From Sulfurimonas sp. HSL-1656 (GTDB lineage Bacteria > Campylobacterota > Campylobacteria > Campylobacterales > Sulfurimonadaceae): 64,000 nucleotides of DNA. The notes under the pieces were generated by a model. It did not search any database. It was given only the letters and a program-made list of their open reading frames with translations, and had not been told where the DNA came from. Numbering within the stretch: position 1 is the stretch's first letter; every line of letters begins with the position of its first letter. The translations under genes and the position numbers were made by a program. This document shows positions 1 to 64,000 of the stretch, one piece after another. The DNA lies in assembly GCF_039645585.1 (NCBI RefSeq), contig NZ_CP147915.1, forward strand, positions 62,001 to 126,000. Reading direction: 5' to 3'.

Positions 1-175
1 TGAGCGCGGGGTCGAAGGCGAGCACGCTCATCGTCAGCGGCGGCGACGCCGCGTAGATCCTCGTCACCGTCTCGGGGAGATCGACCGTCCGGCCGTAATC
101 GTCCGTGAGGCTCCGTGCCTGTAGCGTGCCTGCGAGGAGGCAGAGGGCCAAAAGAAAAAAGATGCCTGTTCTCAT
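1..175 (-). CDS. metal-chelate ABC transporter substrate-binding protein, 5' part only
   Basis: This is the N-terminal end of a periplasmic binding protein whose remainder lies outside the window. The visible 58 residues are a signal peptide (MRTGIFFLLALCLLAGTLQA) followed by a DDYGRTVDLPETVTRI segment, typical of the first strand of iron-siderophore/vitamin B12-type binding proteins. The ATG overlaps the stop of the upstream ATPase gene (ATGA), so it is the last visible cistron of the uptake operon. The operon therefore carries two binding proteins, the other at 4201-5205. The family is clear from context; the ligand is not. Confidence 0.75.
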   Translation of the reverse strand, partial: MRTGIFFLLALCLLAGTLQARSLTDDYGRTVDLPETVTRIYAASPPLTMSVLAFDPAL

Positions 176-960
176 GCGGAGACCCTCCGGAAGTGCGGCA
201 GGCACCAGTTCTTGTCGCGGTGCTCCACGATATCGGCCTCGACACCGTAGACCCGGCGCAGCATCTCGGGGGTGATGACGGCGTCGGGCACGCCTTGGTC
301 GATCATGTGGCCGTCGTGCATGACGGCGACGCGGCTGGAGACAAGCAGGGCGTGGTCGGGGTAGTGTGTCGTTTTGAGGAAGGTCTTCCCCTGCCCCGCC
401 AGGTGTGCGATCATCTCCAGCAGCCGCATCTGGTTGCCGTAATCAAGCCCGGTGACCGGTTCGTCCATGATAAAGGTGGAGACCTCCTGGGCCAGGGCGC
501 GCGCCAGCAGCACCATCTGCTTCTGCCCGCCGCTGAGCTGCCCGAAGGGGCGGGAGGCCAGCGTCTTGATGCCGACGGTCCGCAGCGCCTCCATGGCGAC
601 CTCGCGGTCGCGCGCGCCGGGCTGGGCGAAGAAGCCGAGCTTCGCCGCCCGCCCCATCATGACCATCTCCGCGACCGTGTAGTTGAAGGGGACGCTGTGG
701 TACTGGGGAATGTAGGCGATATGCTGCGCGATCTCCCGGTGGGAGTAGCGTGCGAGCGGCGCGCCGTCCAGCCGGATGTCGCCGCTGCCGCGCAGCAGGC
801 CGAGCATCAGGCGGATCAGCGTACTTTTGCCGCAGCCGTTGGGCCCCAGCAGGCTGACGACTTCGCCGGGGTAGAGGGCGAAGTTCATCTTTTTGAGCAC
901 CTGGTGCGTCGGGTAGGAGAAGGTGAGGTTTTTGACTTCGATGATCGGTTTCAGTTCCAT
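172..960 (-). CDS. FecE/BtuD-type ABC transporter ATP-binding protein
   Basis: This 262-residue cytoplasmic ATPase should energise metal-chelate import through the permease at 951-1967. It shows a Walker A (GPNGCGKST), a Q-loop (YIPQYH), the ABC signature (LSGGQKQ), a Walker B (TFIMDEP) and a switch His (KTTHYPDH). I chose the ATG at 960 because the protein then begins with the usual MELKPIIEVKNLTFSYP strand; the frame is open further upstream, but that part is only the shadow of the permease gene. It overlaps the permease by 10 nt and the following binding-protein gene by 3 nt, so translation is probably coupled. FecE/FhuC/BtuD family; the substrate metal is unknown. Confidence 0.9.
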   Translation of the reverse strand: MELKPIIEVKNLTFSYPTHQVLKKMNFALYPGEVVSLLGPNGCGKSTLIRLMLGLLRGSGDIRLDGAPLARYSHREIAQHIAYIPQYHSVPFNYTVAEMVMMGRAAKLGFFAQPGARDREVAMEALRTVGIKTLASRPFGQLSGGQKQMVLLARALAQEVSTFIMDEPVTGLDYGNQMRLLEMIAHLAGQGKTFLKTTHYPDHALLVSSRVAVMHDGHMIDQGVPDAVITPEMLRRVYGVEADIVEHRDKNWCLPHFRRVSA

Positions 961-1967
961 GCGGCCCTCGCGTGTTTGAGTACGATGATAAAGACGGGGA
1001 TGCCGATGAGCGAGGTGAGGATCCCGATGGGGATCTCCACGCTCATCGCCAGCCTCGAGACCGAATCGGCCAGGAGCAGAAACGCGGCTCCCGTAATGGC
1101 CGACAGCGGCATCAGCAGGGTGTGGGAAGGCCCGAAGGCCATCCGGACGATGTGGGGGATGATGAGGCCGACCCAGCCGATGATCCCCGCCATAACGACG
1201 GAGAGCGCACTGGCCAGGGTGGCGAGCACGATGGCGATGAAGCGGATGCGCGTCACGTTGATTCCCAGCGCGCGCGCCTCTTCGTCGCCGAGGCTGAGCA
1301 GGTCGAAATAGCGCCCCAGCACGATCAGCCCGCCGATACCCAGCAGCATCGGAACGGCGGCGAGGGCGACCCCGTCCAGGTCCGCCATGCTGAGCGATCC
1401 CATCAGCCAGTAGACGATGGCGGGGAGGGTGCTGTAGGGGTCGGCGACGTATTTGACAACGGAGAGCAGGGCCGTGAAGAGCGAACCGCTGATGACCCCG
1501 CCGAGCACGAGCATGATCGAGGAGCGTCCGGCGCGGACCATGCCGCCGACCATCACGGCAAAACCGACGGCGACGAAACCGAAGATGAAGGCCAGCGCCT
1601 GCACGATCCACCACTGCTCGCTCACGAGCATCCCCAGCGCCGCGCCGAAGGAGGCCCCGGCGAGGACGCCCAGGATCCCCGGAGAGACGAGGGGGTTGAC
1701 GAACATCGCCTGGAAAGCCGCGCCCGAGGTGGCGAGCGCCGCGCCGATGAGCATCGCCAGCAGGATGCGCGGCAGGCGGATCTGCACGATGATGTTCTCC
1801 AGCAGCGCGTACTGCGGCAGGGCCTCGCCGCCGAGGAGCTTGTACTCCAGGAAGCCCGCAAGCGTCCGGGCGTCGACGGGGTACTGGCCCCACATCAGCG
1901 TCAGCGTGGCCACGAGCAGAAGCACCATGAGTGCCGCCGAGAGGGAGAGGGCGTAGCGGCGCTGCAT
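951..1967 (-). CDS. FecCD-family ABC transporter permease
   Basis: This 338-residue inner-membrane permease of the FecCD/BtuC family should form the channel for a metal chelate delivered by the periplasmic binding proteins. Hydrophobic segments run along the whole chain. Family hallmarks are RLPRILLAMLIGAALATSGA near residues 68-87, NPLVSPGILGVLAGASFGA after it, and GWVGLIIPHIVRM near residues 265-277. The length is standard. The ATG at 1967 shares one base with the stop of the receptor gene upstream, and the 3' end overlaps the ATPase gene. There is a single permease gene, so the transporter is probably a homodimer. Confidence 0.92.
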   Translation of the reverse strand: MQRRYALSLSAALMVLLLVATLTLMWGQYPVDARTLAGFLEYKLLGGEALPQYALLENIIVQIRLPRILLAMLIGAALATSGAAFQAMFVNPLVSPGILGVLAGASFGAALGMLVSEQWWIVQALAFIFGFVAVGFAVMVGGMVRAGRSSIMLVLGGVISGSLFTALLSVVKYVADPYSTLPAIVYWLMGSLSMADLDGVALAAVPMLLGIGGLIVLGRYFDLLSLGDEEARALGINVTRIRFIAIVLATLASALSVVMAGIIGWVGLIIPHIVRMAFGPSHTLLMPLSAITGAAFLLLADSVSRLAMSVEIPIGILTSLIGIPVFIIVLKHARAAWN

Positions 1968-4204
1968 CAGAAGTTCACGGTGAGCGAGCCGAACACCTGC
2001 ATCGGCGCGCCGGTCATGTAGGTCGATGAGGTCCCCGTCGTCGCCAGGACGTTGTCCGCGGAGATGATCGTCGCGACGTACTTCTCGTCGGTCAGGTTCG
2101 TACCGCTGAGGCGGAAGACGGCGCTTTTGCTGCCGAGGAAGCCGTTGATGCGGTAGGCGACGTCGAGGTCGAAGAGGGTGTAAGCGTCGACGGTCTGGCT
2201 GTTCTGCAGGTCGCCGTAGCGCTTGGAGGTGTAGCGCACGCTCGGGGTGATCATCCAGCCGCCGACGCTGTAGGAGAGCGCCGCCTTGGCCAGGACCTCC
2301 GGCGCGTCGGGGACCTGTTTGCCCTCGGTGTCGATCGTCGTCGTCGGCGAGCTTTTGAAGTCCTGCGTAAAGGCGTACTTGTTATAGGAGAGCCCCGCGA
2401 TGAACTCCAGCGATTCGCTGACCGGGCCCGAGGCGGAGAACTCTGCGCCGTAGCCCATCGCGTCGCCGACGTTGGCGGGATAGTTCACGCCGTATTCGGG
2501 GTCGTAGACGTTGGCCTGCTTGTTCTTGACGTAGGAGACGAAAAGCACCGGGTTCAGCGCGATGCCGCCGACCATCGTCTTGTAGCCCAGGTCGATGTTG
2601 TCGGAGGTCTCGAGTTCGAGTTTGTTCCACAGCTGCTGCAGGGTCACGTTCTTGGCGACGAAACTGGCCCGGTTCTTGATGTAGGTCGGGAAGAGGTTGA
2701 CGTCGAAGCCGTAGGTCCGGGCATAGGAGACGTAGAGCGTATTGCGCTCATCGAAGCGGTAGCCGGCGTAGAGCGACGGGATCCACGTATAGAAGGTCTT
2801 CGCCTTGACGCTGGCCCACGGATCGAGCGTCCCCTCGGCGATCGCCGTGTCGTAGTTCTGGCTCGTGTTGAGGTCGGTGCCGAAGGTGTAGCTCTCGAGC
2901 GAGCCGATCTCGAAGCTCTGGTACTGGAGCCCGACATTGTAGTCGAAGCTGCCGAGGCTGCCGGAGAGCTCCGCGAAGGGGGCCTGGAGGGTGTGGTAGC
3001 CGGTTTTGGCCAGGGAGGCGTACCCGTCAAAGACGAGGTCGCCGCCGACAGACTTGTACTTCAGGCGGTCCGTCGGCGGTCCCGGAGGCTGCTGCTTGTG
3101 GTACCAGTAGCCCAGCGTCGTCTTGAGGGCCTTGGAGAAGCGGTGGGTGTACTCGGCGACGCCCCCGTAGAGGTCATGGTCGATCCGCCACTGGATGACG
3201 CGGTTTTTCGCGGGGTCCGCGTTGACGCTGGAGTTCCAGTACTCCCCTTTGTCCGTTTTGTAGTAGGGTTTTAATGTCACCGTGTCGTTGGCGCTCGGGC
3301 GGAACTGCAGGGTTGAGAGGACGGCCGTCGTATCGAAGCTCTGCTTGTTCCAGTCGTAGTAGTCGACGTCGTTGTTCGCCGTCGGCCGGGCGGCGGCGTA
3401 ATCCTTGTCCCAGAAGCTCTCCAGGTCCCGGGTCTCGGTATAGGAGAGGGCGTAGTAGTTGTGGTGGTCGTCTTTGTTGTAGATGACGTAGGCTTCCGCG
3501 CTGAACATCTCCGAGGGGGTATAGGCGATCCCCGCCATGGCGTTGAAGCGTTCGAGGTCCCCGTCGCCCTTGTACTTGTCGTATCCGAGGTGGGAGATCG
3601 ATCCGAAGAGGCGGACGTCCCCCATCTTCCCGCTGTCGAAGCGTCCAAAGGAGCGCGTAAAGCTGTCCGAACCGAACGACTGCGAGAGGATGGCATTCGT
3701 CTGCTGCCGCGGCGCGTTGACGTTCATGTCGACCTTGCCGATCAGGCTGGAGAAACCGATGTTCTTTTCCGGCGGCAGGTACCCTTTGAGCAGGTCGATG
3801 GAGGCGACGTTCTCCATGTCGAGCATCTGTTTACCGCCGCCGGGGTTGCTGGAGATCGGCATGCCGTCGATCATGTAGACGCCCCCCGGGCCGGACTGGG
3901 ATTTGCCGCGGATGCGGATGGGGTCGTGGTAGGAGGGTTCGTTGGAGCCTGCCGTGTCCGCGGGGGTGTAGTTGACCGAGGGGGAGTACTGGATGATCGT
4001 AAAGGGGTTCATGTTGGCCTGCGTCCCGAGGGTCGTGATGCTCTTTTTCTCGAAGCGCTGGTCGGACCCGTTGACGTCGCCCAGGTAGAGGGTGTCGTCC
4101 AGGGCAGTGTCGGAGACGACGATGTGCTCGATATTGACGGGGCCGGCCCAGAGGGCGGAGGCGGCCATGACGGCGACAAGGGGGTAGGTGTAAGCGGGTT
4201 TCAA
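1967..4204 (-). CDS. TonB-dependent outer-membrane receptor, TTG start
   Basis: This 745-residue receptor should take up a metal chelate across the outer membrane using TonB. A signal peptide ending near ALWA is followed by a plug domain with IRIRGKSQSGPGGVYMIDGM and LLKGYLPPEKN, then a long beta-barrel rich in aromatic turns that ends ...VFGSLTVNF with the usual terminal aromatic residue. I chose TTG at 4204: an AGGAGA sits 5 nt upstream, the signal peptide starts there, and the codon overlaps the preceding stop as TTGA. Starting further upstream would add 80 residues that are only a shadow of the binding-protein gene. No N-terminal signalling domain is present. The ligand cannot be assigned. 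Confidence 0.9.
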   Translation of the reverse strand: MKPAYTYPLVAVMAASALWAGPVNIEHIVVSDTALDDTLYLGDVNGSDQRFEKKSITTLGTQANMNPFTIIQYSPSVNYTPADTAGSNEPSYHDPIRIRGKSQSGPGGVYMIDGMPISSNPGGGKQMLDMENVASIDLLKGYLPPEKNIGFSSLIGKVDMNVNAPRQQTNAILSQSFGSDSFTRSFGRFDSGKMGDVRLFGSISHLGYDKYKGDGDLERFNAMAGIAYTPSEMFSAEAYVIYNKDDHHNYYALSYTETRDLESFWDKDYAAARPTANNDVDYYDWNKQSFDTTAVLSTLQFRPSANDTVTLKPYYKTDKGEYWNSSVNADPAKNRVIQWRIDHDLYGGVAEYTHRFSKALKTTLGYWYHKQQPPGPPTDRLKYKSVGGDLVFDGYASLAKTGYHTLQAPFAELSGSLGSFDYNVGLQYQSFEIGSLESYTFGTDLNTSQNYDTAIAEGTLDPWASVKAKTFYTWIPSLYAGYRFDERNTLYVSYARTYGFDVNLFPTYIKNRASFVAKNVTLQQLWNKLELETSDNIDLGYKTMVGGIALNPVLFVSYVKNKQANVYDPEYGVNYPANVGDAMGYGAEFSASGPVSESLEFIAGLSYNKYAFTQDFKSSPTTTIDTEGKQVPDAPEVLAKAALSYSVGGWMITPSVRYTSKRYGDLQNSQTVDAYTLFDLDVAYRINGFLGSKSAVFRLSGTNLTDEKYVATIISADNVLATTGTSSTYMTGAPMQVFGSLTVNF

Positions 4205-5205
4205 AGGGAATCTCCTAATAGCGTATTGATCTCGCGGGGACTCAGGTCGACGTTGAGAAAGAGTTTGTAGAACGCGGCGACGCGCATTTTCAGGTCGACA
4301 TCGTATGCCTCCGGATGGAAGAGGGAAGCGAGCCACTGGATGCCGATGACGCGCATGAACGAGGGCGGACGGTCGACCCAGTTGAACGGCACCGTCGGCA
4401 CGAGGTAGATCCGCCCCGCTTTGACGGCGCGGAGCTGTTTCCACATCGGGTCCTCCACGAGGTCGCCGTAGACCATGGCGTGCTGGACGATGATCACTTC
4501 CGGGTCATAGGCCAGCAGGGTCTCGAAGTTGATCTTCTCCAGCCCGCGCAGGTTGCTCTGGCGGCACTTATGGACGTTCTCGCCGCCGGCGAAGTTCATG
4601 GCGACGACGTGGAAGGAGGTGTCGCACTCCGTCGAGAGGCCGTCCAGCCCCTCGGCATAGTAATAGCGTGTCGGTTTGGTGCCGGCCAGCGAGGCGTTGA
4701 TCTCGTCAATAACCGTGCGGGTGTAATCGGCCAGTTGCCGGCCGCGTTCGCCTGCACCGACGGCGTCGCCGACGCGCTCCATGGCGCCGGGCATCGACGC
4801 GATCTGCCTAAAAGGCACCGTCAGCGTCGGGACGCCGAGTTTTTTGATCTGGTCGGTCACGGTCTGCACAAGCATGTCATCCTCCCAGATCAGCACGAGG
4901 TCGGGGTGGGCGGCGACGAGGGTCTCGAGGTTGATGCGGCTGCCGCTGCCGTGGAACGACCCGATGACGGGCAGGGCCAGGAAGCGCTTGTCGAGGTAGG
5001 CGGGATCGGCGCCGTTGAAGGGGTTCTTGGCTTTGAAGTTGAGGCCGATCATCTTGGCGGGGTCGAGGGCATAGAGCAGGTAGTTCATCGGCGGTGATGA
5101 GCCGAAGACCCTGCTGACGGTCGCCTGGTCATCCTTCATATCGCTAAGCGCCTGGGGCACCGAGACGAGCACCGATATGAAGAGGGTAAGCAGAAGTCTG
5201 TTCAT
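4201..5205 (-). CDS. iron/metal-chelate ABC transporter substrate-binding protein
   Basis: This 334-residue periplasmic binding protein of the FepB/BtuF/CeuE class has a signal peptide ending near PQALS. The family pattern is clear: INLETLVAAHPDLVLIWEDD in the first lobe, a long connecting helix, and FETLLAYDPEVIIVQHA then AVKAGRIYLVPTVPFNWVDR in the second. The latter resembles Campylobacterota CeuE-like proteins. It sits between tonB and the receptor, overlapping the receptor start, so it belongs to the same transcript. It is the first of two binding proteins in the operon. Iron, nickel or another metallophore are all possible ligands; the sequence does not decide. Confidence 0.88.
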   Translation of the reverse strand: MNRLLLTLFISVLVSVPQALSDMKDDQATVSRVFGSSPPMNYLLYALDPAKMIGLNFKAKNPFNGADPAYLDKRFLALPVIGSFHGSGSRINLETLVAAHPDLVLIWEDDMLVQTVTDQIKKLGVPTLTVPFRQIASMPGAMERVGDAVGAGERGRQLADYTRTVIDEINASLAGTKPTRYYYAEGLDGLSTECDTSFHVVAMNFAGGENVHKCRQSNLRGLEKINFETLLAYDPEVIIVQHAMVYGDLVEDPMWKQLRAVKAGRIYLVPTVPFNWVDRPPSFMRVIGIQWLASLFHPEAYDVDLKMRVAAFYKLFLNVDLSPREINTLLGDSL

Positions 5206-5214
5206 GGTGGATTC

Positions 5215-6021
5215 CTAAGAGTGTGAAAGTGAGAAGGTGATCGGGATCGTCAGATGGGTCAGCGATTCGAGAGAGGGAAAATCGCCGCTGAGATCCCATA
5301 GCGTTTGCAACGCTTTACGGTCCAGAACGGTACTGCCGCTGCTGCGCAAGACTTCTGCAGTAGCGACCGTACCATCGGAAGCAAGTTTGAACGAGAGCGT
5401 CACCACCCCCTCGAGCCGCAGCCTTCTTGCGGCGGCGGGGTAGGTGATGGCGGATTCGATCATGGCACGTATCCGTCCCAGCACCGTTGCGTCCGGCCCG
5501 GTTGGGTCAGCTTTTTTGTTGTTGTTTGCAAGCGGTGTAGCGCTTGACGCATTGTCTGGTGTGTGAGGAGAAGTTTCCGCGTGTGAGGCCGGAGCGACGG
5601 GCGGGGACGGAAGGGAGGCAAACGCCTCAGATAAAGACGCGTCGTCGGACGCCTTTATCTCAGGGGTTTTGTGTTGGGGAATGGGCAGCGTGACCGGGGC
5701 GGGTTTTGCGGTGACCGGCGCCGGTTTCGGTGCTGATTTCACCGCGGATTTCGGGCGTGCAGCCGGTTTGGCCGGGAGGGGTTTTGCTTGCGGGGCGGCG
5801 GCCGCTGCCGGCGACGCGGCACGCGGGGTATAGGCGGCCAGGGAGATCGCCACCGTCTGCCGTTCGGCTGCCGGTGCGGGCAGGACGGGGCGCGGCGCGT
5901 AGAGGAACGCGCCCAGCAGTGCCCCGTGCATCAGTACGGAGGCGCCCATTGCCAGCAGGCGGTGACGGTGGTCGTTTTCGTGTATCATATTTGATATAAC
6001 GACAGGCGAAAGCGAATGCAT
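5215..6021 (-). CDS. tonB: TonB-family energy transducer
   Basis: This 268-residue protein should couple the proton-motive force to the outer-membrane receptor encoded two genes downstream. It has one N-terminal membrane anchor (about residues 22-42). A Pro/Ala/Lys-rich periplasmic spanner follows (about 45-165), then a TonB C-terminal domain (ITYPAAARRLRLEGVVTLSF, about 192-268). The ATG at 6021 is preceded by GGAG with a 6-nt gap, overlapping the globin stop, which favours it. An ATG at 5988 (MIHENDH) would also give a good protein but has no ribosome-binding site. No exbB/exbD genes are visible in the window. Confidence 0.88.
   Translation of the reverse strand: MHSLSPVVISNMIHENDHRHRLLAMGASVLMHGALLGAFLYAPRPVLPAPAAERQTVAISLAAYTPRAASPAAAAAPQAKPLPAKPAARPKSAVKSAPKPAPVTAKPAPVTLPIPQHKTPEIKASDDASLSEAFASLPSPPVAPASHAETSPHTPDNASSATPLANNNKKADPTGPDATVLGRIRAMIESAITYPAAARRLRLEGVVTLSFKLASDGTVATAEVLRSSGSTVLDRKALQTLWDLSGDFPSLESLTHLTIPITFSLSHS
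5992..6002. repeat. third copy of TGATATAACGA motif
   Basis: The 11-mer TGATATAACGA occurs here inside the first codons of tonB, next to the alternative ATG at 5988. The same 11-mer occurs twice upstream of the globin gene (6622 and 6698). A near-palindrome, TATCA-N4-TGATA, overlaps this copy. Confidence 0.5.
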
Positions 6022-6024
6022 CGT

Positions 6025-6597
6025 CTACTCCGCCGCCTTGCGCCCTGCGAGGGGTTCATAGGGGTGGCGCGTGATGGGGGTGACCGTGGTGCGGCGGTTA
6101 ATCATGCGGATGGAGAGGGCTTCGATCCACTCCCAGAACTCCCGGGCGTGTTCGGCGGGCATGGCGCACTCCGCCATCGCCTTGCGGTACATCATGAGCC
6201 AGATATCGCGGGCTTTCTCGTCAACGATGAGGTGCAGGTGGCGCATCCGCAGCGCCGGGTGGCCGTGGGCATCGCTGAAGGCTTTCGCACCGCCCAGCGC
6301 CTCGATAAAGAAATCGGCGGCTTTTTCGGTGGCGGCGGCGAAGGCGTTGTCGTCAGCGGGGAACATCTCGCCCAGTACCGTCTTGCGCAGTAGAGCGTGG
6401 TGGTACCGCACGAGGGCACGGATGTTCGGTTCCCCCCAGGCGCGGTAGAGTGCATCGGAGGGGAAGGTCACCTCGGGATAGATGAAGTCGATCTTCGCAT
6501 CGACCGTACGCGGGAGGGCACCGGCCCCTTCAAACGGCCGGGTGCCGCACTGGTTAAACCCCTGGATCGGCGTCCCCTCTTCGGTAAAGACGTTCAT
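6025..6597 (-). CDS. truncated-haemoglobin-like globin
   Basis: This 190-residue protein has a C-terminal 2-over-2 globin core with extra N-terminal sequence. The region from ALVRYHHALLRKTVLGEMFP to GHPALRMRHLHLIVDEKARD matches the E-F-G helix region of group II/III truncated haemoglobins; the His of RMRH is the likely proximal haem ligand. Such globins bind O2 or NO; Campylobacter Ctb is the nearest studied example. It is the first gene of the metal-uptake operon, 3 nt before tonB. That placement is unusual and suggests coupling of metal or haem supply to O2/NO handling. The ATG at 6597 has GGAG about 7 nt upstream. Confidence 0.78.
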   Translation of the reverse strand: MNVFTEEGTPIQGFNQCGTRPFEGAGALPRTVDAKIDFIYPEVTFPSDALYRAWGEPNIRALVRYHHALLRKTVLGEMFPADDNAFAAATEKAADFFIEALGGAKAFSDAHGHPALRMRHLHLIVDEKARDIWLMMYRKAMAECAMPAEHAREFWEWIEALSIRMINRRTTVTPITRHPYEPLAGRKAAE

Positions 6598-6894
6598 GTT
6601 CTCGCTCCATTATATTTTAAATGATATAACGATATTTCAGCCATAGATGCAGCTGATATTCCATGCAAATCGGTACATTTTGCGTTGTTTTTGGAATGAT
6701 ATAACGAAAATGTCTTGTTTTGTCTTAAACGGTAGGACTTTTGTCATGCGAGGGCGGCAAACCCTCCGGCCGGACAGCCGCATCGTGTCGGTACGCTTTG
6801 AAAGTACAAGGAGGCAGGGCATGTGGAGTGCCCCGGAAGCAATGGACTGTCCTGCAGGAAGGTTCTCCCGGGCGCGGGCCCGGAAGTGTGGGTG
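6598..6894. promoter_or_regulatory. regulatory region of the globin/metal-uptake operon
   Basis: No gene is supported in these 297 bases. On the minus strand a TATAAT (6608-6613) lies just before the globin ATG. Two exact copies of TGATATAACGA (6622-6632 and 6698-6708) lie 76 nt apart; the first extends into a near-palindrome, TGATATAACGATATTTCA (14 of 18 positions symmetric). These are candidate operators, for example for a Fur-type metal regulator. At 6868-6882 a GC-rich inverted repeat follows the oxidase operon but has no T-run. A 61-codon minus-strand frame at 6637-6822 is rejected as coding. Confidence 0.5.
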
Positions 6895-8085
6895 TCACGC
6901 GAAGCTGTTTTTGAAGACGGTGAACATGCCCCAGCCGAAATAGACCAGACACCACACGATCAAAATAGCGAAGGTGGAGTTGGCCAGCCTGGAGACGAGG
7001 GCGTCTTTGCTGGCATCGAAGACCCCTTCGGACTTTCCGGCTCTCCACGCCAGCGTCGCGATGAACGCGACGCCGGTGAAGCCGAGGAAGACGAAGGTGA
7101 GCAGGAACATGACGACGGAGGGCCAGTCGATGTTCATCGGGTAGTCGTAGACGGAGTAGCCCAGGTCGCCCATGATCTGGAAGCGGATCAGTTCGCGCAT
7201 GCCGGAGATCAGCAGGGCGACCACGACGAGCCAGAGGGTCGTCAGGTAGCTCCGCTTGACGAAGTGGATCATCACGAGCAGGAGCAGCACGGAGACGACG
7301 ATGGCAAGGGAGAGCGGGTTGAGCAGCAGCCCCTCCATAAACATCCAGACGACGAAGAGCGCGGCGCTCGCGAGCAGACCGATGGACGCGATGGTCGTGC
7401 CGAGGCTGCGGGCAAAGGCGATGTACTCCTTCGTGAAATCGTTGCGTGTGCTCAGGAAATCGCTGTAGTTCTGCAGGAAAATGCCGACGACGGGGGCACT
7501 GAGCGAGACCATAAAGAGCAGCCGGACCGGATGCATGTGGAAGCTGAGTCCGGAGGTGTCGACCGTGCCGCCCGGCGCATACCACCCCATCCACTCGTTG
7601 GGCTGGATGGACTCGACGGAGAAGACGTGCATCAGTACCCCGGCAAAGACGATAAACGCAAAGCTGACCAGGCCGATCAGCTTGCCGTCGCCCTTTTTAT
7701 TGGCGTAATAGAACCAGTAGAAGAGCATATAGCCGACGATCAGCGCGTAGATGAACGTGAAGACCCAGATGCCCGATAGCGCGTTGGTCACGTACCAGTT
7801 GGGGTCATAGATGACCTGCGTAAAGAGCAGCGGCGCGATGCCGAGCAGGATCGCCAGCGAGATGCTGATCTTTCCGGTCTGGATCATGTGTCCCGTCAGG
7901 AGCTTCCAGTCAGCACTTTGCTTCTGTTTGCCGTGGCCGGCGAGCGAAAGCGTGATGCTGCCGATGGCGAGCAGGACGAAAGCGGCGTGCAGCGCCCACG
8001 TCAGGACGTAGAGCGCCTGAAAGACGACGGGGTAGAACGGGACCCCCGCGGGGTCGCGGAGGGTATTTAACAGTGTAGCATCCAT
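6895..8085 (-). CDS. second, CydA-like polytopic membrane subunit of bd-like oxidase
   Basis: This 396-residue protein is almost entirely hydrophobic, with roughly nine or more membrane segments. It carries charged or aromatic loop motifs such as LLFTQVIYDPNWYVTN and HVFSVESIQPNEWMGWYAPG. It follows the haem c-bearing CydA-like gene with a 10-nt gap. In the cytochrome bd superfamily some members pair two CydA-like subunits instead of CydA plus CydB, and this pair resembles that arrangement. I chose ATG 8085 because AAGGAG lies 6 nt upstream; the ATG at 8091 directly abuts it. Assignment as the partner subunit comes mainly from context. It could instead be a quinol-interacting membrane protein of another kind. 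Confidence 0.65.
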   Translation of the reverse strand: MDATLLNTLRDPAGVPFYPVVFQALYVLTWALHAAFVLLAIGSITLSLAGHGKQKQSADWKLLTGHMIQTGKISISLAILLGIAPLLFTQVIYDPNWYVTNALSGIWVFTFIYALIVGYMLFYWFYYANKKGDGKLIGLVSFAFIVFAGVLMHVFSVESIQPNEWMGWYAPGGTVDTSGLSFHMHPVRLLFMVSLSAPVVGIFLQNYSDFLSTRNDFTKEYIAFARSLGTTIASIGLLASAALFVVWMFMEGLLLNPLSLAIVVSVLLLLVMIHFVKRSYLTTLWLVVVALLISGMRELIRFQIMGDLGYSVYDYPMNIDWPSVVMFLLTFVFLGFTGVAFIATLAWRAGKSEGVFDASKDALVSRLANSTFAILIVWCLVYFGWGMFTVFKNSFA

Positions 8086-8095
8086 AGGCATCTCC

Positions 8096-9430
8096 TTAGT
8101 TGATTTGGGTCGCTATCCAGGCGGCCATGGCGTCGAACTCGGCGTCGGGGAGGTCGATTCTGGGCATATAGGGGATGGCCCCCGTCGCCAGCGAGCCCTG
8201 CATGAAGGCTTTGATCGTCTCTTTGTCCTGGCCGGCAAACCGAAGCATGAGCGGGCGGAACTTGGCACCCGGCTCCAGTGCGTGGCAGTTGGAACAGGCG
8301 AGCTTGGTCAGCAGCTGGCCCGCTTCGAGCCGATTCTCCGGGGTGATCGTGCGCAGCCGGTCGGGGATCCAGGGATTGACCCTCAAAAGCCCTCTGTCGG
8401 CGATAACCTCCACTTCACTTTTGATCCCTTTGCCCGGGACGTCCCGGCTGATGATCTGGTTGCTGTAGATATAACGTCCGGCGACGTAGGGTTTGCGCAG
8501 GCTCTCACGCAGCTTTTCGCCCGGCCAGAGGCCGACAACGGCGATAACAAAGAGCATGACGATCGCCAGCGAGCGGCGGATATACTGCGGTTTGAAGATC
8601 GCGAGGAGGAAATAGAGCGCGAAGGCCAGGATGAGGATGATTCGCGTCGTCAGGATGGACGGGAGGTAGATCCCCAGCAGGATGTCCGCGCTCTCGGGCA
8701 GCGTCTTGATGTACCACATAAAGAAGAAGAGCACCAGGAAGCCGCCGAGGAGGCTGACGTAGCCCATTTTGCGGGTCAGCTCGTACGAGACCTCCTTGTT
8801 CTTCATTGCGCTGGAGATGATCAGTCCGATGACACCGGCCATCATGATCATGAAGCCGATACGCAGGAACATGTGCGGGAAGGTGTTGACCCCGAAGAAG
8901 GCGTCGCTGGCCGATCCCGTCTGGTAGAAGGCGTCGTTGCCCGGCCACATCATGAAGCTGATGATCCCGATGATGAGCATCAGGGTGCCGACGGAGGCCA
9001 GTGCGAAGGTGTAGGTCAGCTTCAGGTGTGTTTTGCGGTCGATTTTATCGATGAAGTAGACCAGCGCGAAGACGCCGATGACCTCATAGATGAAGAAGAC
9101 CCACTCTGTAGCCCAGACCCAGACGAAGTTGTGGATCAGTGCGCTGATTCCCCGCGGGCTGGCCGCCGTGGCCGTATACCAGATCCCCGGACCCGTGATG
9201 GAACCGATGACGTAGGAAAAGATCAGCAGGAACATGCCGTACTTCTTCATATAGTCATAGAGGTCGGTGCGGTTCTCCTTGTACGCCTTGTGCGCCAGGA
9301 AGGCAAAAAGCAGTGCGGCACCGACGGAGGTGTGCGAAGCCAGAATATGAATGGTTCCGGTGATTCCCATCAACCAGGCAGAGCCGATATCAGGAAAATA
9401 GAAAAGTGGAAACATGCCAATGAAATCCAT
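8096..9430 (-). CDS. cytochrome bd-like oxidase subunit I with C-terminal haem c
   Basis: This 444-residue inner-membrane protein begins MDFIGMFPLFYFPDIGSAWL. A CydA-like N-terminal region (GTIHILASHTSVGAALLFAF) and many membrane helices follow. After about residue 340 comes a periplasmic tail with one c-type haem motif, CSNCH (residues 379-383), and a probable distal Met in AIPYMPRID. E. coli CydA has no haem c; fused cytochrome c tails are known in some bd-superfamily branches. Terminal O2 reduction, possibly fed by cytochrome c rather than quinol, is an inference. The start is ATG 9430 with GGAG 6 nt upstream; the upstream in-frame extension is rejected because it translates leader hairpins. 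Confidence 0.75.
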   Translation of the reverse strand: MDFIGMFPLFYFPDIGSAWLMGITGTIHILASHTSVGAALLFAFLAHKAYKENRTDLYDYMKKYGMFLLIFSYVIGSITGPGIWYTATAASPRGISALIHNFVWVWATEWVFFIYEVIGVFALVYFIDKIDRKTHLKLTYTFALASVGTLMLIIGIISFMMWPGNDAFYQTGSASDAFFGVNTFPHMFLRIGFMIMMAGVIGLIISSAMKNKEVSYELTRKMGYVSLLGGFLVLFFFMWYIKTLPESADILLGIYLPSILTTRIILILAFALYFLLAIFKPQYIRRSLAIVMLFVIAVVGLWPGEKLRESLRKPYVAGRYIYSNQIISRDVPGKGIKSEVEVIADRGLLRVNPWIPDRLRTITPENRLEAGQLLTKLACSNCHALEPGAKFRPLMLRFAGQDKETIKAFMQGSLATGAIPYMPRIDLPDAEFDAMAAWIATQIN

Positions 9431-9451
9431 CCGTTTCTCCTCAAACAGATA

Positions 9452-9482
9452 ATCCCGGCAGGGGAAAAAGCCCCTCCGGGAT
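9452..9482 (-). other. strong stem-loop in oxidase 5' leader
   Basis: ATCCCGG and CCGGGAT flank AGGGG and CCCCT with a 6-nt loop and a one-base bulge, a near-perfect 12-bp hairpin. It ends about 10 nt before the Shine-Dalgarno sequence of the CydA-like gene, so it would lie in the mRNA leader. No U-run follows, so it is not a standard terminator. Confidence 0.6.
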
Positions 9483-9578
9483 GATTCCATAGGTAGCACT
9501 CGGGTGGGCTGGCCGCCCAAAATGCGCCTATTGGAAAAAACAACATTTGATTCGTCATAGGGATATGGCACAATAAAA

Positions 9579-9593
9579 TGTTGTAACACAACA
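9579..9593. promoter_or_regulatory. palindrome TGTTGTAACACAACA, possible operator
   Basis: TGTTGT-AAC-ACAACA has perfect 6-bp arms and lies 149 nt before the oxidase start. A further ACAACATTT at 9540-9548 mirrors AAATGTTGT at 9576-9584. The dyad has the form of a dimeric regulator site. The regulator is unknown; a CRP/FNR-type factor is one guess. No clear -10/-35 pair was settled in 9483-9578. Confidence 0.4.
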
Positions 9594-9597
9594 CAAA

Positions 9598-9635
9598 CAT
9601 ACCCGTCTGTCATCGCCAAATTGTCGACGGGTATG
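9598..9635 (-). terminator. 10-bp perfect stem-loop, possible modE terminator or leader element
   Basis: CATACCCGTC (9598-9607) and GACGGGTATG (9626-9635) pair perfectly around an 18-nt loop. On the minus strand the hairpin is followed by TTTGTGTTGTGTT, so it could terminate the modE transcript, whose stop lies 156 nt upstream in that direction. It could equally belong to the oxidase leader. The stretch 9636-9791 is AT-rich and shows no gene. Confidence 0.45.
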
Positions 9636-9791
9636 CTTCTTCATCCGGTTAAAACTGCTTCCTCATTTAAAACAATTCTGAAATATGGGAAACGGAAAAT
9701 AATAATCAACTGATATTAATTTTGTGTTAAGGGCTGTTCCGAAACGAACGGTAAGGGGATAAGAGGGTGTGCGGGGCGCCGTGCAGCCGGT

Positions 9792-10568
9792 TCAGGCCCC
9801 GATGATGATGTGGTTCTTTGCGACGGTCGCGTAGGCAACCATCGCCGTTTCCAGGGCGTCGCTGGCGTCGAGGTCCGTGACACCGATCAGTTTGGACCCC
9901 CCTTCGAGCTGGAGGGTGATCTCCGCGTTTTCGCTGCTGCGCTGCAGGGAAGTGATCTTTCCCTTCAGGATATTGACATCGTCGGAGGCTTCCGGTGCCG
10001 TGGCACTGATGGCGACGTCGCTGGATTTGATGATGGCGTAGGCGTCGCACCCCTCTTCCAGGCCCATATTGCGCACCGACGTCGAGGTGATGACGGAATA
10101 GAGGGTGTCGCCGCCGGGAAGCTGCAGGCGCAGTTCGGAACGCAGGGCGTGGGGCGTGATGCTTCCGACGCTGCAGGCGATCTGGTTGCGCGCGCTCGTC
10201 GTGAGGAAGGTACGCGAGAGGATGCGGGCGAGCCGTTCGGGGTCATCCCCCGCTTCGGCGAAGCGGTTGATGAATTCGCGGTGCAGCTCCGCGAAGCGCT
10301 TGTAGGTGGCGATGAGTTCATACGCATGGGCGGTGAGGACCGTCCCGCCGCCGCCGCGCCCGCCGGTGGTCTTTTCGATGATGGGGCGGTCGGCGATGTC
10401 GTTCATGGCATTGACCCGCTCCCATGCCGCCTTGTAGCTCATCTTCATCGCCTTCGCCGCGGCGTGGATGGAGCCGGTCTGGGCGATCTTCTCGAGGAGT
10501 TCGATGCGACCGTTGCCCAGAAAGTTCCTGCCGTCTTTTCGCAGCCAGAAGCGCCCGTCTATCTGCAT
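9792..10568 (-). CDS. modE: ModE-type molybdate-responsive transcriptional regulator
   Basis: This 258-residue protein has an N-terminal winged-helix domain with the ModE pattern (AAKAMKMSYKAAWERVNAMN near residues 37-56, then TTGGRGGGGTVLT). Two C-terminal Mop/TOBE molybdate-binding repeats follow, the first starting SARNQIACSVGSI and the second SLQRSSENAEITLQLEGG. ModE dimers bind molybdate and then repress mod genes and affect Mo-enzyme operons. No modABC genes lie in the window. AAGG lies 6 nt before the ATG. It precedes the bd-like oxidase on the same strand with 361 bp between them. Confidence 0.9.
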   Translation of the reverse strand: MQIDGRFWLRKDGRNFLGNGRIELLEKIAQTGSIHAAAKAMKMSYKAAWERVNAMNDIADRPIIEKTTGGRGGGGTVLTAHAYELIATYKRFAELHREFINRFAEAGDDPERLARILSRTFLTTSARNQIACSVGSITPHALRSELRLQLPGGDTLYSVITSTSVRNMGLEEGCDAYAIIKSSDVAISATAPEASDDVNILKGKITSLQRSSENAEITLQLEGGSKLIGVTDLDASDALETAMVAYATVAKNHIIIGA

Positions 10569-10656
10569 GGGATGCCTTTGGTAGAGGTCACAGGGAGGGG
10601 AATCGGCGGCATGGGGTTCCTTGGCGAATGATTTGAGGGGCTTATTATAACAGACG

Positions 10657-11703
10657 CTAACGCGTGGTTTGTTCAGGCGGCAGGGTGCAGGTGAAGGTGA
10701 CGCGGTTTTCGGCCTGGGTGACGGCGATGGCGATCCGCTCCTCGTCGCAGAGTTTTTTGACGATGTGCAGGCCTATTCCGATGCCGCGTTCGCTCTCCTT
10801 GTAGAAACGGTCAAAGAGGTTGCGGGGCGAACGGATGGGTACCGCGGCGGTATTGGTGATGCTGAAGGTGCCCCCCGAGAGCGCCAGCGTCACCTCCCCC
10901 TCCTTGATGTTGTATTTGCAGGCGTTGGAGAGCAGGTTGTCGACGATCCGCGTCAGGGCGTCGGGGTTGGCGGTCAGCGTCGTCGGTGCGAGGTCGGCGT
11001 GAAAGGCGAGCGCGGGATAGAGGCTTTCGAAAAAGGCCAGCCGCTCCGCCACGAGGGTGTCGAGCCGGAAGGTGTCGCGCTGCTGCGGCAGGCCGCCCTG
11101 GTACTCCTGGAGGTTGCGGTAGAGCATGCCGATCAGTTTGGCGCTTTTCTCGATGCGCCGGACGGCTTTGTCCTCACGGCTCAGCATCGAGGTGTTGATG
11201 AGAATAGCGCTGACGGGGGTGTTGAGATCGTGGATGATATCTTTGATGAAGCGGTCGGTCAGCTCCAGGGCACTGCGCAGCGGGCGGAGGGTATAGCGGG
11301 CGAACCCGAGCGCCATGACGCCGACGACGGCGGAGAGCAGCAGCATGAAAAGGAGGTAGCGGCCCAGCAGCGCCCGGGTCTGCTCCCTGAAGTCCGCTCT
11401 GGGGTAGTAGATCTTGAGCAGATAGCGCTGGTTGGCGGGGAGCGGGAAGAGAGCGTAGAGCGTCTGGCCGTCCTCGCGCAGCTCCAGCAGGGGCGCTTCC
11501 GTCTGCAAGGGGACGAAATCGAGGGAGAACTTCTCCCCCTCGAAGTTGAAGTTGAAGTTTTTCATCTCCAGGAATAGCTGCTGTTTGAGGCTGCCGACGT
11601 CCTCGCGGTAGTTGTGATAGAGCAGGAAACCGATCAGGATCTCGATGGTAACGAAGTAGAGCGCGAGGCTCTTGAAGAAGGATTCTCTTTCAGAGGCTTT
11701 CAA
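10657..11703 (-). CDS. sensor histidine kinase
   Basis: This 348-residue inner-membrane kinase has membrane segments near residues 11-29 and 114-134 flanking a small periplasmic sensor domain. A dimerisation helix carries the phospho-acceptor His158 in IIHDLNTPVSAI. The ATPase domain has an N-box (NLLSNACKYN) and a G-box (ERGIGIGLHIVKKLC). No HAMP domain is evident. It overlaps the response regulator gene by 14 nt and forms the last cistron of a four-gene operon (13508 to 10657). The stimulus is unknown; the co-transcribed outer-membrane and periplasmic proteins suggest envelope sensing. Confidence 0.88.
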   Translation of the reverse strand: MKASERESFFKSLALYFVTIEILIGFLLYHNYREDVGSLKQQLFLEMKNFNFNFEGEKFSLDFVPLQTEAPLLELREDGQTLYALFPLPANQRYLLKIYYPRADFREQTRALLGRYLLFMLLLSAVVGVMALGFARYTLRPLRSALELTDRFIKDIIHDLNTPVSAILINTSMLSREDKAVRRIEKSAKLIGMLYRNLQEYQGGLPQQRDTFRLDTLVAERLAFFESLYPALAFHADLAPTTLTANPDALTRIVDNLLSNACKYNIKEGEVTLALSGGTFSITNTAAVPIRSPRNLFDRFYKESERGIGIGLHIVKKLCDEERIAIAVTQAENRVTFTCTLPPEQTTR

Positions 11704-12325
11704 GACGGTACCCCACGCCTCGGACGTTGGTGATGTCGATGCCCAGCTGCTGTTTGAGGCGGCTGATGTGGAAGCGCAGCGCCTGGTCGGTGGGCTGTTC
11801 CAGCAGCTCCAGCAGTTCGCCCTTGTCGATGGTCTGGCCGACGTTGGTGATAAGCAGGCGGAAGATCGCCGTGCGGATCTCCCCGAGATCGACGCTGCGG
11901 TTGTTTTTGTTTACCCGCCCGTCGGCCGGGTTGAAGATGATCTCGCCGTAGCGGAGCTGGCGCTCCAGCTGGTGGGTGCGCGCCCTGATGCGCAGCAGAA
12001 GCTCGTCGATGTCGAAGGGCTTTTTGAGGTAATCCTCCGCGCCCGCGGCGAACCCTTTGGTCATCGAGTCGATGTCGCGCAGGGCGGAGATGAAAATGGC
12101 CGGGGTGCGGTCCTCGGCGTCGCGCAGGGCACCCAGGAGGTCGAAACCGTTGAGCAGGGGGACGTTGATATCGAAGAGATAGAGGTCGAAGGGGGTGTCA
12201 AAAGCCGTGTCGGCGGCGGCCTCCCCGTCGGTGACCCAGACGGTTTCATGGCCGTGCCGCTGCAGCAGGTCCTGCAGGGACTCCCCCAGGACCGGATCGT
12301 CTTCGAGCAGCAGAATCCGTGCCAT
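11690..12325 (-). CDS. OmpR/PhoB-type response regulator
   Basis: This 211-residue regulator has a receiver domain with acidic pocket E8/D9/D10, phospho-acceptor Asp52 (YLFDINVP), Ser80 and Lys102 (YLKKPF). A winged-helix DNA-binding domain follows, ending RFHISRLKQQLGIDITNVRGVGYRLE. The linker is short, and the winged helix is at the small end of the OmpR family. AGGAG lies upstream of the ATG. Its stop region overlaps the kinase gene, so the two make a cognate pair. The target genes are unknown; the adjacent OMP gene is an obvious candidate. Confidence 0.9.
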   Translation of the reverse strand: MARILLLEDDPVLGESLQDLLQRHGHETVWVTDGEAAADTAFDTPFDLYLFDINVPLLNGFDLLGALRDAEDRTPAIFISALRDIDSMTKGFAAGAEDYLKKPFDIDELLLRIRARTHQLERQLRYGEIIFNPADGRVNKNNRSVDLGEIRTAIFRLLITNVGQTIDKGELLELLEQPTDQALRFHISRLKQQLGIDITNVRGVGYRLESL

Positions 12326-12333
12326 TCTCTCTC

Positions 12334-13155
12334 CTAGAAACGGGCGAAAATCATGATGCCGGCCGCATGGTCGCTGGCCGAATCGCTCAGCCCCAGGCTG
12401 TAATTCACCTTTAACGAGAGTGTATCATAAAGCGGGAAGATCCCCAGCACGGAGACGGAGCTCAGGTCCGGGCTCTCCGGGATATACGACTCCGAATAAT
12501 CATACGAGAAGCTCAGGCTGCTTGTCGGCGTGGGGTAGAAGGTGACGCCGGCGGAGCCGAAAGCGATGTCCGGGTACTCGGTGGTACTGCTGTCACCCGT
12601 AACGGTGTAGCCGTACTGTGCGAAAACGTCCAGCGCCGCAAAACGGTAGAGGCCTACAACGGAGCCGCCCCAGTCGTTCTCGCCGGTTCCCGTCCCTGTC
12701 TCGGCGGTGGCGAGCTTGAGGTGCACCCCCGGCGTGACAAAGAGGTTTTCGGTGATGCCGAAGGCGTAGCCGGCGCCGAGGAAGGTGTCGGAGAGACCGC
12801 CGTCTTCGCTGTCGGCGACGGTCGGATCCGCCGTCCCGTAATGGTAATAGCTGACGATACCCGTCACATAAAAGTCCCCGATGTAGAGGGCTGCCATCGC
12901 ATCTGTCGAGAGGGAGTCGACGCTCTCCGTTCCGCCGTATTTCCCGGTGGCATAGCTCATTCCTATCCCTGCCAGAAAGGTGACGGCGGTTCCTTCGTCC
13001 GGGGCGCAGCCATCCGCGCCCACCGTCATGTCAAAGGCAGTGCCGGGGCAGCGGTCGAGGGTGTCGGGGACGCCGTCAAGATCGCTGTCGCGCTCCGCGG
13101 GGGCCGCGTAGAGGGCTGCAGCGAGCAGCGCCGTGCCGAAGAGTAACCGTTTCAT
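12334..13155 (-). CDS. outer-membrane beta-barrel protein with TSP3-like calcium motif
   Basis: This 273-residue protein has a signal peptide (MKRLLFGTALLAAALYAAPA). A thrombospondin type-3-like segment (DSDLDGVPDTLDRCPGT) follows at residues 23-39, then an array of alternating amphipathic strands. It ends IMIFARF, with a terminal Phe as expected for a BAM substrate. The Asp-rich segment probably binds Ca2+. OmpA-like proteins often carry such repeats, but no peptidoglycan-binding OmpA domain is present. Its start overlaps the upstream Gln-rich gene (ATGA). Function unknown; it is likely the outer-membrane arm of the two-component operon. Confidence 0.7.
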   Translation of the reverse strand: MKRLLFGTALLAAALYAAPAERDSDLDGVPDTLDRCPGTAFDMTVGADGCAPDEGTAVTFLAGIGMSYATGKYGGTESVDSLSTDAMAALYIGDFYVTGIVSYYHYGTADPTVADSEDGGLSDTFLGAGYAFGITENLFVTPGVHLKLATAETGTGTGENDWGGSVVGLYRFAALDVFAQYGYTVTGDSSTTEYPDIAFGSAGVTFYPTPTSSLSFSYDYSESYIPESPDLSSVSVLGIFPLYDTLSLKVNYSLGLSDSASDHAAGIMIFARF

Positions 13156-13508
13156 CGTCCCGGTTGTCCCGCACGCGGCTGCATCTGCTGTTGCTGCATC
13201 TGTTGCATCTGCTGCTGTGTTTTGAGCTGCTGGCGCATCTGCTGCTGAATGGCCGCCTCGTTGCCGTCGGGTTTCGGTTCGGCCGCGACGGCTGCCCCCT
13301 CCATCTGCATTCTGTGCTGCAGGGCTTCCAGCGCTTCGCTTCGCTGCTGCTGGTTGAGCTCGCGCATTTTGAGCTTGAAGGCGTTCATCTTCTCGAACCG
13401 CTCCGCTTTGGGCGCGTTGATGACCGCATCGATCATCGCGTCGATCTCTTCGGCTTCGGCGGCGAGCAGGGCCGTACAGAGGGCCAGAATCGTTAGGAAA
13501 TACCGCAT
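13152..13508 (-). CDS. small exported Gln/Met-rich protein (Spy/CpxP-like in general form)
   Basis: This 118-residue protein has a signal peptide ending near ALLAAEA, a charged helical region (AERFEKMNAFKLKMRELNQQ), and a C-terminal tail made almost only of Gln and Met (QQQMQQMQQQQMQ-like). ATG 13508 is chosen for the AGGAGC 6 nt upstream and the signal peptide; an earlier in-frame ATG adds ten residues without a ribosome-binding site. It is the first gene of the two-component operon. Size, helical make-up and context recall periplasmic Spy/CpxP stress proteins. I cannot show the LTxxQ motif of that family, so the link is weak. The Met/Gln tail might bind metal. Confidence 0.65.
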   Translation of the reverse strand: MRYFLTILALCTALLAAEAEEIDAMIDAVINAPKAERFEKMNAFKLKMRELNQQQRSEALEALQHRMQMEGAAVAAEPKPDGNEAAIQQQMRQQLKTQQQMQQMQQQQMQPRAGQPGR

Positions 13509-13565
13509 AGCTGCTCCTTTTTGACTGTAGTATCGCACAGAAGTGTGAGCGGCGCGTGAGTCGGC

Positions 13566-14459
13566 TCAGCGGATCAGCCGCTTGTCGTCGTCACGGCCGT
13601 ATTCGCACTGGAAGGTCGTATGGGTGATGCCGAAACGGGCTTTCAGCCGCTTTTCCAGGGCTTCGACCGCCGCGGTCGTTTGGGAAAGGGGAAGATCCTC
13701 GGTGAAATCCAGGTGGGCTTCGAGGTGGATGGCATGGTCGCTGAGGCGCCAGAGGTGGATGTGGTGGATCCCGGCGATGGCAGGGTCGCCGCAGACGGTA
13801 TCGGCGACGGCCTGCAGGTCGACCTGGGGCGGGGCGAACTGCATCAGGACTCCCGTGCTCTCTTTGATGAGGCCTGCGGATGCGGCAATGAGGTAGAGGG
13901 CGATGATGATGGAGATGAGCGGGTCGACCCAGTAGAGCTCCCACAGGGCGATGGCCACGCCGCCGATGACGACGGCGACGGAGGTCAGCACGTCGCCGAG
14001 CAGGTGCAGATAGGCGGCGCGGATATTCATATTGGCACGGGCGTCGGATTCGAGCAGGAAGATGCTGCCGCCGTTGACGACGATACCCAGAAGCCCCATC
14101 CAGATCAGCCAGGAGGAGAGGACGGGTTCGGGGTAGATCAGCCGCATGACGGAGGCATAGACGAGGTAGACGCCTATGCCCGCGAGCACCGAGGCGTTGA
14201 AGAGCGCGGCCACGATCTCGGCCCGCTTGTAACCGAAGGTACGGCTGCTGTCGGCCGCTTTATGGGAGATACGGTGCGCGAACCAGCTGATCAGCAGGGC
14301 CATGACGTCGCTGAAGTTGTGCAGGGCGTCGCTGAGCAGGGCCAGGGAGCCGGCCATGATGCCCCCGGCCACCTGGGCGACGGTGATCAGAATGTTGAGG
14401 ACGACGGCGACGAGCAGCTTCGCGCCGCTGATGTCGTGCGTGTGGTGGTGGCCGCTCAT
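13566..14459 (-). CDS. CDF-family cation efflux protein (CzcD/ZitB-like)
   Basis: This 297-residue inner-membrane antiporter exports divalent metals such as Zn2+, Co2+ or Cd2+. It has a His-rich N-terminus (HHHTHD), six membrane helices, and the paired metal-site motifs SDALHNFSD (helix II) and HLLGDVLTS (helix V). A C-terminal cytoplasmic metal-sensing domain carries HHIHLWRLSDHAIHLEAH. The length and motif spacing are those of ZitB/CzcD. It lies 6 nt after the LtaS-like gene on the same strand, so the two may share a transcript. Confidence 0.92.
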   Translation of the reverse strand: MSGHHHTHDISGAKLLVAVVLNILITVAQVAGGIMAGSLALLSDALHNFSDVMALLISWFAHRISHKAADSSRTFGYKRAEIVAALFNASVLAGIGVYLVYASVMRLIYPEPVLSSWLIWMGLLGIVVNGGSIFLLESDARANMNIRAAYLHLLGDVLTSVAVVIGGVAIALWELYWVDPLISIIIALYLIAASAGLIKESTGVLMQFAPPQVDLQAVADTVCGDPAIAGIHHIHLWRLSDHAIHLEAHLDFTEDLPLSQTTAAVEALEKRLKARFGITHTTFQCEYGRDDDKRLIR

Positions 14460-14465
14460 GGGAGG

Positions 14466-16421
14466 TTACTCCGCGCTGCCGGGTGCCGCTTTGAAAAGCT
14501 TGTTCTGGTAGAGGTCGTTGATGACATGGATAAAGGCCGTCGTATCCCGTTCGAGCTCCGGGTCGTGCGCCGCGGGGGTCAGGTGGTCCTCCGCGGAGAG
14601 GTCGAAGGTCAGCGGCGGGGTGTCGGGCTGGACGACGGCGAGCTTGTCGCCGTTGCGCAGGGCATACATGTCATGGAACTGCATCAGGACCATCTCTTTC
14701 TCGGGGTCTTCGAAGATCGATTTGCCGAGGACCGGATAAGTAAGGTCGATGCCGACGGCGTCGAGGGCCGTGGCCAGGACGTCGGGCTGGGTGGAGCGCT
14801 TGGCGACGCGCTGGGGTTTGATACCGCCGCCGAGGATCATCCCCATGATGCGGTATTTGGGGAGGGGAATAAGATCGTCGCCGTAGGTGCGCACGTTGTG
14901 GTCGGCGAGGATCATGAAGACGGTGTCGTCGTAGTACCCTTCGCGCTTGGCGTCGTCGATGAGCTTCCCGATGGCGTAATCGGCGAACTTGATGGCGTTT
15001 TCGACGCTGTTCTTCGGTTTGCCGGGGATCAGGTCGATGCGCCCGCCCGGGAATTCGAAGGGGGTGTGGTTGGTCGTACTGAAGAGCACGGAGACGAAGG
15101 GTTTGCCCTCGGCGTGCCATTTGGCGAACTCTTCGTTGGCCCGGACGACGAGGTCCTCGTCGCAGACGCCCCAGATCCCGGTAAAGGCGGGGCTGACGAA
15201 CTTGGGCTGATCGATCAGGACGTCAAAGCCGTTGCCGTAGAACCAGCCGCGCATGTTGTCGAAGTTGCTGGCCCCGCCGTAGATGAAGCTGCTGCGGTAG
15301 CCGTAGGGTTTGAGCAGCGAGGCGACGGTAAAGAAGCCCTCCTGGGATTTGTTGCGCTTGACGACGCCCTTGCCGGGGACCGGGAGGAAGCCCGAAACGC
15401 TGCCGGAGATCCCCCGCACGCTGCGGGTGCCGTTGCTGTAGAGGTGGTCGAAGAAGAGGGAGTCATTGGCCAGGCGGTCGATGTTCGGTGTGATCCCTTT
15501 TTCGCCGCCGAGCGCGCCGACGAACTGTGCACCCAGACTCTCCTGCAGGAAAATGACAAGGTTTTTCGGTTTGGCGGCGGGGAAGTGGGTCTTCTGGGTC
15601 CGCAGGAACGGGTCCTCCATATTCCCGACGGGGATACGCAGCTGGCGTGAGACCCGCCCGTAGGCTTCGTCCAGCGGCATTTTGCCGTATTTACTCATGA
15701 CGACGCCGTGCTTCTTCTGCGAATAGTAGGCGTAGCCGATGCTGTAGAGGCTGTTCTTCGTGATCTCGTTCACGACGTGCGAGTCCGTATAGACCGCGAG
15801 GGAGATATTGGCCGCGCGGTGGCTGAAAGAGGAGCGGATACCGATGAAGAGTACGGCGACCAGGGGCAGGAGCATCAGGAGGCGGAAGGGCCATTTGATC
15901 TCGAAAACGACTGTGAAGGTGTTGCGGGTCAGGGTCCAGAAGAGGTAGCCCGCCACGGCCATCATAATAGTGGCCACGAGGAGCTTGAGCTTGTAGGTCG
16001 CCCAGATGTTGCCGAAGACCTCCTTGGGATAATCGAGGTAGTTCAGAAAGATGTCGTTCGGACGGACGTCGAATTCGGCGAAGAAGGGGAAGGTCGCATT
16101 TTCGATGAAGAGTGCTGCCAGCAGAAAGATGAGCAGGTAGACACGGATGAAAGTACGTACCTGGCCGCTGATCATCCGCGGGACGGTGAAGAGCAGGAGG
16201 ACCGGCAGGGCCAGGATGATGCAGGTGACGATCGTGTCCATCTGCAGGCCGAGGAGGAAGCTGAACCAGTGGTTGACACCCGCATCGGCGATCCGGTCGT
16301 AATAGAGCGCAAACAAGAGGGCCCGTCCGCTAAAGAAAATGGCAATGAAAAGCAGGTAAAAGGCGAACAGCTGGCGCAGCGATGCGACGATGGCCTGCCG
16401 TTGGGTGAGCGGTGGGTGCAT
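14466..16421 (-). CDS. LtaS-like membrane phosphoglycerol transferase (sulfatase fold)
   Basis: This 651-residue protein has five N-terminal membrane helices (to about residue 200) and an extracytoplasmic alkaline-phosphatase/sulfatase domain. The probable catalytic Thr lies in SNGTRSVRG, with metal ligands in VIFLQES and ADHNVRTYGDD. In Gram-negatives, proteins of this form add phosphoglycerol or phosphoethanolamine to membrane glycans or lipids; the exact acceptor here is unknown. GGGGAGAAGA precedes the ATG. A dyad, GGGTAT-N-ATACCC, lies in the 180-bp divergent region shared with the MFS gene. Confidence 0.85.
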   Translation of the reverse strand: MHPPLTQRQAIVASLRQLFAFYLLFIAIFFSGRALLFALYYDRIADAGVNHWFSFLLGLQMDTIVTCIILALPVLLLFTVPRMISGQVRTFIRVYLLIFLLAALFIENATFPFFAEFDVRPNDIFLNYLDYPKEVFGNIWATYKLKLLVATIMMAVAGYLFWTLTRNTFTVVFEIKWPFRLLMLLPLVAVLFIGIRSSFSHRAANISLAVYTDSHVVNEITKNSLYSIGYAYYSQKKHGVVMSKYGKMPLDEAYGRVSRQLRIPVGNMEDPFLRTQKTHFPAAKPKNLVIFLQESLGAQFVGALGGEKGITPNIDRLANDSLFFDHLYSNGTRSVRGISGSVSGFLPVPGKGVVKRNKSQEGFFTVASLLKPYGYRSSFIYGGASNFDNMRGWFYGNGFDVLIDQPKFVSPAFTGIWGVCDEDLVVRANEEFAKWHAEGKPFVSVLFSTTNHTPFEFPGGRIDLIPGKPKNSVENAIKFADYAIGKLIDDAKREGYYDDTVFMILADHNVRTYGDDLIPLPKYRIMGMILGGGIKPQRVAKRSTQPDVLATALDAVGIDLTYPVLGKSIFEDPEKEMVLMQFHDMYALRNGDKLAVVQPDTPPLTFDLSAEDHLTPAAHDPELERDTTAFIHVINDLYQNKLFKAAPGSAE

Positions 16422-16573
16422 TCTTCTCCCCTTGGGTATGTTACATTTTTAAATATAGAATAATACCCGATTCAGATGAATGCCGGGCGGAGGGGTGCCG
16501 CGGCCCCGCCTGAAGGGCGTCTTATGTGGCGGATAAAAACGCCGGGCACGGCAACGGATTGTCCGTCCCTGCG

Positions 16574-16579
16574 TATAAT
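16574..16579 (+). promoter_or_regulatory. -10 hexamer TATAAT before the MFS gene
   Basis: TATAAT lies 22 nt before the ATG at 16602, giving a leader of about 16 nt. No -35 at 16-18 bp spacing is convincing, as is common in Campylobacterota promoters. Confidence 0.5.
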
Positions 16580-16601
16580 GCGCTTCATAAAAAGGCCGCT
16601 T

Positions 16602-17771
16602 ATGTATGATTCCGTCACCCGCCATGTCAAACTCTCGCTGCTGCTGCTGGCGACGATGGGCGTCATGTCCGGGATCTCCATCGTCGCGGCCCTGCCGCTG
16701 ATCAGCCACCACTTTGAGGACGTTCCCCACATCGCGTTTCTCTCCAAGCTACTGCTGACCATCCCCTCGCTTGTGATTGCCGCGGTCGCCCCTTTTGCGG
16801 GAATGATCGTCGACCGGTTCGGCCGCCTGCGTCCGCTGCTGACGGGCGTCGTACTCTTTATTGTCGGGGGAAGTTCCGGCTTTTACCTGCAGGATTTCGA
16901 AGCGGTCCTCGCCGGGCGCGCGCTGCTGGGGCTCTCCGTCGCGCTGATCATGACCGCCTCCACTGCGCTGATCGGCGACTACTTCGATGAAAGGGGGCGG
17001 CACCGTTTCATGTCGATGCAGGGGATGGCCGTGGGGCTCGGCGGGATCGTCTTTATCATCTCCGGGGGGTACCTCGCCCAGCTGGGGTGGAACTACCCCT
17101 TTGCCATCTACCTGCTGCCGCTGCTTTTCCTGCCGCTGCTCCTGCGGTCGCTCTACGAGCCGAAAAGGCTCCATACGCACAGCGGGGAGGCGGCGGCGGT
17201 TTCGCCGAAGCTGCTGCCGGTCTATCTCAGCGCGTTTTTCTCAATGCTGCTGTTTTACATGCTGCCGACCCAGATGCCCTACCTCGTCATCGACGAGCTG
17301 CACGGCACCCCCAGCAGCATCGGGCACTTCGTCGCCTTTGCCCTGCTTATCAACGCCCTGACGGCGCGCCAGTACGCGCGGATCCGCGCACGCTTCGATT
17401 ACGCCCAGATCTTCGTTTTCATCTATCTCTTCTTCGGCACTGGGCTGCTGGTGATGTCGCAGGTGAGTACCCCGCACCAGCTCTTTTTCGCCTCGGCCTT
17501 CATGGGGGTGGGGTTCGGGCTCGTGATGGTCAACATCAATGCCTGGCTGCTCTCGCTGGTGCCGCCGCACCGCCGCGGGCGGGCCGTGGGGATGCTGACG
17601 ATGAGTTTTTTCCTGGGGCAGTTTTTTTCGCCCATCCTCTTCCAGCCCATTGTGGCCTATGCTGGCATCCAGGGGCTTTTCCTGATCATCGCGGGGGTGT
17701 CGTTCGCCACGGCGGCGGTGCTTTATGTCAAAACGTTTCTGAAAAGGGGTGGGTGTTCTGCTGCGGGGTGA
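16602..17771 (+). CDS. MFS transporter
   Basis: This 389-residue major facilitator protein has twelve hydrophobic segments. The family loop motif after helix 2 appears as GMIVDRFGRLRPL; helix 5/6 loops carry DYFDERGRHR, and a conserved PPHRRGRAVGM lies late in the second half. MFS carriers of this kind export drugs or small metabolites. I start at ATG 16602 rather than at ATGs up to 126 nt earlier, because those precede the TATAAT and encode non-membrane sequence. It diverges from the LtaS-like gene. The substrate cannot be predicted. Confidence 0.85.
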   Translation: MYDSVTRHVKLSLLLLATMGVMSGISIVAALPLISHHFEDVPHIAFLSKLLLTIPSLVIAAVAPFAGMIVDRFGRLRPLLTGVVLFIVGGSSGFYLQDFEAVLAGRALLGLSVALIMTASTALIGDYFDERGRHRFMSMQGMAVGLGGIVFIISGGYLAQLGWNYPFAIYLLPLLFLPLLLRSLYEPKRLHTHSGEAAAVSPKLLPVYLSAFFSMLLFYMLPTQMPYLVIDELHGTPSSIGHFVAFALLINALTARQYARIRARFDYAQIFVFIYLFFGTGLLVMSQVSTPHQLFFASAFMGVGFGLVMVNINAWLLSLVPPHRRGRAVGMLTMSFFLGQFFSPILFQPIVAYAGIQGLFLIIAGVSFATAAVLYVKTFLKRGGCSAAG

Positions 17772-17794
17772 AGGAAAGGGGAACGGATCATCGT

Positions 17795-17813
17795 CCCCCG
17801 GTGGCATCGGGGG
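17795..17813. terminator. stem-loop between converging genes
   Basis: CCCCCG and CGGGGG pair perfectly around a 7-nt loop between the MFS stop and the stop of the DUF2892 gene. Position suggests a shared terminator, but neither strand shows a long T-run. Confidence 0.45.
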
Positions 17814-17996
17814 TTAGATGATGTTGCACTGCCCGGTGATTTTGCAGAGCGGACAGAAGTTCATGATACCGGCGATGAGGGGGATCACGCCGAGGTAGAA
17901 CCAGGGGTTGCCGCTGTAGGCACCGTAGCCGATAAGGGCGGCACCGAGGAGAATACGGAAGGGGCGGCAGAATTTGCGAATCTTGACAACGTTCAT
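17814..17996 (-). CDS. small DUF2892-type membrane protein
   Basis: This 60-residue protein has a basic N-terminus, two membrane helices (about residues 13-27 and 31-45), and a short C-terminal segment CPLCKITGQC with three Cys. It fits the DUF2892 (YgaP membrane-domain) family, often found alone or fused to rhodanese domains. GGAG lies 7 nt before the ATG. The Cys motif may take part in sulfur or redox chemistry. It stands alone between the MFS gene and the UbiD gene. Confidence 0.8.
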   Translation of the reverse strand: MNVVKIRKFCRPFRILLGAALIGYGAYSGNPWFYLGVIPLIAGIMNFCPLCKITGQCNII

Positions 17997-18125
17997 AAAG
18001 GTCTCCGTTTTTTGCGGAATTATAGCGCAGCGGGTGCGGCCGTAATATTAATTATTTCAATTAGTCATACTGCCTTCAAAGTGCATCCCCCGTTCTTATG
18101 TAGGTTTTTTAGAGTTGCTCTGGGA

Positions 18126-18131
18126 TACAAT
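18126..18131 (+). promoter_or_regulatory. -10 hexamer TACAAT 8 nt before the UbiD-family start
   Basis: TACAAT ends 8 nt before ATG 18140, with no Shine-Dalgarno between. This places the transcription start at or next to the ATG, giving a leaderless or near-leaderless mRNA. Confidence 0.5.
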
Positions 18132-18139
18132 ACGGAATT

Positions 18140-19942
18140 ATGAAGATTTTTGAGACGCTCTCCCCCTGGATCAGGACTATCGACGAACCCCTCGACGTCA
18201 ACCTCGAGATCCCGCATATCGCCTATGCGGAGATCAAGAAGGCCGAGCCGAAGATTCTCGTGTTCACCCACCCCGTTGACAAGGCACTCGGCAAAACCTA
18301 CGATATGCCTGTCGTGATGAACATCTTTGCCAACGACGCCGTCGTCGAGACGATTTTCGGCGCGACGCCGGACGCCATCGCGGCCAAGGTGCAGAAGGCG
18401 CTGAAACTGAAGCCGCCCAAGTCGCTCTCGGACAAACTGGAGACCTTCAAGTTCCTTTTTGACCTGCGCAACGTCTTCCCCAAGCGCCTCAAATCCGCCG
18501 GGGCCTGCCAGACCCGGGAGATCGCAGATCTCTCCGAACTGCCGATCCTCAAGACCTGGTCCGACGACGGCGGCAAGTTCATCACGATGGGACAGGTCTA
18601 TACGCAGAGCCTCGACGGCGAGATCCACAATGTCGGCATGTACCGCCTGCAGGTCTACGACGACAAACGGCTGGGGATGCACTGGCAGATCCACAAGGAC
18701 TCGAACCACCTCTTCCACCAGTACAAGAAAGCCGGCCGCAAGATGCCCGTCTCCGTCGCCATCGGCGGCGACCCGCTCTACACCTGGTGCGGCACCGCAC
18801 CGCTGCCCCACGGCATCTTCGAGCTGATGCTCTACGGCTTCGTGCGGAACAAACCCGCCCGCCTGGTGAAGTGCCAGACCAACCCGATCCACGTCCCTGA
18901 AGACGCGGACATCGTCATCGAGGGGTGGGTCGACCCGGAGGTGACCGAGATCGAGGGGATGTTCGGCGACCATACCGGCTACTACACCCTCAAAGAGCCC
19001 TACCCGGTCCTCGAGGTGAGCCGTATCACCGCGAAAAACGACCCGGTGTTCTACGCGACCGTCGTCGGCAAGCCGCCGCTCGAGGACAAATACATGGGGC
19101 TGCCGACGGAGCGGATCTTCTTACCGCTCCTGCAGACGCAGGCGCCGGACCTCAAAGACTACAAGATGCCGGAGAACGGGGTGTTCCACAACCTGATCCT
19201 CTGCAAGATCGCCCCGCAGTACCCGGGCCACAGCCTGCAGATCATGCACGCGCTCTGGGGCGTGGGGCAGATGAGCTTCGTCAAGCACGCCCTCTTTGTC
19301 GACGAATCGGCCCCGGAGCTGGGGGAATACGAGGCGCTGACAAAGCATATCCTCGACCGCCTCACCCCGGAGGCCGTGACGATCACGACGGGGATCGTCG
19401 ATGCCCTGGACCACTCGGCGAGCAGGCCCCTCATCGGCGGGAAGCTCGGCATCGACGCGACGGGTGACACCGTGGAACGCACCATCGACCTGCTTGACGA
19501 CACGGCGCTGCTGAAGAAGGTGAAAACGATCGACAGCGACGTCGTCGCGCTGAAACAGTACATGACGCAGAGCGCAAACCCGGTGACGGTGATCCAGTAC
19601 GAGAAGAAGCGCCCGGCGCGCGAACTCTTCGAGGCGCTGAAGCCGCTATCAGGACACATCGCGATCGCCGTGTTCGTTGACACGCGCCAGAACGACGTGA
19701 ACAACCCCTACATGCTCGTGTGGCGGGTGACGAACAACATCGATGCGCAGCGCGATGTCTGGCTGGAGGAGATGATCGGTGTCGACGGGACCAACAAGGA
19801 CCCGATGGACGGTTTTACACGCGAGTGGCCCGGCGACGTCGTCTGCGACGCAGACGTCTTTGCCGACCTGCGCGCACGGGGCCTGATCGATCTTGACGAC
19901 GAGACGATCGACCGATACCAGTTGGTGGGAGAGAGCAGATGA
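18140..19942 (+). CDS. UbiD-family decarboxylase, probably of menaquinone synthesis
   Basis: This 600-residue UbiD-type, prenylated-FMN-dependent decarboxylase shows the family core: GKFITMGQVYTQ, MYRLQVYDDKRLGMHWQIHK, SVAIGGDPLYTWCG and EGMFGDHTGYYTLKEPYPV. The long form (about 600 residues) is the one used in Campylobacterota for menaquinone synthesis by the futalosine route, where a UbiD-like enzyme decarboxylates a naphthoate; that role is inferred from lineage. No ubiX lies in the window. It overlaps the next gene by 4 nt (ATGA). Confidence 0.9.
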   Translation: MKIFETLSPWIRTIDEPLDVNLEIPHIAYAEIKKAEPKILVFTHPVDKALGKTYDMPVVMNIFANDAVVETIFGATPDAIAAKVQKALKLKPPKSLSDKLETFKFLFDLRNVFPKRLKSAGACQTREIADLSELPILKTWSDDGGKFITMGQVYTQSLDGEIHNVGMYRLQVYDDKRLGMHWQIHKDSNHLFHQYKKAGRKMPVSVAIGGDPLYTWCGTAPLPHGIFELMLYGFVRNKPARLVKCQTNPIHVPEDADIVIEGWVDPEVTEIEGMFGDHTGYYTLKEPYPVLEVSRITAKNDPVFYATVVGKPPLEDKYMGLPTERIFLPLLQTQAPDLKDYKMPENGVFHNLILCKIAPQYPGHSLQIMHALWGVGQMSFVKHALFVDESAPELGEYEALTKHILDRLTPEAVTITTGIVDALDHSASRPLIGGKLGIDATGDTVERTIDLLDDTALLKKVKTIDSDVVALKQYMTQSANPVTVIQYEKKRPARELFEALKPLSGHIAIAVFVDTRQNDVNNPYMLVWRVTNNIDAQRDVWLEEMIGVDGTNKDPMDGFTREWPGDVVCDADVFADLRARGLIDLDDETIDRYQLVGESR

Positions 19943-20673
19943 AACTGAGTGAGGAGCAGCTGGCGCAGTTTGAGCGCGACGGGTACATCCTGCTGCGCGG
20001 CTTTGTGGACAAAGCGCGCTGCGAGGCGATCCTGGCGGCAGCCAAAGAGGAGATCGAGGCGCGCACGCCGCCGATTGAGACGGAAGGGGAGTACACGGGT
20101 TCGAACAACTCGACCCTGCGCCGCCTGCGCCAGGTCTATGACCGCCGCGAGATTTTCCGCGAGTGGATGACGGACAAGGAGATCCGCCCGATGCTGGCGC
20201 AGGTACTGCACGACACCCCGGTCTTAACCCTGGCACACCACAACTCCATTATGACGAAGATGCCCTCCAAGAGCACGGAGAGCCGCTGGCACCAGGACCG
20301 CCGCTACTGGCACTTTGAGAACGACAACCTCGTAAGCGTCTGGCTGGCATTGGGCGAAGAGCGTATGGAGAACGGGGTGCTGGAGTTTATCAACGGCAGC
20401 CACAAACTTGAATACCGGCCGGAACAGTTCGATACCGATACCAGTTTTATGACGGGGCTGCCGGAAAACGACGCCCTGATCGCGAAGAAGGTGCATTACG
20501 ACCTGCACGAAGGCGACGTTATCCTGTTTCATTGCCGGACGCTGCACCACGCCTACGACAACCAGACCGACGAACCCAAGATCGCTTTCGTCTATACGGT
20601 CAAGGGCGCTGCTACCAAGCCTATTCCCGGTACCCGCTCCGCCGAGTACCCCGAGGTCGTGCTCGAGGTCTGA
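19939..20673 (+). CDS. phytanoyl-CoA dioxygenase (PhyH)-like Fe(II)/2-oxoglutarate oxygenase
   Basis: This 244-residue soluble protein has the PhyH layout: an N-terminal FERDGYILLRGFVD segment, the iron ligands HQD (SRWHQDRRYW, near residues 116-118), a FINGSHKL loop, and the distal His in ILFHCRTLHHAYDN. These enzymes hydroxylate small molecules using O2, Fe(II) and 2-oxoglutarate. The 4-nt overlap with the UbiD gene implies coupled translation, yet PhyH proteins are not a known part of menaquinone synthesis. The substrate is unknown. No further gene follows on this strand. Confidence 0.85.
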   Translation: MKLSEEQLAQFERDGYILLRGFVDKARCEAILAAAKEEIEARTPPIETEGEYTGSNNSTLRRLRQVYDRREIFREWMTDKEIRPMLAQVLHDTPVLTLAHHNSIMTKMPSKSTESRWHQDRRYWHFENDNLVSVWLALGEERMENGVLEFINGSHKLEYRPEQFDTDTSFMTGLPENDALIAKKVHYDLHEGDVILFHCRTLHHAYDNQTDEPKIAFVYTVKGAATKPIPGTRSAEYPEVVLEV

Positions 20674-20780
20674 CCGGTCTCACCCTTCCGCTTCGGAGGC
20701 AGCGAACCGTTGCAGCGGTGTTTGAGCGCAAATCGGTGCGACCGCTCGTGGTGGATGCTATCGGGATTGACGGTATTGGG

Positions 20781-20808
20781 GAAAAAGGGGTGCCGGCGCC
20801 GGGGCGCC
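20781..20808 (-). terminator. possible terminator after the downstream lipoprotein
   Basis: On the minus strand, just after the lipoprotein stop, GGCGCC-CC-GGCGCC forms a GC-rich stem, followed about 8 nt later by TTTTT. The spacing to the T-run is longer than ideal. Confidence 0.35.
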
Positions 20809-20814
20809 GCGCCG

Positions 20815-21453
20815 TCATTTGACGCTGACGACGATCGGTGCGGAAGTTTTATGCGCGCTTGAGATGTGGCACTCGCGTGTCGGGTAGACCGATACGTTGG
20901 CGGCGACACGGTAGGTGCCGCTGTTCATGGCAGTGACGTTATAGATCACTTCCGAACCGTTCGGATGGGCGCGCAGACACTCGACCGCAGGCGCATCCGT
21001 GACAAATCCGAGGCCGCTGAACGTCACCTGGACACCGTGGGCATCGCTTCCTGAAAGCGGGAAGTTTTTGGCTTTGACGATGACACGCAGGCTGACCGGT
21101 TCGCCGACGACGACTTTCTCTTTGTCCGGAACAAGTTCCACCGTGTATTTTTCAAAAGGGCTGTCGGCAACGGGGGCCGCGGCGGCAAGTGTCGGCATCG
21201 GTGCCGGTTCAGGCTCGGCGACGGGGGCCGGTTTGGCTTTGGCCACGGCTTTCGGTTTTTCCGGGGCCGGTTTCGGTGCCATCGGCAGCGGGACCGGTTC
21301 GACTTCCGGTGCATTGGGCTCGTTGACGATGCCGAGGACTTCCGGCTCTGCTACCTCATTCTGTGCTGCCGGTTCCGCATTTTTGAGACATCCGCTGAAA
21401 AGCAGGCTGACGGCCAGAAGGTATGCTGCATGCCGCACATACTTTTGAATCAT
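20815..21453 (-). CDS. lipoprotein with Pro/Ala linker and Ig-like domain, copy B
   Basis: This 212-residue lipoprotein has signal and lipobox LLAVSLLFSGC, a long Pro/Ala/Lys/Glu linker (about residues 25-95), and a C-terminal beta-rich domain. The domain ends with a conserved Cys pair (VECLRAHPNGSEVIYNVTA ... YPTRECH). It is a paralogue of 21745-22341: the C-terminal halves match closely, the linkers do not. I chose ATG 21453, with AGGAAG 5 nt upstream; an earlier ATG would add 32 residues ahead of the lipobox. No family name is recognised. It is probably an outer-membrane-anchored periplasmic protein. Confidence 0.75.
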   Translation of the reverse strand: MIQKYVRHAAYLLAVSLLFSGCLKNAEPAAQNEVAEPEVLGIVNEPNAPEVEPVPLPMAPKPAPEKPKAVAKAKPAPVAEPEPAPMPTLAAAAPVADSPFEKYTVELVPDKEKVVVGEPVSLRVIVKAKNFPLSGSDAHGVQVTFSGLGFVTDAPAVECLRAHPNGSEVIYNVTAMNSGTYRVAANVSVYPTRECHISSAHKTSAPIVVSVK

Positions 21454-21574
21454 GTTCTTCCTTTTCTCTATGAAATTGGGCCCGGTCCTCTCACCTCCCG
21501 GGCGCTCCGGTAACCTTCGAACTCTGTCCAGATACGTAACTATATACATAATTTAAAGGTTGCCAAAGGTCATT

Positions 21575-21580
21575 ATTATA
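21575..21580 (-). promoter_or_regulatory. extended -10 (TGTGATATAAT) of lipoprotein copy B
   Basis: On the minus strand TGTGATATAATAATGAC lies about 120 nt before ATG 21453. The same element, TGTGATACAATGAC, precedes copy A at 22457-22462, so the duplication includes the promoter. Nothing else is seen in 21454-21744. Confidence 0.55.
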
Positions 21581-21744
21581 TCACAGCGGCAACAAAATCT
21601 TGCAAATTTTTAAAAATATTGAAAGGCTTGGAACGAAAGGTGATAAATAAGTAATACTGATGTGCAGACACGACGTTGCGATAAAGGGGGCTTATAGAGG
21701 ATTGGGCGGCACAGGGCGGGCAAAGCGCCGCCTCTGCAACCTGA

Positions 21745-22341
21745 TTATTTGACGGTGACCGTCAGAGGGTCCGACATTTTCGATACGCGCGAAGCATTGC
21801 AGTCGCGGGTCGGGTAGAAGGCGACGTTCGCAACGACGTCATAGGTGCCGGCATTGGCCGCCGTGACGTTGTAGATGATGTCCGATCCGTTCGGGTGGAC
21901 CCGGAGACATTCGGATGCCGGCGGGTTGGAAGCAAAGCCCAGCCCGTTGAAGGTGACTTTGACCCCGTGGGCCTCATGGCCGGTCAGCGGGAAGCCGTTG
22001 GCCTTGACGTGCACGTAAAGGCTGACGCTCTTTCCGACGGTGAGGGCGGTTTCGTCCATGGCCACTTCAACATCGTAAAGGTCACAGGGTTTCTCCTCGG
22101 CCGGTGCTGCCGCTGGAGCCGCTTTAGGGGCTGCTTTCGACGCGGCCGGTTTCGGTGCTGCTTTGGGTTGTACAGCCGGTGCGGCTGCCGGTGCTTCGGC
22201 CATAGTCGCTACCGGTGCTTCAGACGGCTGTTCCGCCGGGGCGGGCTGCGGAGCCGGCTCGGCATTCTTCGTGGCGACACAGCCGCCGAATAACATGCTG
22301 ACGGCCAACAGGCACCCTAACTGCTTCATGCGATGGTTCAT
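21745..22341 (-). CDS. lipoprotein with Ala/Pro linker and Ig-like domain, copy A
   Basis: This 198-residue lipoprotein has lipobox AVSMLFGGC, an Ala/Pro/Lys linker of low complexity (about residues 25-85), and a C-terminal domain. The domain is strongly similar to copy B: GHEAHGVKVTFNGLGF against GSDAHGVQVTFSGLGF, and ECLRVHPNGSDIIYNVTA against ECLRAHPNGSEVIYNVTA. The two Cys are conserved and may form a disulfide. ATG 22341 is preceded by GGAGGAGG 6 nt upstream. It is transcribed before copy B on the same strand but with its own promoter. No known family is recognised. Confidence 0.75.
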   Translation of the reverse strand: MNHRMKQLGCLLAVSMLFGGCVATKNAEPAPQPAPAEQPSEAPVATMAEAPAAAPAVQPKAAPKPAASKAAPKAAPAAAPAEEKPCDLYDVEVAMDETALTVGKSVSLYVHVKANGFPLTGHEAHGVKVTFNGLGFASNPPASECLRVHPNGSDIIYNVTAANAGTYDVVANVAFYPTRDCNASRVSKMSDPLTVTVK

Positions 22342-22456
22342 ACGTTTCCTCCTCCATGGTTCGGTATGGCCCGGGGTGTCGGCCCCGGGAAAGCAGAAAC
22401 CTTTAATAAGTTCCATTTGTGATAACTATTTTATAGTATTAAAAGTTTCCTAAGTC

Positions 22457-22462
22457 ATTGTA
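22457..22462 (-). promoter_or_regulatory. extended -10 (TGTGATACAAT) of lipoprotein copy A
   Basis: TGTGATACAATGAC on the minus strand lies about 115 nt before ATG 22341 and matches the element before copy B in sequence and in distance to the gene. Neighbouring bases (GTTTCCTAAGTCATT against GTTGCCAAAGGTCATT, plus strand) are also related. Confidence 0.55.
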
Positions 22463-22469
22463 TCACAAT

Positions 22470-22721
22470 TAAAACAGTTTATGACAATTATTCAAAAAAC
22501 ATTGCAAAAAGGTGAATGATTGTAACAACGAAAGAATAGGGCGAAAGGTTGAATCGTCAGTGGAAGGCGGTTGCTGATTGGATAAAGAGGCGTTACTACC
22601 GTTTCAGCCGGCATCAAGCAGAGTGTTTTGCCGTTAAAACGGAGACGTTAGCCTGCGTGAGCGTCGTCAACGCCGGCGGTCCGGCAATGAAGCTATCCGG
22701 ACGGGAGGTACCGGAAGCGGC
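22470..22721. other. intergenic stretch, no gene seen
   Basis: Apart from the upstream part of the copy A promoter region, which resembles the one before copy B, I see only small inverted repeats: CCGTT-AA-AACGG near 22630 and GCCGG-N4-CCGGC near 22672-22685. The latter may help end the ars operon transcript. Confidence 0.4.
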
Positions 22722-22952
22722 TTAGGCGATCATCGCCAGGATCTCGTCGACACTCGGTACACGGCCCGTCGACTTCACCTCGCCGTCGATGACCAGCCCC
22801 GGCGTGCTCATAACCCCGTAGGCCATGATCTTCTGCAGGTCGCTGACCTTTTCTACCTGCAGGAATTTACCGCTCTTGGCGACCGCCTGCTTCACTTTCG
22901 CTTCGAGTTCGTTGCACTTGGCACAGCCCGTGCCCAAAATTTCGATTTTCAT
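22722..22952 (-). CDS. thioredoxin-like small redox protein (TM0996/redox-active disulfide 2 family)
   Basis: This 76-residue protein has a minimal thioredoxin fold. The active-site motif is CAKC (GTGCAKCNELEAKV, residues 7-20), with the cis-Pro region VMSTPGLVIDGEV and a SVDEILAMI helix at the end. Members of this family often sit next to DUF318/ArsP-type permeases. Here it is the last gene of the ars operon, 12 nt after the Tat-exported protein, with AAAGGAG before its ATG. It may supply reducing power for arsenate reduction or handle thiol-bound arsenic; that is inference. Confidence 0.82.
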   Translation of the reverse strand: MKIEILGTGCAKCNELEAKVKQAVAKSGKFLQVEKVSDLQKIMAYGVMSTPGLVIDGEVKSTGRVPSVDEILAMIA

Positions 22953-22964
22953 GGTTCTTCTCCT

Positions 22965-23948
22965 TTAATGGCTCTGTTTGATCGTATCGTAGAACGGTTC
23001 GACCGGGCCGGAAACGACGTAGGCGCCTACGGGGCCGGCCGCGGCGAGGAATCGCGGGTCGAGGTGCGAATTCTCATGATCGTACATGTTCTCCCATACG
23101 CCGTGCATAATGTAGCTCCGGGCATCGCCGTCGGCAAACGCGTTTTGAAGGATTTCGGTCGTCACCGCTTTGCGGTAATGGCTGTTTTGCGCCGTTCCGG
23201 CCTGGCCGTGGGGATACCGGTCGTCATAGCCCGCATCGTGAACGTCGGGCCGGAAGGTTTGCTGCGCGGTACTCAGAAGGCGCGCGACCTTTTGATTGAA
23301 GGCTTCGCGGTTCGCGTCTTTGATCATGACGTGGTTTTCAACGGTGACGTAGCGGTTTTTCACTTCGTCGGACTGGTGTTGCAGGAAGGTCCTGATCTCA
23401 TCGGGGGTCGTGTAGAGCTTTTGGCGGTCCCCGGCGGCGACGGTTGTGTAGATCCCTTCGTGGTAGTCAAGCTTGATCGGCGTCTTGGTCGGAGGCGTCC
23501 CCGGTTTGTAGGCAAAGAGCGAGGGGACGATCTGTTCGGTAAACCACGCCTGCACCTTGGAGGCGACCAGCGCATCGTAAGAGTCGAAACGGATGAAGAG
23601 CGTATAGAAAAGGGGGAGCTTCGGGGAGGTGGGACGGCCGTCGCCGTCGGCGTACCCGCGGTCGAGCACCCCTTTGAGGTGGGCGGGGTAGTTGCGCACC
23701 ATGGTCGATTCCCCCGTCATCTGTTTGAACGAGAAGCTCAAAAAGCCCTGTTTCCCCTTCAGGAAGGAGGCGAGTCCGTCGATGTTGCCGAGCACCCTCT
23801 TCTTCTCGGGCATCGGGACGCGAAACTCATAATAGAGCGTCACGGCCCCCTCGGGTTTTTTCTCTGCGGTAGCGGCGTACGACGTTGCGGGGAGGATGGC
23901 CGCCCCTGCCATGACCGCACCCATGCCTAAAAAGTTTCGTCTCTCCAT
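22965..23948 (-). CDS. Tat-exported protein with two ABM-like (dimeric alpha-beta barrel) domains
   Basis: This 327-residue protein has a twin-arginine signal (RRNFLG at residues 3-8, hydrophobic stretch, ATSYA cleavage site). The mature part looks like two ferredoxin-like alpha/beta barrel repeats. One follows VTLYYEFRVPMPEKKRVL and one contains VENHVMIKDANREAF. The pattern YIMHGVWENMYDHENSHLD near the end resembles the E-W-H-S/F signature of antibiotic-biosynthesis-monooxygenase folds. Tat export suggests folding with a cofactor before export. It lies between the ArsP-like permease and the thioredoxin-like gene. I recognise no characterised homologue; a periplasmic oxygenase or a haem-binding protein are possibilities. 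Confidence 0.65.
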   Translation of the reverse strand: MERRNFLGMGAVMAGAAILPATSYAATAEKKPEGAVTLYYEFRVPMPEKKRVLGNIDGLASFLKGKQGFLSFSFKQMTGESTMVRNYPAHLKGVLDRGYADGDGRPTSPKLPLFYTLFIRFDSYDALVASKVQAWFTEQIVPSLFAYKPGTPPTKTPIKLDYHEGIYTTVAAGDRQKLYTTPDEIRTFLQHQSDEVKNRYVTVENHVMIKDANREAFNQKVARLLSTAQQTFRPDVHDAGYDDRYPHGQAGTAQNSHYRKAVTTEILQNAFADGDARSYIMHGVWENMYDHENSHLDPRFLAAAGPVGAYVVSGPVEPFYDTIKQSH

Positions 23949-23957
23949 AATGATTCC

Positions 23958-24902
23958 TTACAAGATGATGTTGAACAGATAGCCGACGCCGATGATCCCG
24001 ACGCCGATGATGCCGAAGAAGGTGGCGATGAGCCTGGTGTGCAGGATCTGCTTGAGGATGATCGCTTCGGGCAGGCTCAGCGCCGTCACGGCCATCATAA
24101 ACGACAGCGCGGTGCCCAGCAGCATCCCTTTCTCCGTCAGGACCTCCACCAGCGGCATGACGCCGGCGGCCGAGGCATACATCGGGATGCCCATCACTGC
24201 CGCGACGGGCACGGCGTACCAGGCGTCGCCGCCGGCGTAGTCGGCGATGAACTCCGCCGGGACAAAGCCGTGGAACCATGCGCCGACGCCGACGCCGGCC
24301 ATAACCCAGAGGTAGATCTTTCTAAAGATCTCCAGGGTCGCTTTCCAGGCGTCGCCGGCGCGCTGTCTCAGGTTCAGCGACGTCGCCGCCACATGGAGGT
24401 CGCCCTGCATCACCGGTACGTCCAGCAGCACGTACCGTTCCGCTTTGGTCCGGCCGATCAGCCAGCCGCCGACGATCGCCACGGCCAGTCCGAAGCCAAT
24501 GTACAGCGCGGTGATCTTCCAGCCGAAGAGCCCGAAGAGCATGGCGATGGCGATCTCGTTGTTCAGCGGGGCGGAGATGAGAAAGCTGAAGGTGACGCCG
24601 ACGGGGATGCGCGCCTGCAGAAAGCCCAGGAAGAGGGGAATAGCCGAACAGGTACAGAAGGGGGTGATGATCCCGAAGAGTGCGGCCAGGATGTTGCCCG
24701 TGAACTCTTTTTTCCCCGCGAGGTAGGCCCGCACCATCTCGGTGTTCATCCAGGTGCGCAGGAAGGATACGGCGAAGATGATGGTGATCAGCAGGAACCA
24801 GATCTTGACCGTATCGTAGAGGAAGAAGTGGAGCGCGTCGGCGAACCGCCCCTGAAGGTGGAGCGTTTCGTAGACGAAGGCGCGGCTGAGGTCATGCCAC
24901 AT
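23958..24902 (-). CDS. arsP: ArsP/DUF318-family permease
   Basis: This 314-residue inner-membrane permease has about eight helices. The family hallmark ITPFCTCSAIPLFLGFLQA lies near residues 78-96, and SFLISAPLNNEIAIAMLFG and MGIPMYASAAGVMPLVE follow. ArsP of Campylobacter jejuni exports trivalent organoarsenicals such as methylarsenite; other DUF318 proteins are less defined. The gene abuts arsC with no gap. Together with the ArsI-like gene this points to methylarsenite resistance. Specificity cannot be proven from sequence. Confidence 0.8.
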   Translation of the reverse strand: MWHDLSRAFVYETLHLQGRFADALHFFLYDTVKIWFLLITIIFAVSFLRTWMNTEMVRAYLAGKKEFTGNILAALFGIITPFCTCSAIPLFLGFLQARIPVGVTFSFLISAPLNNEIAIAMLFGLFGWKITALYIGFGLAVAIVGGWLIGRTKAERYVLLDVPVMQGDLHVAATSLNLRQRAGDAWKATLEIFRKIYLWVMAGVGVGAWFHGFVPAEFIADYAGGDAWYAVPVAAVMGIPMYASAAGVMPLVEVLTEKGMLLGTALSFMMAVTALSLPEAIILKQILHTRLIATFFGIIGVGIIGVGYLFNIIL

Positions 24903-25310
24903 CTAGCAGAGCTCCGCTTTGACGATAGGCAGCAGCTCCCGCTCGATCAGGTCGAGGGTTTTGGCGTACTCCGCTTCGGCTTTACCCGAGGGGTCTTCGA
25001 AGCCGACGTGGATCGTCTTGACCGCTTTGGGGAACATTGGGCAGGTCTCTTTGGCGTTATCGCAAACGGTGACGACGAGGTCGAAAGCGTTGTTCAGAAC
25101 CGTTTCGATCACCTTGGAGTGGTACTCCTCTTTCCAATACCCTTTTGATTCAAGCAGGGCCTGCGCGTTGGGGTTGACTTTTCCGCTGGCCTTGACGCCG
25201 GAGCTGAACGCTTCGACGCAGTCGCCGAGCTTGGCGTTGATCAGCGCTTCGGCCATAATGGAGCGGCAGCTGTTACCGGTACAGAGGATCAGTACTTTTT
25301 TCTTGCTCAT
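24903..25310 (-). CDS. arsC: arsenate reductase, thioredoxin-coupled ArsC
   Basis: This 135-residue enzyme of the low-molecular-weight phosphatase fold reduces arsenate to arsenite. The P-loop CTGNSCRS holds Cys10, Cys15 and Arg16. The redox relay Cys82 and Cys89 lies in VCDNAKETCP. These three positions are the same as in the Staphylococcus-type enzyme, and the catalytic Asp lies in FEDPSG. This class is regenerated by thioredoxin, which fits the thioredoxin-like gene at the operon's end. The start overlaps the arsR stop by 4 nt. Confidence 0.95.
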   Translation of the reverse strand: MSKKKVLILCTGNSCRSIMAEALINAKLGDCVEAFSSGVKASGKVNPNAQALLESKGYWKEEYHSKVIETVLNNAFDLVVTVCDNAKETCPMFPKAVKTIHVGFEDPSGKAEAEYAKTLDLIERELLPIVKAELC

Positions 25311-25633
25311 AGCTTACATCCTTGGTCAGTTTCGGAGAGTTTTTGCAGTTTCGGCAGGGCGATGCCGAGGTGCCGGATCTCCTCCAGCGCTTCGCTGCGG
25401 AAGCGGTCCAGGGGAAAACGGATGGCATAGTAGGCCCAGGTCCCTTTGCGCTCGACCTTCAGGAATCCCGCCTCTTTGAGGATCTTGAGGTGGCGCGAGA
25501 GGCGCGACTGGATCATCTCCAGGGAGGATTGCAGGTCGCAGACGCAGAGCGGTCCGTGTTCGTCGAGGAAACGCAGGATCAGCACCCGCGTCTCGTCGTT
25601 GAGGGCCGCGACGCTTTTGAGGAAGACGTCCAT
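25307..25633 (-). CDS. arsR: ArsR-family arsenic-responsive repressor
   Basis: This 108-residue winged-helix repressor carries Cys30 and Cys32 in GPLCVCDLQSSL, the As(III)-binding pair at the start of the recognition region of classical ArsR proteins. The recognition helix is IQSRLSRHLKILKEAGF. As(III) binding should release it from an operator upstream of the operon, probably within 26095-26244. It sits second in the operon, 2 nt after the ArsI-like gene, and overlaps arsC. ATG 25633 starts the conserved domain; the frame is open further upstream, where it only shadows the neighbour. Confidence 0.93.
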   Translation of the reverse strand: MDVFLKSVAALNDETRVLILRFLDEHGPLCVCDLQSSLEMIQSRLSRHLKILKEAGFLKVERKGTWAYYAIRFPLDRFRSEALEEIRHLGIALPKLQKLSETDQGCKL

Positions 25634-25635
25634 GC

Positions 25636-26094
25636 TCAGCAGCAGCCCCCGGCCGTCGACCACTTGCCGTTTTCGGAGAAGGTCGGCTGGCAGCAGCCCA
25701 CCCCGCCGGTAAAGCTGTCGCCGCCGAACACCTCGATCTGCTCCATCGTATGGTAGTTCTCCCAGATGACCTCCTGGGGGTCCTGCACCCAGTATTTGTT
25801 CGATTCGGCGTAGCAGCACTGCGCGCCGCTCTGTTTCTCGCCCGCAATGCCCGCGGCGATCAGACGGGCCTCGGTCTCGGCGACGGCTTCGTCGCTGTCG
25901 AACTGCAGTCCCAGGTGGTTGAGCCCGCGCGTGCTTCTGCCTTTTGAGACGGCAAAGTTGACGGCGGGGTCGTCGATGAGCCACTGCAGGTAATCCGCTT
26001 TTTCCTTCGTCGGTTCCGTACCGAACAGGGCGGTGTAGAAGGCCCGGCTTTTGTCGAGATCGTCGACGGAGATATGGATATGGAGACGTTTCAT
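25636..26094 (-). CDS. arsI: ArsI/CadI-type vicinal-oxygen-chelate protein, probable C-As lyase
   Basis: This 152-residue VOC-fold protein has likely Fe(II) ligands His5 or His7, His60 (GLNHLGLQF) and Glu112 (EVIWENY). The vicinal pair Cys93-Cys94 in AQCCYAE matches the methylarsenite-binding pair of ArsI. A Cys-rich tail (GVGCCQP ... GGCC) follows. ArsI cleaves the C-As bond of trivalent organoarsenicals using O2; CadI is a cadmium-induced relative of less certain function. First gene of the operon. ATG 26094 begins the VOC fold; an earlier ATG adds 15 residues of non-family sequence. Confidence 0.85.
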   Translation of the reverse strand: MKRLHIHISVDDLDKSRAFYTALFGTEPTKEKADYLQWLIDDPAVNFAVSKGRSTRGLNHLGLQFDSDEAVAETEARLIAAGIAGEKQSGAQCCYAESNKYWVQDPQEVIWENYHTMEQIEVFGGDSFTGGVGCCQPTFSENGKWSTAGGCC

Positions 26095-26146
26095 GCTGTG
26101 TCCTTTTGCCGTTTGGATAGCAGCATTGTAGCCAATCAATTTACAA

Positions 26147-26158
26147 ATATCAAGATAT
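26147..26158. promoter_or_regulatory. dyad ATATC-AA-GATAT, candidate ArsR operator
   Basis: ATATCAAGATAT is a perfect 5-bp-arm dyad in the 150-bp divergent region between the ars operon and the DUF4395 gene, flanked by AATCAA (26134) and TTGATT (26160). Size and position fit an ArsR box controlling both directions. Confidence 0.45.
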
Positions 26159-26244
26159 ATTGATTTATCGGTCCAAATGTGCTATAGTTCCCGTCATTAA
26201 AGAGGCATCCGGTCATGATGCCTCTATTTTACAAGGAGAAAAGC

Positions 26245-26985
26245 GTGGATATTAAAAGCTTCTTCGCCTACGGTGAAAAGGTGCCCGGCTACGAGGTGGG
26301 CATGCTCAATGAAAGGGAGGCGCGCGCGGCGGCGGCGATTCTGTTTGTCGGCGCCTTCCTGGGGCTGACGAACGGGGTGATGCTGGGTACGGCGGTCTTT
26401 TCGAAGTACTTCGTGACCTTCTTCGCCGTCGACTTTACGCTGCGTATCATCCAGCCGCGCTATGCGCCCAGTCTGATGCTGGGGCGTTTTTTCGTGCGGA
26501 ACCAGAAGCCCGAGTACGTCGGGGCTGCGCAGAAGCGTTTCGCCTGGATCCTGGGCTTTCTGCTGGCATGGCCGATGTTCTACTACCTCGTCATCGACTT
26601 CCAGCCCAACCCGCTCAAGGTACTGGTGTGTCTCATCTGTATGGCGCTGCTCTTTTTTGAAGCGGCCTTCTCCATCTGCCTGGGGTGCAAGATCTTCGCC
26701 TGGATCAAACGCAAAGATCCGAAATACTGCCCGGGCGGCGTCTGCGAGATGAATTATAAAGAGCCCATCCAGACCTTCTCGCCGGCGCAGAAGCTCATCC
26801 TCGTCGCCACCGTGCTGGTCATGGGGTACGGCACCTACGCCTATTTCGCCAAGCTGCCCGACCGGACCATCTTTGTCAAAAAGATGAAAATGCTGATGAT
26901 GAGCCAGGCGGAGCTCGATGCGTTGGAGGCCGCCAAAGATCAGGCGGAAGAGGACGCCTTCTTCAGCGACGACGACGATTTCTGA
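26245..26985 (+). CDS. DUF4395-type membrane protein, GTG start
   Basis: This 246-residue integral membrane protein has four or so helices and conserved loops (FAVDFTLRIIQPRYAPSL, GAAQKRFAWILGF). Two Cys-bearing stretches, SICLGCKIFAW and KYCPGGVCEMN, follow, and the C-terminus is acidic. It matches the DUF4395 family, often next to thioredoxin-like genes. GTG 26245 is chosen because AAGGAG lies 8 nt upstream; the preceding in-frame ATGs have no such site. It heads a three-gene set with CcdA and a thioredoxin-like lipoprotein. A role in membrane thiol redox transfer is inferred. Confidence 0.78.
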   Translation: MDIKSFFAYGEKVPGYEVGMLNEREARAAAAILFVGAFLGLTNGVMLGTAVFSKYFVTFFAVDFTLRIIQPRYAPSLMLGRFFVRNQKPEYVGAAQKRFAWILGFLLAWPMFYYLVIDFQPNPLKVLVCLICMALLFFEAAFSICLGCKIFAWIKRKDPKYCPGGVCEMNYKEPIQTFSPAQKLILVATVLVMGYGTYAYFAKLPDRTIFVKKMKMLMMSQAELDALEAAKDQAEEDAFFSDDDDF

Positions 26986-26994
26986 TCCCGCCGG

Positions 26995-27702
26995 ATGATG
27001 CTTGAACAGAGCCTGGCCGAACTGGTCGGCCACTACGGTTTTATCGCCCTTGTTGCCTCCTTCGGCGTCGGGGTATTGACTTCGCTGGCGCCCTGTTCCA
27101 TCATCACGCTGCCGCTGCTCATCGGCAGCGTGCTCGGTCTGTCCGCGGAGATGACCCCGAGGCAGAAACAGCGCTTTACGTTTTTTTACTCCCTGCTCTT
27201 CGTCACCGGACTCGTTATCAGTTTTTCCCTGCTCATGCTGACGGTGGCCAAGGCCGGGGCGCTGCTCAGCGTCGCGCCCTTCTGGGCCTACGCGCTCGCT
27301 GCCGCGGCGACCTTCCTGGTCGCGGCCTATGCCATGGGGTGGCTGGGGCAGATCGACAAGGCGCTTATTGCCGGCCGGCTGCTGAAGTTCAAGCTGGCGG
27401 GCGCGCTGATTATCGGGATGCTCTTCGGCCTGGTCAGCACGCCGTGCGCTTCGGCGCCGCTGGCGGCCATCATCGCCGTGGCGGAACAGAGCGGCTGGGC
27501 CTACTCTTATGCCCTGGTGCTGCTCTTTGCGCTGGGGCACGGTCTATTGCTGCTGGCCGCGGGAATCTCCCTCGGTTTCGCCCAGCGGATGGCGTCGAGC
27601 CCGCTGTTGGCGAGAATCGCAAACGGGGTTAACGCCCTTTTCATCCTGCTGCTCGCCGCCATCGCGGTCTACCTGGCCTACCAGGCCTATCTTGTCTATT
27701 AG
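26995..27702 (+). CDS. CcdA/DsbD-family thiol-disulfide electron transporter
   Basis: This 235-residue membrane protein has six helices. The family's two membrane-embedded Cys are in LTSLAPCSIITLPLLIGS (about residue 35) and LVSTPCASAPLAAI (about residue 141). CcdA moves reducing equivalents from cytoplasmic thioredoxin to periplasmic thioredoxin-like acceptors. The acceptor is probably the next gene, 11 nt downstream. The start is ATG 26995 or the adjacent ATG 26998; no strong ribosome-binding site is seen, only 9 nt after the previous stop. Confidence 0.88.
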   Translation: MMLEQSLAELVGHYGFIALVASFGVGVLTSLAPCSIITLPLLIGSVLGLSAEMTPRQKQRFTFFYSLLFVTGLVISFSLLMLTVAKAGALLSVAPFWAYALAAAATFLVAAYAMGWLGQIDKALIAGRLLKFKLAGALIIGMLFGLVSTPCASAPLAAIIAVAEQSGWAYSYALVLLFALGHGLLLLAAGISLGFAQRMASSPLLARIANGVNALFILLLAAIAVYLAYQAYLVY

Positions 27703-27713
27703 TAGGGAGTGAT

Positions 27714-28112
27714 ATGTTTCGAATGTTCTTGCTGGGATTCGCGCTGCTGCTCGGCGGCTGCGGCCAGGAAAAAACTGTCCATGAGACGATGCTGAATGTA
27801 ACACCGTACAAGCTTGTCGCTCCGAAGATCGGCCGCGGCAAACCGGTGCTGCTTGAACTGGGATCGACGTCGTGCCGGAGCTGTGAAGATATGGCGCGCA
27901 CGCTGTACAGAATCAAAAAAGAGCATCCGCGCAGTGGCATCTACTTTATCGACATCCGGCGCGAACGCCACGTCGCGGTGCAGTACGATGTCCGCATGAT
28001 GCCGACCCAGGTGATCCTCGACGGCAGCGGGCAGGTCGTCTATAGGCATATCGGACCTGCGGCGGCGAAGGAGCTCACCGAAACGCTCACGCGCTTCGGT
28101 GTTCTGCGGTAG
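27714..28112 (+). CDS. thioredoxin-fold lipoprotein
   Basis: This 132-residue exported protein has lipobox LLLGGC and a thioredoxin core with active site CRSC (LELGSTSCRSCEDMARTL). The partner cis-Pro lies in DVRMMPTQVIL. It is likely membrane-anchored in the periplasm, taking electrons from CcdA. AGGGAG precedes the ATG. Its stop directly abuts the stop of the converging NUDIX gene (28112/28113). Its periplasmic client is unknown; the nearby ars operon suggests, but does not show, a link to arsenic or thiol stress. Confidence 0.85.
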   Translation: MFRMFLLGFALLLGGCGQEKTVHETMLNVTPYKLVAPKIGRGKPVLLELGSTSCRSCEDMARTLYRIKKEHPRSGIYFIDIRRERHVAVQYDVRMMPTQVILDGSGQVVYRHIGPAAAKELTETLTRFGVLR

Positions 28113-28679
28113 TCACTCCTTCGCGAAAAACCAGTAAAACGCGAACATCAGCCCCGGGGTTTTCGCCCTGTTTTCATCAAAAACAAAGGCGTTAGCCTCC
28201 GTGAGCGGGACCCACTCCAAGATGATCTCCTCCGTATGGATGCCGCCGCCGTCGTGGACACGCATCGTCTCGTCGATTTCGGCAAAGTAGAGGTGCTGCT
28301 GCCCGCCGGAGATACCGACGTTGGTGAAGAAGGAGGTGATCTTCTCGATCTTTTCCGGCGGGACGTCGTAGCCGCACTCCTCGTCGATCTCCTCCTTGGC
28401 GATCTGGAGCAGGGGGGCCTTTTTGTCGACGATCCCGGCGCAGAGCTCGTATGTGAACAAGTGTTCAGGGTGGTTCATGTGGACCGGGGGACGGAACTGT
28501 TTGACGAGGAGGAAGGCCTCACGTTCGGTATGGTAGAGCAGGACGGCGACGCTGTCGTGGCTCTTGACGGCCTCCCAGCTCAGCTCGCGGCCGTTTTGCG
28601 TATAGAGGATGCGGACGGGGCGCACAAACGCCGGCGCTTCCAGGGGGATCGTCTCAAAGCGGGTAATCTTGAATGGCAT
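28113..28679 (-). CDS. NUDIX hydrolase, NUDT14/UDP-sugar diphosphatase-like
   Basis: This 188-residue NUDIX protein has the box ELCAGIVDKKAPLLQIAKEE followed by IDEECGYD. The usual first Glu is Ala and the Arg is Glu, while the metal-binding EExG core is kept. The AG(I/L)VD start and overall form resemble NUDT14-type UDP-sugar/ADP-sugar pyrophosphatases, so nucleotide-sugar hydrolysis is the best guess. No Shine-Dalgarno precedes ATG 28679; a -10 hexamer lies 6 nt upstream. Confidence 0.82.
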   Translation of the reverse strand: MPFKITRFETIPLEAPAFVRPVRILYTQNGRELSWEAVKSHDSVAVLLYHTEREAFLLVKQFRPPVHMNHPEHLFTYELCAGIVDKKAPLLQIAKEEIDEECGYDVPPEKIEKITSFFTNVGISGGQQHLYFAEIDETMRVHDGGGIHTEEIILEWVPLTEANAFVFDENRAKTPGLMFAFYWFFAKE

Positions 28680-28685
28680 GTTACA

Positions 28686-28691
28686 ATCATA
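28686..28691 (-). promoter_or_regulatory. -10 hexamer TATGAT 6 nt before the NUDIX start
   Basis: On the minus strand TATGAT is followed by TGTAAC and then the ATG. The transcription start should fall on the ATG, so the mRNA is probably leaderless. Confidence 0.45.
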
Positions 28692-28786
28692 TAAAGCAAA
28701 GCTTAAATTGATGCCAGCGTTTCAAAAGCGCTAGACATGTTGGCGTTTGGCTACTACAATGCCCCCATTATTCCAGAGGAGAAGCC

Positions 28787-29578
28787 ATGGTCCCGACACA
28801 AGAGGAGCTTGACGCATTCGTCCGCGAACGGTTTTTCTGCCACTTCGGCCACGAGGATGAAACAAAACTCGCGCGCGCCGTGGAGGAGTACCGAGCCGTC
28901 AAGGCGTTCCGCGTCAACGAGAATATCCATGAGACCGGTCAGAAGCTCTCGGTTGAGGGGCACTATGTCATGCGCCTCTATGCGATGTTCTATATGGGGC
29001 AGGTACTCGACGCGCTCAAAATCGACCGCGAAGACCCCAACGTGATGGAGGACGCCGCCTGCGGCAACATCGGGACGGCGGGGCGCATCGCGAAGATGTA
29101 TACCGGGGCTATGCCCGAGGATGAGCGCGAACTGATGAGCGGCCGCTGGAACCCCGAACCGCGCATGGCGACCTTCCCCAATAACGCGAAGACACACGAG
29201 CCCGTCTTTGTCACGACGCAGCTCGATGCCGTCTGCAGTCACCACTTCATCCGGTTCGGGCAGGACCAGGCGGACACGGGCTCCGTGGTCGTCGTCGGCT
29301 ACATCCCGCGTGAGAAGCTCGGCGGCATCAGCAAGATCAACCGCTTCGTCAACTGGTGCGCCCGCCGCGGCTGGCTGCAGGAGGACCTGACCCGCTATAT
29401 CGGCAACAAGATCCTGCAGGTTTTCGAGACGGACTCCGTCTATGTCGGCCTTTTCAACCTCAAACACGGCTGTACGGCCTTCCGGGGGGCGTGTGATATC
29501 AACGCCTCTACGTCCACGACCTACGTGACCGGCGCGTTCGAAAAAGACCGCAGCCTGATCCCGTTGAAGTTCCAGTGA
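28787..29578 (+). CDS. GTP cyclohydrolase I-like (FolE family, divergent)
   Basis: This 263-residue protein is related to GTP cyclohydrolase I, which makes dihydroneopterin triphosphate for folate and for queuosine. Zinc ligands are visible in AVCSHHFIRF and HGCTAFRGACD. The chain is longer than typical FolE, and the HH motif is VCSHHF instead of the common MCEHHL, so it is a divergent branch. GAGGAG precedes the ATG and TACAAT lies at 28755-28760. It is followed 10 nt later by QueD, which uses its product, supporting a role in queuosine synthesis. Confidence 0.82.
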   Translation: MVPTQEELDAFVRERFFCHFGHEDETKLARAVEEYRAVKAFRVNENIHETGQKLSVEGHYVMRLYAMFYMGQVLDALKIDREDPNVMEDAACGNIGTAGRIAKMYTGAMPEDERELMSGRWNPEPRMATFPNNAKTHEPVFVTTQLDAVCSHHFIRFGQDQADTGSVVVVGYIPREKLGGISKINRFVNWCARRGWLQEDLTRYIGNKILQVFETDSVYVGLFNLKHGCTAFRGACDINASTSTTYVTGAFEKDRSLIPLKFQ

Positions 29579-29588
29579 GGCGGACGGT

Positions 29589-30140
29589 ATGACATGGATT
29601 ATCGATAAACAGTTCGATTTTTGTTACGGCCACCGGGTCTGGTCGCAGAGCCTCGAGACGGAGTACAGCCTCGACGACTGCCTGATGTGCCGCCACCTGC
29701 ACGGCCACCAGGGGCGGATCAAGATCTTCCTCGCCGCGGAGACGCTGCAAAACGGGATGGTGACCGACTTCAAGCATCTCAACTGGTTTAAGCAGTGGCT
29801 CGACGCGACCCTGGACCACAAGTTCATCATCGACCGCAACGACCCGCTCTTCCCCGACATGATGTCGCATTACTGCGCGGAGGGCAAAATGGACGACGCC
29901 CGTTTCTTCCTGCACGACGAAGGGTACTGGACACCGCGGCTGGAAGTCGTCGACGGCGAGATCGGCGCGATACGCGAAAAATACGAGGGGATGGTCATCG
30001 TCGATTTCGTCCCCACCAGCGAACAGCTGACCGCGTGGATGCTTAAGATCGTACAGAAAAAGATGGCGCCGCTGGGCATCAGGGTGAACTCCGTCGAATT
30101 CTGGGAGACGCCGAAATCACACTGTGAAATAAAAGCATAG
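29589..30140 (+). CDS. queD: 6-carboxytetrahydropterin synthase (QueD)
   Basis: This 183-residue enzyme of the PTPS/QueD family makes 6-carboxytetrahydropterin, the first committed queuosine precursor. Zinc-binding His residues are seen in CYGHRVW and CRHLHGHQG, and the catalytic Cys probably lies in CLMCRHLHGH. Also visible are VTDFKHLNWF and LDHKFIIDRNDPL. It is longer than the usual 120-150 residues because of an insertion around ALGIRVNSVEF and the MMSHYCAEGKMDDARF segment. Paired with the FolE-like gene upstream. Confidence 0.88.
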   Translation: MTWIIDKQFDFCYGHRVWSQSLETEYSLDDCLMCRHLHGHQGRIKIFLAAETLQNGMVTDFKHLNWFKQWLDATLDHKFIIDRNDPLFPDMMSHYCAEGKMDDARFFLHDEGYWTPRLEVVDGEIGAIREKYEGMVIVDFVPTSEQLTAWMLKIVQKKMAPLGIRVNSVEFWETPKSHCEIKA

Positions 30141-30182
30141 TTGAAAGGTGCACCCGGGGGGTGCGACAAAGAAGGAAAAACA

Positions 30183-30244
30183 CTGTATCCGGGAGTAAAA
30201 AGGAGTTTCAAAAACAGGAGGGTTCGTGAAAAAACCGGATACAG
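30183..30244. repeat. 10-bp perfect inverted repeat in a structured intergenic island
   Basis: CTGTATCCGG (30183-30192) and CCGGATACAG (30235-30244) are exact inverted copies 42 nt apart. Between them lie two Shine-Dalgarno-like runs (AAAGGAG, AGGAGG) and a GTG at 30226 with a weak frame that runs into the antisense of the flotillin gene. GCACCC-GGG-GGGTGC (30150-30164) is another hairpin. No gene is supported in 30141-30364. Confidence 0.5.
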
Positions 30245-30335
30245 CTATAGGCATCATAGCGCTTTGGACGCAATGTTGCCCCTGCTTTTTCCGTTGGATG
30301 AAAAAAATTAATATTTTTTCAGGTTTCAGCGCCGT

Positions 30336-30360
30336 CCCCTGCCGAAGAGAGGGGCTTTTG
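30336..30360 (+). terminator. stem-loop with short T-run
   Basis: CCCCT (30336-30340) pairs with AGGGG (30350-30354), followed by CTTTTG on the plus strand. It may end transcription coming from the folE-like/queD genes. The AT-rich near-palindrome at 30298-30320 lies just before it. Confidence 0.4.
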
Positions 30361-30364
30361 ATGC

Positions 30365-32101
30365 TTATGCGCCCTTTGTTCCTTCAGCTTCCACGGTTTC
30401 TGCCGTTTCAACGTCTGCCGTCGCGGTTTCGCCTGCTGCGCTGACCAGTCCCGCTTTTTTGGCAATACCTGCTACATCATTCAAAGCACCCAGGCCGAGC
30501 CCGCCGATGAGGTCATCGAGCAGGGGCGAGTGGGCTTTGTATTTGAGCGCGCTGCTGACAAGCTGGTCGGAGAGGCTTCCGCTGCTGCTTTCCCCCTGAA
30601 GGCCGCCGGAGGCTCCGGTCTGAAGTCCGTTGACATCGACGATCTTGATGGAGTCGATATGCTCCATCGGTCTGACGCTTTCGGCGATGATGGCCGGCAG
30701 CGACTCGATCAGTTTCGTCTGGATCTGCAGCGTGATCTGATCGAGGCTGAGGATATTGGCCGCTTCGTTGAGTTTGCGGCGTCCCTCTGCCTCGGCCTCA
30801 AGGTCGGCCTGTTTCGCCTTGGCGACCGTCGTGATAGCGTCGGCCTCACCCTGGGCGGCGATACGCTTGGCTTCAGCGGTGTCTTCCGCCGCCGTTTTTT
30901 CCGCTTCGGCCGCAACTTTGATGCCGACGGCATCCTCTTCCGCTTCCTGTTCGGCCTTGACGATCGCGATGGCTTTGGCGCGGTTCGCTTCGGCGACCTG
31001 CTTGACGGTGACGACGTTCTCTTCGGCCCTGACCTGATCGGCGCGCGCTTCGTCTGCCTCGGCCCGGGCTTTGGATTCCGCCTTGGATTTTTCGGAGATC
31101 TCGATCTCTTTGGACTGTTCGGCTATCTTGATCGCTTTTTGCTTCTCGATATCGGCCTGCCGGATCAGCTTCTCTTTCTCGATGCGTTTGGATTCGGTGA
31201 TCTTCTCGTTTTCGATTCGGGTCTGCTCAATGGCCTCTTTGGCCTCGATCTCCGCATTTTCCGCCTGGCGCCGTTTGTCGGCTTCCTCTTTCTTTGTCTG
31301 CGCATCAATGTCGGCCTTGCGGACGGCGATTTCGCGCCGCTGGTCCATGGACGCGTACTCCTGCTCGCGTTCAATTTCAAGGCTCAGGCGCTCCGCCTCG
31401 AGGTTTTTCTGCTCGATCTGGATGCGGGTGTCCTGCTCGATGTCATTGCGGGCCTTGCGGCGCTCTTCGATCTCTTTGGTCAGCAGCAGCAGACCCTGGG
31501 CATCGAAGGCGTTGTCGGGGTTGAAGAAGTTTTTGCTGGTCTGGTCGAGCCCGGTCAGGGAGACGGTTTCCAGTTCAAGCCCGTTCTTGATCAGATCCTC
31601 GGCGACGTTGCCCTGGACCTTCTGGACGAAATCGGCACGCTTTTCATGAAGGTCTTTCATGCTCATCTCGGCCGCGACGGAGCGCAGAGCGTCGACGAAT
31701 TTCCCTTCGATCAGCGATTTGAGCTCGACGGGTTTCATGGTCCGTTCACCGAGGGTCTGGGCCGCACGCGCGATGCTGTCCGCATCGGGTTTGACGCGGA
31801 CGAAGAACTCCGCCAGCACGTCGACGCGCATCCGGTCGCCGGTGATCAGCGCGTCGTTCTTTTCGCGGCGGACTTCCAGGCGCAGTGTCTGCATATTGAC
31901 GAGGGTGATCTCGTGGAAGACCGGCAGGACGATCGCACCGCCGTCGCGGATAACTTTCTCACCGCCGAAGCCCGTCCGTACGAAAGCCTGTTCTTTGGTG
32001 GCGCGGGTATAGAGGCGCGCCACGATCAGGCCGATCGCGAGCAGTGCGACGAGTGCCACGGAGGGAATGATGACATACATAAGATCAAGGTCGAGGTTCA
32101 T
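30365..32101 (-). CDS. flotillin-like SPFH protein (YqiK/FloT type)
   Basis: This 578-residue membrane-anchored scaffold protein has an N-terminal hairpin helix (about residues 8-30) and an SPFH/band-7 domain (VRTGFGGEKVIRDGGAIVLP to about residue 210). A very long coiled coil rich in Glu/Ala/Lys follows (about 215-470) with the flotillin EA repeats, then a disordered tail. Flotillins organise membrane microdomains. It is the third gene of the set PspA-like, YqiJ-like, flotillin, read from 33414 downward, with AGGAG before its ATG. The set resembles the E. coli yqiJK pair. Confidence 0.9.
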   Translation of the reverse strand: MNLDLDLMYVIIPSVALVALLAIGLIVARLYTRATKEQAFVRTGFGGEKVIRDGGAIVLPVFHEITLVNMQTLRLEVRREKNDALITGDRMRVDVLAEFFVRVKPDADSIARAAQTLGERTMKPVELKSLIEGKFVDALRSVAAEMSMKDLHEKRADFVQKVQGNVAEDLIKNGLELETVSLTGLDQTSKNFFNPDNAFDAQGLLLLTKEIEERRKARNDIEQDTRIQIEQKNLEAERLSLEIEREQEYASMDQRREIAVRKADIDAQTKKEEADKRRQAENAEIEAKEAIEQTRIENEKITESKRIEKEKLIRQADIEKQKAIKIAEQSKEIEISEKSKAESKARAEADEARADQVRAEENVVTVKQVAEANRAKAIAIVKAEQEAEEDAVGIKVAAEAEKTAAEDTAEAKRIAAQGEADAITTVAKAKQADLEAEAEGRRKLNEAANILSLDQITLQIQTKLIESLPAIIAESVRPMEHIDSIKIVDVNGLQTGASGGLQGESSSGSLSDQLVSSALKYKAHSPLLDDLIGGLGLGALNDVAGIAKKAGLVSAAGETATADVETAETVEAEGTKGA

Positions 32102-32129
32102 TAGATAACTCCTTTTTTTTGTTTTTGGG

Positions 32130-32774
32130 CTACTGTTCGTCTTTGATGGCGAGATAGCCGATACTTGTCTTTTCCGAGAGGATCAGACGGTCCTGCGGGG
32201 TGAACTCCACGCCCGTTTCATCCGGCTCGACCATGACATAGTGCGTCTGGCCGAAACGGTCGGTGAATTTGGCTTCCGCAGGGGCTCCCTGCCTGGCGGT
32301 ACCGAGGGTGATGACGGCGCTCTTGCCGATGAAGTCCTCCGCGCTGATCGCGCTTGTTTCATCTTTGGGCAGGATGCGCGCCATGAGCGCGGTAAACCCG
32401 CGCGTAAAAGGCAGGGATGCGAAAAGGGCCGCCGCCACGGCGATCAGCGAGGGGAGGTAGAAGCCGAGCAGGCCGTGGATAAACGCCTGCATGGTCATCC
32501 CCGTCAGACCGAATGCCGTCAGAAAACAGACCAGAATGATCAGCACCGGGACCCGCCCGTAGTACATCCATCCGAGCAGTTTGGTGAAAAGCCCCGTACT
32601 GGAGGCATCCGGTGGATTGATATCGAAATCGATATCGGGCAGGAGCGATTCGATCACCTCTGAGAGGCCCGCCCCGATGAGCATCCCGACCCCTTCGAGC
32701 AGGGCAATGGCGAACATGATGCCTATTGCCACGGTGAAGGGGAATACGCCGCCGGCGAAGAGGAACTCAGTCAT
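32130..32774 (-). CDS. YqiJ-like membrane protein with OB-fold/NfeD-like tail
   Basis: This 214-residue protein has three membrane regions (about residues 10-40, 72-90, 97-125) and a C-terminal small beta domain (FIGKSAVITLGTARQGAPAE to IGYLAIKDEQ) like the OB-fold domain of YqiJ/NfeD partners of flotillins. It overlaps the PspA-like gene by 8 nt and lies 28 nt before the flotillin gene. NfeD-type proteins bind flotillins; here it is probably the membrane partner of the next gene product. Confidence 0.82.
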   Translation of the reverse strand: MTEFLFAGGVFPFTVAIGIMFAIALLEGVGMLIGAGLSEVIESLLPDIDFDINPPDASSTGLFTKLLGWMYYGRVPVLIILVCFLTAFGLTGMTMQAFIHGLLGFYLPSLIAVAAALFASLPFTRGFTALMARILPKDETSAISAEDFIGKSAVITLGTARQGAPAEAKFTDRFGQTHYVMVEPDETGVEFTPQDRLILSEKTSIGYLAIKDEQ

Positions 32775-33414
32775 GGCGTTTCATGGTCGATTTGAGGGCG
32801 GAGAGTCGGGACTGGATACGGCTTTTCCGGTCCAGCTCCGCCAGCTCATCCAGCGCCGCTTCGTCGTCGCTGCGCTGCGGTGTGACCGGTGCGCCCCCGC
32901 CCATGATCCTGTTGTAGGCGTTTTCGGCGCGGTCAACGGCTGCCTTCGCCGTGCCGCTGCCGTGCACCTCCTTGGCGGCAGCCTCTTTCTGGGCGAATGC
33001 CTCCTCGATCTCCCGCTTGCGTGCCAGCATGGCATCGACATACCCCTGGTACTTTTTGATGTCCGCTTCGCTCAGGCTTCTGGCCTCTTCGAGGACGCCG
33101 CGCTGTACCTCGATATCCATCTGTCTGGCGATCCCCGCTTCGGCGAGGTCGTCACGCTCTTCACGCACCGCCGTTTCGATCTGCTGGAGCAGTTCGGCAT
33201 GGTCGGTCTTTGCTTCGGCGATGCGCTTGGTGATGGCATGCAGTTCGACTTTTTCCTTACCCAGTTCGGTCCGGACTTCGGTGACGGCATTGTCGATCTC
33301 CCGGATCGCCTGCTGCTGCATCGCTTTGGGATTGGCGTTTTCCGCCATATCCACCAGGGCATGCATGTTGCCGGCTATGATCCGCGAGACCCGCTGTGTG
33401 ATTGTGTCTTTCAT
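32767..33414 (-). CDS. PspA/IM30-family membrane-stress protein
   Basis: This 215-residue, nearly all-helical protein of the PspA/Vipp1/IM30 superfamily starts MKDTITQRVSRIIAGNMHAL with the helical LVDMAENANPKAMQQQAIRE segment typical of the family. Long coiled coils follow. Such proteins assemble on stressed inner membranes. ATG 33414 has AAGGAG 9 nt upstream; an earlier ATG would add 11 unrelated residues. First gene of the envelope operon, divergent from the DUF6471-type gene. Confidence 0.88.
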   Translation of the reverse strand: MKDTITQRVSRIIAGNMHALVDMAENANPKAMQQQAIREIDNAVTEVRTELGKEKVELHAITKRIAEAKTDHAELLQQIETAVREERDDLAEAGIARQMDIEVQRGVLEEARSLSEADIKKYQGYVDAMLARKREIEEAFAQKEAAAKEVHGSGTAKAAVDRAENAYNRIMGGGAPVTPQRSDDEAALDELAELDRKSRIQSRLSALKSTMKRHD

Positions 33415-33558
33415 GATTTCCCACTCCTTGTCGTGTGATACGGACAATAGTAGTGAAAAAGAGTTTTTTTGTCAATAGTATTTATGTACATATTTGACCA
33501 TTTATGATTAATTAAGAGTAAATATGAAAATATTAGATTATGAAACCAAGGAGCCGAG

Positions 33559-33822
33559 ATGATGTCAGAGAGTGAATGGGAAGCGGCTGTTTCCCGCCAT
33601 ATCAAGGCGGTGATGGTGAAAAAAGGGCTGGATGTTCCGAAGCTGACGGAACTGTTTCTGGCCAAAGGGTATGACTATACGCGTCCTGCCCTGCGCGGAA
33701 AGCTTGACCGGGGAAAGTTCTCCCTGGTGTTCTACCTGCAGTTCATGCATGTGGTCGGATTGTCGACTATGGAGCTGGTCAGTCCCGGGGATGCCGAGGA
33801 GATGGATATCCGTGTGAAGTGA
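33559..33822 (+). CDS. small DUF6471-type helical (HTH-like) protein
   Basis: This 87-residue protein contains SEWEAAVSRHIKAVMVKKGL, followed by VPKLTELF and TRPALRGKLDRGKFSLVFYL. The pattern resembles a Cro/XRE-like five-helix fold and matches my recollection of DUF6471. AAGGAG precedes the ATG (33559, or 33562). It diverges from the PspA operon across 144 bp of AT-rich DNA and could regulate that operon; this is inference. No partner gene follows on its strand. Confidence 0.7.
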   Translation: MMSESEWEAAVSRHIKAVMVKKGLDVPKLTELFLAKGYDYTRPALRGKLDRGKFSLVFYLQFMHVVGLSTMELVSPGDAEEMDIRVK

Positions 33823-33838
33823 GGGGTGCCCGCCCGCG

Positions 33839-34237
33839 TTAGGCGAGCTGGGCGGAGACGCTGCGCAGGACGGCTTCGGCCTTGGCGGGGTCGCCGTTGT
33901 ACTTGCGGATATGCACGCCGTATTCGGCCATGGCCGCCGCCGTGTTCTTGCAGGCGCGGCCGACGACGATGAAGTCGCAGTCTTCGAGCGCTTCCCCCAT
34001 CACGAGGTGCGCCTTGGCGTGCGCCTCGTCGTTGTCGTCGTGGGAGCACTGGTGGTGCTCGTCCTCATGATCGTGATCATGGTCGAGGTCGGTGCGGGGG
34101 TTGGCCCGCAGCCCTTCGAGTTCGAAGGCGCGGAACATGCCGGCACCCTTCACGGTGTAGACGGCGAAAAAGGGCGTATGTCCGGCATTGCCGAAGAACT
34201 GGAGGGTCTCGTCTTTGACGGGGACGGCGACTTTCAT
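33839..34237 (-). CDS. NifX/NifB-associated-domain protein with His-rich insert
   Basis: This 132-residue protein of the dinitrogenase iron-molybdenum cofactor family begins MKVAVPVKDETLQFFGNAGH and ends with the helical GRACKNTAAAMAEYGVHIR part of the fold. Residues 50-73 form an insert of His, Asp and Glu (DLDHDHDHEDEHHQCSHDDN), a likely metal buffer or sensor site. No nif genes are visible, so a nitrogenase role is not implied; free-standing members bind Fe-S or Mo clusters or have unknown roles. ATG 34237 has AAGGAG 7 nt upstream. It diverges from the RND pump. Confidence 0.82.
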   Translation of the reverse strand: MKVAVPVKDETLQFFGNAGHTPFFAVYTVKGAGMFRAFELEGLRANPRTDLDHDHDHEDEHHQCSHDDNDEAHAKAHLVMGEALEDCDFIVVGRACKNTAAAMAEYGVHIRKYNGDPAKAEAVLRSVSAQLA

Positions 34238-34290
34238 AAGGAACTCCTTACACTGTAAAGTTAATTTTCGAAGATTATATCCCAAAATGC

Positions 34291-34320
34291 TTGACCAGCG
34301 GCAAACGGCGGCGATATAAT
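34291..34320 (+). promoter_or_regulatory. sigma-70 promoter TTGACC-N18-TATAAT, leaderless RND transcript
   Basis: TTGACC (34291-34296) and TATAAT (34315-34320) are 18 bp apart. The RND ATG begins 5 nt after the -10, so the transcript should start at or inside the start codon. No Shine-Dalgarno is present. Confidence 0.6.
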
Positions 34321-34325
34321 CGCGT

Positions 34326-37300
34326 ATGCTGAAAATTATCGAGTATTTTATCCGTAACAAGCGGCTCAACTACGTGCTGCTGCTTTTCGTACTGGTGATG
34401 GGGGTAAACGCCTACATCTCCATTCCCAAAGAGCTTTTCCCTCTGGTAACGCTGGACCAGATCACGATCAGCGGGGGATACGCCGGGAGCAGTGCGGATA
34501 ATCTCGACAAGATGGCCGTGCGCGATATCGAGGATGCATTGGGAAGCATCGACGGCATCGACAAGATCGAAACCGTCATCAAACCCGGCAGTTTCGCGAT
34601 CGTCCTGACGCTGCAGGAGGGGGCGGACCAGAACGACGCGCTCAACAAGGCCAAGGATGCCATCGCCAAGAGCCGGCAGTACCTCCCCCCGGATATGGTC
34701 GAACCGGTGGCGACGCTGGCAGTGCATAACCGCCCCCTCGTCTCCCTCTCGCTCTCCAGCGATACGCTGAGCCACGGTGAGCTCGTCGAGGCGGCCAAGG
34801 AGATCAAGACGCGCTTCGCCCGCTACCCCAACATCAGCGAAGTGGTGATGTACGGGGATTCGGACGAGGAGGTCTCCGTCCGCCTCGACTCGCAGGCCAT
34901 CGAAGCCCTGGGCCTCAGCCGCAGCGCCGTGACCTCGGCGATCGCCAATCTCTCCTACATCTACCCCATCGGCGATATCGAGCAGAAGGGGGATTTCGTC
35001 TTTCTCTCCACCGTCCACGGCAAGCCCGATGCCGCGTCGTGGGAAGCGACGATGCTCGGCGTCGGGGGCAAGTACGTCCGCCTGGGCGACATCGCCCGTG
35101 TCGTGATCGAACATCCGCAGGATACGACGATCTCAACGTTTAACGGGCGCCCGAACATTACGCTCAATATTTCCAAAGGGGACAGCGGCAACGCGATCGC
35201 GCTCTCCCGGGAGCTCGTGCGCTTTGCCGAATCGCTCCGGGGCGACTACCCCGGCATCTATTTCGATTTCTACCACGACACCTCCAAGCCGGTGCAGAGC
35301 CGCCTGGAGACGGTGCTCTCAAACCTCATGTTCGGGCTGATCCTCGTTTTCCTCTCCATGGCGCTGCTGATCAATGTCCGTATCGCGTCCATCGTGGCCA
35401 TGGGGATACCTTTCTCCTTCGCCATCGGCATCGCCTTCATCTATGTGCTGGGCTACTCCATCAACATCGTCTCCCTGCTGGGGGCGCTCATCGTCATCGG
35501 GATCGTCGTCGACGACGCCATCGTCGTCGCGGAGAACATCCAGCGCCACCTCAACGAGGGGATGGAACGGCACGCCGCGGTGATGGCGGGGCTGCGGGAG
35601 ATGATCCTGCCGGTGACCCTGGCGACGGTGACGACCGTGGTCGCCTTTTTGCCGCTCTTCATGCTCAGCGGGGAGATCTCCAAGTTCATCATCCTCATCC
35701 CCATCATGGTCATTATGATCCTGATGGGCTCGCTGATCGAGAGTTTCCTCTTCTTGCCGCTGCATGCGGAAGAGGTGCTCCGGAAGCAGAAGAACATGGT
35801 CGACTGGACGCGTATCCAGAACGGCTATGAAACCCTCCTGCACGGGCTGATCCGTTATAAAAAGAGCGTGCTTGCCCTCTTCCTGATCACGGTGCCGCTG
35901 CTGACCTTTTTCACAGTCAAGAGCATGCAGTTCCAGTTTTTCCCGGAACATGACGGCTCGTTCCTCTATGTCACCGGAAAGCTTGACATCAATACTCCGA
36001 TCGAGGAAACGGCCGAAGTCGCCCGGGCGATCGAGCGGCGCATTATCCAGGCCGGGGAACAGTACGCCCTCAAATCGGTCTCGACGGTAACGGGGTCGCG
36101 GGTATCCATGGCCGGGGACGCGGAGTCGGGAGAGCATGTTTTCCTGGTAACGATGGAGCTCTTTGACATGGTGCCGGACAACGTCTTCGACCGCTACCTT
36201 GCACCGCTGCTGAACTTCTCGTTCAACTACGACGATCCCGAAAAACAGCGGACAAAGCACACTTTTGAACTTGTCGACGATCTCGAGGCGCTGGTTGCGC
36301 CGCTGCGGCAGCAGTACGCGTTCGAGGAGCTGGGCGTCCGGGAACAGCGGGCCGGGGTCGTGCGCATCGACGTCCAGGTCAACTTTTCCGGGGCCGACGA
36401 AACGAAAACAATCGCGGCGATGCAGCAGGTGCAGGCGGCGCTGGAACAGGTCAAGGGGGTCGTCTCCGTCAGCAACAACCTTGAGCCGGGAATGCGGGAG
36501 ATCCGGCTGCGCGTCAACGATTACGGTGAGCGGCTGGGCCTGAGCGAAGCGGAGGTCGCCCGGACCCTTGCCGCCTATTTCCTCGATAACCGCAGGGCGA
36601 TGACCTTCAATGACAACGGGGTCATGGAGATCAAGACCCGGGCCCTGGAAAAGGACCGCTTGAGCACGCTGGAACGGTTCCAGTACCCTCTCTCCGACGG
36701 CACCTACGTCAACCTCGGCGATATCGTCGCCTTTGAGAGCCGCCGCGACTTCAACCAGATCGAAAAGCGCGACGGTACGGTGGTGAAAACCGTGTTCGCG
36801 AAGGTGAATAAGCGTATGACGACCCCGTCGCAGGTCCTGAAGCAGATCGCCCCGGTGCTCGGCGCGGTGCGCCAGACGGGGGTGAAAGCGGAGCTCTTCG
36901 GGGAGCAGGAGCGCAACGAGCAGCTGGCCGCGGATATGAAGCGTGCCGTGGGTGCGGCCCTCTTTTTGATGCTGATCACGCTGCTGTTCATCTTCCCGAA
37001 GATCAAGTACGCACTGATCGTCATGTCCGTCATCCCCCTCTCCATCCTCGGGGCGCTGGTGGGCCACAAACTGATGGGGATGAACCTTACCATGCCGGGG
37101 GTCATCGGCCTGTTGGGACTTGCCGGCGTCGTCATCAACGACGGGATCATTATGCTCGACTTCCTGCACGGGACCCATGACGCCCGCACGTTCTACGAAC
37201 GCGCGAAGATGCGTCTGCGGCCGATTCTCATTACCTCCATTACGACGTTCCTCGGCCTCTTTACGCTGATCTTCTATGCGACGGGACAGGCCGTGATCCT

Positions 37301-37430
37301 GCAGCCGATCGCCGTCTCCATCGGCTTCGGCCTGTTGTGGGGGACGGTGCTGAACCTGCTCTATGTCCCGGCGCTCTATGCCGTCGTCAACGGGATCAGC
37401 CCCACGCCGAAAACAGCGCATAAGGCATAG
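34326..37430 (+). CDS. RND-family efflux transporter (HAE type)
   Basis: This 1034-residue inner-membrane proton-driven pump has the RND layout: an N-terminal helix, a large periplasmic loop, a block of helices, a second loop and a second block. The helix-4 proton-relay motif GIVVDDAIVVAEN has both Asp. The second half carries GVVINDGIIMLDFLHG and the conserved MRLRPILITSITT. Full family length. The periplasmic adaptor follows 30 nt later, so adaptor and pump are in reversed order relative to acrAB. No outer-membrane TolC-type gene is adjacent. Substrate unknown; HAE-type pumps carry organic compounds. Confidence 0.92.
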   Translation: MLKIIEYFIRNKRLNYVLLLFVLVMGVNAYISIPKELFPLVTLDQITISGGYAGSSADNLDKMAVRDIEDALGSIDGIDKIETVIKPGSFAIVLTLQEGADQNDALNKAKDAIAKSRQYLPPDMVEPVATLAVHNRPLVSLSLSSDTLSHGELVEAAKEIKTRFARYPNISEVVMYGDSDEEVSVRLDSQAIEALGLSRSAVTSAIANLSYIYPIGDIEQKGDFVFLSTVHGKPDAASWEATMLGVGGKYVRLGDIARVVIEHPQDTTISTFNGRPNITLNISKGDSGNAIALSRELVRFAESLRGDYPGIYFDFYHDTSKPVQSRLETVLSNLMFGLILVFLSMALLINVRIASIVAMGIPFSFAIGIAFIYVLGYSINIVSLLGALIVIGIVVDDAIVVAENIQRHLNEGMERHAAVMAGLREMILPVTLATVTTVVAFLPLFMLSGEISKFIILIPIMVIMILMGSLIESFLFLPLHAEEVLRKQKNMVDWTRIQNGYETLLHGLIRYKKSVLALFLITVPLLTFFTVKSMQFQFFPEHDGSFLYVTGKLDINTPIEETAEVARAIERRIIQAGEQYALKSVSTVTGSRVSMAGDAESGEHVFLVTMELFDMVPDNVFDRYLAPLLNFSFNYDDPEKQRTKHTFELVDDLEALVAPLRQQYAFEELGVREQRAGVVRIDVQVNFSGADETKTIAAMQQVQAALEQVKGVVSVSNNLEPGMREIRLRVNDYGERLGLSEAEVARTLAAYFLDNRRAMTFNDNGVMEIKTRALEKDRLSTLERFQYPLSDGTYVNLGDIVAFESRRDFNQIEKRDGTVVKTVFAKVNKRMTTPSQVLKQIAPVLGAVRQTGVKAELFGEQERNEQLAADMKRAVGAALFLMLITLLFIFPKIKYALIVMSVIPLSILGALVGHKLMGMNLTMPGVIGLLGLAGVVINDGIIMLDFLHGTHDARTFYERAKMRLRPILITSITTFLGLFTLIFYATGQAVILQPIAVSIGFGLLWGTVLNLLYVPALYAVVNGISPTPKTAHKA

Positions 37431-37460
37431 AGACGTGCTACTATTTGACAGGAGAAAACG

Positions 37461-38168
37461 ATGAAATATTTTTTGATGATACTGATGGCCGCCCTGCCGC
37501 TCGCGGCGGGAAACTACAAGGCGAAGGTGGAGCCCTATGACGCGCACACGGTGAGCGCCGAGGTTTCGGGACGCATTGTCAAGCTCGACCAGCGCGACGA
37601 GCTCAAGACCCTCGACAAGGTCGTGATCGAGATCGACCATGCCCTCGATGACGTGCAGCTCGCCAACGACCGCCGGAAACTGCAGCTGCTGCAGGAGCAG
37701 ATCGCCGTCAAGCAATCACAGTACGACAGCATCAAGGACCTGGCAAGCCAGAACCGCTTTACGAAAGACCAGTACAAGACGGAGCTGCTGTCACTGAAGA
37801 TGCAGGCCGAAGACCTCAAAAGCCTCATCGCACAGCTGGAGGACATGATCGCGAAGAAGCGGATCGCGCTGCACAGAGCGTACCTCAAGACCCTTTACGT
37901 ACGGCAGGGCGAATATGTTGCCCCGGGGACGAAGCTGATGAAGGTCGAAGACCACGGCGGCGGCCGGCTGGTGCTCTATGTCGACGCGGCGGACCGGGCC
38001 GTATTGGAAAAAGCAAAGATCACCGTCGAGGGGAGCAGCGGCTGGAAGGTTGAAAAGGCGGCAACGAGCACGGACGAGACCTATGTCTCTTATTACCGTG
38101 TCGATCTCGTCAAGCGCGACAGTGTACCGCTCGGGCGCGTCATGACGGTGACGATCACGCCTCAGTAA
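37461..38168 (+). CDS. periplasmic adaptor (membrane fusion protein) of RND pump, short form
   Basis: This 235-residue exported adaptor has a signal peptide ending PLAAG, a split lipoyl domain (VEPYDAHTVSAEVSGRIVKL ... LYVRQGEYVAPGTKLMKVED), a helical hairpin between the halves (about residues 65-130), and a small beta-barrel. It is shorter than AcrA (about 370-400 residues) and lacks most of the membrane-proximal domain. AGGAG precedes the ATG. It converges on the GGDEF/EAL gene with a 14-nt overlap of the coding ends. Confidence 0.85.
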   Translation: MKYFLMILMAALPLAAGNYKAKVEPYDAHTVSAEVSGRIVKLDQRDELKTLDKVVIEIDHALDDVQLANDRRKLQLLQEQIAVKQSQYDSIKDLASQNRFTKDQYKTELLSLKMQAEDLKSLIAQLEDMIAKKRIALHRAYLKTLYVRQGEYVAPGTKLMKVEDHGGGRLVLYVDAADRAVLEKAKITVEGSSGWKVEKAATSTDETYVSYYRVDLVKRDSVPLGRVMTVTITPQ

Positions 38169-40125
38169 TTCCCGCCTCCGGGCCGGAGGAGGCTTCGAGC
38201 AGATCCGGCTGCGGCGCACCCAGGTAGTACCCCTGGGAGAATTGGATCCCCAGGCGCTGCACCGTCTCCAGCACTTTCTGGTTGTGGACGTATTCGGCGA
38301 TACAGGCGAGCTGCCGTTTCTGGGCGATGTTGACGATCGCCTCGACGATGAGGAGGCTGTTTTCATCGGTATCGAGGTTGCGGATCAGGCTGCCGTCGAT
38401 CTTGATGTAGTCGATATCGAGGTGCAACAGGTGCTCGAAATTGGAGTAGCCGCTGCCGAAATCATCGATGGCGAAACGGCAGCCGAGCTGTTTCATCGTC
38501 TTGATGAACCCGGAGACCTCCTGGTAGTTCTCGATGCCCTCGGATTCGAGGATCTCGAAGGTGATCCGCCGGCCGACGCCGTGTGCCACGATCTGTTCTT
38601 CGATGAACTGGACCGTTTTTTCGTCCAGAATGTCGTCGACGGAGAGGTTGATGGAGAAGGCATCGTCCCGGGCGGCGAAATGGCGGCAGCACGATTCGAT
38701 CATGATCTGGGTCAGCCGGAGATAGAGGCGCGCCTTCTTGGCAACAGGAAGGAAGTGGTTGGGCTGCAGGACGTTGCCGTTTGGCTCCACCAGCCGGATC
38801 AGGCATTCATAGCTTTTGAGCTCCCGGGTTTCGCTGTCGAAGACCGGCTGGTAGTAGGAGACGATCCGTTTCTCGTCGATGGCCGATTTGAGCCGCCGGA
38901 GCCAGCGCATGTTCTGTTCATACTGGTGTTCGAGGTTGAGACTTTCGTCGTAGATCACATAGGGCTTATGCTGACTGCGGGCCGCTTTGAGGGCGATGTC
39001 GGCCTTCTCCATCCCCTTGTCCATGCTCAGGCTGGCCCCGGCAGTGATCCGGATGCTGTGTTCGGCCTCCTCGTAGATGATCACCATGGATTCGACTTCG
39101 GTAATGACGGTGGCGATCAGTGTCTCGATGTCGTGCCGCTGCATCGTTTCGTTCTGCAGCAGGGCGTATTCGTCTGCGGAAAGTTTGTAGAGCTGCATCC
39201 CCGGCAGAAGCTCTGCCAGCAGGCCCGAGAGCTTGATCAGGACGTGGTCCCCGACGATGTGGCCGTAAAAATCGTTGATCTGCTTGAAGTCGTCGATGTT
39301 GATGAGCAGGAGGGTACCCGGTTTGGAGCCGTCGATATCGGTGACAAGCTTGGCGCGGTTTGGCAGGCCCGTGAGGCTGTCGGTATAGAGCTGGCGGCGC
39401 AGCTGGGCGGTTTTTTTGTTGACCTCCTCTTCGAGGTGGTGCGCCGTGTCTTCTTGCTGCCTGGCGTACGCGGTGATCCGTTTGTTCATCGCCCGGAGCG
39501 CTTCGGAAATGTGCCGGATCTCGTCGTACTTTTCGGAAGCGGGGATAGATAGCGGTTCGCCGGGTTTGAAGCGGTTCGCGGCGGCGGCAATAGCCCTTAG
39601 CGGCATGAAACTGCGGTGCAGGAAAAGTGCGAAGAGGATGCTGAGGAAGGCCAGGCCGCCCACCACCGAGATGATGATGATGTTATAGCGGTGGGCCATC
39701 TGGTTGAAATGGGCGCTCGAATAGACGAGGTTCAGCATGGCGAAGGGTTCGCCGCTGACGGGGTGCAGCAGCGGTTTGCGGACGCTGAAACACTCTTCGG
39801 CGGTGCGGCAGTTTTGATCGTCGTTGCGTACATCGGCCAGGACGGTTTCACCCCGGTTCAGTTTGAGCGCGAGAATATTGGGGTTGGAGGCCAGCTGCCG
39901 GACGAGCTCGTTGATGCTGCCGTCGAGGCTGAGGTAAAGGTTGACGGAGAGCAGCGGCGCAACCGTGTCGGCGATCAGCTCGGCCTTCTCTTTTTCGACC
40001 GTGTAGAGGGCGTTATGGCTCGCCTGCCTGAAAAAGAGGTAGACGAAGATGAAGATGACCACAAAGGCCAGTACGACGGAGACGACGACTCTATTTTGGA
40101 GCGAGGCCGGTTTCTTCTGTTCCAT
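38155..40125 (-). CDS. membrane GGDEF-EAL c-di-GMP protein with degenerate GGDEF site
   Basis: This 656-residue protein has two membrane helices (about residues 12-29 and 150-170) flanking a periplasmic sensor, then HAMP-like, GGDEF and EAL domains. The GGDEF signature is replaced by SADEY, so cyclase activity is unlikely; the domain may bind GTP as a regulator. The EAL part keeps ECL for EAL, INLSVDD, EILESE and AIDDFGSGYSNFEHL, so phosphodiesterase activity is possible. IAEYVHN replaces the usual AEGVE. It is the last gene of an operon and overlaps the YfiR-like gene by 35 nt. The YfiR-like protein may inhibit it in the periplasm. Confidence 0.85.
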   Translation of the reverse strand: MEQKKPASLQNRVVVSVVLAFVVIFIFVYLFFRQASHNALYTVEKEKAELIADTVAPLLSVNLYLSLDGSINELVRQLASNPNILALKLNRGETVLADVRNDDQNCRTAEECFSVRKPLLHPVSGEPFAMLNLVYSSAHFNQMAHRYNIIIISVVGGLAFLSILFALFLHRSFMPLRAIAAAANRFKPGEPLSIPASEKYDEIRHISEALRAMNKRITAYARQQEDTAHHLEEEVNKKTAQLRRQLYTDSLTGLPNRAKLVTDIDGSKPGTLLLINIDDFKQINDFYGHIVGDHVLIKLSGLLAELLPGMQLYKLSADEYALLQNETMQRHDIETLIATVITEVESMVIIYEEAEHSIRITAGASLSMDKGMEKADIALKAARSQHKPYVIYDESLNLEHQYEQNMRWLRRLKSAIDEKRIVSYYQPVFDSETRELKSYECLIRLVEPNGNVLQPNHFLPVAKKARLYLRLTQIMIESCCRHFAARDDAFSINLSVDDILDEKTVQFIEEQIVAHGVGRRITFEILESEGIENYQEVSGFIKTMKQLGCRFAIDDFGSGYSNFEHLLHLDIDYIKIDGSLIRNLDTDENSLLIVEAIVNIAQKRQLACIAEYVHNQKVLETVQRLGIQFSQGYYLGAPQPDLLEASSGPEAGITEA

Positions 40126-40654
40126 CGACGAACCTTACAATTTGATAGAGTGACTCCGAGAACTCAATGCCGTATCCCGACAGCGCCTCACGGTTGAGGT
40201 AAACCCGTGTGGTACGCTCGATACCCAGTGCGAAAAGCAACCCGTGTTTCAGCGATGCCGTATTGTAGGCAAAGGTGACGATCCCGTGTGCCTTTGCGAA
40301 GGCGGCCGCTTGGTGCATCTGGGTATCGGAGTGCAGCATCAGCAGGGCGCTCGTCTTGGTCCCCGGGCCTAATTCCCGGTATTGTAGCATAGTCGCTTCA
40401 AAGGGGTACCCCTCGATCGTGCCGCGGTAGAGACGCTGCAGTCGGGTGACGAGCTGCGACGCCACGTCGCGGTCTTCCGCCTCGTAGACGACGCCAAAGC
40501 GGATGCGGCCGTCGATGAGCAGGCTTTCGGGATGCTTTTTCAGCAGCAGGAGCTTGGGGAAGATCATGGTTTCTGCGTTGAGCTGCAGGGTGTTGTAATG
40601 CAGTGCGAACCCGGAGGTGCAGAGCAGAAGCAGCAGCGTCAGCAAACGCATCAA
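40091..40654 (-). CDS. YfiR/DUF4154-like periplasmic protein
   Basis: This 187-residue exported protein has a short signal peptide (MMRLLTLLLLLCTSGFA). The body resembles YfiR/DUF4154 proteins: an N-terminal region containing FPKLLLLKK, a central GVVYEAEDRDVASQLVTRL, and a C-terminal RTTRVYLNREALSGYGIEFS resembling the conserved end of that family. YfiR of Pseudomonas represses the membrane diguanylate cyclase YfiN from the periplasm. Here it lies between a TonB-dependent receptor (4-nt overlap) and a membrane GGDEF/EAL protein (35-nt overlap), which fits a signal relay. Family assignment is moderate. Confidence 0.6.
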   Translation of the reverse strand: MMRLLTLLLLLCTSGFALHYNTLQLNAETMIFPKLLLLKKHPESLLIDGRIRFGVVYEAEDRDVASQLVTRLQRLYRGTIEGYPFEATMLQYRELGPGTKTSALLMLHSDTQMHQAAAFAKAHGIVTFAYNTASLKHGLLFALGIERTTRVYLNREALSGYGIEFSESLYQIVRFVDGTEETGLAPK

Positions 40655-42765
40655 AACTCCTTCGTCAGAGTGAGGAAGAAGGTACGGCCTTCCTGCGGGT
40701 AATCGTTGACGTAGGTGTAGGGTTCCGAGGGGTAGACGACCGTGGCGTCGGCGAGGTTTTTTACGCTGCCCGTCAGGGAGAAGCTTGCAGCGGGGTTGTG
40801 GTAGCGCAGGGAGAGGTCGGCCGTCAGGTACGGGTCCGTGTCCTCCCTGGGGTCCCCGTCGACCCGGCTTTTCGCCCCGACGTATTTGACGATCGCCGCG
40901 GCGCTGATCTCGGGGGTGAACTCATAGAAATAACTCCCTTTGGCAAGGTGCCGGGCGACATTGGCCAGTGCGTTGCCCTCGGCGGAGTGGCCGTTGACGT
41001 AGGAGTAGCCTACGTAGAGGCGGTCGCGGGAGGTGACGTTGGTCCGCAGTTCCAGTTCCAGGCCGTAGAGTTCGGTGTCATGGGCATTGCGGAAGATATG
41101 CGCCCTGGTGGCCTCGTCGATCTGGTTCTTGTCGATCTGGTTGTTGTTGATGAGGTAGAAGAGATCCGCCTGCAGATAGTTGAGCCCGCCGAATCTTCGG
41201 ATGGCGGCCAGTTCGAAGGTATCGACGGTCTCCGGTTTGAGGTCGGGGTTGCCGAGGCCCGAGGCCGTATTCATGACAAAGAGCTCCTGCCATGAAGGGT
41301 TGCGGTGGGAATGGCTGTAGATGGCTTTGTAGATATGTTCCCGGTCCTGTTGGAAGACGAGCGATACCCGGGGATCGAACTGGGTGTCCGTCAGGAAGGT
41401 CTTTTCGATGTTGATGCCGTAGAGAATGCTGACCCTCGGTCCCAGTTCCATCTGGTCCTGAATAGAGGCCATGACCGTATCGCGTTTGGCATCCGGGTCG
41501 ATAAAGGGGAGGAAGTCGCTGTAGTCGACCATGCCCACGCCGGTATCGCGGTTGGTTGTTTTGGTGACGACGCGGTAGGTCTCTTCGCGGGTGAGGCGGT
41601 AGCCCAGCGTGATCTTGTGGGCGTCAAAGCCGCTGTAGGTGAGGTAGCTGCTTTGATAAAAGGCGCGCTGGCTCGCTTTGTGGACCCCGGTAAAGCCGTC
41701 GGGGTAGGTCGTTGTCGTCAGCAGCGGGTTGCTGAGGCTCGGGGTCTCGAAGCCCGGAGGCAGCAGCAGGGCATCGCTCTCGAAGGCGTCGTACTTCGCC
41801 CCGAGCCGGATATCGGCACTGAGTGCACCTATGTCCGGCTGCCAGCCCACTTCCGCAAGGTAGCTCGGAATGAAGATACGGTCGTCTCTGCGCGGCAGCA
41901 TTCCGTTGATCCCGTAGGCGCTGCCGTGCTTGAAGGAGGTGCCTCTGGCCTTGAGGTAGAACGCGTCGTAGTCGAGCTTCAGCCCGAGCGCATAGCTTTC
42001 CGTCTGCAGAGGCGCTTTGCCCGTCTGCGCCAGCAGGGTATTGTCGATGGTGTAGAAGGGGGTTGTGAAATTCCACGCCCCCGTCGCGGCGGAGTCGGGA
42101 CCGCTGCTGATGCGTCTGTTGTCGTTGAGTACGTAGCCGTCGAGGTGGAGGTGCAGGTCCCCTTCGGTCAGCGAGGTCGTAAACCCGGCGGCAGCGGAAT
42201 CGTACGAACCGGCTTTGGCGAAGGCGCGGTTGACTTTGCCGGTAACGGCGAACTCCTCTTCGTAGGTGACGACGTGGATGGTACCGGCGTAGGCGTTCAC
42301 GCCGTCGGTCATACTCCCGGGACCGCGGATCACTTCGATGCGTTTGATGGTCTCGATCGGCATGTAGAGGTAGCCGGCGAATCCGTCATAGAGGAGATCG
42401 TTTGCAACCATGTCGTCGATCAGCAGTTTGACCTGCCCGAAGGCAAAGGGGTTCGAGCCGCGGAAGATCGGGGTTTTGGCGTCAAGGAGGTTGGTGCCGA
42501 AATCGACCCCCGGGAGGAGTTCCAGCGCCTCTTTGAGGTTCTGAATCCCCAGCCGTTCGAGCTCTTTGCCCTCAAGGGTCGTAATGATGTAGGGCTGGTA
42601 GGGCTCATTCTCTTTCGTGACGGTCGCCACCTCGGTCACGCGGTCGAGGTCGCGGACGATCTGGTCGGTCAGGGAGGCGATCCTGAGCGGGGAGGAGGGC
42701 TGTACTTCAGCCGACGCCCCGGCAGCAAGGCAGAGGGCGAGGTAGACGCAGAGAGGGGCGCGCAT
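40651..42765 (-). CDS. TonB-dependent outer-membrane receptor in a c-di-GMP operon
   Basis: This 704-residue receptor has a signal peptide ending ASA and a TonB-box-like EVATVTKE near residues 45-52. A plug domain carries ALELLPGVDFG, FRGSNPFAFGQVKLLIDD and IKRIEVIRGPGSM, followed by a 22-strand-type barrel ending FFLTLTKEF. The form is that of BtuB/FepA/CirA. It stands apart from the ABC uptake operon and overlaps the acyltransferase gene upstream by one base and the YfiR-like gene downstream by four. A signal-sensing role, rather than or besides nutrient uptake, is inferred from this context. Confidence 0.9.
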   Translation of the reverse strand: MRAPLCVYLALCLAAGASAEVQPSSPLRIASLTDQIVRDLDRVTEVATVTKENEPYQPYIITTLEGKELERLGIQNLKEALELLPGVDFGTNLLDAKTPIFRGSNPFAFGQVKLLIDDMVANDLLYDGFAGYLYMPIETIKRIEVIRGPGSMTDGVNAYAGTIHVVTYEEEFAVTGKVNRAFAKAGSYDSAAAGFTTSLTEGDLHLHLDGYVLNDNRRISSGPDSAATGAWNFTTPFYTIDNTLLAQTGKAPLQTESYALGLKLDYDAFYLKARGTSFKHGSAYGINGMLPRRDDRIFIPSYLAEVGWQPDIGALSADIRLGAKYDAFESDALLLPPGFETPSLSNPLLTTTTYPDGFTGVHKASQRAFYQSSYLTYSGFDAHKITLGYRLTREETYRVVTKTTNRDTGVGMVDYSDFLPFIDPDAKRDTVMASIQDQMELGPRVSILYGINIEKTFLTDTQFDPRVSLVFQQDREHIYKAIYSHSHRNPSWQELFVMNTASGLGNPDLKPETVDTFELAAIRRFGGLNYLQADLFYLINNNQIDKNQIDEATRAHIFRNAHDTELYGLELELRTNVTSRDRLYVGYSYVNGHSAEGNALANVARHLAKGSYFYEFTPEISAAAIVKYVGAKSRVDGDPREDTDPYLTADLSLRYHNPAASFSLTGSVKNLADATVVYPSEPYTYVNDYPQEGRTFFLTLTKEF

Positions 42766-43340
42766 CAGTCGGCCCTCCGCAGCAGCTCGGGATTTTCGGC
42801 TTCGAGCTCCCGTGTGTACATGATGCAGGGGTAGCGCCGTCCGACGTAGTCCTGCTCCTCCCCGATGGGCTTGTAGGGGTACTTGAACATATTCAGCAGT
42901 TTGAGAAACGGCTTCTCCAGGCCGCCGTACGTGTACTCGATGCCGAGGGCTTTGCCCTTGAGGTAAACGATCTCTTTAAGTCCCTGGAAGAGGCGTTTTG
43001 TCTCCTGGATACCCCGTTTTTCCGCGTTGACGAAGATACGTGAGAGTTCGGCGACTTTGTGGGGTTCGAATGCGGACTGGTCGATGTCGCACCGCATATG
43101 GTTCGCCGTCGGGTACCCGATGGGGGAGTTGTGGATGAGCCGGACGCAGGCTGCGACCTCCCCCTGCTCGTCAAAGGCGGCGAAGTGCATGGCGTACGCG
43201 TCGTATTCGTCCGTTTCACGGCCGGGTTCGCAGTAATCGAGGCTGTCGACCCCCAGTTTTTCGCAGACGATCTTGTAGCGGAATGCAAACACCTTTTCCA
43301 GTTCCTCCTGGGTTGTTGCTTCGACAAAAGTGGTTGTCAT
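42765..43340 (-). CDS. autoinducer-synthase-like acyltransferase (GNAT fold, N-acyl amino acid/PEP-CTERM-associated type)
   Basis: This 191-residue protein shows LuxI/FeeM-class features: an early RYKIVCEKLGVDSLDY strand-helix, the acidic ETDEYDAYAMHFAAFDE, the strand EVAACVRLI, and AELSRIFVNAEKRG near the acyl pocket. These enzymes join fatty-acyl groups to an amino acid or similar acceptor. ATG 43340 has GGGAGGGG 5 nt upstream; upstream in-frame sequence is not family-like. First gene of the receptor/YfiR-like/c-di-GMP operon. Its product could be the signal perceived by the following genes; this is a hypothesis. Confidence 0.75.
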   Translation of the reverse strand: MTTTFVEATTQEELEKVFAFRYKIVCEKLGVDSLDYCEPGRETDEYDAYAMHFAAFDEQGEVAACVRLIHNSPIGYPTANHMRCDIDQSAFEPHKVAELSRIFVNAEKRGIQETKRLFQGLKEIVYLKGKALGIEYTYGGLEKPFLKLLNMFKYPYKPIGEEQDYVGRRYPCIMYTRELEAENPELLRRAD

Positions 43341-43627
43341 TTCCCCTCCCGCTTTCCAAATGATCAGCTGAATAGTATCATAGCATACTGCATGCAAATA
43401 TGAAAAACATAAAATAACATCAAATTTCTCTCTCAAAACAGTGATATCAGCGGCGATTCCCTGTGCGGACAGCGCTTTTTTTACGCTAAATTGGCTATGC
43501 TTGAACGGCAAAAGGCCGCGAAGCCGCCGTCAGGAGTGGTAACGCGATATGCTGGTTATTTTGTCCGTGGTCGGCGCCGCCGGACGCTGCACGATTGAAA
43601 AATCCACCGATATAAAAGGCTGACACG

Positions 43628-44116
43628 ATGCGTATTGTCCCGGTTATTTCGCCCGAACAGATCGCCCTTTGCGCTTCGCTGGCGGAGACGATCTGGCGCG
43701 AGTTCTATACGCCGATCATCGGGGAGGCACAGGTGGCGTACATGCTTCGCGCTTTCCAATCGGCCGGTGCGATGACTGAACAGATCCAAAACGGCTACCG
43801 CTACAGTTTTCTCTACGACGGCGAGACGGCGGTGGGCTACTGCGCCACCGTGCCCGAAGACGATGCGCTCAAAGTGAGCAAACTCTACGTCCTCAAAACG
43901 GTCCGGGGCAAAGGCGGCGGGCACCTGATGCTGGAGCACTGCGAAGCGGAAGCGAAGGCGCGCGGCCTCAAACGGCTCGTGCTGACGGTCAACCGCCACA
44001 ACCCCTCCGTGGCGTTCTACGAGCGTGAGGGGTTTACGAACGCCGGCCCCCTGGTCCAGGAGATCGGGGGCGGCTATGTTATGGATGATTACGTCATGGT
44101 GCGGCCGCTCGCCTGA
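43628..44116 (+). CDS. GNAT-family N-acetyltransferase
   Basis: This 162-residue acetyltransferase has the core strand VSKLYVLKTVRGKGGGHLML, whose RGKGGG is the acetyl-CoA pyrophosphate loop. It is followed by KRLVLTVNRHNPSVAFYER, with the Asn and Tyr typical of the last part of the fold. The acceptor is unknown; protein N-termini, antibiotics or polyamines are possible. It diverges from the acyltransferase operon, with 287 bp between that show only AT-rich promoter-like sequence. Confidence 0.85.
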   Translation: MRIVPVISPEQIALCASLAETIWREFYTPIIGEAQVAYMLRAFQSAGAMTEQIQNGYRYSFLYDGETAVGYCATVPEDDALKVSKLYVLKTVRGKGGGHLMLEHCEAEAKARGLKRLVLTVNRHNPSVAFYEREGFTNAGPLVQEIGGGYVMDDYVMVRPLA

Positions 44117-44231
44117 AGCCCGGGCGACGGCAGGCGGAGAGCAATGTGCCCCTATCGCCGATCCCCGCGGAATGTAACGCCCGTTTGGTTACAATTCCCC
44201 GCAATAACGGCATGAATGCGAAGGAAAGAGA

Positions 44232-44684
44232 ATGATGAAGAGCGTGATAACGGCAGGCATGGTACTGCTGGCAGTGTTCGGCCTCGGGGCCTGCAGCAAA
44301 AAGGCGCCCGAATGCGATGCACAGGGGGTCCGTGCCTATTTGCTGCAGGACGACGGTCTGCTTGAAACCTATATCGACAAAGGGTATGAGCTTTCCAAGA
44401 TCGTCGACGGGGGGATGGACGGGAACATGCGGCGTTGCACCGCGGTACTGACGACGACGATCACCCTTAAAGCGGATCTGCCCGTCATTATGGACGGGGC
44501 CAAAAAAGCGAGCGAGGGCAAAGGGATAACGGAGCAGCTTAACGTCGGCACCTACCTGACAGGCCTCACGCTGCTCGGCCTGGAGAAGCAGGGTGACACG
44601 AGCACCGACAAGAGTACGCTGACCTACGCGACGGGCTATACGACCGAAGGAGAGACGGTCGTCACGGTCCTGGAAGTTCGCTGA
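44232..44684 (+). CDS. lipoprotein of unknown function
   Basis: This 150-residue protein has lipobox VFGLGAC after an N-terminal hydrophobic run, then a small alpha/beta domain with two more Cys (APECDAQGV and MRRCTAVL) that could form a disulfide. AAGGAAAG precedes the ATG; the first two codons are both ATG, so the start may be 44232 or 44235. TACAAT at about 44190 could be its promoter. I recognise no family. Neighbours give no clear hint. Confidence 0.7.
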   Translation: MMKSVITAGMVLLAVFGLGACSKKAPECDAQGVRAYLLQDDGLLETYIDKGYELSKIVDGGMDGNMRRCTAVLTTTITLKADLPVIMDGAKKASEGKGITEQLNVGTYLTGLTLLGLEKQGDTSTDKSTLTYATGYTTEGETVVTVLEVR

Positions 44685-44782
44685 CCGGCCGCACGCGTTC
44701 TCTCCTGCATTTGAAAACCGTTTCCCGGGCGGTATGGTAAAGTAGTATCAGTGGTTATATCGCAAGAGGGGGGAGAGAGACC

Positions 44783-46003
44783 ATGTCCCAGCTGATAGAA
44801 CTGATCTACTGCAGTGCCGCCGCGCACCCTTTCAGCCGGGCGGAGCTGGCGCAGCTGCTCGCCGCCTCGCGGAGCAACAATGAAAAAATCGACGTCTCCG
44901 GCATGCTGCTCTATGCGGAGGGGAGCTTCTTCCAGGTGCTGGAGGGGGAGGCGGCGACGGTCGAAGCGCTCTTTGAGACGATCCGGCGCGACCCGCGCCA
45001 CAACGCGGTCACCCTCATTATACGCGAACCCATCGCCAGGCGTGCGTTCGAGGCGTGGACGATGGGGTATGCCGATATCACCCCCGATGAGGTGAATAGG
45101 CTCCTTGGCGCCAGCGACTTCTTTGCCCGGGAGGCCTCCTTTACCGCCCTGGGGCAGGACCGCGCAATGAAACTGCTCGAAGCATTCAAGCAGGGAAGCT
45201 GGCGTGCCAGGCTGAGCGACAGCGATGCGGCCCCGGCGGAGGTTGCCCTGCCGACGGAAGATACCTTGGCCTCACAGTCGGCCCCGCTGGAAGGGCTGCC
45301 GCCGCACCCCGACTACACTTTTGCCTTCCAGCCCATCATCGATGTCAGAGACGGTACGATCTTCTCCTACGAGGCTCTGTTGCGCGGCGTGAACAACGAA
45401 ACGGCCGAGAGTGTTCTCAGTCAGGTCGAAGCAAAGAGACTGCACCGCTTTGACGAGGAGAGCCGTATCCTTGCCATTGAAATGGCGGCCCGGCTGGGGC
45501 TGCCCGCCCGCTTGAATCTCAATGTTCTTCCCCGGAGCATCGGCATCTCACCGACGGCAGTCGCTTCCGTACGCGAAACGGCCCGGCGGTGCGGTCTGCG
45601 CATGGACCAGATTGTTCTGGAGATCCTGGAGTGGGAGATCATTGACGATTTCGAGGCCTTCAAGAGCAAGCTTGATCCCTACCGGGGCTTCGGGATGCAC
45701 TTTGCCATCGACGACTTCGGCTCCGGCTATGCCGGGCTCAACCTCCTGGCGGAGTTCCAGCCCGACCTGATCAAGCTTGATATGGAGCTGGTGCGCGGCA
45801 TCGAACACAACGGCCCACGGCAGGCGATTGTGCGCGGCATTATCCGGACCTGTTTCGACCTGGGGATCGATATTATCGCCGAGGGGGTCGAAACGGTAGG
45901 GGAATACCGGTGGCTGCACAGCGAGGGGATCGTACTCTACCAGGGGAACCTGCTGGCCGAACCGGCATTTGAAGCGCTACCGACGCGCTTTACAATACCC
46001 TGA
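44783..46003 (+). CDS. BLUF-EAL blue-light-regulated c-di-GMP phosphodiesterase
   Basis: This 406-residue protein has an N-terminal BLUF domain. Its flavin-site residues align with AppA by spacing: Tyr9, Asn33, Gln51, and Trp92 with Met94 (AWTMGY). A linker leads to an intact EAL domain with YEALLRG (Glu197), NLNVLP, EILEWE, AIDDFGSGYAGL, IKLD and AEGVET. All key positions look kept, so light-controlled c-di-GMP hydrolysis, as in Klebsiella BlrP1, is expected. GGGGGGAGAG precedes the ATG. It is a single-gene unit next to a lipoprotein gene and upstream of tRNA-Ala on the other strand. Confidence 0.92.
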   Translation: MSQLIELIYCSAAAHPFSRAELAQLLAASRSNNEKIDVSGMLLYAEGSFFQVLEGEAATVEALFETIRRDPRHNAVTLIIREPIARRAFEAWTMGYADITPDEVNRLLGASDFFAREASFTALGQDRAMKLLEAFKQGSWRARLSDSDAAPAEVALPTEDTLASQSAPLEGLPPHPDYTFAFQPIIDVRDGTIFSYEALLRGVNNETAESVLSQVEAKRLHRFDEESRILAIEMAARLGLPARLNLNVLPRSIGISPTAVASVRETARRCGLRMDQIVLEILEWEIIDDFEAFKSKLDPYRGFGMHFAIDDFGSGYAGLNLLAEFQPDLIKLDMELVRGIEHNGPRQAIVRGIIRTCFDLGIDIIAEGVETVGEYRWLHSEGIVLYQGNLLAEPAFEALPTRFTIP

Positions 46004-46079
46004 TGCAGCGGGAAAAGTGCGATACGTTTTGAAAATTTTTGGTGTTTCGAAAAAAAAAGAGTGGAAAAATTCGGATGGA

Positions 46080-46155
46080 TGGTGGACCCTACCGGGATCG
46101 AACCGGTGACCTCGTCGCTGCCAGCGACGCGCTCTCCCAGCTGAGCTAAGGGCCC
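46080..46155 (-). tRNA. tRNA-Ala (anticodon GGC)
   Basis: A 76-nt cloverleaf with an encoded CCA. The acceptor stem GGGCCCT/AGGGTCC contains one G-U pair, the D arm is GCTC/GAGC, the anticodon stem is CGTCG/CGACG with loop CTGGCAG (anticodon GGC, reading GCC/GCU), and the T arm is ACCGG-TTCGATC-CCGGT. It is a single tRNA and not part of a cluster in this window. Confidence 0.97.
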
Positions 46156-46223
46156 GGGAGATTTTTAAGAGGCAAAATTATACTTGCCGCAGACTTAAGG
46201 AAGTTTGAAACGACCCCCTCTGA

Positions 46224-47213
46224 TCAGAGGATCGAATACTTTGCCGCCTCGGCGCGAGAGGCGAGGGGGGTCGTCGTGACGGTTTCACCGTTGATGTCGA
46301 GGGTGTACTCTTCGTCCGGCGAGGTCTTGCAGTAGGTGAGAATGCTACGAAGCGCGAAATCGCGGTCGCTCTCGCTGGCGTTCTTGCTCAGCAGGACGTG
46401 CGGCCCCGGAACGCCTTCGGTCCGGATGTGGATGAACTTCGCGTTGTCGATCTCCTGCAGTTTGACGTTCTCCTCCTGGTCGCGGCCTATTACCATTTTC
46501 GCGCCATCGGGCAGACGGAAGTGGCGGCCCCATTTGAGCACCGGGATGTCCGGGACGTCGAACTGTTCGTCGTACTTGATGTAGTCGCGGATCTTGATGG
46601 CGAAGTTGGCGTCCGTCAGCAGACAGCCGCCGCCCGGGCTCTCGAAATCGACGAGTCCGAACTGTTCGGCGAGCTCCATCTGGCGTTCGCGGCTGCGGCC
46701 GAGGATCCCTTCAAGCTTGTCGCGGTCGACCCACCCCTCCTCTTCGGCGATGGTCGGTGCCAGGCGCTTGGCGCTCATCGGGCGCAAGAGCAGGCCGTCG
46801 ACGTTGGCTTCGTTGAGGACCTTGATGAGGGCGTCTTTGTTCTGGCTCATCGGGCGCTGGCCGAGGACTTCACCGCTGATGAGGAAACTGGCACCTTCGG
46901 CTTCCATGATGCGCTTGGCGACTTCGAACATTTTCGCATGGCAGTCGATGCAGGGGTTGAAGTGCTTGCCGTAGCCGTATTTGGGGTCGAACAGGACGTC
47001 CTGGAGGTATTCGCTCTGGATATCGATGATGCGCAGTTCCGCGCCGACCTGGTCACACATGTTCTGCATATGGGCACGGCGGTCCTTGGTGGCCCCGAAA
47101 CCGGTGTTGATGTTACAGGCGATGACGTCGATCCCCTGGTCGATGATGAGCTTCATGGCAAGCGTAGAGTCGAGCCCGCCGGAGAAAAGCGCGATGGCTT
47201 TGCGTTTTGACAT
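46224..47213 (-). CDS. PP-loop ATPase, tRNA thiolation-like (ThiI/MnmA-related)
   Basis: This 329-residue protein has the PP-loop SGGLDS (residues 11-16) of N-type ATP pyrophosphatases. Further blocks are NPCIDCHAKMF, SGEVLGQRPMSQNKDAL and ESPGGGCLLTD with Cys residues placed as in tRNA-thiolating enzymes, and a C-terminal domain beginning about residue 240. In Campylobacterota such proteins are often labelled argininosuccinate-synthase-domain or tRNA 4-thiouridine-like. The role is probably tRNA sulfuration; the position modified is not clear. AAGGA precedes the ATG. Confidence 0.78.
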   Translation of the reverse strand: MSKRKAIALFSGGLDSTLAMKLIIDQGIDVIACNINTGFGATKDRRAHMQNMCDQVGAELRIIDIQSEYLQDVLFDPKYGYGKHFNPCIDCHAKMFEVAKRIMEAEGASFLISGEVLGQRPMSQNKDALIKVLNEANVDGLLLRPMSAKRLAPTIAEEEGWVDRDKLEGILGRSRERQMELAEQFGLVDFESPGGGCLLTDANFAIKIRDYIKYDEQFDVPDIPVLKWGRHFRLPDGAKMVIGRDQEENVKLQEIDNAKFIHIRTEGVPGPHVLLSKNASESDRDFALRSILTYCKTSPDEEYTLDINGETVTTTPLASRAEAAKYSIL

Positions 47214-47251
47214 TGGTAATTCCTTGGTAAGGCACAGGAGCAGGGTAGCGC

Positions 47252-48910
47252 CTAGGCGTCTATTCCTACCAGTTCACCTTTTTTGAGTTTCGCAATTTTA
47301 CCGAGAATCTGACGATTTAAGAAGTATTTCTTATCGCTGGAGATGGCGGGATCGCGCATCACGGCCTGCCGGCGGTGCTCGTAATATTTGCGCAGAAAGA
47401 TCAGCAGTTCGTTCTTGAGCGTCTCGTCGTCGGGGAAAACGGGGATACTTTCGTCCATGACGATGTGCATAAGTTCCGGCGTATTGCTGTCGCCCTGCAG
47501 CGCGGTGGCGAACTCCCGGGCATGGAAACGCAGCATCTGCGGCGAAATGAAGTCCAGCATGGCATCGACGACGCCGGGGCGTTCCAATACCGTCTTGATG
47601 AGGGAGAGCTCCCAGAGGTCACGGTGGGCAGCGGGTGCCGCGACGGGGGCCGTGGGCGCGGCCGTACGCACGGTCTGGCCCCCGACGCGCACCAGTCCGG
47701 GCGAGATGCCCATGCGCGCGGCGAGGTGGCGTTTGTACTCCTCCTGCATCAGGGGCGAGAGGGTTTTGAGATAGGCCGTCGTCTCCGCGAGGGCCTGTTC
47801 TTTGGCGCGGGGATTGGCCAGGTCGTATTGTGCGAGCGTCGTCTCCAGCACGAAGTCGATGAAGGGGCGGGGCTGCCGGAACATGCTTCCCAGCTCCTCG
47901 ACTCGCCCCTCCTTGACCATGTCCGCCGGGTCGCGCCCCCCTTCAAAGAGGACGACGCCGCCGTCGAAGCCCGCGGCGCTGAGCAGCTTGGAGGCCTTGA
48001 GGGCGGCGTTGCGCCCCGCCGCATCGCCGTCGTAGGCCATGATGATACGCGGTTCGCCCTTGCGCAGCAGCGGCAGGTGTTCGCTGGTGAGCGCCGTCCC
48101 CAGGGTCGCCACGGCCTGGGTGAAGCCCGCCTGGTGCAGCATGATGACGTCGAGGTACCCTTCGGTGACGATCATCTCCCTGCGCTTATGGATGCTCTCC
48201 CTGGCGTGGTTGTAGGCGTAGAGCAGGCGGGACTTGTTGAAGAGTTTCGTCTGCGGCGAGTTGACGTACTTGGCCTGGTGGCCGGTGATGGTCCGGCCGC
48301 CGAAGCCGACGATGGCGCCGTTGGGGGCGTGGATGGGGAAGGTGATGCGCTCGATGAAGCGGGCGTATTCTCGCCCTTCGCCGATCCCCGCGACCCCCAA
48401 TTCGACCGCTTCGGCCATGGAAAACTGGTTCTGCTTGATGAAATTCAGGGTCAGGTGCGAGGCGGGGGCGTAGCCGATGCCGAAGTGCTCGATGCTCGAC
48501 GCGTAAATGCCGCGTTCCTGCAGATACTGCATCGCCGGCGGCGTTTTATCGAGCAGGCTGCGGTACCAGTCGTTGAGCTTCTCCATCAGCTGGGAGCGCT
48601 GCTGACGGGGCTCGCCCTGGGTATAGGCGAGGCTGTAGTTGTACTGCCCGGCGAGCTTCTCGATCGCTTCGGGGTAGGTGAGCTTCTCGTACTCCATGAC
48701 GAACTTGATGGCGTCCCCGCTCGCCTGGCAGCCGAAACAGTGGTAGAACTGCTTGGAGGGGCTCACCGAGAAGCTGGGGCTCTTTTCGTCGTGAAAGGGG
48801 CAGAGCCCCTTGTAGTTGACGCCGGCTTTTTTCAGTTCGACATAGTTACCGATAACATCGACGATGTCGATCCGGGATTTGAGCCCTTCGATGGAGTCCT
48901 GCGAAATCAT
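47252..48910 (-). CDS. dnaG: DNA primase
   Basis: This 552-residue replicative primase has an N-terminal zinc-binding domain with CPFHDEKSPSFSVSP and CFGC. The catalytic core holds FGGRTI and a TOPRIM domain: EGYLDVI with the catalytic Glu, and MAYDGDAAGRNA. A C-terminal helicase-interacting region follows. The length is at the short end for DnaG. No Shine-Dalgarno precedes ATG 48910; TAAAAT lies 6 nt upstream. The gene is 39 nt upstream of the PP-loop gene on the same strand. Confidence 0.95.
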   Translation of the reverse strand: MISQDSIEGLKSRIDIVDVIGNYVELKKAGVNYKGLCPFHDEKSPSFSVSPSKQFYHCFGCQASGDAIKFVMEYEKLTYPEAIEKLAGQYNYSLAYTQGEPRQQRSQLMEKLNDWYRSLLDKTPPAMQYLQERGIYASSIEHFGIGYAPASHLTLNFIKQNQFSMAEAVELGVAGIGEGREYARFIERITFPIHAPNGAIVGFGGRTITGHQAKYVNSPQTKLFNKSRLLYAYNHARESIHKRREMIVTEGYLDVIMLHQAGFTQAVATLGTALTSEHLPLLRKGEPRIIMAYDGDAAGRNAALKASKLLSAAGFDGGVVLFEGGRDPADMVKEGRVEELGSMFRQPRPFIDFVLETTLAQYDLANPRAKEQALAETTAYLKTLSPLMQEEYKRHLAARMGISPGLVRVGGQTVRTAAPTAPVAAPAAHRDLWELSLIKTVLERPGVVDAMLDFISPQMLRFHAREFATALQGDSNTPELMHIVMDESIPVFPDDETLKNELLIFLRKYYEHRRQAVMRDPAISSDKKYFLNRQILGKIAKLKKGELVGIDA

Positions 48911-48916
48911 GGTGTC

Positions 48917-48922
48917 ATTTTA
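48917..48922 (-). promoter_or_regulatory. -10-like TAAAAT 6 nt before the dnaG start
   Basis: On the minus strand TTTGTC, 16 bp and TAAAAT precede GACACC and then the ATG, with no ribosome-binding site. This suggests a leaderless dnaG transcript. Confidence 0.4.
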
Positions 48923-48964
48923 GCGCAAAGTCGTCCAGGACAAAGGGTTATGAATCGAATCTAA

Positions 48965-48980
48965 AAGATAATTATTTTCC
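48965..48980. promoter_or_regulatory. PerR/Fur-like AT-rich dyad before rubrerythrin
   Basis: AAGATAATTATTTTCC is built around the palindrome ATAATTAT and lies about 35-50 bp before the rubrerythrin -10. PerR control of rubrerythrin genes is known in other bacteria; the site here is only a resemblance. Confidence 0.35.
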
Positions 48981-49014
48981 TTTAATGGTAAGTGTCGCAC
49001 AAGACGCATCACCC

Positions 49015-49020
49015 TATAAT
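49015..49020 (+). promoter_or_regulatory. -10 hexamer TATAAT of rubrerythrin
   Basis: TATAAT ends 97 nt before the rubrerythrin ATG, so the mRNA should have a leader of about 90 nt that contains the stem-loop at 49048-49075. Confidence 0.55.
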
Positions 49021-49047
49021 GATGGCTGTTTTGACATGAATTGAGGC

Positions 49048-49075
49048 GTATGCCGGGCGGTTAGAGCCGGCATAC
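49048..49075 (+). other. 9-bp perfect stem-loop in rubrerythrin leader
   Basis: GTATGCCGG (49048-49056) pairs with CCGGCATAC (49067-49075) around a 10-nt loop. It lies between the -10 and the Shine-Dalgarno AAAGGAG, so it would form in the leader RNA. Confidence 0.6.
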
Positions 49076-49117
49076 ACGGCAGGGCGGTATGACACGTCCG
49101 GAGCAAAGGAGAAGAAA

Positions 49118-49765
49118 ATGAAACAGTATCAGACTTACAGATGCAGTGTCTGTGGAAACGAAGTGGAAGTACAGTACGTCGGCGGCGGAACGCTGACCTG
49201 CTGCGGCCAGGCGATGGCGTGCACGACCGATAACCTCACGGCGGTCAACCTGATGAAAGCGTTCGCCGGCGAATCGATGGCCCGCAACAAATACGACCTC
49301 TTCGCCGACATCGCCCGCGACGAGGGGTGGCACGCGATCGAACGCCACTTCCGCGAAGCGGCGCTGAACGAGATGTGGCATGCCCGGGCCGAATACAAGG
49401 CCTATCACAAGATGATGGAGGGCCAGGAGGTCGAAGCGACGATGAAGAACCTCGAGACGGGGATGGAGGGGGAACACTACGAACACACGGAGATGTACCC
49501 CAACTTCGCCGCCATCGCCGAGGAGGAGGGGCACAAGGCCCTCGCCCGGCTCTTCAACGCCATCGCCAAGGTCGAGGTGGAGCACGAACGCGAATACGCC
49601 GCGCTGAAACAGGCGATGATCGACGACGGCTTCTTCCAAAGCGCGGACGAGGAGATCTGGGTCTGCGAGGTATGCGGCCATATCCACCGCGGCAAGAAGC
49701 CGCCCAAGGCCTGTCCGCTCTGCGGGGTACCGCAGGAGTATTTCAAGCGTGAACATCTCTACTGA
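49118..49765 (+). CDS. rubrerythrin with N-terminal desulforedoxin-like domain
   Basis: This 215-residue peroxide-reducing protein has an N-terminal desulforedoxin-like Fe(SCys)4 site (CSVCGNE ... CCGQ). The ferritin-like diiron domain has Glu/His ligands in FAGESMARNKY, EMWHARAEY and VEVEHEREY. A C-terminal rubredoxin domain follows (WVCEVCGHIH ... CPLCGVPQ). Having rubredoxin-type sites at both ends is a known but less common layout. It protects O2-sensitive cells from H2O2. AAAGGAG precedes the ATG, and the rhodanese gene follows 14 nt later. Confidence 0.92.
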   Translation: MKQYQTYRCSVCGNEVEVQYVGGGTLTCCGQAMACTTDNLTAVNLMKAFAGESMARNKYDLFADIARDEGWHAIERHFREAALNEMWHARAEYKAYHKMMEGQEVEATMKNLETGMEGEHYEHTEMYPNFAAIAEEEGHKALARLFNAIAKVEVEHEREYAALKQAMIDDGFFQSADEEIWVCEVCGHIHRGKKPPKACPLCGVPQEYFKREHLY

Positions 49766-49779
49766 AAAGGCAAAACTTG

Positions 49780-50652
49780 ATGCGTAATCTGATCATATTT
49801 TTGGCGCTGGCGGCATCGCTCGCGGCGATGGAACCGGTGGTGACGGGCGAGTGGCTCGTCAAGCATGCAGGGGAGAAAAACCTCGTCATCGTGGATGTTT
49901 CCGCGCCGGAAGCCTACGAAGAGGGGCACATCCCGGGTGCGCGCAACGCAAGCATCGAGCTTTGGCGCCGGGGCGTGGGGCAGCATGCAGAGGTACGCAG
50001 CGCCGCGGAGCTGCAGGCGCAGATGCGCCGACTGGGGATCGGCAAGGAAACGGAAGTCGTCGTCTACGCCCACCACCTCGACAACAAGGATCTGCTGCGT
50101 GCGACCTACGTGCTCTGGGCGATGGAGTATGCCGGGTTCACGAAGACGGCCCTGCTCGATGGCGGCCTCCCCGCCTATACCGCCGCAGGCGGCAAACTCT
50201 CTGCCACGGCGACGGCGGACGGAGCGGGCAGTTACACTGTCAAGACCGATGCGGGGATGATCGCGACGCTGGACGAGGTGAAAGCCTCCCAGGGGAAAGT
50301 CGCGATGATCGATTCGCGCCCGGCGCACTTCTACTTCGGGGCCGAGAAACAGGGGGTGCTCAAGCGTGCGGGCCACATCAGCGGGGCGCACAGCTACTTC
50401 TGGCGCTACAACGTGACACCGCAAAACCGTCTCAAGCCCAAAACAGAGCTCTCCGGTATGCTTGAAAAGGGGCTCGGGCTGGACAAGAACGCGCCGCTCA
50501 TCGTCTACTGCACCGGCGGGCTGGAGGCGTCGATGAACTACTTCGTCGTCCACCGCGTGCTCGGGTTCAAGCAGGCGAAACTTTACGATGCGTCAATGAA
50601 AGAGTGGGGCAACCGCGACGACACGCCGATGCGCGTTTTCGTCTGGGAATAA
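49780..50652 (+). CDS. exported tandem rhodanese sulfurtransferase
   Basis: This 290-residue periplasmic protein has a signal peptide (LIIFLALAASLAA) and two rhodanese domains. The first is inactive by sequence (VVVYAHHLDNKDL where the Cys loop should be). The second has the active loop YCTGGLEAS with its Cys. That is the usual thiosulfate/3-mercaptopyruvate sulfurtransferase layout. ATG 49780 is chosen; an in-frame TTG lies directly before it. In a sulfur-oxidising lineage it may move sulfane sulfur outside the cytoplasm. It follows rubrerythrin closely and may share its transcript. Confidence 0.9.
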   Translation: MRNLIIFLALAASLAAMEPVVTGEWLVKHAGEKNLVIVDVSAPEAYEEGHIPGARNASIELWRRGVGQHAEVRSAAELQAQMRRLGIGKETEVVVYAHHLDNKDLLRATYVLWAMEYAGFTKTALLDGGLPAYTAAGGKLSATATADGAGSYTVKTDAGMIATLDEVKASQGKVAMIDSRPAHFYFGAEKQGVLKRAGHISGAHSYFWRYNVTPQNRLKPKTELSGMLEKGLGLDKNAPLIVYCTGGLEASMNYFVVHRVLGFKQAKLYDASMKEWGNRDDTPMRVFVWE

Positions 50653-50683
50653 CCGCGCGGTTGCAATCGGGCGCGGGTTATGC

Positions 50684-50689
50684 TATACT
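50684..50689 (+). promoter_or_regulatory. -10 hexamer TATACT of rpsU
   Basis: TATACT in GGTTATGCTATACTTCGCG lies 35 nt before the rpsU ATG. A Shine-Dalgarno-like AGGTG follows in the leader. Confidence 0.5.
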
Positions 50690-50724
50690 TCGCGTCCAAA
50701 TTTTAAAGAAAGTAGGTGATGTGA

Positions 50725-50937
50725 ATGCCAGGTATCGTTCTTCGTCAAGATGACAACTTCGATGCTGCGTACCGTCGCTTCAAAAAGCAGACTGACCGTA
50801 ACCTCGTCGTTACGGAAGCGCGCGCTCGCCGTTTCCATGAAACAGCGACCGAAAAGCTGAAAAAAGAGAAAATTGCTGCACGCAAGAAAATGCTCAAACG
50901 TCTGTATATGATGCGCCGTTACGAGTCACGCCTCTAA
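50725..50937 (+). CDS. rpsU: 30S ribosomal protein S21
   Basis: This 70-residue basic ribosomal protein matches S21 along its length: [34 protein letters not shown], and a Lys/Arg-rich helix ending [10 protein letters not shown]21 helps 30S subunits pair with the Shine-Dalgarno region. It has its own promoter upstream and an intrinsic terminator directly downstream, so it is a single-gene unit. Confidence 0.97.
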
Positions 50938-50942
50938 TCCCG

Positions 50943-50960
50943 AAAGCCTCCGGGCTTTTT
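50943..50960 (+). terminator. intrinsic terminator of rpsU
   Basis: AAAGCC (50943-50948), loop TCCG, GGCTTT (50953-50958) and further T residues form a compact rho-independent terminator 6 nt after the rpsU stop. Confidence 0.8.
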
Positions 50961-50963
50961 GGA

Positions 50964-50969
50964 TACACT
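50964..50969 (+). promoter_or_regulatory. -10 hexamer TACACT 6 nt before the receiver-like gene
   Basis: TACACT followed by CTCATT and the ATG lies just after the rpsU terminator. This fits a separate, leaderless transcript for the next gene. Confidence 0.45.
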
Positions 50970-50975
50970 CTCATT

Positions 50976-51359
50976 ATGAACCTCCTCCTTATCGACAAAC
51001 AGGGCCTAGCCACTTATGCCAGAGAAGAAATTCTGCGCGACCAGTTCCACCATCATGTCGATTATGTTTTTACGCTCGAGGATTTCCAAGCCAAGTATGC
51101 CGTCGGCCGATACAAGATCGTTATCGTTGATTTCGCCCTCGAAGCCGGTACGGAAGCGCTGAAACTGATTGACAGTCTCGACCCGAAGCAGCGGGTCATC
51201 ATCCTCAGCGCCATCGACGACTATAGCGAACACAAAGGGTGCGCCTACTGCGTGGAGCACCACAACCGCCGCCGCCTCAAAGAGCCCGTCAGTATCGCGG
51301 AACTCGCCAATCTCATCAAGAATTTCGACTACACCGCCTGCGCCCATTACCACGAGTAG
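50976..51359 (+). CDS. receiver-like (REC) single-domain protein with Cys/His cluster
   Basis: This 127-residue protein is close to a CheY-type receiver domain: Asp7 in LLLIDKQ, phospho-acceptor-like Asp52 in IVIVDFALEAG, Ser78 in IILSAIDD and Lys102 in RRLKEPVS. Only one N-terminal acidic residue is present instead of a pair, so phosphorylation is uncertain. Cys89, Cys92, His95, His96, Cys122, His124 and His126 form a CxxCxxHH plus CxHxH pattern that could bind Zn or Fe. No output domain and no kinase gene nearby. I do not recognise the subfamily. Confidence 0.7.
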   Translation: MNLLLIDKQGLATYAREEILRDQFHHHVDYVFTLEDFQAKYAVGRYKIVIVDFALEAGTEALKLIDSLDPKQRVIILSAIDDYSEHKGCAYCVEHHNRRRLKEPVSIAELANLIKNFDYTACAHYHE

Positions 51360-51420
51360 GATACCGCTCTTTTTTAGCTCCCTTCGTTACAATTAGGCAT
51401 CTGATTTTAAGGATCTTCCG

Positions 51421-52584
51421 ATGCTGTTTACCGCGCCGTTAAAAAGCAATTCCATTCGTATCATGCTGCTGGGTTCGGGGGAACTCGGCAAAGAGGTCGC
51501 CATCGAGGCGCAGCGCCTGGGCATCGAGGTCATCGCCGTCGACCGTTACGAGGGCGCCCCGGCCCACCTCGTCGCGCACCGCTCCCATGTCGTCAATATG
51601 CAGGACACCGACGCGGTGCTGGAGCTGATCCGCTCCGAGATGCCCGACTTTATCCTCCCGGAGATCGAGGCGATCAGCATCGATGCACTCTTCAAGGCCG
51701 AAGCGGAAGGCTTCCACGTCATCCCGAACGCCGAGGCGGTCAACAAAACGATGAACCGCAAAAACATCCGCAAGTTCGCCGCGGAGGAGCTGGGGCTCAA
51801 AACGGGGCCGTACGAGTTCGTTAAAACCCGCGAGGAGCTTGAAGCGGCGGCGGGCCGCCTCGGCTACCCCTGTGTCGTCAAGCCGGTCATGAGCTCCTCG
51901 GGCCACGGCCAGAGCGTCATGAAGAGCGAGGCGGACCTCGACCGCTCCTGGGAGATGGCCAAAGAGGCGCGCGGCGATGCGAGCGAGCTGATCGTCGAGG
52001 CCTTCATCGCCTTTGATTACGAGATCACGATGCTCACGGCACGCAACGGCAATGAGACGGTCTTTTGCGAACCCATCGGTCATATCCAGCGCGACGGGGA
52101 CTACGTCTTCAGCTGGCAACCGATGCAGATGAGCAACGTCGCCAAGGCACGGGCGGAACTGATCGCGAAAGAGATTACGGACGGTCTCGGCGGCCGCGGC
52201 CTCTTCGGCGTCGAGCTTTTCATCCAGGGCGACGAGGTCTACTTCAGCGAAGTGAGCCCGCGCCCGCACGACACGGGGATGGTCACCCTCATCACCCAGA
52301 GCCAGAGCGAGTTCGCCCTGCACCTGCGCGCCGTACTCGGCCTGCCGCTGGGCTTCACCTTCTACGGCGGCGGTGCGTCGGCGGCGTACAAGGCGACGGC
52401 GGAATCCTTCGCCCCGGTCGTCGATATCGACGATGCGCTCTTTGACGCCAACAGTTTCGTACGCGTCTTCGGCAAGCCCGAGTCCCACCCGGGCCGCCGC
52501 CTCGCCGTCGCACTGGTCTATGACGAACCCGAAGCGGCACTGGCCAAAGCGCGTACGATCATCGAGAAAGTAAGCGATCACTGA
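51421..52584 (+). CDS. purT: formate-dependent phosphoribosylglycinamide formyltransferase
   Basis: This 387-residue ATP-grasp enzyme makes formyl-GAR from GAR, formate and ATP in purine synthesis. It has an N-terminal Rossmann-like part ([20 protein letters not shown]), [19 protein letters not shown], the ATP-binding [13 protein letters not shown] and the metal-binding [20 protein letters not shown]. The length matches E. coli PurT. AAGGAT precedes the ATG. It shares one base with the next gene, a hydroxyacid dehydrogenase (TGATG). Confidence 0.96.
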
Positions 52585-53513
52585 TGAAGATCGTTTTGCT
52601 CGACACGTTGACCTACGGCGACACGGACCTCGGTGGTTTCAACGCCTTCGGCGAGGTGGACGCTTACGAGACGACGGCGCCGGAAGAGACGGCGGAGCGC
52701 ATCGCTAACACCGACGTTATCGTCACAAACAAGGTCGTTATCACCGATGAGATGATGGCAGCGACCCCGACGTTGAAACTGATCTGCGTGGCCGCGACGG
52801 GAACGAACAACGTCGATATCCCCGCCGCCGAAGCACGCGGTATCGCCGTCAGGAACGTTGCGGGCTACTCTACCGACTCCGTCATCCAGCACACCTTCTC
52901 CATGCTCTTTTACCTCCTGGGCCACAGCCGCTATTACGACAGCTACGTCAAGAACGGCGACTGGGCACGCAGCGAGGTTTTCACCCATGTCGGACGTCCT
53001 TTTCATGAGATCAAGGGCAAGACCTGGGGCATCATCGGCCTGGGCGAGATCGGCCGGGGCGTCGCCGCCGTCGCAAAGGCCTTCGGGGCGGAGGTGCGCT
53101 ACTACTCCACCTCGGGGAAAAACGACAACGCCGACTATGAAAAGGTGACCCTGAGCCGCCTGCTCGAGGAGAGCGACATCGTCACCATCCATGCCCCGTT
53201 CAACGCTTCGACAAAGGGGCTCATCGGCCACTCCGAGCTGCTCATTATGAAAGACGGGGCCGTCCTGCTCAACCTCGGGCGCGGCGGGATCGTCGACGAG
53301 CGGGCCCTGGCGGCCATCATCGATGCTAAACCGATTTATGTCGGCCTCGACGTCCTTGAAAAAGAGCCGATGAGCGCGGGCCACCCGCTGATGGAAATCG
53401 AGCACAAAGAGCGCCTCTACATCACCCCGCACATCGCCTGGACCTCCGTCGAGGCGCGCGATGCCCTCATTGCCAAAGTGATCGAAAACATCCGTACTTT
53501 CGTCAATGCCTGA
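52584..53513 (+). CDS. D-2-hydroxyacid dehydrogenase (NAD-binding)
   Basis: This 309-residue enzyme of the D-2-hydroxyacid dehydrogenase family has the NAD motif GIIGLGEIGRGVAAVAKAFG, LLNLGRGGIVDE, and the catalytic Arg, Glu and His in the CVAATGTNNVD loop region, LDVLEKEP and ITPHIAW. It probably acts on glycerate or hydroxypyruvate-type acids; the exact substrate is not readable. It is coupled to purT by a one-base overlap and overlaps the YqaA-like gene by 8 nt. Confidence 0.9.
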   Translation: MKIVLLDTLTYGDTDLGGFNAFGEVDAYETTAPEETAERIANTDVIVTNKVVITDEMMAATPTLKLICVAATGTNNVDIPAAEARGIAVRNVAGYSTDSVIQHTFSMLFYLLGHSRYYDSYVKNGDWARSEVFTHVGRPFHEIKGKTWGIIGLGEIGRGVAAVAKAFGAEVRYYSTSGKNDNADYEKVTLSRLLEESDIVTIHAPFNASTKGLIGHSELLIMKDGAVLLNLGRGGIVDERALAAIIDAKPIYVGLDVLEKEPMSAGHPLMEIEHKERLYITPHIAWTSVEARDALIAKVIENIRTFVNA

Positions 53514-53922
53514 TGCCTACGGCCCTCTGGGGCTGTTCCTTTCCGCTTTCCTTGCCGCGACCCTGCTGCCGTTCAGTTCCGAAGCCGCCCTTGCAGCCGC
53601 CCTTTCGGCCGGAATGGAAAGCGGGGTGGCACTGACGGCGGCTTCCGCCGGAAATATCCTCGCGATCCTCGTCAACTATCTTCTCGGATTCTGGCTCTAC
53701 GAAAAGACCCATACGAAACTGGAAGCGAGTAAAACGGGGCGCAAAGCGCTCGCTGCGGGGCACCGCTACGGCTATGCGGCCCTGCTGCTGAGCTGGCTGC
53801 CGGTCATCGGGGACCCGCTGACCCTGGTGGCGGGCATGGTTCGGCTCAATCTCGTATGGTTTTTACTGCTTGCCGGGGGCCTGCGGATTGTGCGCTACTG
53901 GCTGATCGCGCAGGCGTTCTAG
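53506..53922 (+). CDS. YqaA/SNARE-associated-type small membrane protein
   Basis: This 138-residue inner-membrane protein has about four helices. It shows the DedA/YqaA pattern: LLPFSSEAALAAALSAG, SAGNILAILVNYLLGFW, and the re-entrant LLLSWLPVIGDPLTLVAGM with GDP and G residues. YqaA relatives are linked to lipid scrambling or membrane homeostasis in the wider DedA family. It overlaps the dehydrogenase gene by 8 nt and converges on the CDP-alcohol transferase gene with a 4-nt overlap. Confidence 0.85.
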   Translation: MPDAYGPLGLFLSAFLAATLLPFSSEAALAAALSAGMESGVALTAASAGNILAILVNYLLGFWLYEKTHTKLEASKTGRKALAAGHRYGYAALLLSWLPVIGDPLTLVAGMVRLNLVWFLLLAGGLRIVRYWLIAQAF

Positions 53923-54482
53923 CGGCGACGGCGCAGGTGCCACCAGGAGCGGATGTCCGTCTCCGGGGCGTCGAGGGTCAGCGTGATGGCAATATTCTCG
54001 GCCGCTTCGACGACAAGGACTGCGACGGCGACATAGAAGGGCCAGGAGAGGTCGAAAACGAGCAGAGCGAAGATGCCGAGACTCATCAGGACCGCCGAAA
54101 TCTTGGTGATCCACGTGTGGTAGCTGGCAAAGCGCTTGAATTTCATGATGCTGGCGATGGCCGGCAGGACAAAAACGGCGATGGCCAGGAGGATGAAGGG
54201 GGCTTCGCGCTCGATACGCTCGGGCCACTGCAGCCACGCGCCGAGCGCCACGGCCATGTAGGTGGCGTAATCGCCGTAGCTGTCGAGCTTTGCCCCGAGC
54301 ACGCTGGTCTGGCGGAGCAGGCGGGCCAGGAAGCCGTCGAGGGCGTCGGATACCAGCATCAGCGAGAGGATCGTAAAGAAGGGGATCGCACTCTCGGAGA
54401 GCCCGGAGAGCACGAGAAACGGGGCGCAGGCCAGGCGGAAAAGGCTGATGAGGTTGGGGATGGTCCATAACGGTGCGTTCAT
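53919..54482 (-). CDS. CDP-alcohol phosphatidyltransferase
   Basis: This 187-residue membrane enzyme contains the family motif SDALDGFLARLLRQTSVLGA continuing KLDSYGDY, which fits D-x2-DG-x2-AR-x8-G-x3-D-x3-D. It transfers a phosphatidyl group from CDP-diacylglycerol to an alcohol, as in phosphatidylglycerol-phosphate or phosphatidylserine synthesis; the alcohol is not clear. I prefer ATG 54482: a TATAAT at 54490-54495 leaves the alternative ATG at 54491 overlapping the promoter element. No Shine-Dalgarno is present. Confidence 0.88.
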   Translation of the reverse strand: MNAPLWTIPNLISLFRLACAPFLVLSGLSESAIPFFTILSLMLVSDALDGFLARLLRQTSVLGAKLDSYGDYATYMAVALGAWLQWPERIEREAPFILLAIAVFVLPAIASIMKFKRFASYHTWITKISAVLMSLGIFALLVFDLSWPFYVAVAVLVVEAAENIAITLTLDAPETDIRSWWHLRRRR

Positions 54483-54489
54483 ACGGACC

Positions 54490-54495
54490 ATTATA
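54490..54495 (-). promoter_or_regulatory. -10 hexamer TATAAT 7 nt before the CDP-alcohol transferase start
   Basis: On the minus strand TATAAT is followed by GGTCCGT and ATG 54482. The spacing predicts a leaderless mRNA and also decides between the two in-frame ATGs. Confidence 0.5.
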
Positions 54496-54547
54496 TAGTG
54501 AAGCGGCTGGAAAATATGATACCATGTGAAAAAGCAAGGAGGCAGTG

Positions 54548-54895
54548 ATGGCAGACGATCAGAACAAAAACACGGAGGAGATGCCGCATTTCATGCAGCG
54601 GCAGTACGGCAAATCGGCATCAACGCTGGAGGCGTCGCACGAGGAACTCTCCGATGTACGCAAGCAGATGATCCGCTTCGCCCTCGATTTTCCTATCCGT
54701 GACATCCGTACCTATTCCGGCTACAAGGGAGACCTGTTGGTCGAGATCACGACAGGTAACGATGACATCCTCCCGAAACTCAAGGCCCATGCGGAGTCCC
54801 TTGGAATGGAAGTGGTGATCAAAGAGCGCTACGATACCCGCATTCACGAGGTCTTCTGCATCGTGCCCGATGAGAATATCTACCGTCTGAAGTAA
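54548..54895 (+). CDS. conserved-looking small protein of unknown function
   Basis: This 115-residue soluble, acidic protein has a polar N-terminus (residues 1-30), a helix EELSDVRKQMIRFALDFP, and a compact alpha/beta part containing YSGYKGDLLVEITTGNDDIL. It ends FCIVPDENIYRLK. AAGGAGG lies before ATG 54548. I recognise no family. It sits alone between the diverging lipid-synthesis gene and a converging thioredoxin. Confidence 0.7.
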   Translation: MADDQNKNTEEMPHFMQRQYGKSASTLEASHEELSDVRKQMIRFALDFPIRDIRTYSGYKGDLLVEITTGNDDILPKLKAHAESLGMEVVIKERYDTRIHEVFCIVPDENIYRLK

Positions 54896-54897
54896 GC

Positions 54898-55251
54898 CTA
54901 CTTCCCGAACAGCCGCGCCAACAGCCCTTTCCCCTGCGCCTTTTCGATCATACGGATATAGCGTGCCGGCGCGGCGGCCCCCAGTTCATAATCCTTCACC
55001 ATCTTGTCTTTTGCCCCGATGCTGACGCAGAACGGGACGCTGCGGATCTCGTATTTGGCGGCCAGTTTCGGGTTGCGGGTCACATCGACCTTGGCGATGA
55101 CCGCTTTGCCTTCAAAGTGCTTCTCCAGGGCGGGCAGCTGGGCCAGTACCTGCTGGCAGGGGCCGCAGGTCGGTGAGTAGAAGTCGATAAAAAGCGGCTG
55201 CTCCATCTCCGCGACGAATTGCGAATAGGTGGCATCGGTCAATTCAAGCAT
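54898..55251 (-). CDS. thioredoxin
   Basis: This 117-residue cytoplasmic thioredoxin has the active site CGPC (FYSPTCGPCQQVLAQL), the cis-Pro in IRSVPFCVSIGAKD, and the helix-strand order of the family. It has an extra C-terminal helix (GKGLLARLFGK) and an unusual Cys after the cis-Pro. It may reduce ArsC or act in general thiol exchange. AAGGAG precedes the ATG. It is 17 nt downstream of the AEC transporter gene. Confidence 0.9.
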   Translation of the reverse strand: MLELTDATYSQFVAEMEQPLFIDFYSPTCGPCQQVLAQLPALEKHFEGKAVIAKVDVTRNPKLAAKYEIRSVPFCVSIGAKDKMVKDYELGAAAPARYIRMIEKAQGKGLLARLFGK

Positions 55252-55268
55252 AGGGTCTCCTTACAGTA

Positions 55269-56183
55269 CTAGATTGTCAACCACGGCACGTAGCGCATGG
55301 CGGCGAAGATGATCCCCAGGAAGAGGACGGAGGTGATGAAGACGAGAGCCGTCAACGCCTTGGGGCGGCAGTCGTACAGCGACGCCAGGTTGACGTTGGC
55401 GACGGCGAGGGGCATCAGCATCTCCATGAAGAGGATCCCCTTGACCATTTCCGGCAGGTCCGTCAGCGACAAAATGGCGTAGGTGACGGCGGGGACAGCG
55501 AGGAATTTCAGTCCGTTGACCCAGCCGATGAGCACGCGGTTGAGCTGGGTGAGCTTCGTGTCATAGAGGTAGATGCCGAACAGCACGAGCTGCATCACCA
55601 TCGAGGCGTAGGCACCCATTGTCAGCGTCTCTTCGATCGTGCCCGAAGGGCGGTAGCCGCCGAGGTTCAGCGCGATGGCGACGAAGGCGGCCCAGAGCAC
55701 GGGGAGTTTGACGATATTGAGCAGCGAATCGCGCACGCTGAAGTTGCCGCGCGAGTAGTAGTAGACGCCGAAGGTGTAGACGAAAAAGACGTTGGCGAGG
55801 TTGATGATGGTCGTGTAGGGGACGCTCTCCTCTCCGAAGAGCGCGATGCCCAGCGGGATGCCGAGGTTGCCTGTATTGCCGATCAGTGCGGCGACGGTGG
55901 CGATGGAACGCTCTTTCACGTCGGTAAAGAGCAGGCGCGAAGCGAACATCGTCACGGCGACGAGGGAGAGGGTGATGCCGATGTAGAGCAGCGGCGTCTG
56001 CAGCAGCGTCGTGTCGATAGGACGTTTGAGCAGCCCCCACAATGTCAAGAAGATCTGCAGAAAGTAGACCGAGAGCAGAGTGATGGTGCGTTCGTCGATC
56101 TGCGCTTTGAAACTGCGTTTGGCCAGGTAGCCCACGCCGATGAAAAGATAGATGCCCAGTACCGAGACGATGGCGGAATTCAT
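55269..56183 (-). CDS. AEC (auxin efflux carrier)-family transporter
   Basis: This 304-residue membrane protein has about ten helices arranged as two halves, with the family's GNTGNLGIPLGIALFG in the first half and MEMLMPLAVANVNLASLYDC in the second. Bacterial AEC proteins move organic acids such as malate or malonate. No Shine-Dalgarno precedes ATG 56183; TACAAT lies 6 nt upstream. It diverges from the DUF3108 gene across only 25 bp. Confidence 0.88.
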   Translation of the reverse strand: MNSAIVSVLGIYLFIGVGYLAKRSFKAQIDERTITLLSVYFLQIFLTLWGLLKRPIDTTLLQTPLLYIGITLSLVAVTMFASRLLFTDVKERSIATVAALIGNTGNLGIPLGIALFGEESVPYTTIINLANVFFVYTFGVYYYSRGNFSVRDSLLNIVKLPVLWAAFVAIALNLGGYRPSGTIEETLTMGAYASMVMQLVLFGIYLYDTKLTQLNRVLIGWVNGLKFLAVPAVTYAILSLTDLPEMVKGILFMEMLMPLAVANVNLASLYDCRPKALTALVFITSVLFLGIIFAAMRYVPWLTI

Positions 56184-56189
56184 GCCGTG

Positions 56190-56202
56190 ATTGTACTATA
56201 AT
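56190..56202. promoter_or_regulatory. abutting divergent -10 hexamers with leaderless starts
   Basis: On the minus strand TACAAT (56190-56195) sits 6 nt before ATG 56183. On the plus strand TATAAT (56197-56202) sits 6 nt before ATG 56209. Both genes lack Shine-Dalgarno sequences, so two leaderless promoters face away from each other within 13 bp. Confidence 0.5.
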
Positions 56203-56208
56203 GTGCGT

Positions 56209-57024
56209 ATGAAAAGTCTGCTGTTGCTGTTTGTTTTTTTATCGGCGTTGATGGGTTCGGAGGCGGTAACGACCCGCTACAAGGTGATGCTTTCGCTCTT
56301 CGGGAAGGTCGGGGAGGCGAAGATCACTATGGCAGAGCGCGGGGATGAATACCGCATGATCGTCGAGGACTACGCCACGGGGCTGGCGGCGAATATTTCG
56401 GGCAACGAACGGGACCGTTTTGTCAGCCGCGGGCATATCAAGGACGGGATGTACATCACCGATACCTTCGAGCTCTACCAGACCAATGACAGAACGACCG
56501 AATCCAACGTCTACGTTTTCGATCACGAGGCCGAAACCGTGACCCGTTTCCAGGACAAGAACGAGACGGTGACGGAGACGACGTTTGACGCGATGACCAT
56601 GCGTCTGGTGGAGAAGCAGACCCAGAAAATCAGGCAAAAAACCGAGGTGCTCGATTTTTACAGCCCCTACGATGCCCTCTCCGTCGTGCTTAACATTCCC
56701 GCCCTGCTCAAAGCGGAGTCCCGGGTGGAGATCAAACCCGTCGGGCTGGCCAAGAAGGAACGCAAAATGTATATCGGTCGGCCGGATGCGTCTGTGGTGC
56801 CTGAACTGCTGGAGACGTTCCATACGCCGACGATCCGCCGTATCATCCAGCTGGACTCCTATGAACTGGAAGACGAGGACGAATACGGGGTACTGATCGG
56901 TTACAACGCCCAGGGCGGGATCGATGAGGTCGTCACCAAGGAGACCTACTTCCTTATCGGCTTCGGCCGGATCGAGAAGATCGGTGCGTCCTCCCGCAGC
57001 GTGACAGAAATCTTTGACGAATAG
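56209..57024 (+). CDS. DUF3108-type exported protein
   Basis: This 271-residue protein has a signal peptide (MKSLLLLFVFLSALMGSEA). A beta-rich body of the DUF3108 family follows: YKVMLSLFGKVGEAKITM at the start, DFYSPYDALSVVLNIPALL in the middle, and GYNAQGGIDEVVTKETYF near the end. Function unknown; relatives are periplasmic and LolA-like in shape. ATG 56209 is chosen because the earlier ATG at 56191 overlaps the -10 element. Confidence 0.82.
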   Translation: MKSLLLLFVFLSALMGSEAVTTRYKVMLSLFGKVGEAKITMAERGDEYRMIVEDYATGLAANISGNERDRFVSRGHIKDGMYITDTFELYQTNDRTTESNVYVFDHEAETVTRFQDKNETVTETTFDAMTMRLVEKQTQKIRQKTEVLDFYSPYDALSVVLNIPALLKAESRVEIKPVGLAKKERKMYIGRPDASVVPELLETFHTPTIRRIIQLDSYELEDEDEYGVLIGYNAQGGIDEVVTKETYFLIGFGRIEKIGASSRSVTEIFDE

Positions 57025-57103
57025 GAAAGCGGTTTTTTTTAAAACGGACGCAACGCTTCCTAGGTTATGATGCGCCCTAAATTGCGGCCTTCAAAGGAGC
57101 GGA

Positions 57104-58690
57104 ATGGTTGATGTATTAGTAGTCGGCGGCGGCGGTGCAGGTATGGCAGCGGCACTCTCCGCCAAAGAGGCGGGGGCATCGGTGGCGGTGCTCGGCAAGA
57201 GTTACCCTACCCGTTCGCAGACCTGTATGGCGCAGGGCGGCATCAATGCAGCCCTGGGGCACGCAGGTGACGACAGTGTGGAAATGCATATCGCCGATAC
57301 CCTCAAGTCCGCCCAGGGGCTGGCCGACGAAGCGGCCGTCGCGGCGCTCTGCTCCGAAGGGATCGATGCCCTGCAGTGGCTTGACGCGATCGGGGTGCCG
57401 TTCAGCCGCAATGACGATGCGCAGATCGCCCAGCGGCGACTGGGCGGCGCTTCCGCCCCGCGGGCCTGTTACGCCCAGGACTACAGCGGGTTGAAGATCC
57501 TCCATACCCTTTACGACCAGTGCAACCGCGCGGGCATCCCCTTTTACAACGAACGTTTCCTGCTCGACATCATCGTCGAAGGGGATCGGGCCTGCGGCGT
57601 CAAGGTCCTCGATATCCGCAGCGGTGCCGTCGAAGTGTACATGGCCGGGGCGGTGATCCTCGCGACGGGCGGCTACAGCAAGCTCTACGGCCGCCACTCG
57701 ACCAATGCCGCCGGCAGCAGCGGCGACGGCCACGCAGCGGCGCTACGGGCCGGTGCGCGGCTCAGTGACATGGAGTTCGTGCAGTTCCACCCGACGGGCC
57801 TGGCGGGCTCCTCCATCCTCATCTCCGAGAGCGCCCGGGGGGCCGGCGGCTACCTGCTTAACGGCAAAGGCGAGCGTTTTATCGACGAGTGCCTCCCCCG
57901 CGACCGGGTGGCGCGTGCGATTCACGATCAGATCATGGCCGGCGAGAGGGTCACCCTGGATATCCGCCACCTCGGTGAAGCCTTTATCGACGGCGAACTC
58001 CCCCAGGAACGCAAGCTCGCGCAGCGCTACGAAGGGGTCGACCCGGTGTACGAGCCGATCCCGATCAAGCCGGTGGCGCATTACACGATGGGGGGCATCG
58101 AGGTCGGTGCGGATTCGCAGACGGCCGTGACGGGGCTCTTTGCCGCCGGCGAATGCGCCAATCACCGTGTCCACGGTGCGAACCGTCTCGGCGGGAACTC
58201 GCTGCTGGAGCTGATCGTTTTCGGCCGCCAGGCGGGGGCGAATGCGGCTGCCGTGGCAAAAAGCGGCAGCGCAGAGGCGCAGCCTGCAACGGCAGAAGCT
58301 CCGGAGCTGGAGGCGTGTTTCAACGACGCCCCCGAGGTCGACTTCTACGCCCGCCGCGACACCCTGGCGACGCTCTTTTACGAGCAGGTCGGCCTGGTGC
58401 GTGACGCCGAACGTCTGCGCTCGGCGCTTGACGCGGTCAAAGCGATGCAGACGGAACTGCCGAAGATGGGCGTCGTGGACCGCAACGGCGCCTACAACAC
58501 CAACCGGACGGATTTCCTGGAGTTCGTCAACCTTCTCACCGTGGCTGAAGCGGTGGCGGAGGGGGCGCTGCGCCGGGAAGAGAGCCGGGGGGCGCACTAC
58601 CGCAGCGATTTCCCCGAAGCGGACGCCGCCCTGGCCGTGCATTCGCTCAGCTGTATCAAAGAGGAGGGACTGTGTTTCGATTTCCAATGA
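57104..58690 (+). CDS. fumarate reductase/succinate dehydrogenase flavoprotein subunit, non-covalent FAD type
   Basis: This 528-residue flavoprotein interconverts fumarate and succinate. The dinucleotide fold GGGGAGMAAALSA opens the protein. The position that is His in covalent-FAD enzymes (RSHT) is Gln39 here (TRSQT), so FAD should be non-covalent. Active-site parts are kept: QFHPTG, SESARGAGGYL, PRDRVARAI, VAHYTMGGI and ANRLGGNSLLEL. AAGGAG precedes the ATG. It is shorter than typical SdhA (about 590 residues). The next gene, a tiny acidic protein, overlaps its stop by 4 nt. No anchor gene is adjacent. Confidence 0.9.
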   Translation: MVDVLVVGGGGAGMAAALSAKEAGASVAVLGKSYPTRSQTCMAQGGINAALGHAGDDSVEMHIADTLKSAQGLADEAAVAALCSEGIDALQWLDAIGVPFSRNDDAQIAQRRLGGASAPRACYAQDYSGLKILHTLYDQCNRAGIPFYNERFLLDIIVEGDRACGVKVLDIRSGAVEVYMAGAVILATGGYSKLYGRHSTNAAGSSGDGHAAALRAGARLSDMEFVQFHPTGLAGSSILISESARGAGGYLLNGKGERFIDECLPRDRVARAIHDQIMAGERVTLDIRHLGEAFIDGELPQERKLAQRYEGVDPVYEPIPIKPVAHYTMGGIEVGADSQTAVTGLFAAGECANHRVHGANRLGGNSLLELIVFGRQAGANAAAVAKSGSAEAQPATAEAPELEACFNDAPEVDFYARRDTLATLFYEQVGLVRDAERLRSALDAVKAMQTELPKMGVVDRNGAYNTNRTDFLEFVNLLTVAEAVAEGALRREESRGAHYRSDFPEADAALAVHSLSCIKEEGLCFDFQ

Positions 58691-58815
58691 TCTGTTCGGA
58701 TGATGTCGATAAGGATTTCCTCGACGAAGAGGAGACGGAGTGGGAAGATGCCTGCTGCGAGGACCCCTACTGGGACGAAGACGAGGATGACAACGAAGTG
58801 GAGTGGTGCGACTGA
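58687..58815 (+). CDS. 42-residue, extremely acidic Cys-containing protein between the flavoprotein and Fe-S genes
   Basis: A complete small frame starts with ATGA overlapping the flavoprotein stop and ends with TGATG overlapping the iron-sulfur subunit start. Of 42 residues 22 are Asp/Glu and one is Lys. Cys is at 3, 23, 24 and 41; Trp at 19, 29 and 40. Examples are DFLDEEETEWEDACC and DPYWDEDEDDNEVEWCD. Overlaps on both sides imply it is translated in step with the enzyme subunits. I recognise no family. An assembly factor, metal or Fe-S carrier, or a tightly bound acidic subunit are possible. Confidence 0.65.
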   Translation: MICSDDVDKDFLDEEETEWEDACCEDPYWDEDEDDNEVEWCD

Positions 58816-59513
58816 TGAAAATTGCCGTCAAAAGAGCAGATGAAACCGTCACCTATGCTGTCGATTTCGAGGGAACGCTGCTGGAACTTCTCATCCACAT
58901 CAAGACGTATGTCGATCCGACCCTGACTTTTGCCTCGGGCTGCCGCTCCAGCGTCTGCGGCAGCTGCGCCGTGCGGGTTAACGGCACCGAGGCTCTCGCC
59001 TGCAGCTACAAACCCGCCGACGGCGATCTCGTCGAGCCGCTGCGCAACGCCGAGGTGATCCGGGACCTCGTTGTCAATATGGACCGTCCCCTCTCCTTCA
59101 ACGCCGGGGCGCAGGCGTGGATCGACCCGGTCAGCGGTGTGATCCGCATGGGACACGCGGAGGAGAAGGCGAACGAGCTGCAAAGCGACTGCATCCTCTG
59201 CGGCTCCTGCTACAGCGCCTGCCCCGTCTACGCCGTCAAGCCGGATTTCGAAGGGCCGTTTGCCCTGACGCGCAGCTGGCGTTATGTCAGCGACGCCCGG
59301 ACGGCGGATGTGCGCGGTAAACTCGAAGCGGTCCAGCAAAACGGTATCTGGGACTGTACGCTCTGCAACGAGTGTGTCCCCGTCTGCCCCCAGGGGATCG
59401 CGCCCAAGCAGGACATCAACCTGCTGCGCACCAAGAGCGGCATGGAGGGGTTCATGGACCCGAACATGATGGGCGGCTTCGGCGGCCTGGACTTCGGGGC
59501 ACCGAGTTTTTAA
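58815..59513 (+). CDS. fumarate reductase/succinate dehydrogenase iron-sulfur subunit with a 4-Cys third site
   Basis: This 232-residue electron-transfer subunit has a [2Fe-2S] site at Cys43, 48, 51 and 63 (SGCRSSVCGSCAVRV), a [4Fe-4S] motif CILCGSCYSACP (Cys126/129/132/136), and the last motif CTLCNECVPVCP (Cys181/184/187/191). In classical SdhB/FrdB the 184-equivalent is not Cys and the site is [3Fe-4S]; the extra Cys predicts a second [4Fe-4S], as in type E enzymes. The start shares one base with the acidic mini-protein. The tail is Gly/Met-rich (NMMGGFGGLDFG). No CCG-domain SdhE or cytochrome b gene follows. Confidence 0.9.
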   Translation: MKIAVKRADETVTYAVDFEGTLLELLIHIKTYVDPTLTFASGCRSSVCGSCAVRVNGTEALACSYKPADGDLVEPLRNAEVIRDLVVNMDRPLSFNAGAQAWIDPVSGVIRMGHAEEKANELQSDCILCGSCYSACPVYAVKPDFEGPFALTRSWRYVSDARTADVRGKLEAVQQNGIWDCTLCNECVPVCPQGIAPKQDINLLRTKSGMEGFMDPNMMGGFGGLDFGAPSF

Positions 59514-59599
59514 CCTTTTTCCCCGGCTGCAGCCCCTGCGGCCAAACCCCTTAAGCTCATTTTGTTATAATCGGTTTGAATGACAAACAGAGGTGTTAT

Positions 59600-60100
59600 A
59601 TGGCAGCAAAAGAGCACAGTTTCGATATTTCGGCCAAGATCGACATGCAGGCATTCAAAGATGCCATCATCCAGGCCGAGCGCGAGGTGGCGACCCGCTA
59701 TGACTTCAAGGGCCTCACCGCCGATATCGACTACAACGAAAAAGCCAAAACATTGACGTTAGTAAGCGCCAGCGACAACAAACTCGATGCGCTGCAGGAT
59801 ATCGTCATCGGCAAACTGCTCAAGCGTGGGTTGACGTCGAACGTCCTGGACAAGCAGGGAGTCGAAGACAGCAGCGGCGGCAACCGCAAGCAGCTGTTCA
59901 AAGTGGTCGACTACATCGAGGCCAAGGAGGCGAAGAAGATCGCCGCCGAGATCAAGAACCTCAAGCTCAAAGTGACCGCGCAGATCGAAGGGGATCATAT
60001 CAGGGTCAAGGGCAAACAGCTCGACGACCTCCAAAAGGTGATCCGTGAGATCCGAGGCATGGAGTGGGACGCCCCGCTCGTCTTTGAAAATATGCGCTGA
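59600..60100 (+). CDS. yajQ: YajQ-family cyclic-di-GMP/nucleotide-binding protein
   Basis: This 166-residue cytoplasmic protein matches YajQ: EHSFDISAKIDMQAFKDAI at the start, REVATRYDFKG, the VSASDNKLDALQDIV middle, and KVTAQIEGDHIRVKGKQLDD followed by LQKVIREI near the end. YajQ proteins bind nucleotides, in some species c-di-GMP, and affect transcription. ATG 59600 has AGAGGTG before it; TATAAT lies at about 59563. Several other c-di-GMP genes occur in this window. Confidence 0.95.
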   Translation: MAAKEHSFDISAKIDMQAFKDAIIQAEREVATRYDFKGLTADIDYNEKAKTLTLVSASDNKLDALQDIVIGKLLKRGLTSNVLDKQGVEDSSGGNRKQLFKVVDYIEAKEAKKIAAEIKNLKLKVTAQIEGDHIRVKGKQLDDLQKVIREIRGMEWDAPLVFENMR

Positions 60101-60111
60101 AAGGAAGAGTG

Positions 60112-60825
60112 ATGTCCAAGATGACGGTCGCGGAGGCGGCAGAACATTTCAATGTCTCCAAAGAGGCGATTCACAACCGGATCCGCCGCGGAACCCTTAA
60201 CAGCGTCATCGAGAACGGCGTGAAATATGTCGTGCTCGCCGATGCCGCACCGGCAGCGCCGGCGGCGGACAGCCGCTTTCATGATTACATCGAGAAAGAG
60301 AACGAGCGTCTCAAGGCGAAGAACGAGCAGCTCGAAGCGGAGGTGAACCGCCTCCGCGACCAGCGCGAGGCGATGCTGATCGCCGAACGTGAAAAGGTCG
60401 AGGAGATCTACAAAGAGCGCGACGAACAGCTCAAGAACGTGCTGCAGGTGTTCGCGTCGAAACTGCTGCCCGAACAGGCGGCCGCGGCCGTCGTCGAAGA
60501 GGCGGTCTCGGCGGAGATCGTCGAATCGGTCCCCGAACCGCTGTCCGAGGAGGAGTTCGAGGACGGCATCATCGACGAGAGCAGTGATGAGGGTGCTGTG
60601 GAGGAAGCGGCAACGGACAGCGCGGACCCCTTCGCAGACGACGACTTTGACGATCTCGTTTCCCTCAAAGACTTCATGAAGTTAAAGGGGTACGGCAAAA
60701 AGCAGCGCAAACGGGTCAAAGAGCGTTTTGAATCCCGGGCCGATGAGGATACCCGTATCCTCACACGCGGCGGAAAGCTGCACCTTCGCCCCTACCACTA
60801 CGACTACAGCGACCTGCTGAAATAA
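60112..60825 (+). CDS. HTH plus coiled-coil protein of unknown function
   Basis: This 237-residue protein has an N-terminal helix-turn-helix (MTVAEAAEHFNVSKEAIHNR, IRRGTLNSVIENGVKYV) of the excisionase/MerR-like kind. A coiled coil of about 60 residues follows (KENERLKAKNEQLEAEVNRL), then a very acidic linker (about 140-185). The C-terminal part is basic and contains DFMKLKGYGKKQRKRVKERF and ends YHYDYSDLLK. It lies 11 nt after yajQ and is probably co-transcribed. I recognise no named family; chromosome organisation or gene control are possible roles. Confidence 0.75.
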   Translation: MSKMTVAEAAEHFNVSKEAIHNRIRRGTLNSVIENGVKYVVLADAAPAAPAADSRFHDYIEKENERLKAKNEQLEAEVNRLRDQREAMLIAEREKVEEIYKERDEQLKNVLQVFASKLLPEQAAAAVVEEAVSAEIVESVPEPLSEEEFEDGIIDESSDEGAVEEAATDSADPFADDDFDDLVSLKDFMKLKGYGKKQRKRVKERFESRADEDTRILTRGGKLHLRPYHYDYSDLLK

Positions 60826-60855
60826 TCGCGCCCTACGCGGCGGCGTTTTCCTGCT

Positions 60856-61566
60856 TTAATCCGAAAGATAATAGCTCACCGTCGAGACGACCCGGACCTT
60901 TTTGATATAAGGCGTCGAGCTGTCACGGTCCGTGATGGAGAACTGCCCCTGGCTGGCCGTTTTGATCTTGCCCAGGCGGCTGGCGGAGTCTGTGGCGAAC
61001 TTCTCGGCGACGACGCGGGCATTTTTCGTCGCCTCTTGGATCATGGAGGGTTTGAGATCGTTGAGTCCGGTAAAGAGGAACTGGGTGCGGTACTCATAGT
61101 TCTGGCCCGAAAGTGCGATGCCGTCTTTGCCCAGATCGGCGATCTCCCTCATGCTTTGGCGGACGGCATCGATCTTTTCCGTATAGACCGTGACGACGGT
61201 TGCAGCCGTGTAGCGGAATGCGATATTGGCCGTATTGCCGTAGTTCTGAGCCTGACGGTCGACGATGGAAGGCGGCGAGACCGTTATCTCCTCCCCGCTG
61301 AAACCGTGTGCCTTCAAAAAGGCGGTGACGGCGGCGCTTTTGCGTTCCACGGTCGCATAGAGGGAGCCCAGGTCGTTCCCGGCTTCGTCGAACTTGATGG
61401 GCCAGATCGCCTTGTCCGCCGTGACCTCGCGTTCGGCCAGCCCTTTGACGGTAACGACCCTCTCCATTCCCTTGACGGTCAGTGCGGCGGTGGAGAGCAG
61501 GTAGCCGAAAAGCCCGAGCCCGAGAAAGATGAAGAGGCCGAGGATGGCGGCGGTCGATTTTTGCAT
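60856..61566 (-). CDS. SIMPL-domain exported protein
   Basis: This 236-residue protein has an N-terminal hydrophobic anchor (about residues 8-30). A SIMPL/DUF541 domain follows: VTVKGLAEREVTADKAIWPI, a central helix-strand repeat, and GQNYEYRTQFLFTGLNDLKP. Relatives such as BP26/YggE are periplasmic and linked to oxidative stress or membrane contacts. AAGGAGGAG precedes the ATG. It is 21 nt downstream of the helicase gene on the same strand. Confidence 0.85.
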   Translation of the reverse strand: MQKSTAAILGLFIFLGLGLFGYLLSTAALTVKGMERVVTVKGLAEREVTADKAIWPIKFDEAGNDLGSLYATVERKSAAVTAFLKAHGFSGEEITVSPPSIVDRQAQNYGNTANIAFRYTAATVVTVYTEKIDAVRQSMREIADLGKDGIALSGQNYEYRTQFLFTGLNDLKPSMIQEATKNARVVAEKFATDSASRLGKIKTASQGQFSITDRDSSTPYIKKVRVVSTVSYYLSD

Positions 61567-61587
61567 GATCTCCTCCTTGGGAAACGG

Positions 61588-63993
61588 TTATGCCCTGAAT
61601 TTTCCCTGTTTGGTGCGTTCCCCGCTGCGTTTTTCGCGGTTGAGGCGTCGGAAGCAGCTCTGGCAGATGGCGTACTCGGAGTTGAGCGGCAGCGGTTTCG
61701 TACACTGGCGGCATCGGGGGACGAACTCGCTCTTTTTCAATGAGGTTTCGATGAAGCGGTTGAGGGTGCCGCGCCATTCGCGGGCCTTCTCCGTATCGAC
61801 GAAGGCGTCGGTGAAGCGGTAGGCGAGCCAGAGGTAGAGCGAGATCTCCTTGACCCGGTCCTCGGCCTCGAGGAGCTCGTCGGTCGTGAGGGCGTAATCG
61901 CCGAGGTTGGCCGGGGGAATATAGGCGATCGGCTTGGCCTGGGCCAGTGAACGCACGTAGCGCTCGTAGGCCGCGACGATATAGGGCGATTTGAGCGTCA
62001 GCGGCGCGGCGGCGAGGTGGAACTTCGCCGTCAGGTCGAGCTCGTACCGGTCGACGATGGCGGCCGCTTCGAGCATGGACTCGAGGTTGGCGGCGCGGAA
62101 AGGGCCGGTGAACTGCATGTTCTTGACGAAGAAGGTGAGAATTTCTGCGAGCGACTCCTCCTCCAAAATCCCCGAGACAAGCTTGATGTGGTCCAGGTTT
62201 GCCATGACGTTGAAGGGGACCGTCACGGGGCGCGCGGGTTTGTGGAACTGTTTGTGGATCATGGAGAGGACGTCGGGGCGGATCGCACCGACATGCCCCT
62301 TCTCTTTGATGCCGTAGCGGCCGGCCCGCCCGCTGATCTGGTGGATCTCCGAGGCGGTCAGCGGCCGCTGGTTCTCGCCGTCAAACTTGTCGCCCCGTGA
62401 GAAGAGGATCGTCTGGATGGGGAGGTTGAGCCCCATGGCTATGGCGTCGGTGGCGACGAGGACCTCCGTCTCCCCTTCGCGGAACCGGCGCGCCTCCTCC
62501 CGCCGCACTTCGGGGGAGAGGTTGCCGTAGACGACGCTGACGCGGAAGTGCTGGGCGAGCTGCTGCTTGAGCCGCAGCACCTCTTTGCGGGAAAAAGCGA
62601 TGACGGCGGTGGCAGGCTGGATATGGGTGACGGGGGTGGCGTGGGTCATCAGCTCCAGCGGGTTCTTGCGTTCGCAGTGCACGACTTCCAGCGGTTCGCC
62701 GAGGTAGTCGGCCAGCTTCTGCACCGCGTCGACGGCATTCTCAGACCCGGTCATAATGACGGTCTTGGCGGGGGCGCCGATAATGGCATTCGCCCAGGCC
62801 CATCCCCGGTCCCGGTCGCCGAGCATCTGGACCTCGTCGATGACGCAGACGTCGACATCCGTGTTGAAATCGAGCATCTCGATGGTCGAGCTGATATGCG
62901 TCGCCTCCTCGTCGATCAGCTGCTCCTCGCCGGTAATGAGCGAGGCGCCGATGCCGTGTTCGCGCAGGGACTCGTACCCCTCAAGCGCAAGCAGCCGCAG
63001 GGGGGCGAGGTAATACCCGGTGTCGGCTTTTTCCAGCGCCTGCATCGCGCGCCAGGTCTTCCCGCTGTTGGTCGGGCCGGTGTAAAAGATGAGCTTGCGG
63101 CGCAGTTCGCGGGCGAGGGGGAAGAGGTTTTTAAAATCGCGGATGGTGCGGGCGAGCAGCTCCTGGCGCTGGCGGCGCAGAAGGGCGTCGTGGATGTGGC
63201 GCTCCCAGTGAAAGAGGGTCTTGCGCCAGAGCTTGGAGTTGATGGAGAGGTGGTCGCCGAGGTGTTCGGAGAGCTCCGCCTCCAGCCACTGCAGGATCTC
63301 GTCGCGGGAGGGGCTCAGCAGTTTGGCGAGTTCGGCGCATTCGCCGGCGAGGGTCTCGAGCTGCGCGCCGAAGGCTTCGCGCTCGTTTTTCAGCGTCGTT
63401 TCGAGTTCGCCGGTGACGTCGATCGGCCCGCCCGCCCAGACGGCGGCAAGGACGGGATCGCGCAGCAAGGAGAGATGGGCTTCATGTTCGATCGGGTGAA
63501 GGAACCCCTGCGGGATAAAGCTGTCCCGTATGCCCAGAACGATCTCCTCATCGGTCTGCAGCATCGTGCTGAGCGGGGTCTGCCGCTCCAGGATGGCGCG
63601 CAGGAGGGTGTCGGGCAGCGGCGGATGGGTAAGGCGCGAATCGGGCGGGGCGCTCTTGAGGGTCTGGACGATCTGCTCCGGCGCCAGGTAGGGGTGGTCC
63701 GTGCCGAGGGTGGCGAGAAAGGCGCCCAGTTCGGCCTGCTTCTGCTGTGTCACCTCCGCCTTGGCCGTTGTGATCTCCGCGATCAGTTCCGCTTCGTCGC
63801 TGTCGTTCAGGTAGGTGAAGGAGAAGGCCGGGGTTTTCAGGGGATGGATCTTGCGGAACTGCTCCCCGAAAAGGTCGTAATCGAGCAGGGCGTTGAATTC
63901 GAAACGGTCGTCAAGGTCAAAGCGCCCTTCGCACGCCTTCTCGATGCGGGCGCGTTTCTGCTCGAAGCGCAGGTGCGCGAGCTTCGCTTCCAT
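61588..63993 (-). CDS. SUV3-like DExH RNA/DNA helicase with C-terminal zinc-ribbon-like tail (5' end uncertain)
   Basis: The visible 801 residues include a helical N-terminal region of about 295 residues. A helicase core of the SUV3 type follows: motif I GPTNSGKTWRAMQALE, motif II VIDEVQMLGDRDRGWAW, GSENA, motif VATDAIAMGLNLPI and QISGRAGRYG. A SUV3-like C-terminal domain and a final CRQCTKPLPLNSEYAICQSC follow, two CxxC pairs likely to bind zinc. SUV3 works with RNA-degrading partners in mitochondria; the bacterial role is less clear. The frame stays open to the window edge, so the start may lie beyond it. Confidence 0.85.
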   Translation of the reverse strand: MEAKLAHLRFEQKRARIEKACEGRFDLDDRFEFNALLDYDLFGEQFRKIHPLKTPAFSFTYLNDSDEAELIAEITTAKAEVTQQKQAELGAFLATLGTDHPYLAPEQIVQTLKSAPPDSRLTHPPLPDTLLRAILERQTPLSTMLQTDEEIVLGIRDSFIPQGFLHPIEHEAHLSLLRDPVLAAVWAGGPIDVTGELETTLKNEREAFGAQLETLAGECAELAKLLSPSRDEILQWLEAELSEHLGDHLSINSKLWRKTLFHWERHIHDALLRRQRQELLARTIRDFKNLFPLARELRRKLIFYTGPTNSGKTWRAMQALEKADTGYYLAPLRLLALEGYESLREHGIGASLITGEEQLIDEEATHISSTIEMLDFNTDVDVCVIDEVQMLGDRDRGWAWANAIIGAPAKTVIMTGSENAVDAVQKLADYLGEPLEVVHCERKNPLELMTHATPVTHIQPATAVIAFSRKEVLRLKQQLAQHFRVSVVYGNLSPEVRREEARRFREGETEVLVATDAIAMGLNLPIQTILFSRGDKFDGENQRPLTASEIHQISGRAGRYGIKEKGHVGAIRPDVLSMIHKQFHKPARPVTVPFNVMANLDHIKLVSGILEEESLAEILTFFVKNMQFTGPFRAANLESMLEAAAIVDRYELDLTAKFHLAAAPLTLKSPYIVAAYERYVRSLAQAKPIAYIPPANLGDYALTTDELLEAEDRVKEISLYLWLAYRFTDAFVDTEKAREWRGTLNRFIETSLKKSEFVPRCRQCTKPLPLNSEYAICQSCFRRLNREKRSGERTKQGKFRA

Positions 63994-64000
63994 CTTTTCG

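Follow-up and report, generated by a model that had tools for sequence, protein, structure and literature searches.

A small acidic gene between frdA and frdB of Sulfurimonas and its candidate role as a C-terminal plug of the fumarate reductase flavoprotein

Introduction

Why should the flavoprotein and iron-sulfur genes of a fumarate reductase be separated by a minute, extremely acidic reading frame that overlaps both of them, and what might its product do for the enzyme? This question is raised by the frdAB locus of Sulfurimonas sp. HSL-1656, which was analyzed within a stretch of 64,000 nucleotides, here termed the window (GC content 60%). These autotrophs are thought to use a soluble fumarate reductase for CO2 fixation, an enzyme whose electron donor and assembly are both unsettled. 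If it has a small partner of its own that ends in a substrate-like tail, both questions would become more accessible.

Results and Discussion

A two-subunit fumarate reductase without an adjoining anchor gene

The gene frdA (57104 to 58690, forward strand) encodes a flavoprotein of 528 amino acids of the two-subunit (anchorless) SdhA/FrdA type with Pfam and NCBIfam matches. Its score against TIGR01812 was 553.8, just below the cut-off of 567.3, and its closest solved relatives are SdhA and FrdA. The FAD-binding His is replaced by Gln (RSQTCMAQGG, from residue 37). The motifs of the dicarboxylate site are intact (QFHPTGL, ESARGAGG, HYTMGG from residue 326, and GANRLGGNS from residue 358), and across the compared FrdA rows the His of this site was kept in 54 of 55 and the Arg in 55 of 55. 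The iron-sulfur subunit FrdB is encoded at 58815 to 59513 (forward strand; 232 amino acids from the ATG) and contains 12 Cys. Within its WDCTLCNEC segment, CTLCNEC stands in place of the CTFVGYC of E. coli FrdB, with an extra Cys at the Val position. Because of this extra Cys, FrdB probably carries one [2Fe-2S] and two [4Fe-4S] clusters, with a [4Fe-4S] cluster replacing the [3Fe-4S] cluster.

No membrane-anchor gene was found beside frdAB; the next frame upstream has 277 aa and is unmatched, and the one downstream is YajQ-like. Judged from its genes, the operon presumably encodes a cytoplasmic, two-subunit FrdAB with a supposed role in the reductive TCA (rTCA) cycle, to which PMC4674564, citing Sievert 2008, assigns the two-subunit cytoplasmic FrdAB of this group. 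The literature found on Campylobacterota FrdAB names FrdA and FrdB only and leaves a small intervening gene unmentioned. Neither SDHAF4 (PF07896) nor SdhE/SDHAF2 (PF03937) was detected in this genome and 25 related genomes, in searches that did detect the positive controls.

The genome holds two complex II-like enzymes. A separate SdhA-SdhB-SdhE set lies 1.1 Mb from frdAB (L125, 3065 to 6662); its SdhA keeps the FAD-binding His (RSHSGAAQGG vs. RSQTCMAQGG in FrdA) and its SdhE is a CCG-domain protein, whereas the anchorless FrdAB is marked by the missing FAD-His and by CTLC. A further frame (L126, 3262 to 4926; 554 amino acids) encodes a third flavoprotein, SdhA/NadB-like, with no Fe-S subunit frame seen adjoining.

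A small acidic gene overlapping both subunit genes

The frame between the two genes (58687 to 58815, forward strand) has 42 codons and translates to MICSDDVDKDFLDEEETEWEDACCEDPYWDEDEDDNEVEWCD, followed by the stop codon. It had been singled out in an earlier note on this DNA for its composition, and re-translation gave the same counts: 12 Asp and 10 Glu (22 of 42 residues), a single Lys, four Cys including a CC pair, and three Trp. The two overlaps described there were likewise confirmed in the sequence. At the 5′ end, ATGA is shared with the frdA stop (TGA, 58688 to 58690), and at the 3′ end, TGATG is shared with the frdB start (ATG, 58815). When all 510 window frames of at least 35 codons were compared, the most acidic 42-residue stretch was the small gene itself, with an Asp/Glu fraction of 0.52, followed by a runner-up at 0.45.

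Translation probably starts 15 bases upstream of the ATG at 58687, namely at GTG 58672. This start is suggested by an AGGAGG (58662 to 58667, forward strand; Shine-Dalgarno-like, placed by reading, within the frdA codons for KEEG) located 4 nt before the GTG, by the homolog of the congener G006, which is devoid of the inner ATG, by two congeners that carry an ATG at the position of 58672, and by most homologs of other genera, whose sole start lies there, within the 3′ end of frdA. The probable full gene, for which the name frdX is used here, thus extends from 58672 to 58815 on the forward strand, overlaps frdA by 19 nt, and encodes the 47-aa protein MFRFPMICSDDVDKDFLDEEETEWEDACCEDPYWDEDEDDNEVEWCD. 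Two parts of it recur below, the central CCED motif (codons at 58753 to 58764, forward strand), which is usual in the family without being universal, and the C-terminal tail EVEWCD (codons at 58795 to 58812, forward strand), in which the family varies least (E-x-[ED]-[WYMQ]-C-D).

Distribution and selection

A search profile built from the first homologs found recovered a homologous acidic frame in 31 of 228 Sulfurimonadaceae genomes, distributed over six genera including Sulfuricurvum. All 30 homologous loci that were read sit between frdA and frdB, the 31st (G063) being unread. The earlier note had proposed to look for an acidic frame with the same Cys spacing in the corresponding gap of relatives, and in related genera the gap does contain such a frame, conserved and with a related Cys spacing. 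With a profile of the conserved core, a scan of the genome collection returned six loci, five from Sulfuricurvum and one from a Campylobacterales bacterium; a match in G365 (E 0.005) was set aside, as it does not lie in any frd operon. A phylum-wide sample yielded no homologs outside the family and the family f4 (discussed below), and there are no paralogs in the own genome. The protein and its homologs matched no family in Pfam, NCBIfam, and PDB profiles, and a Pfam scan of 23 homologs gave a single chance match to another family. The frdX genes add a conserved protein family that is absent from current libraries, having been missed because it is so short.

Selection on the protein was followed in the part of frdX beyond the frdA overlap. 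Within the genus of the window, pN/pS was 0.19 (pS 0.42), and three further genera, with pS close to saturation, gave values of 0.27 to 0.29. Third positions of the CCED and tail codons vary freely while the residues are kept, and none of the frdX-family homologs contains a frameshift or an internal stop. Since intact homologous frames occupy the same slot in six genera at a pN/pS of 0.19 to 0.29, frdX is, by these sequence criteria, a genuine gene under purifying selection, far beyond chance. The earlier suspicion that a double overlap would be unlikely unless the frame is translated is borne out to this extent, as conservation and pN/pS point to a conserved gene of the flavoprotein/Fe-S operon.

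Many relatives lack the gene, among them the genera coded g2, g3, g5, g6, g8, and g9, and its distribution marks frdX as an optional helper. On a tree of FrdA and FrdB, on which several deep branches are unsure, its presence requires at least five changes, so that gain and loss happened several times. A comparison of FrdA and FrdB residues with frdX presence gave no convincing case of a residue that tracks the gene, the signals at the FrdA N-terminus being due to locus truncation. As relatives with similar FrdAB lack the gene and no residue of either subunit follows its presence, the need for frdX would be weak or conditional.

Side observations were made on the same slot. In family f4 (L110 to L124), a coiled-coil protein with E/K-rich heptads is encoded between frdA and frdB, the same-slot proteins matching in 16 of 18 genomes; in about half of the species it bears an acidic W-EEE--GGNCCED tail, which is missing in others. 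These proteins may be relatives of frdX via the W-x-CCED tail or a separate invention. Furthermore, in four relatives a dispersed, structured element of about 85 nt adjoins the small gene or lies within it (L050, about 4072 to 4180; L051, about 430 to 530; L064 of G084, after the small gene; L080, on the reverse strand, inside the small gene). Its core, GCCGARGNNAACNNAGYGTTARCGTAG, occurs in 12 copies in the own genome and in 27 in G006, while the reversed control gave zero copies and the window contains none. The element folds into three hairpins with strong covariation (two-sided changes in 11 of 15 pairs among 12 sequences), is often tandem with a spacing of 87 to 122 nt, and has no Rfam match; it appears to be a so far undescribed RNA element of Campylobacterota, either mobile or regulatory. 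In G033 (L051, 340 to 560), it seems to have taken the place of the central part of the small gene, of which the start and an EWCD stub are left, with frdA and frdB still open beside it, a natural loss of the small gene.

Variable cysteines and a constant C-terminus

Most homologs contain 37–61% Asp/Glu and three to five Cys. In two of the homologs (L012 and L025), CCED is missing and a single Cys is present, and in others the first position of the CC pair is taken by Val (L005 and L006), Ser (L024), or Arg (L081). The C-terminal pattern E-x-[ED]-[WYMQ]-C-D was found in all 30 homologs; in 29 the stop codon directly follows the Asp (-Cys-Asp-stop), and one has an additional Glu (-Cys-Asp-Glu-stop). 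The tail is also kept in seven loci whose frdX stop lies 6 to 138 nt before the frdB start (L017, L024, L025, L050, L064, L074, and L076), and neither the overlap of stop and start nor a ribosome site for frdB can therefore explain it. A C-terminal Asp presents two carboxylates, one of the side chain and one at the alpha position, on a succinate skeleton, i.e. it is an N-acylated aminosuccinate.

An AlphaFold2 model of FrdX alone, built from 23 sequences, had a mean pLDDT of 60 and a pTM of 0.14 and showed no secondary structure, which predicts a chain without a fold of its own. A model was also made of the read-through frame that joins the small protein to FrdB in G019, natural DNA whose TAA was translated as Gln; in it, FrdB folded, and a single helix formed in the small protein. 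This model gave no sign of docking and is uninformative on that point.

A candidate plug for the active site of FrdA

The reading we favor, with a probability of roughly 0.4, is that disordered FrdX docks its tail in the dicarboxylate site of FrdA and protects the flavin and the subunit itself until FrdB arrives. FrdX, by its sequence a short and strongly acidic protein, would be mostly disordered, and translational coupling would tie its production to that of FrdA and FrdB. Its tail, -[W/Y]-Cys-Asp-COOH, would enter the dicarboxylate site of freshly made FrdA, where His and Arg of the active site could bind the terminal Asp, while the acidic body and the aromatic residues would cover part of FrdA, perhaps the face on which FrdB docks. 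Such a plug might retain the non-covalent FAD and block oxygen side reactions as well as unproductive substrate binding, until the docking of FrdB displaces it. The tail would most likely act on FrdA in this way because the assembly factor SDHAF4 sets a precedent and because FrdX is predicted to be foldless, acidic, and Asp-ended; the action would be SDHAF4-like without homology. That the protein may shield the flavoprotein before subunit assembly had already been suggested in the earlier note, and the constant Asp tail and the SDHAF4 precedent lead us to prefer this suggestion to the iron or Fe-S delivery proposed alongside it.

The same observations bear on other roles. FrdX could stay on FrdAB as a permanent third subunit that covers the FrdB face normally meeting the membrane anchor, replaces the missing anchor, and keeps the enzyme soluble or docks the electron donor. 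In complex II operons, the position of frdX is often taken by the gene of a third subunit, which would agree with this role, as would an FrdAB that lacks an adjoining anchor gene and has an extra Cys in FrdB, and coupled translation fits a near-stoichiometric supply. However, many close FrdAB operons do without frdX, no FrdB residue tracks its presence, and the role gives no reason for the extreme C-terminus to vary least, so that we consider it unlikely. A somewhat smaller chance is given to a helper similar to IscX or frataxin, whose acidic residues and cysteines would hold Fe2+ or a cluster and pass it to FrdB. The high Asp/Glu content, the three to five Cys of most homologs, and the location immediately upstream of the Fe-S subunit gene speak for it, but no Pfam match was found, and Fe-S carriage by the protein's own cysteines is disfavored as a general role because L012 and L025 keep one Cys and the CC pair is broken in L005, L006, L024, and L081.

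The single-Cys homologs are also incapable of an internal disulfide, which weighs against a CP12-like redox switch, i.e. a conditionally disordered FrdX that, via a disulfide, binds FrdAB and shuts it off under oxidizing conditions. A small, acidic protein with a CC pair and a C-terminal Cys on a carbon-fixation enzyme would suit such a switch, yet with neither a Pfam match nor a second partner enzyme in sight it appears rather improbable, a little more so than the iron helper. Least plausible by far is a non-functional translated spacer that couples frdB to frdA translation and whose amino acids are immaterial. The overlaps at both ends and the absence or breakage of the gene in some relatives (L051) would be expected of it, but a pN/pS of 0.19 to 0.29, motifs that are kept while third positions are free, and a C-terminus conserved even without an frdB overlap already contradict it.

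The docking of the FrdX tail in FrdA has points against it, too: relatives with similar FrdAB lack the gene, one homolog ends in CDE, the coiled-coil proteins of the same slot in f4 have no CD end, and a plug alone leaves the Trp residues and the usual CCED motif unaccounted for.

Comparison with known systems

The operon itself belongs with the two-subunit cytoplasmic FrdAB of Campylobacterota, as FrdA and FrdB homologs are encoded with no anchor gene adjoining. Among small proteins that serve such enzymes, IscX and frataxin are acidic iron binders of Fe-S assembly, folded domains with Pfam models that belong to the general machinery. FrdX is likewise small, acidic, and linked to an Fe-S enzyme, but it is without a Pfam match and tied to the operon of one enzyme. 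CP12, which regulates Calvin cycle enzymes and is disordered and redox-active (PMC9406205, PMC8151241), shares with FrdX the small size, charge, cysteines, and link to a carbon-fixation pathway, and disorder is predicted for FrdX, too. However, paired Cys are essential in typical CP12, whereas FrdX has one constant Cys and no sequence match.

According to the earlier note, the known SDH assembly factors do not resemble this protein, which was only half right. SDHAF4, too, is a small, disordered protein, and the active site of SDHA is filled by its Asp-containing C-terminal tail (PMC10784507). SdhE/SDHAF2 (PF03937) is small and a helper of SdhA/FrdA, as is proposed for FrdX; in contrast to FrdX, it has a helical fold and promotes the covalent attachment of flavin, whereas the FrdA studied here has Gln at the FAD-His site and FrdX has no PF03937 match.

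The closest parallel is SDHAF4 (Sdh8, DUF1674, PF07896). On its own it is disordered, its last residues Asp107-Phe108 bind His407 and Arg451 of SDHA, the Asp mimics a dicarboxylate, and the tail shields FAD (PMC10784507). Both proteins are small, SDHAF4 is disordered when free and FrdX is predicted to be so, and in both the residues at the extreme C-terminus would be the key ones, with an acidic residue fitting the dicarboxylate site of a complex II-type flavoprotein that awaits its Fe-S partner; for FrdX, target and fit would follow from its tail. Unlike SDHAF4, FrdX has no PF07896 match, is far more acidic, and is encoded between the subunit genes. SDHAF4 ends in a strictly conserved Asp-Phe with Asp penultimate, FrdX in Cys-Asp with Asp terminal in 29 of 30 homologs, and by its chemistry the terminal Asp of FrdX should be the closer substrate analogue. 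In addition, its proposed target FrdA is without covalent FAD, and SDHAF2, which trades places with SDHAF4, is absent here. It is conceivable, if somewhat doubtful, that an unrelated new family has converged on the SDHAF4 solution, with the C-terminal Asp of a disordered, acidic peptide as an encoded substrate analogue that plugs and protects the flavoprotein of a soluble, complex II-type rTCA enzyme and perhaps reports the redox state via the adjoining Cys. If true, this would be a convergent SDHAF4 mechanism in bacteria that possess neither SdhE/SDHAF2 nor SDHAF4.
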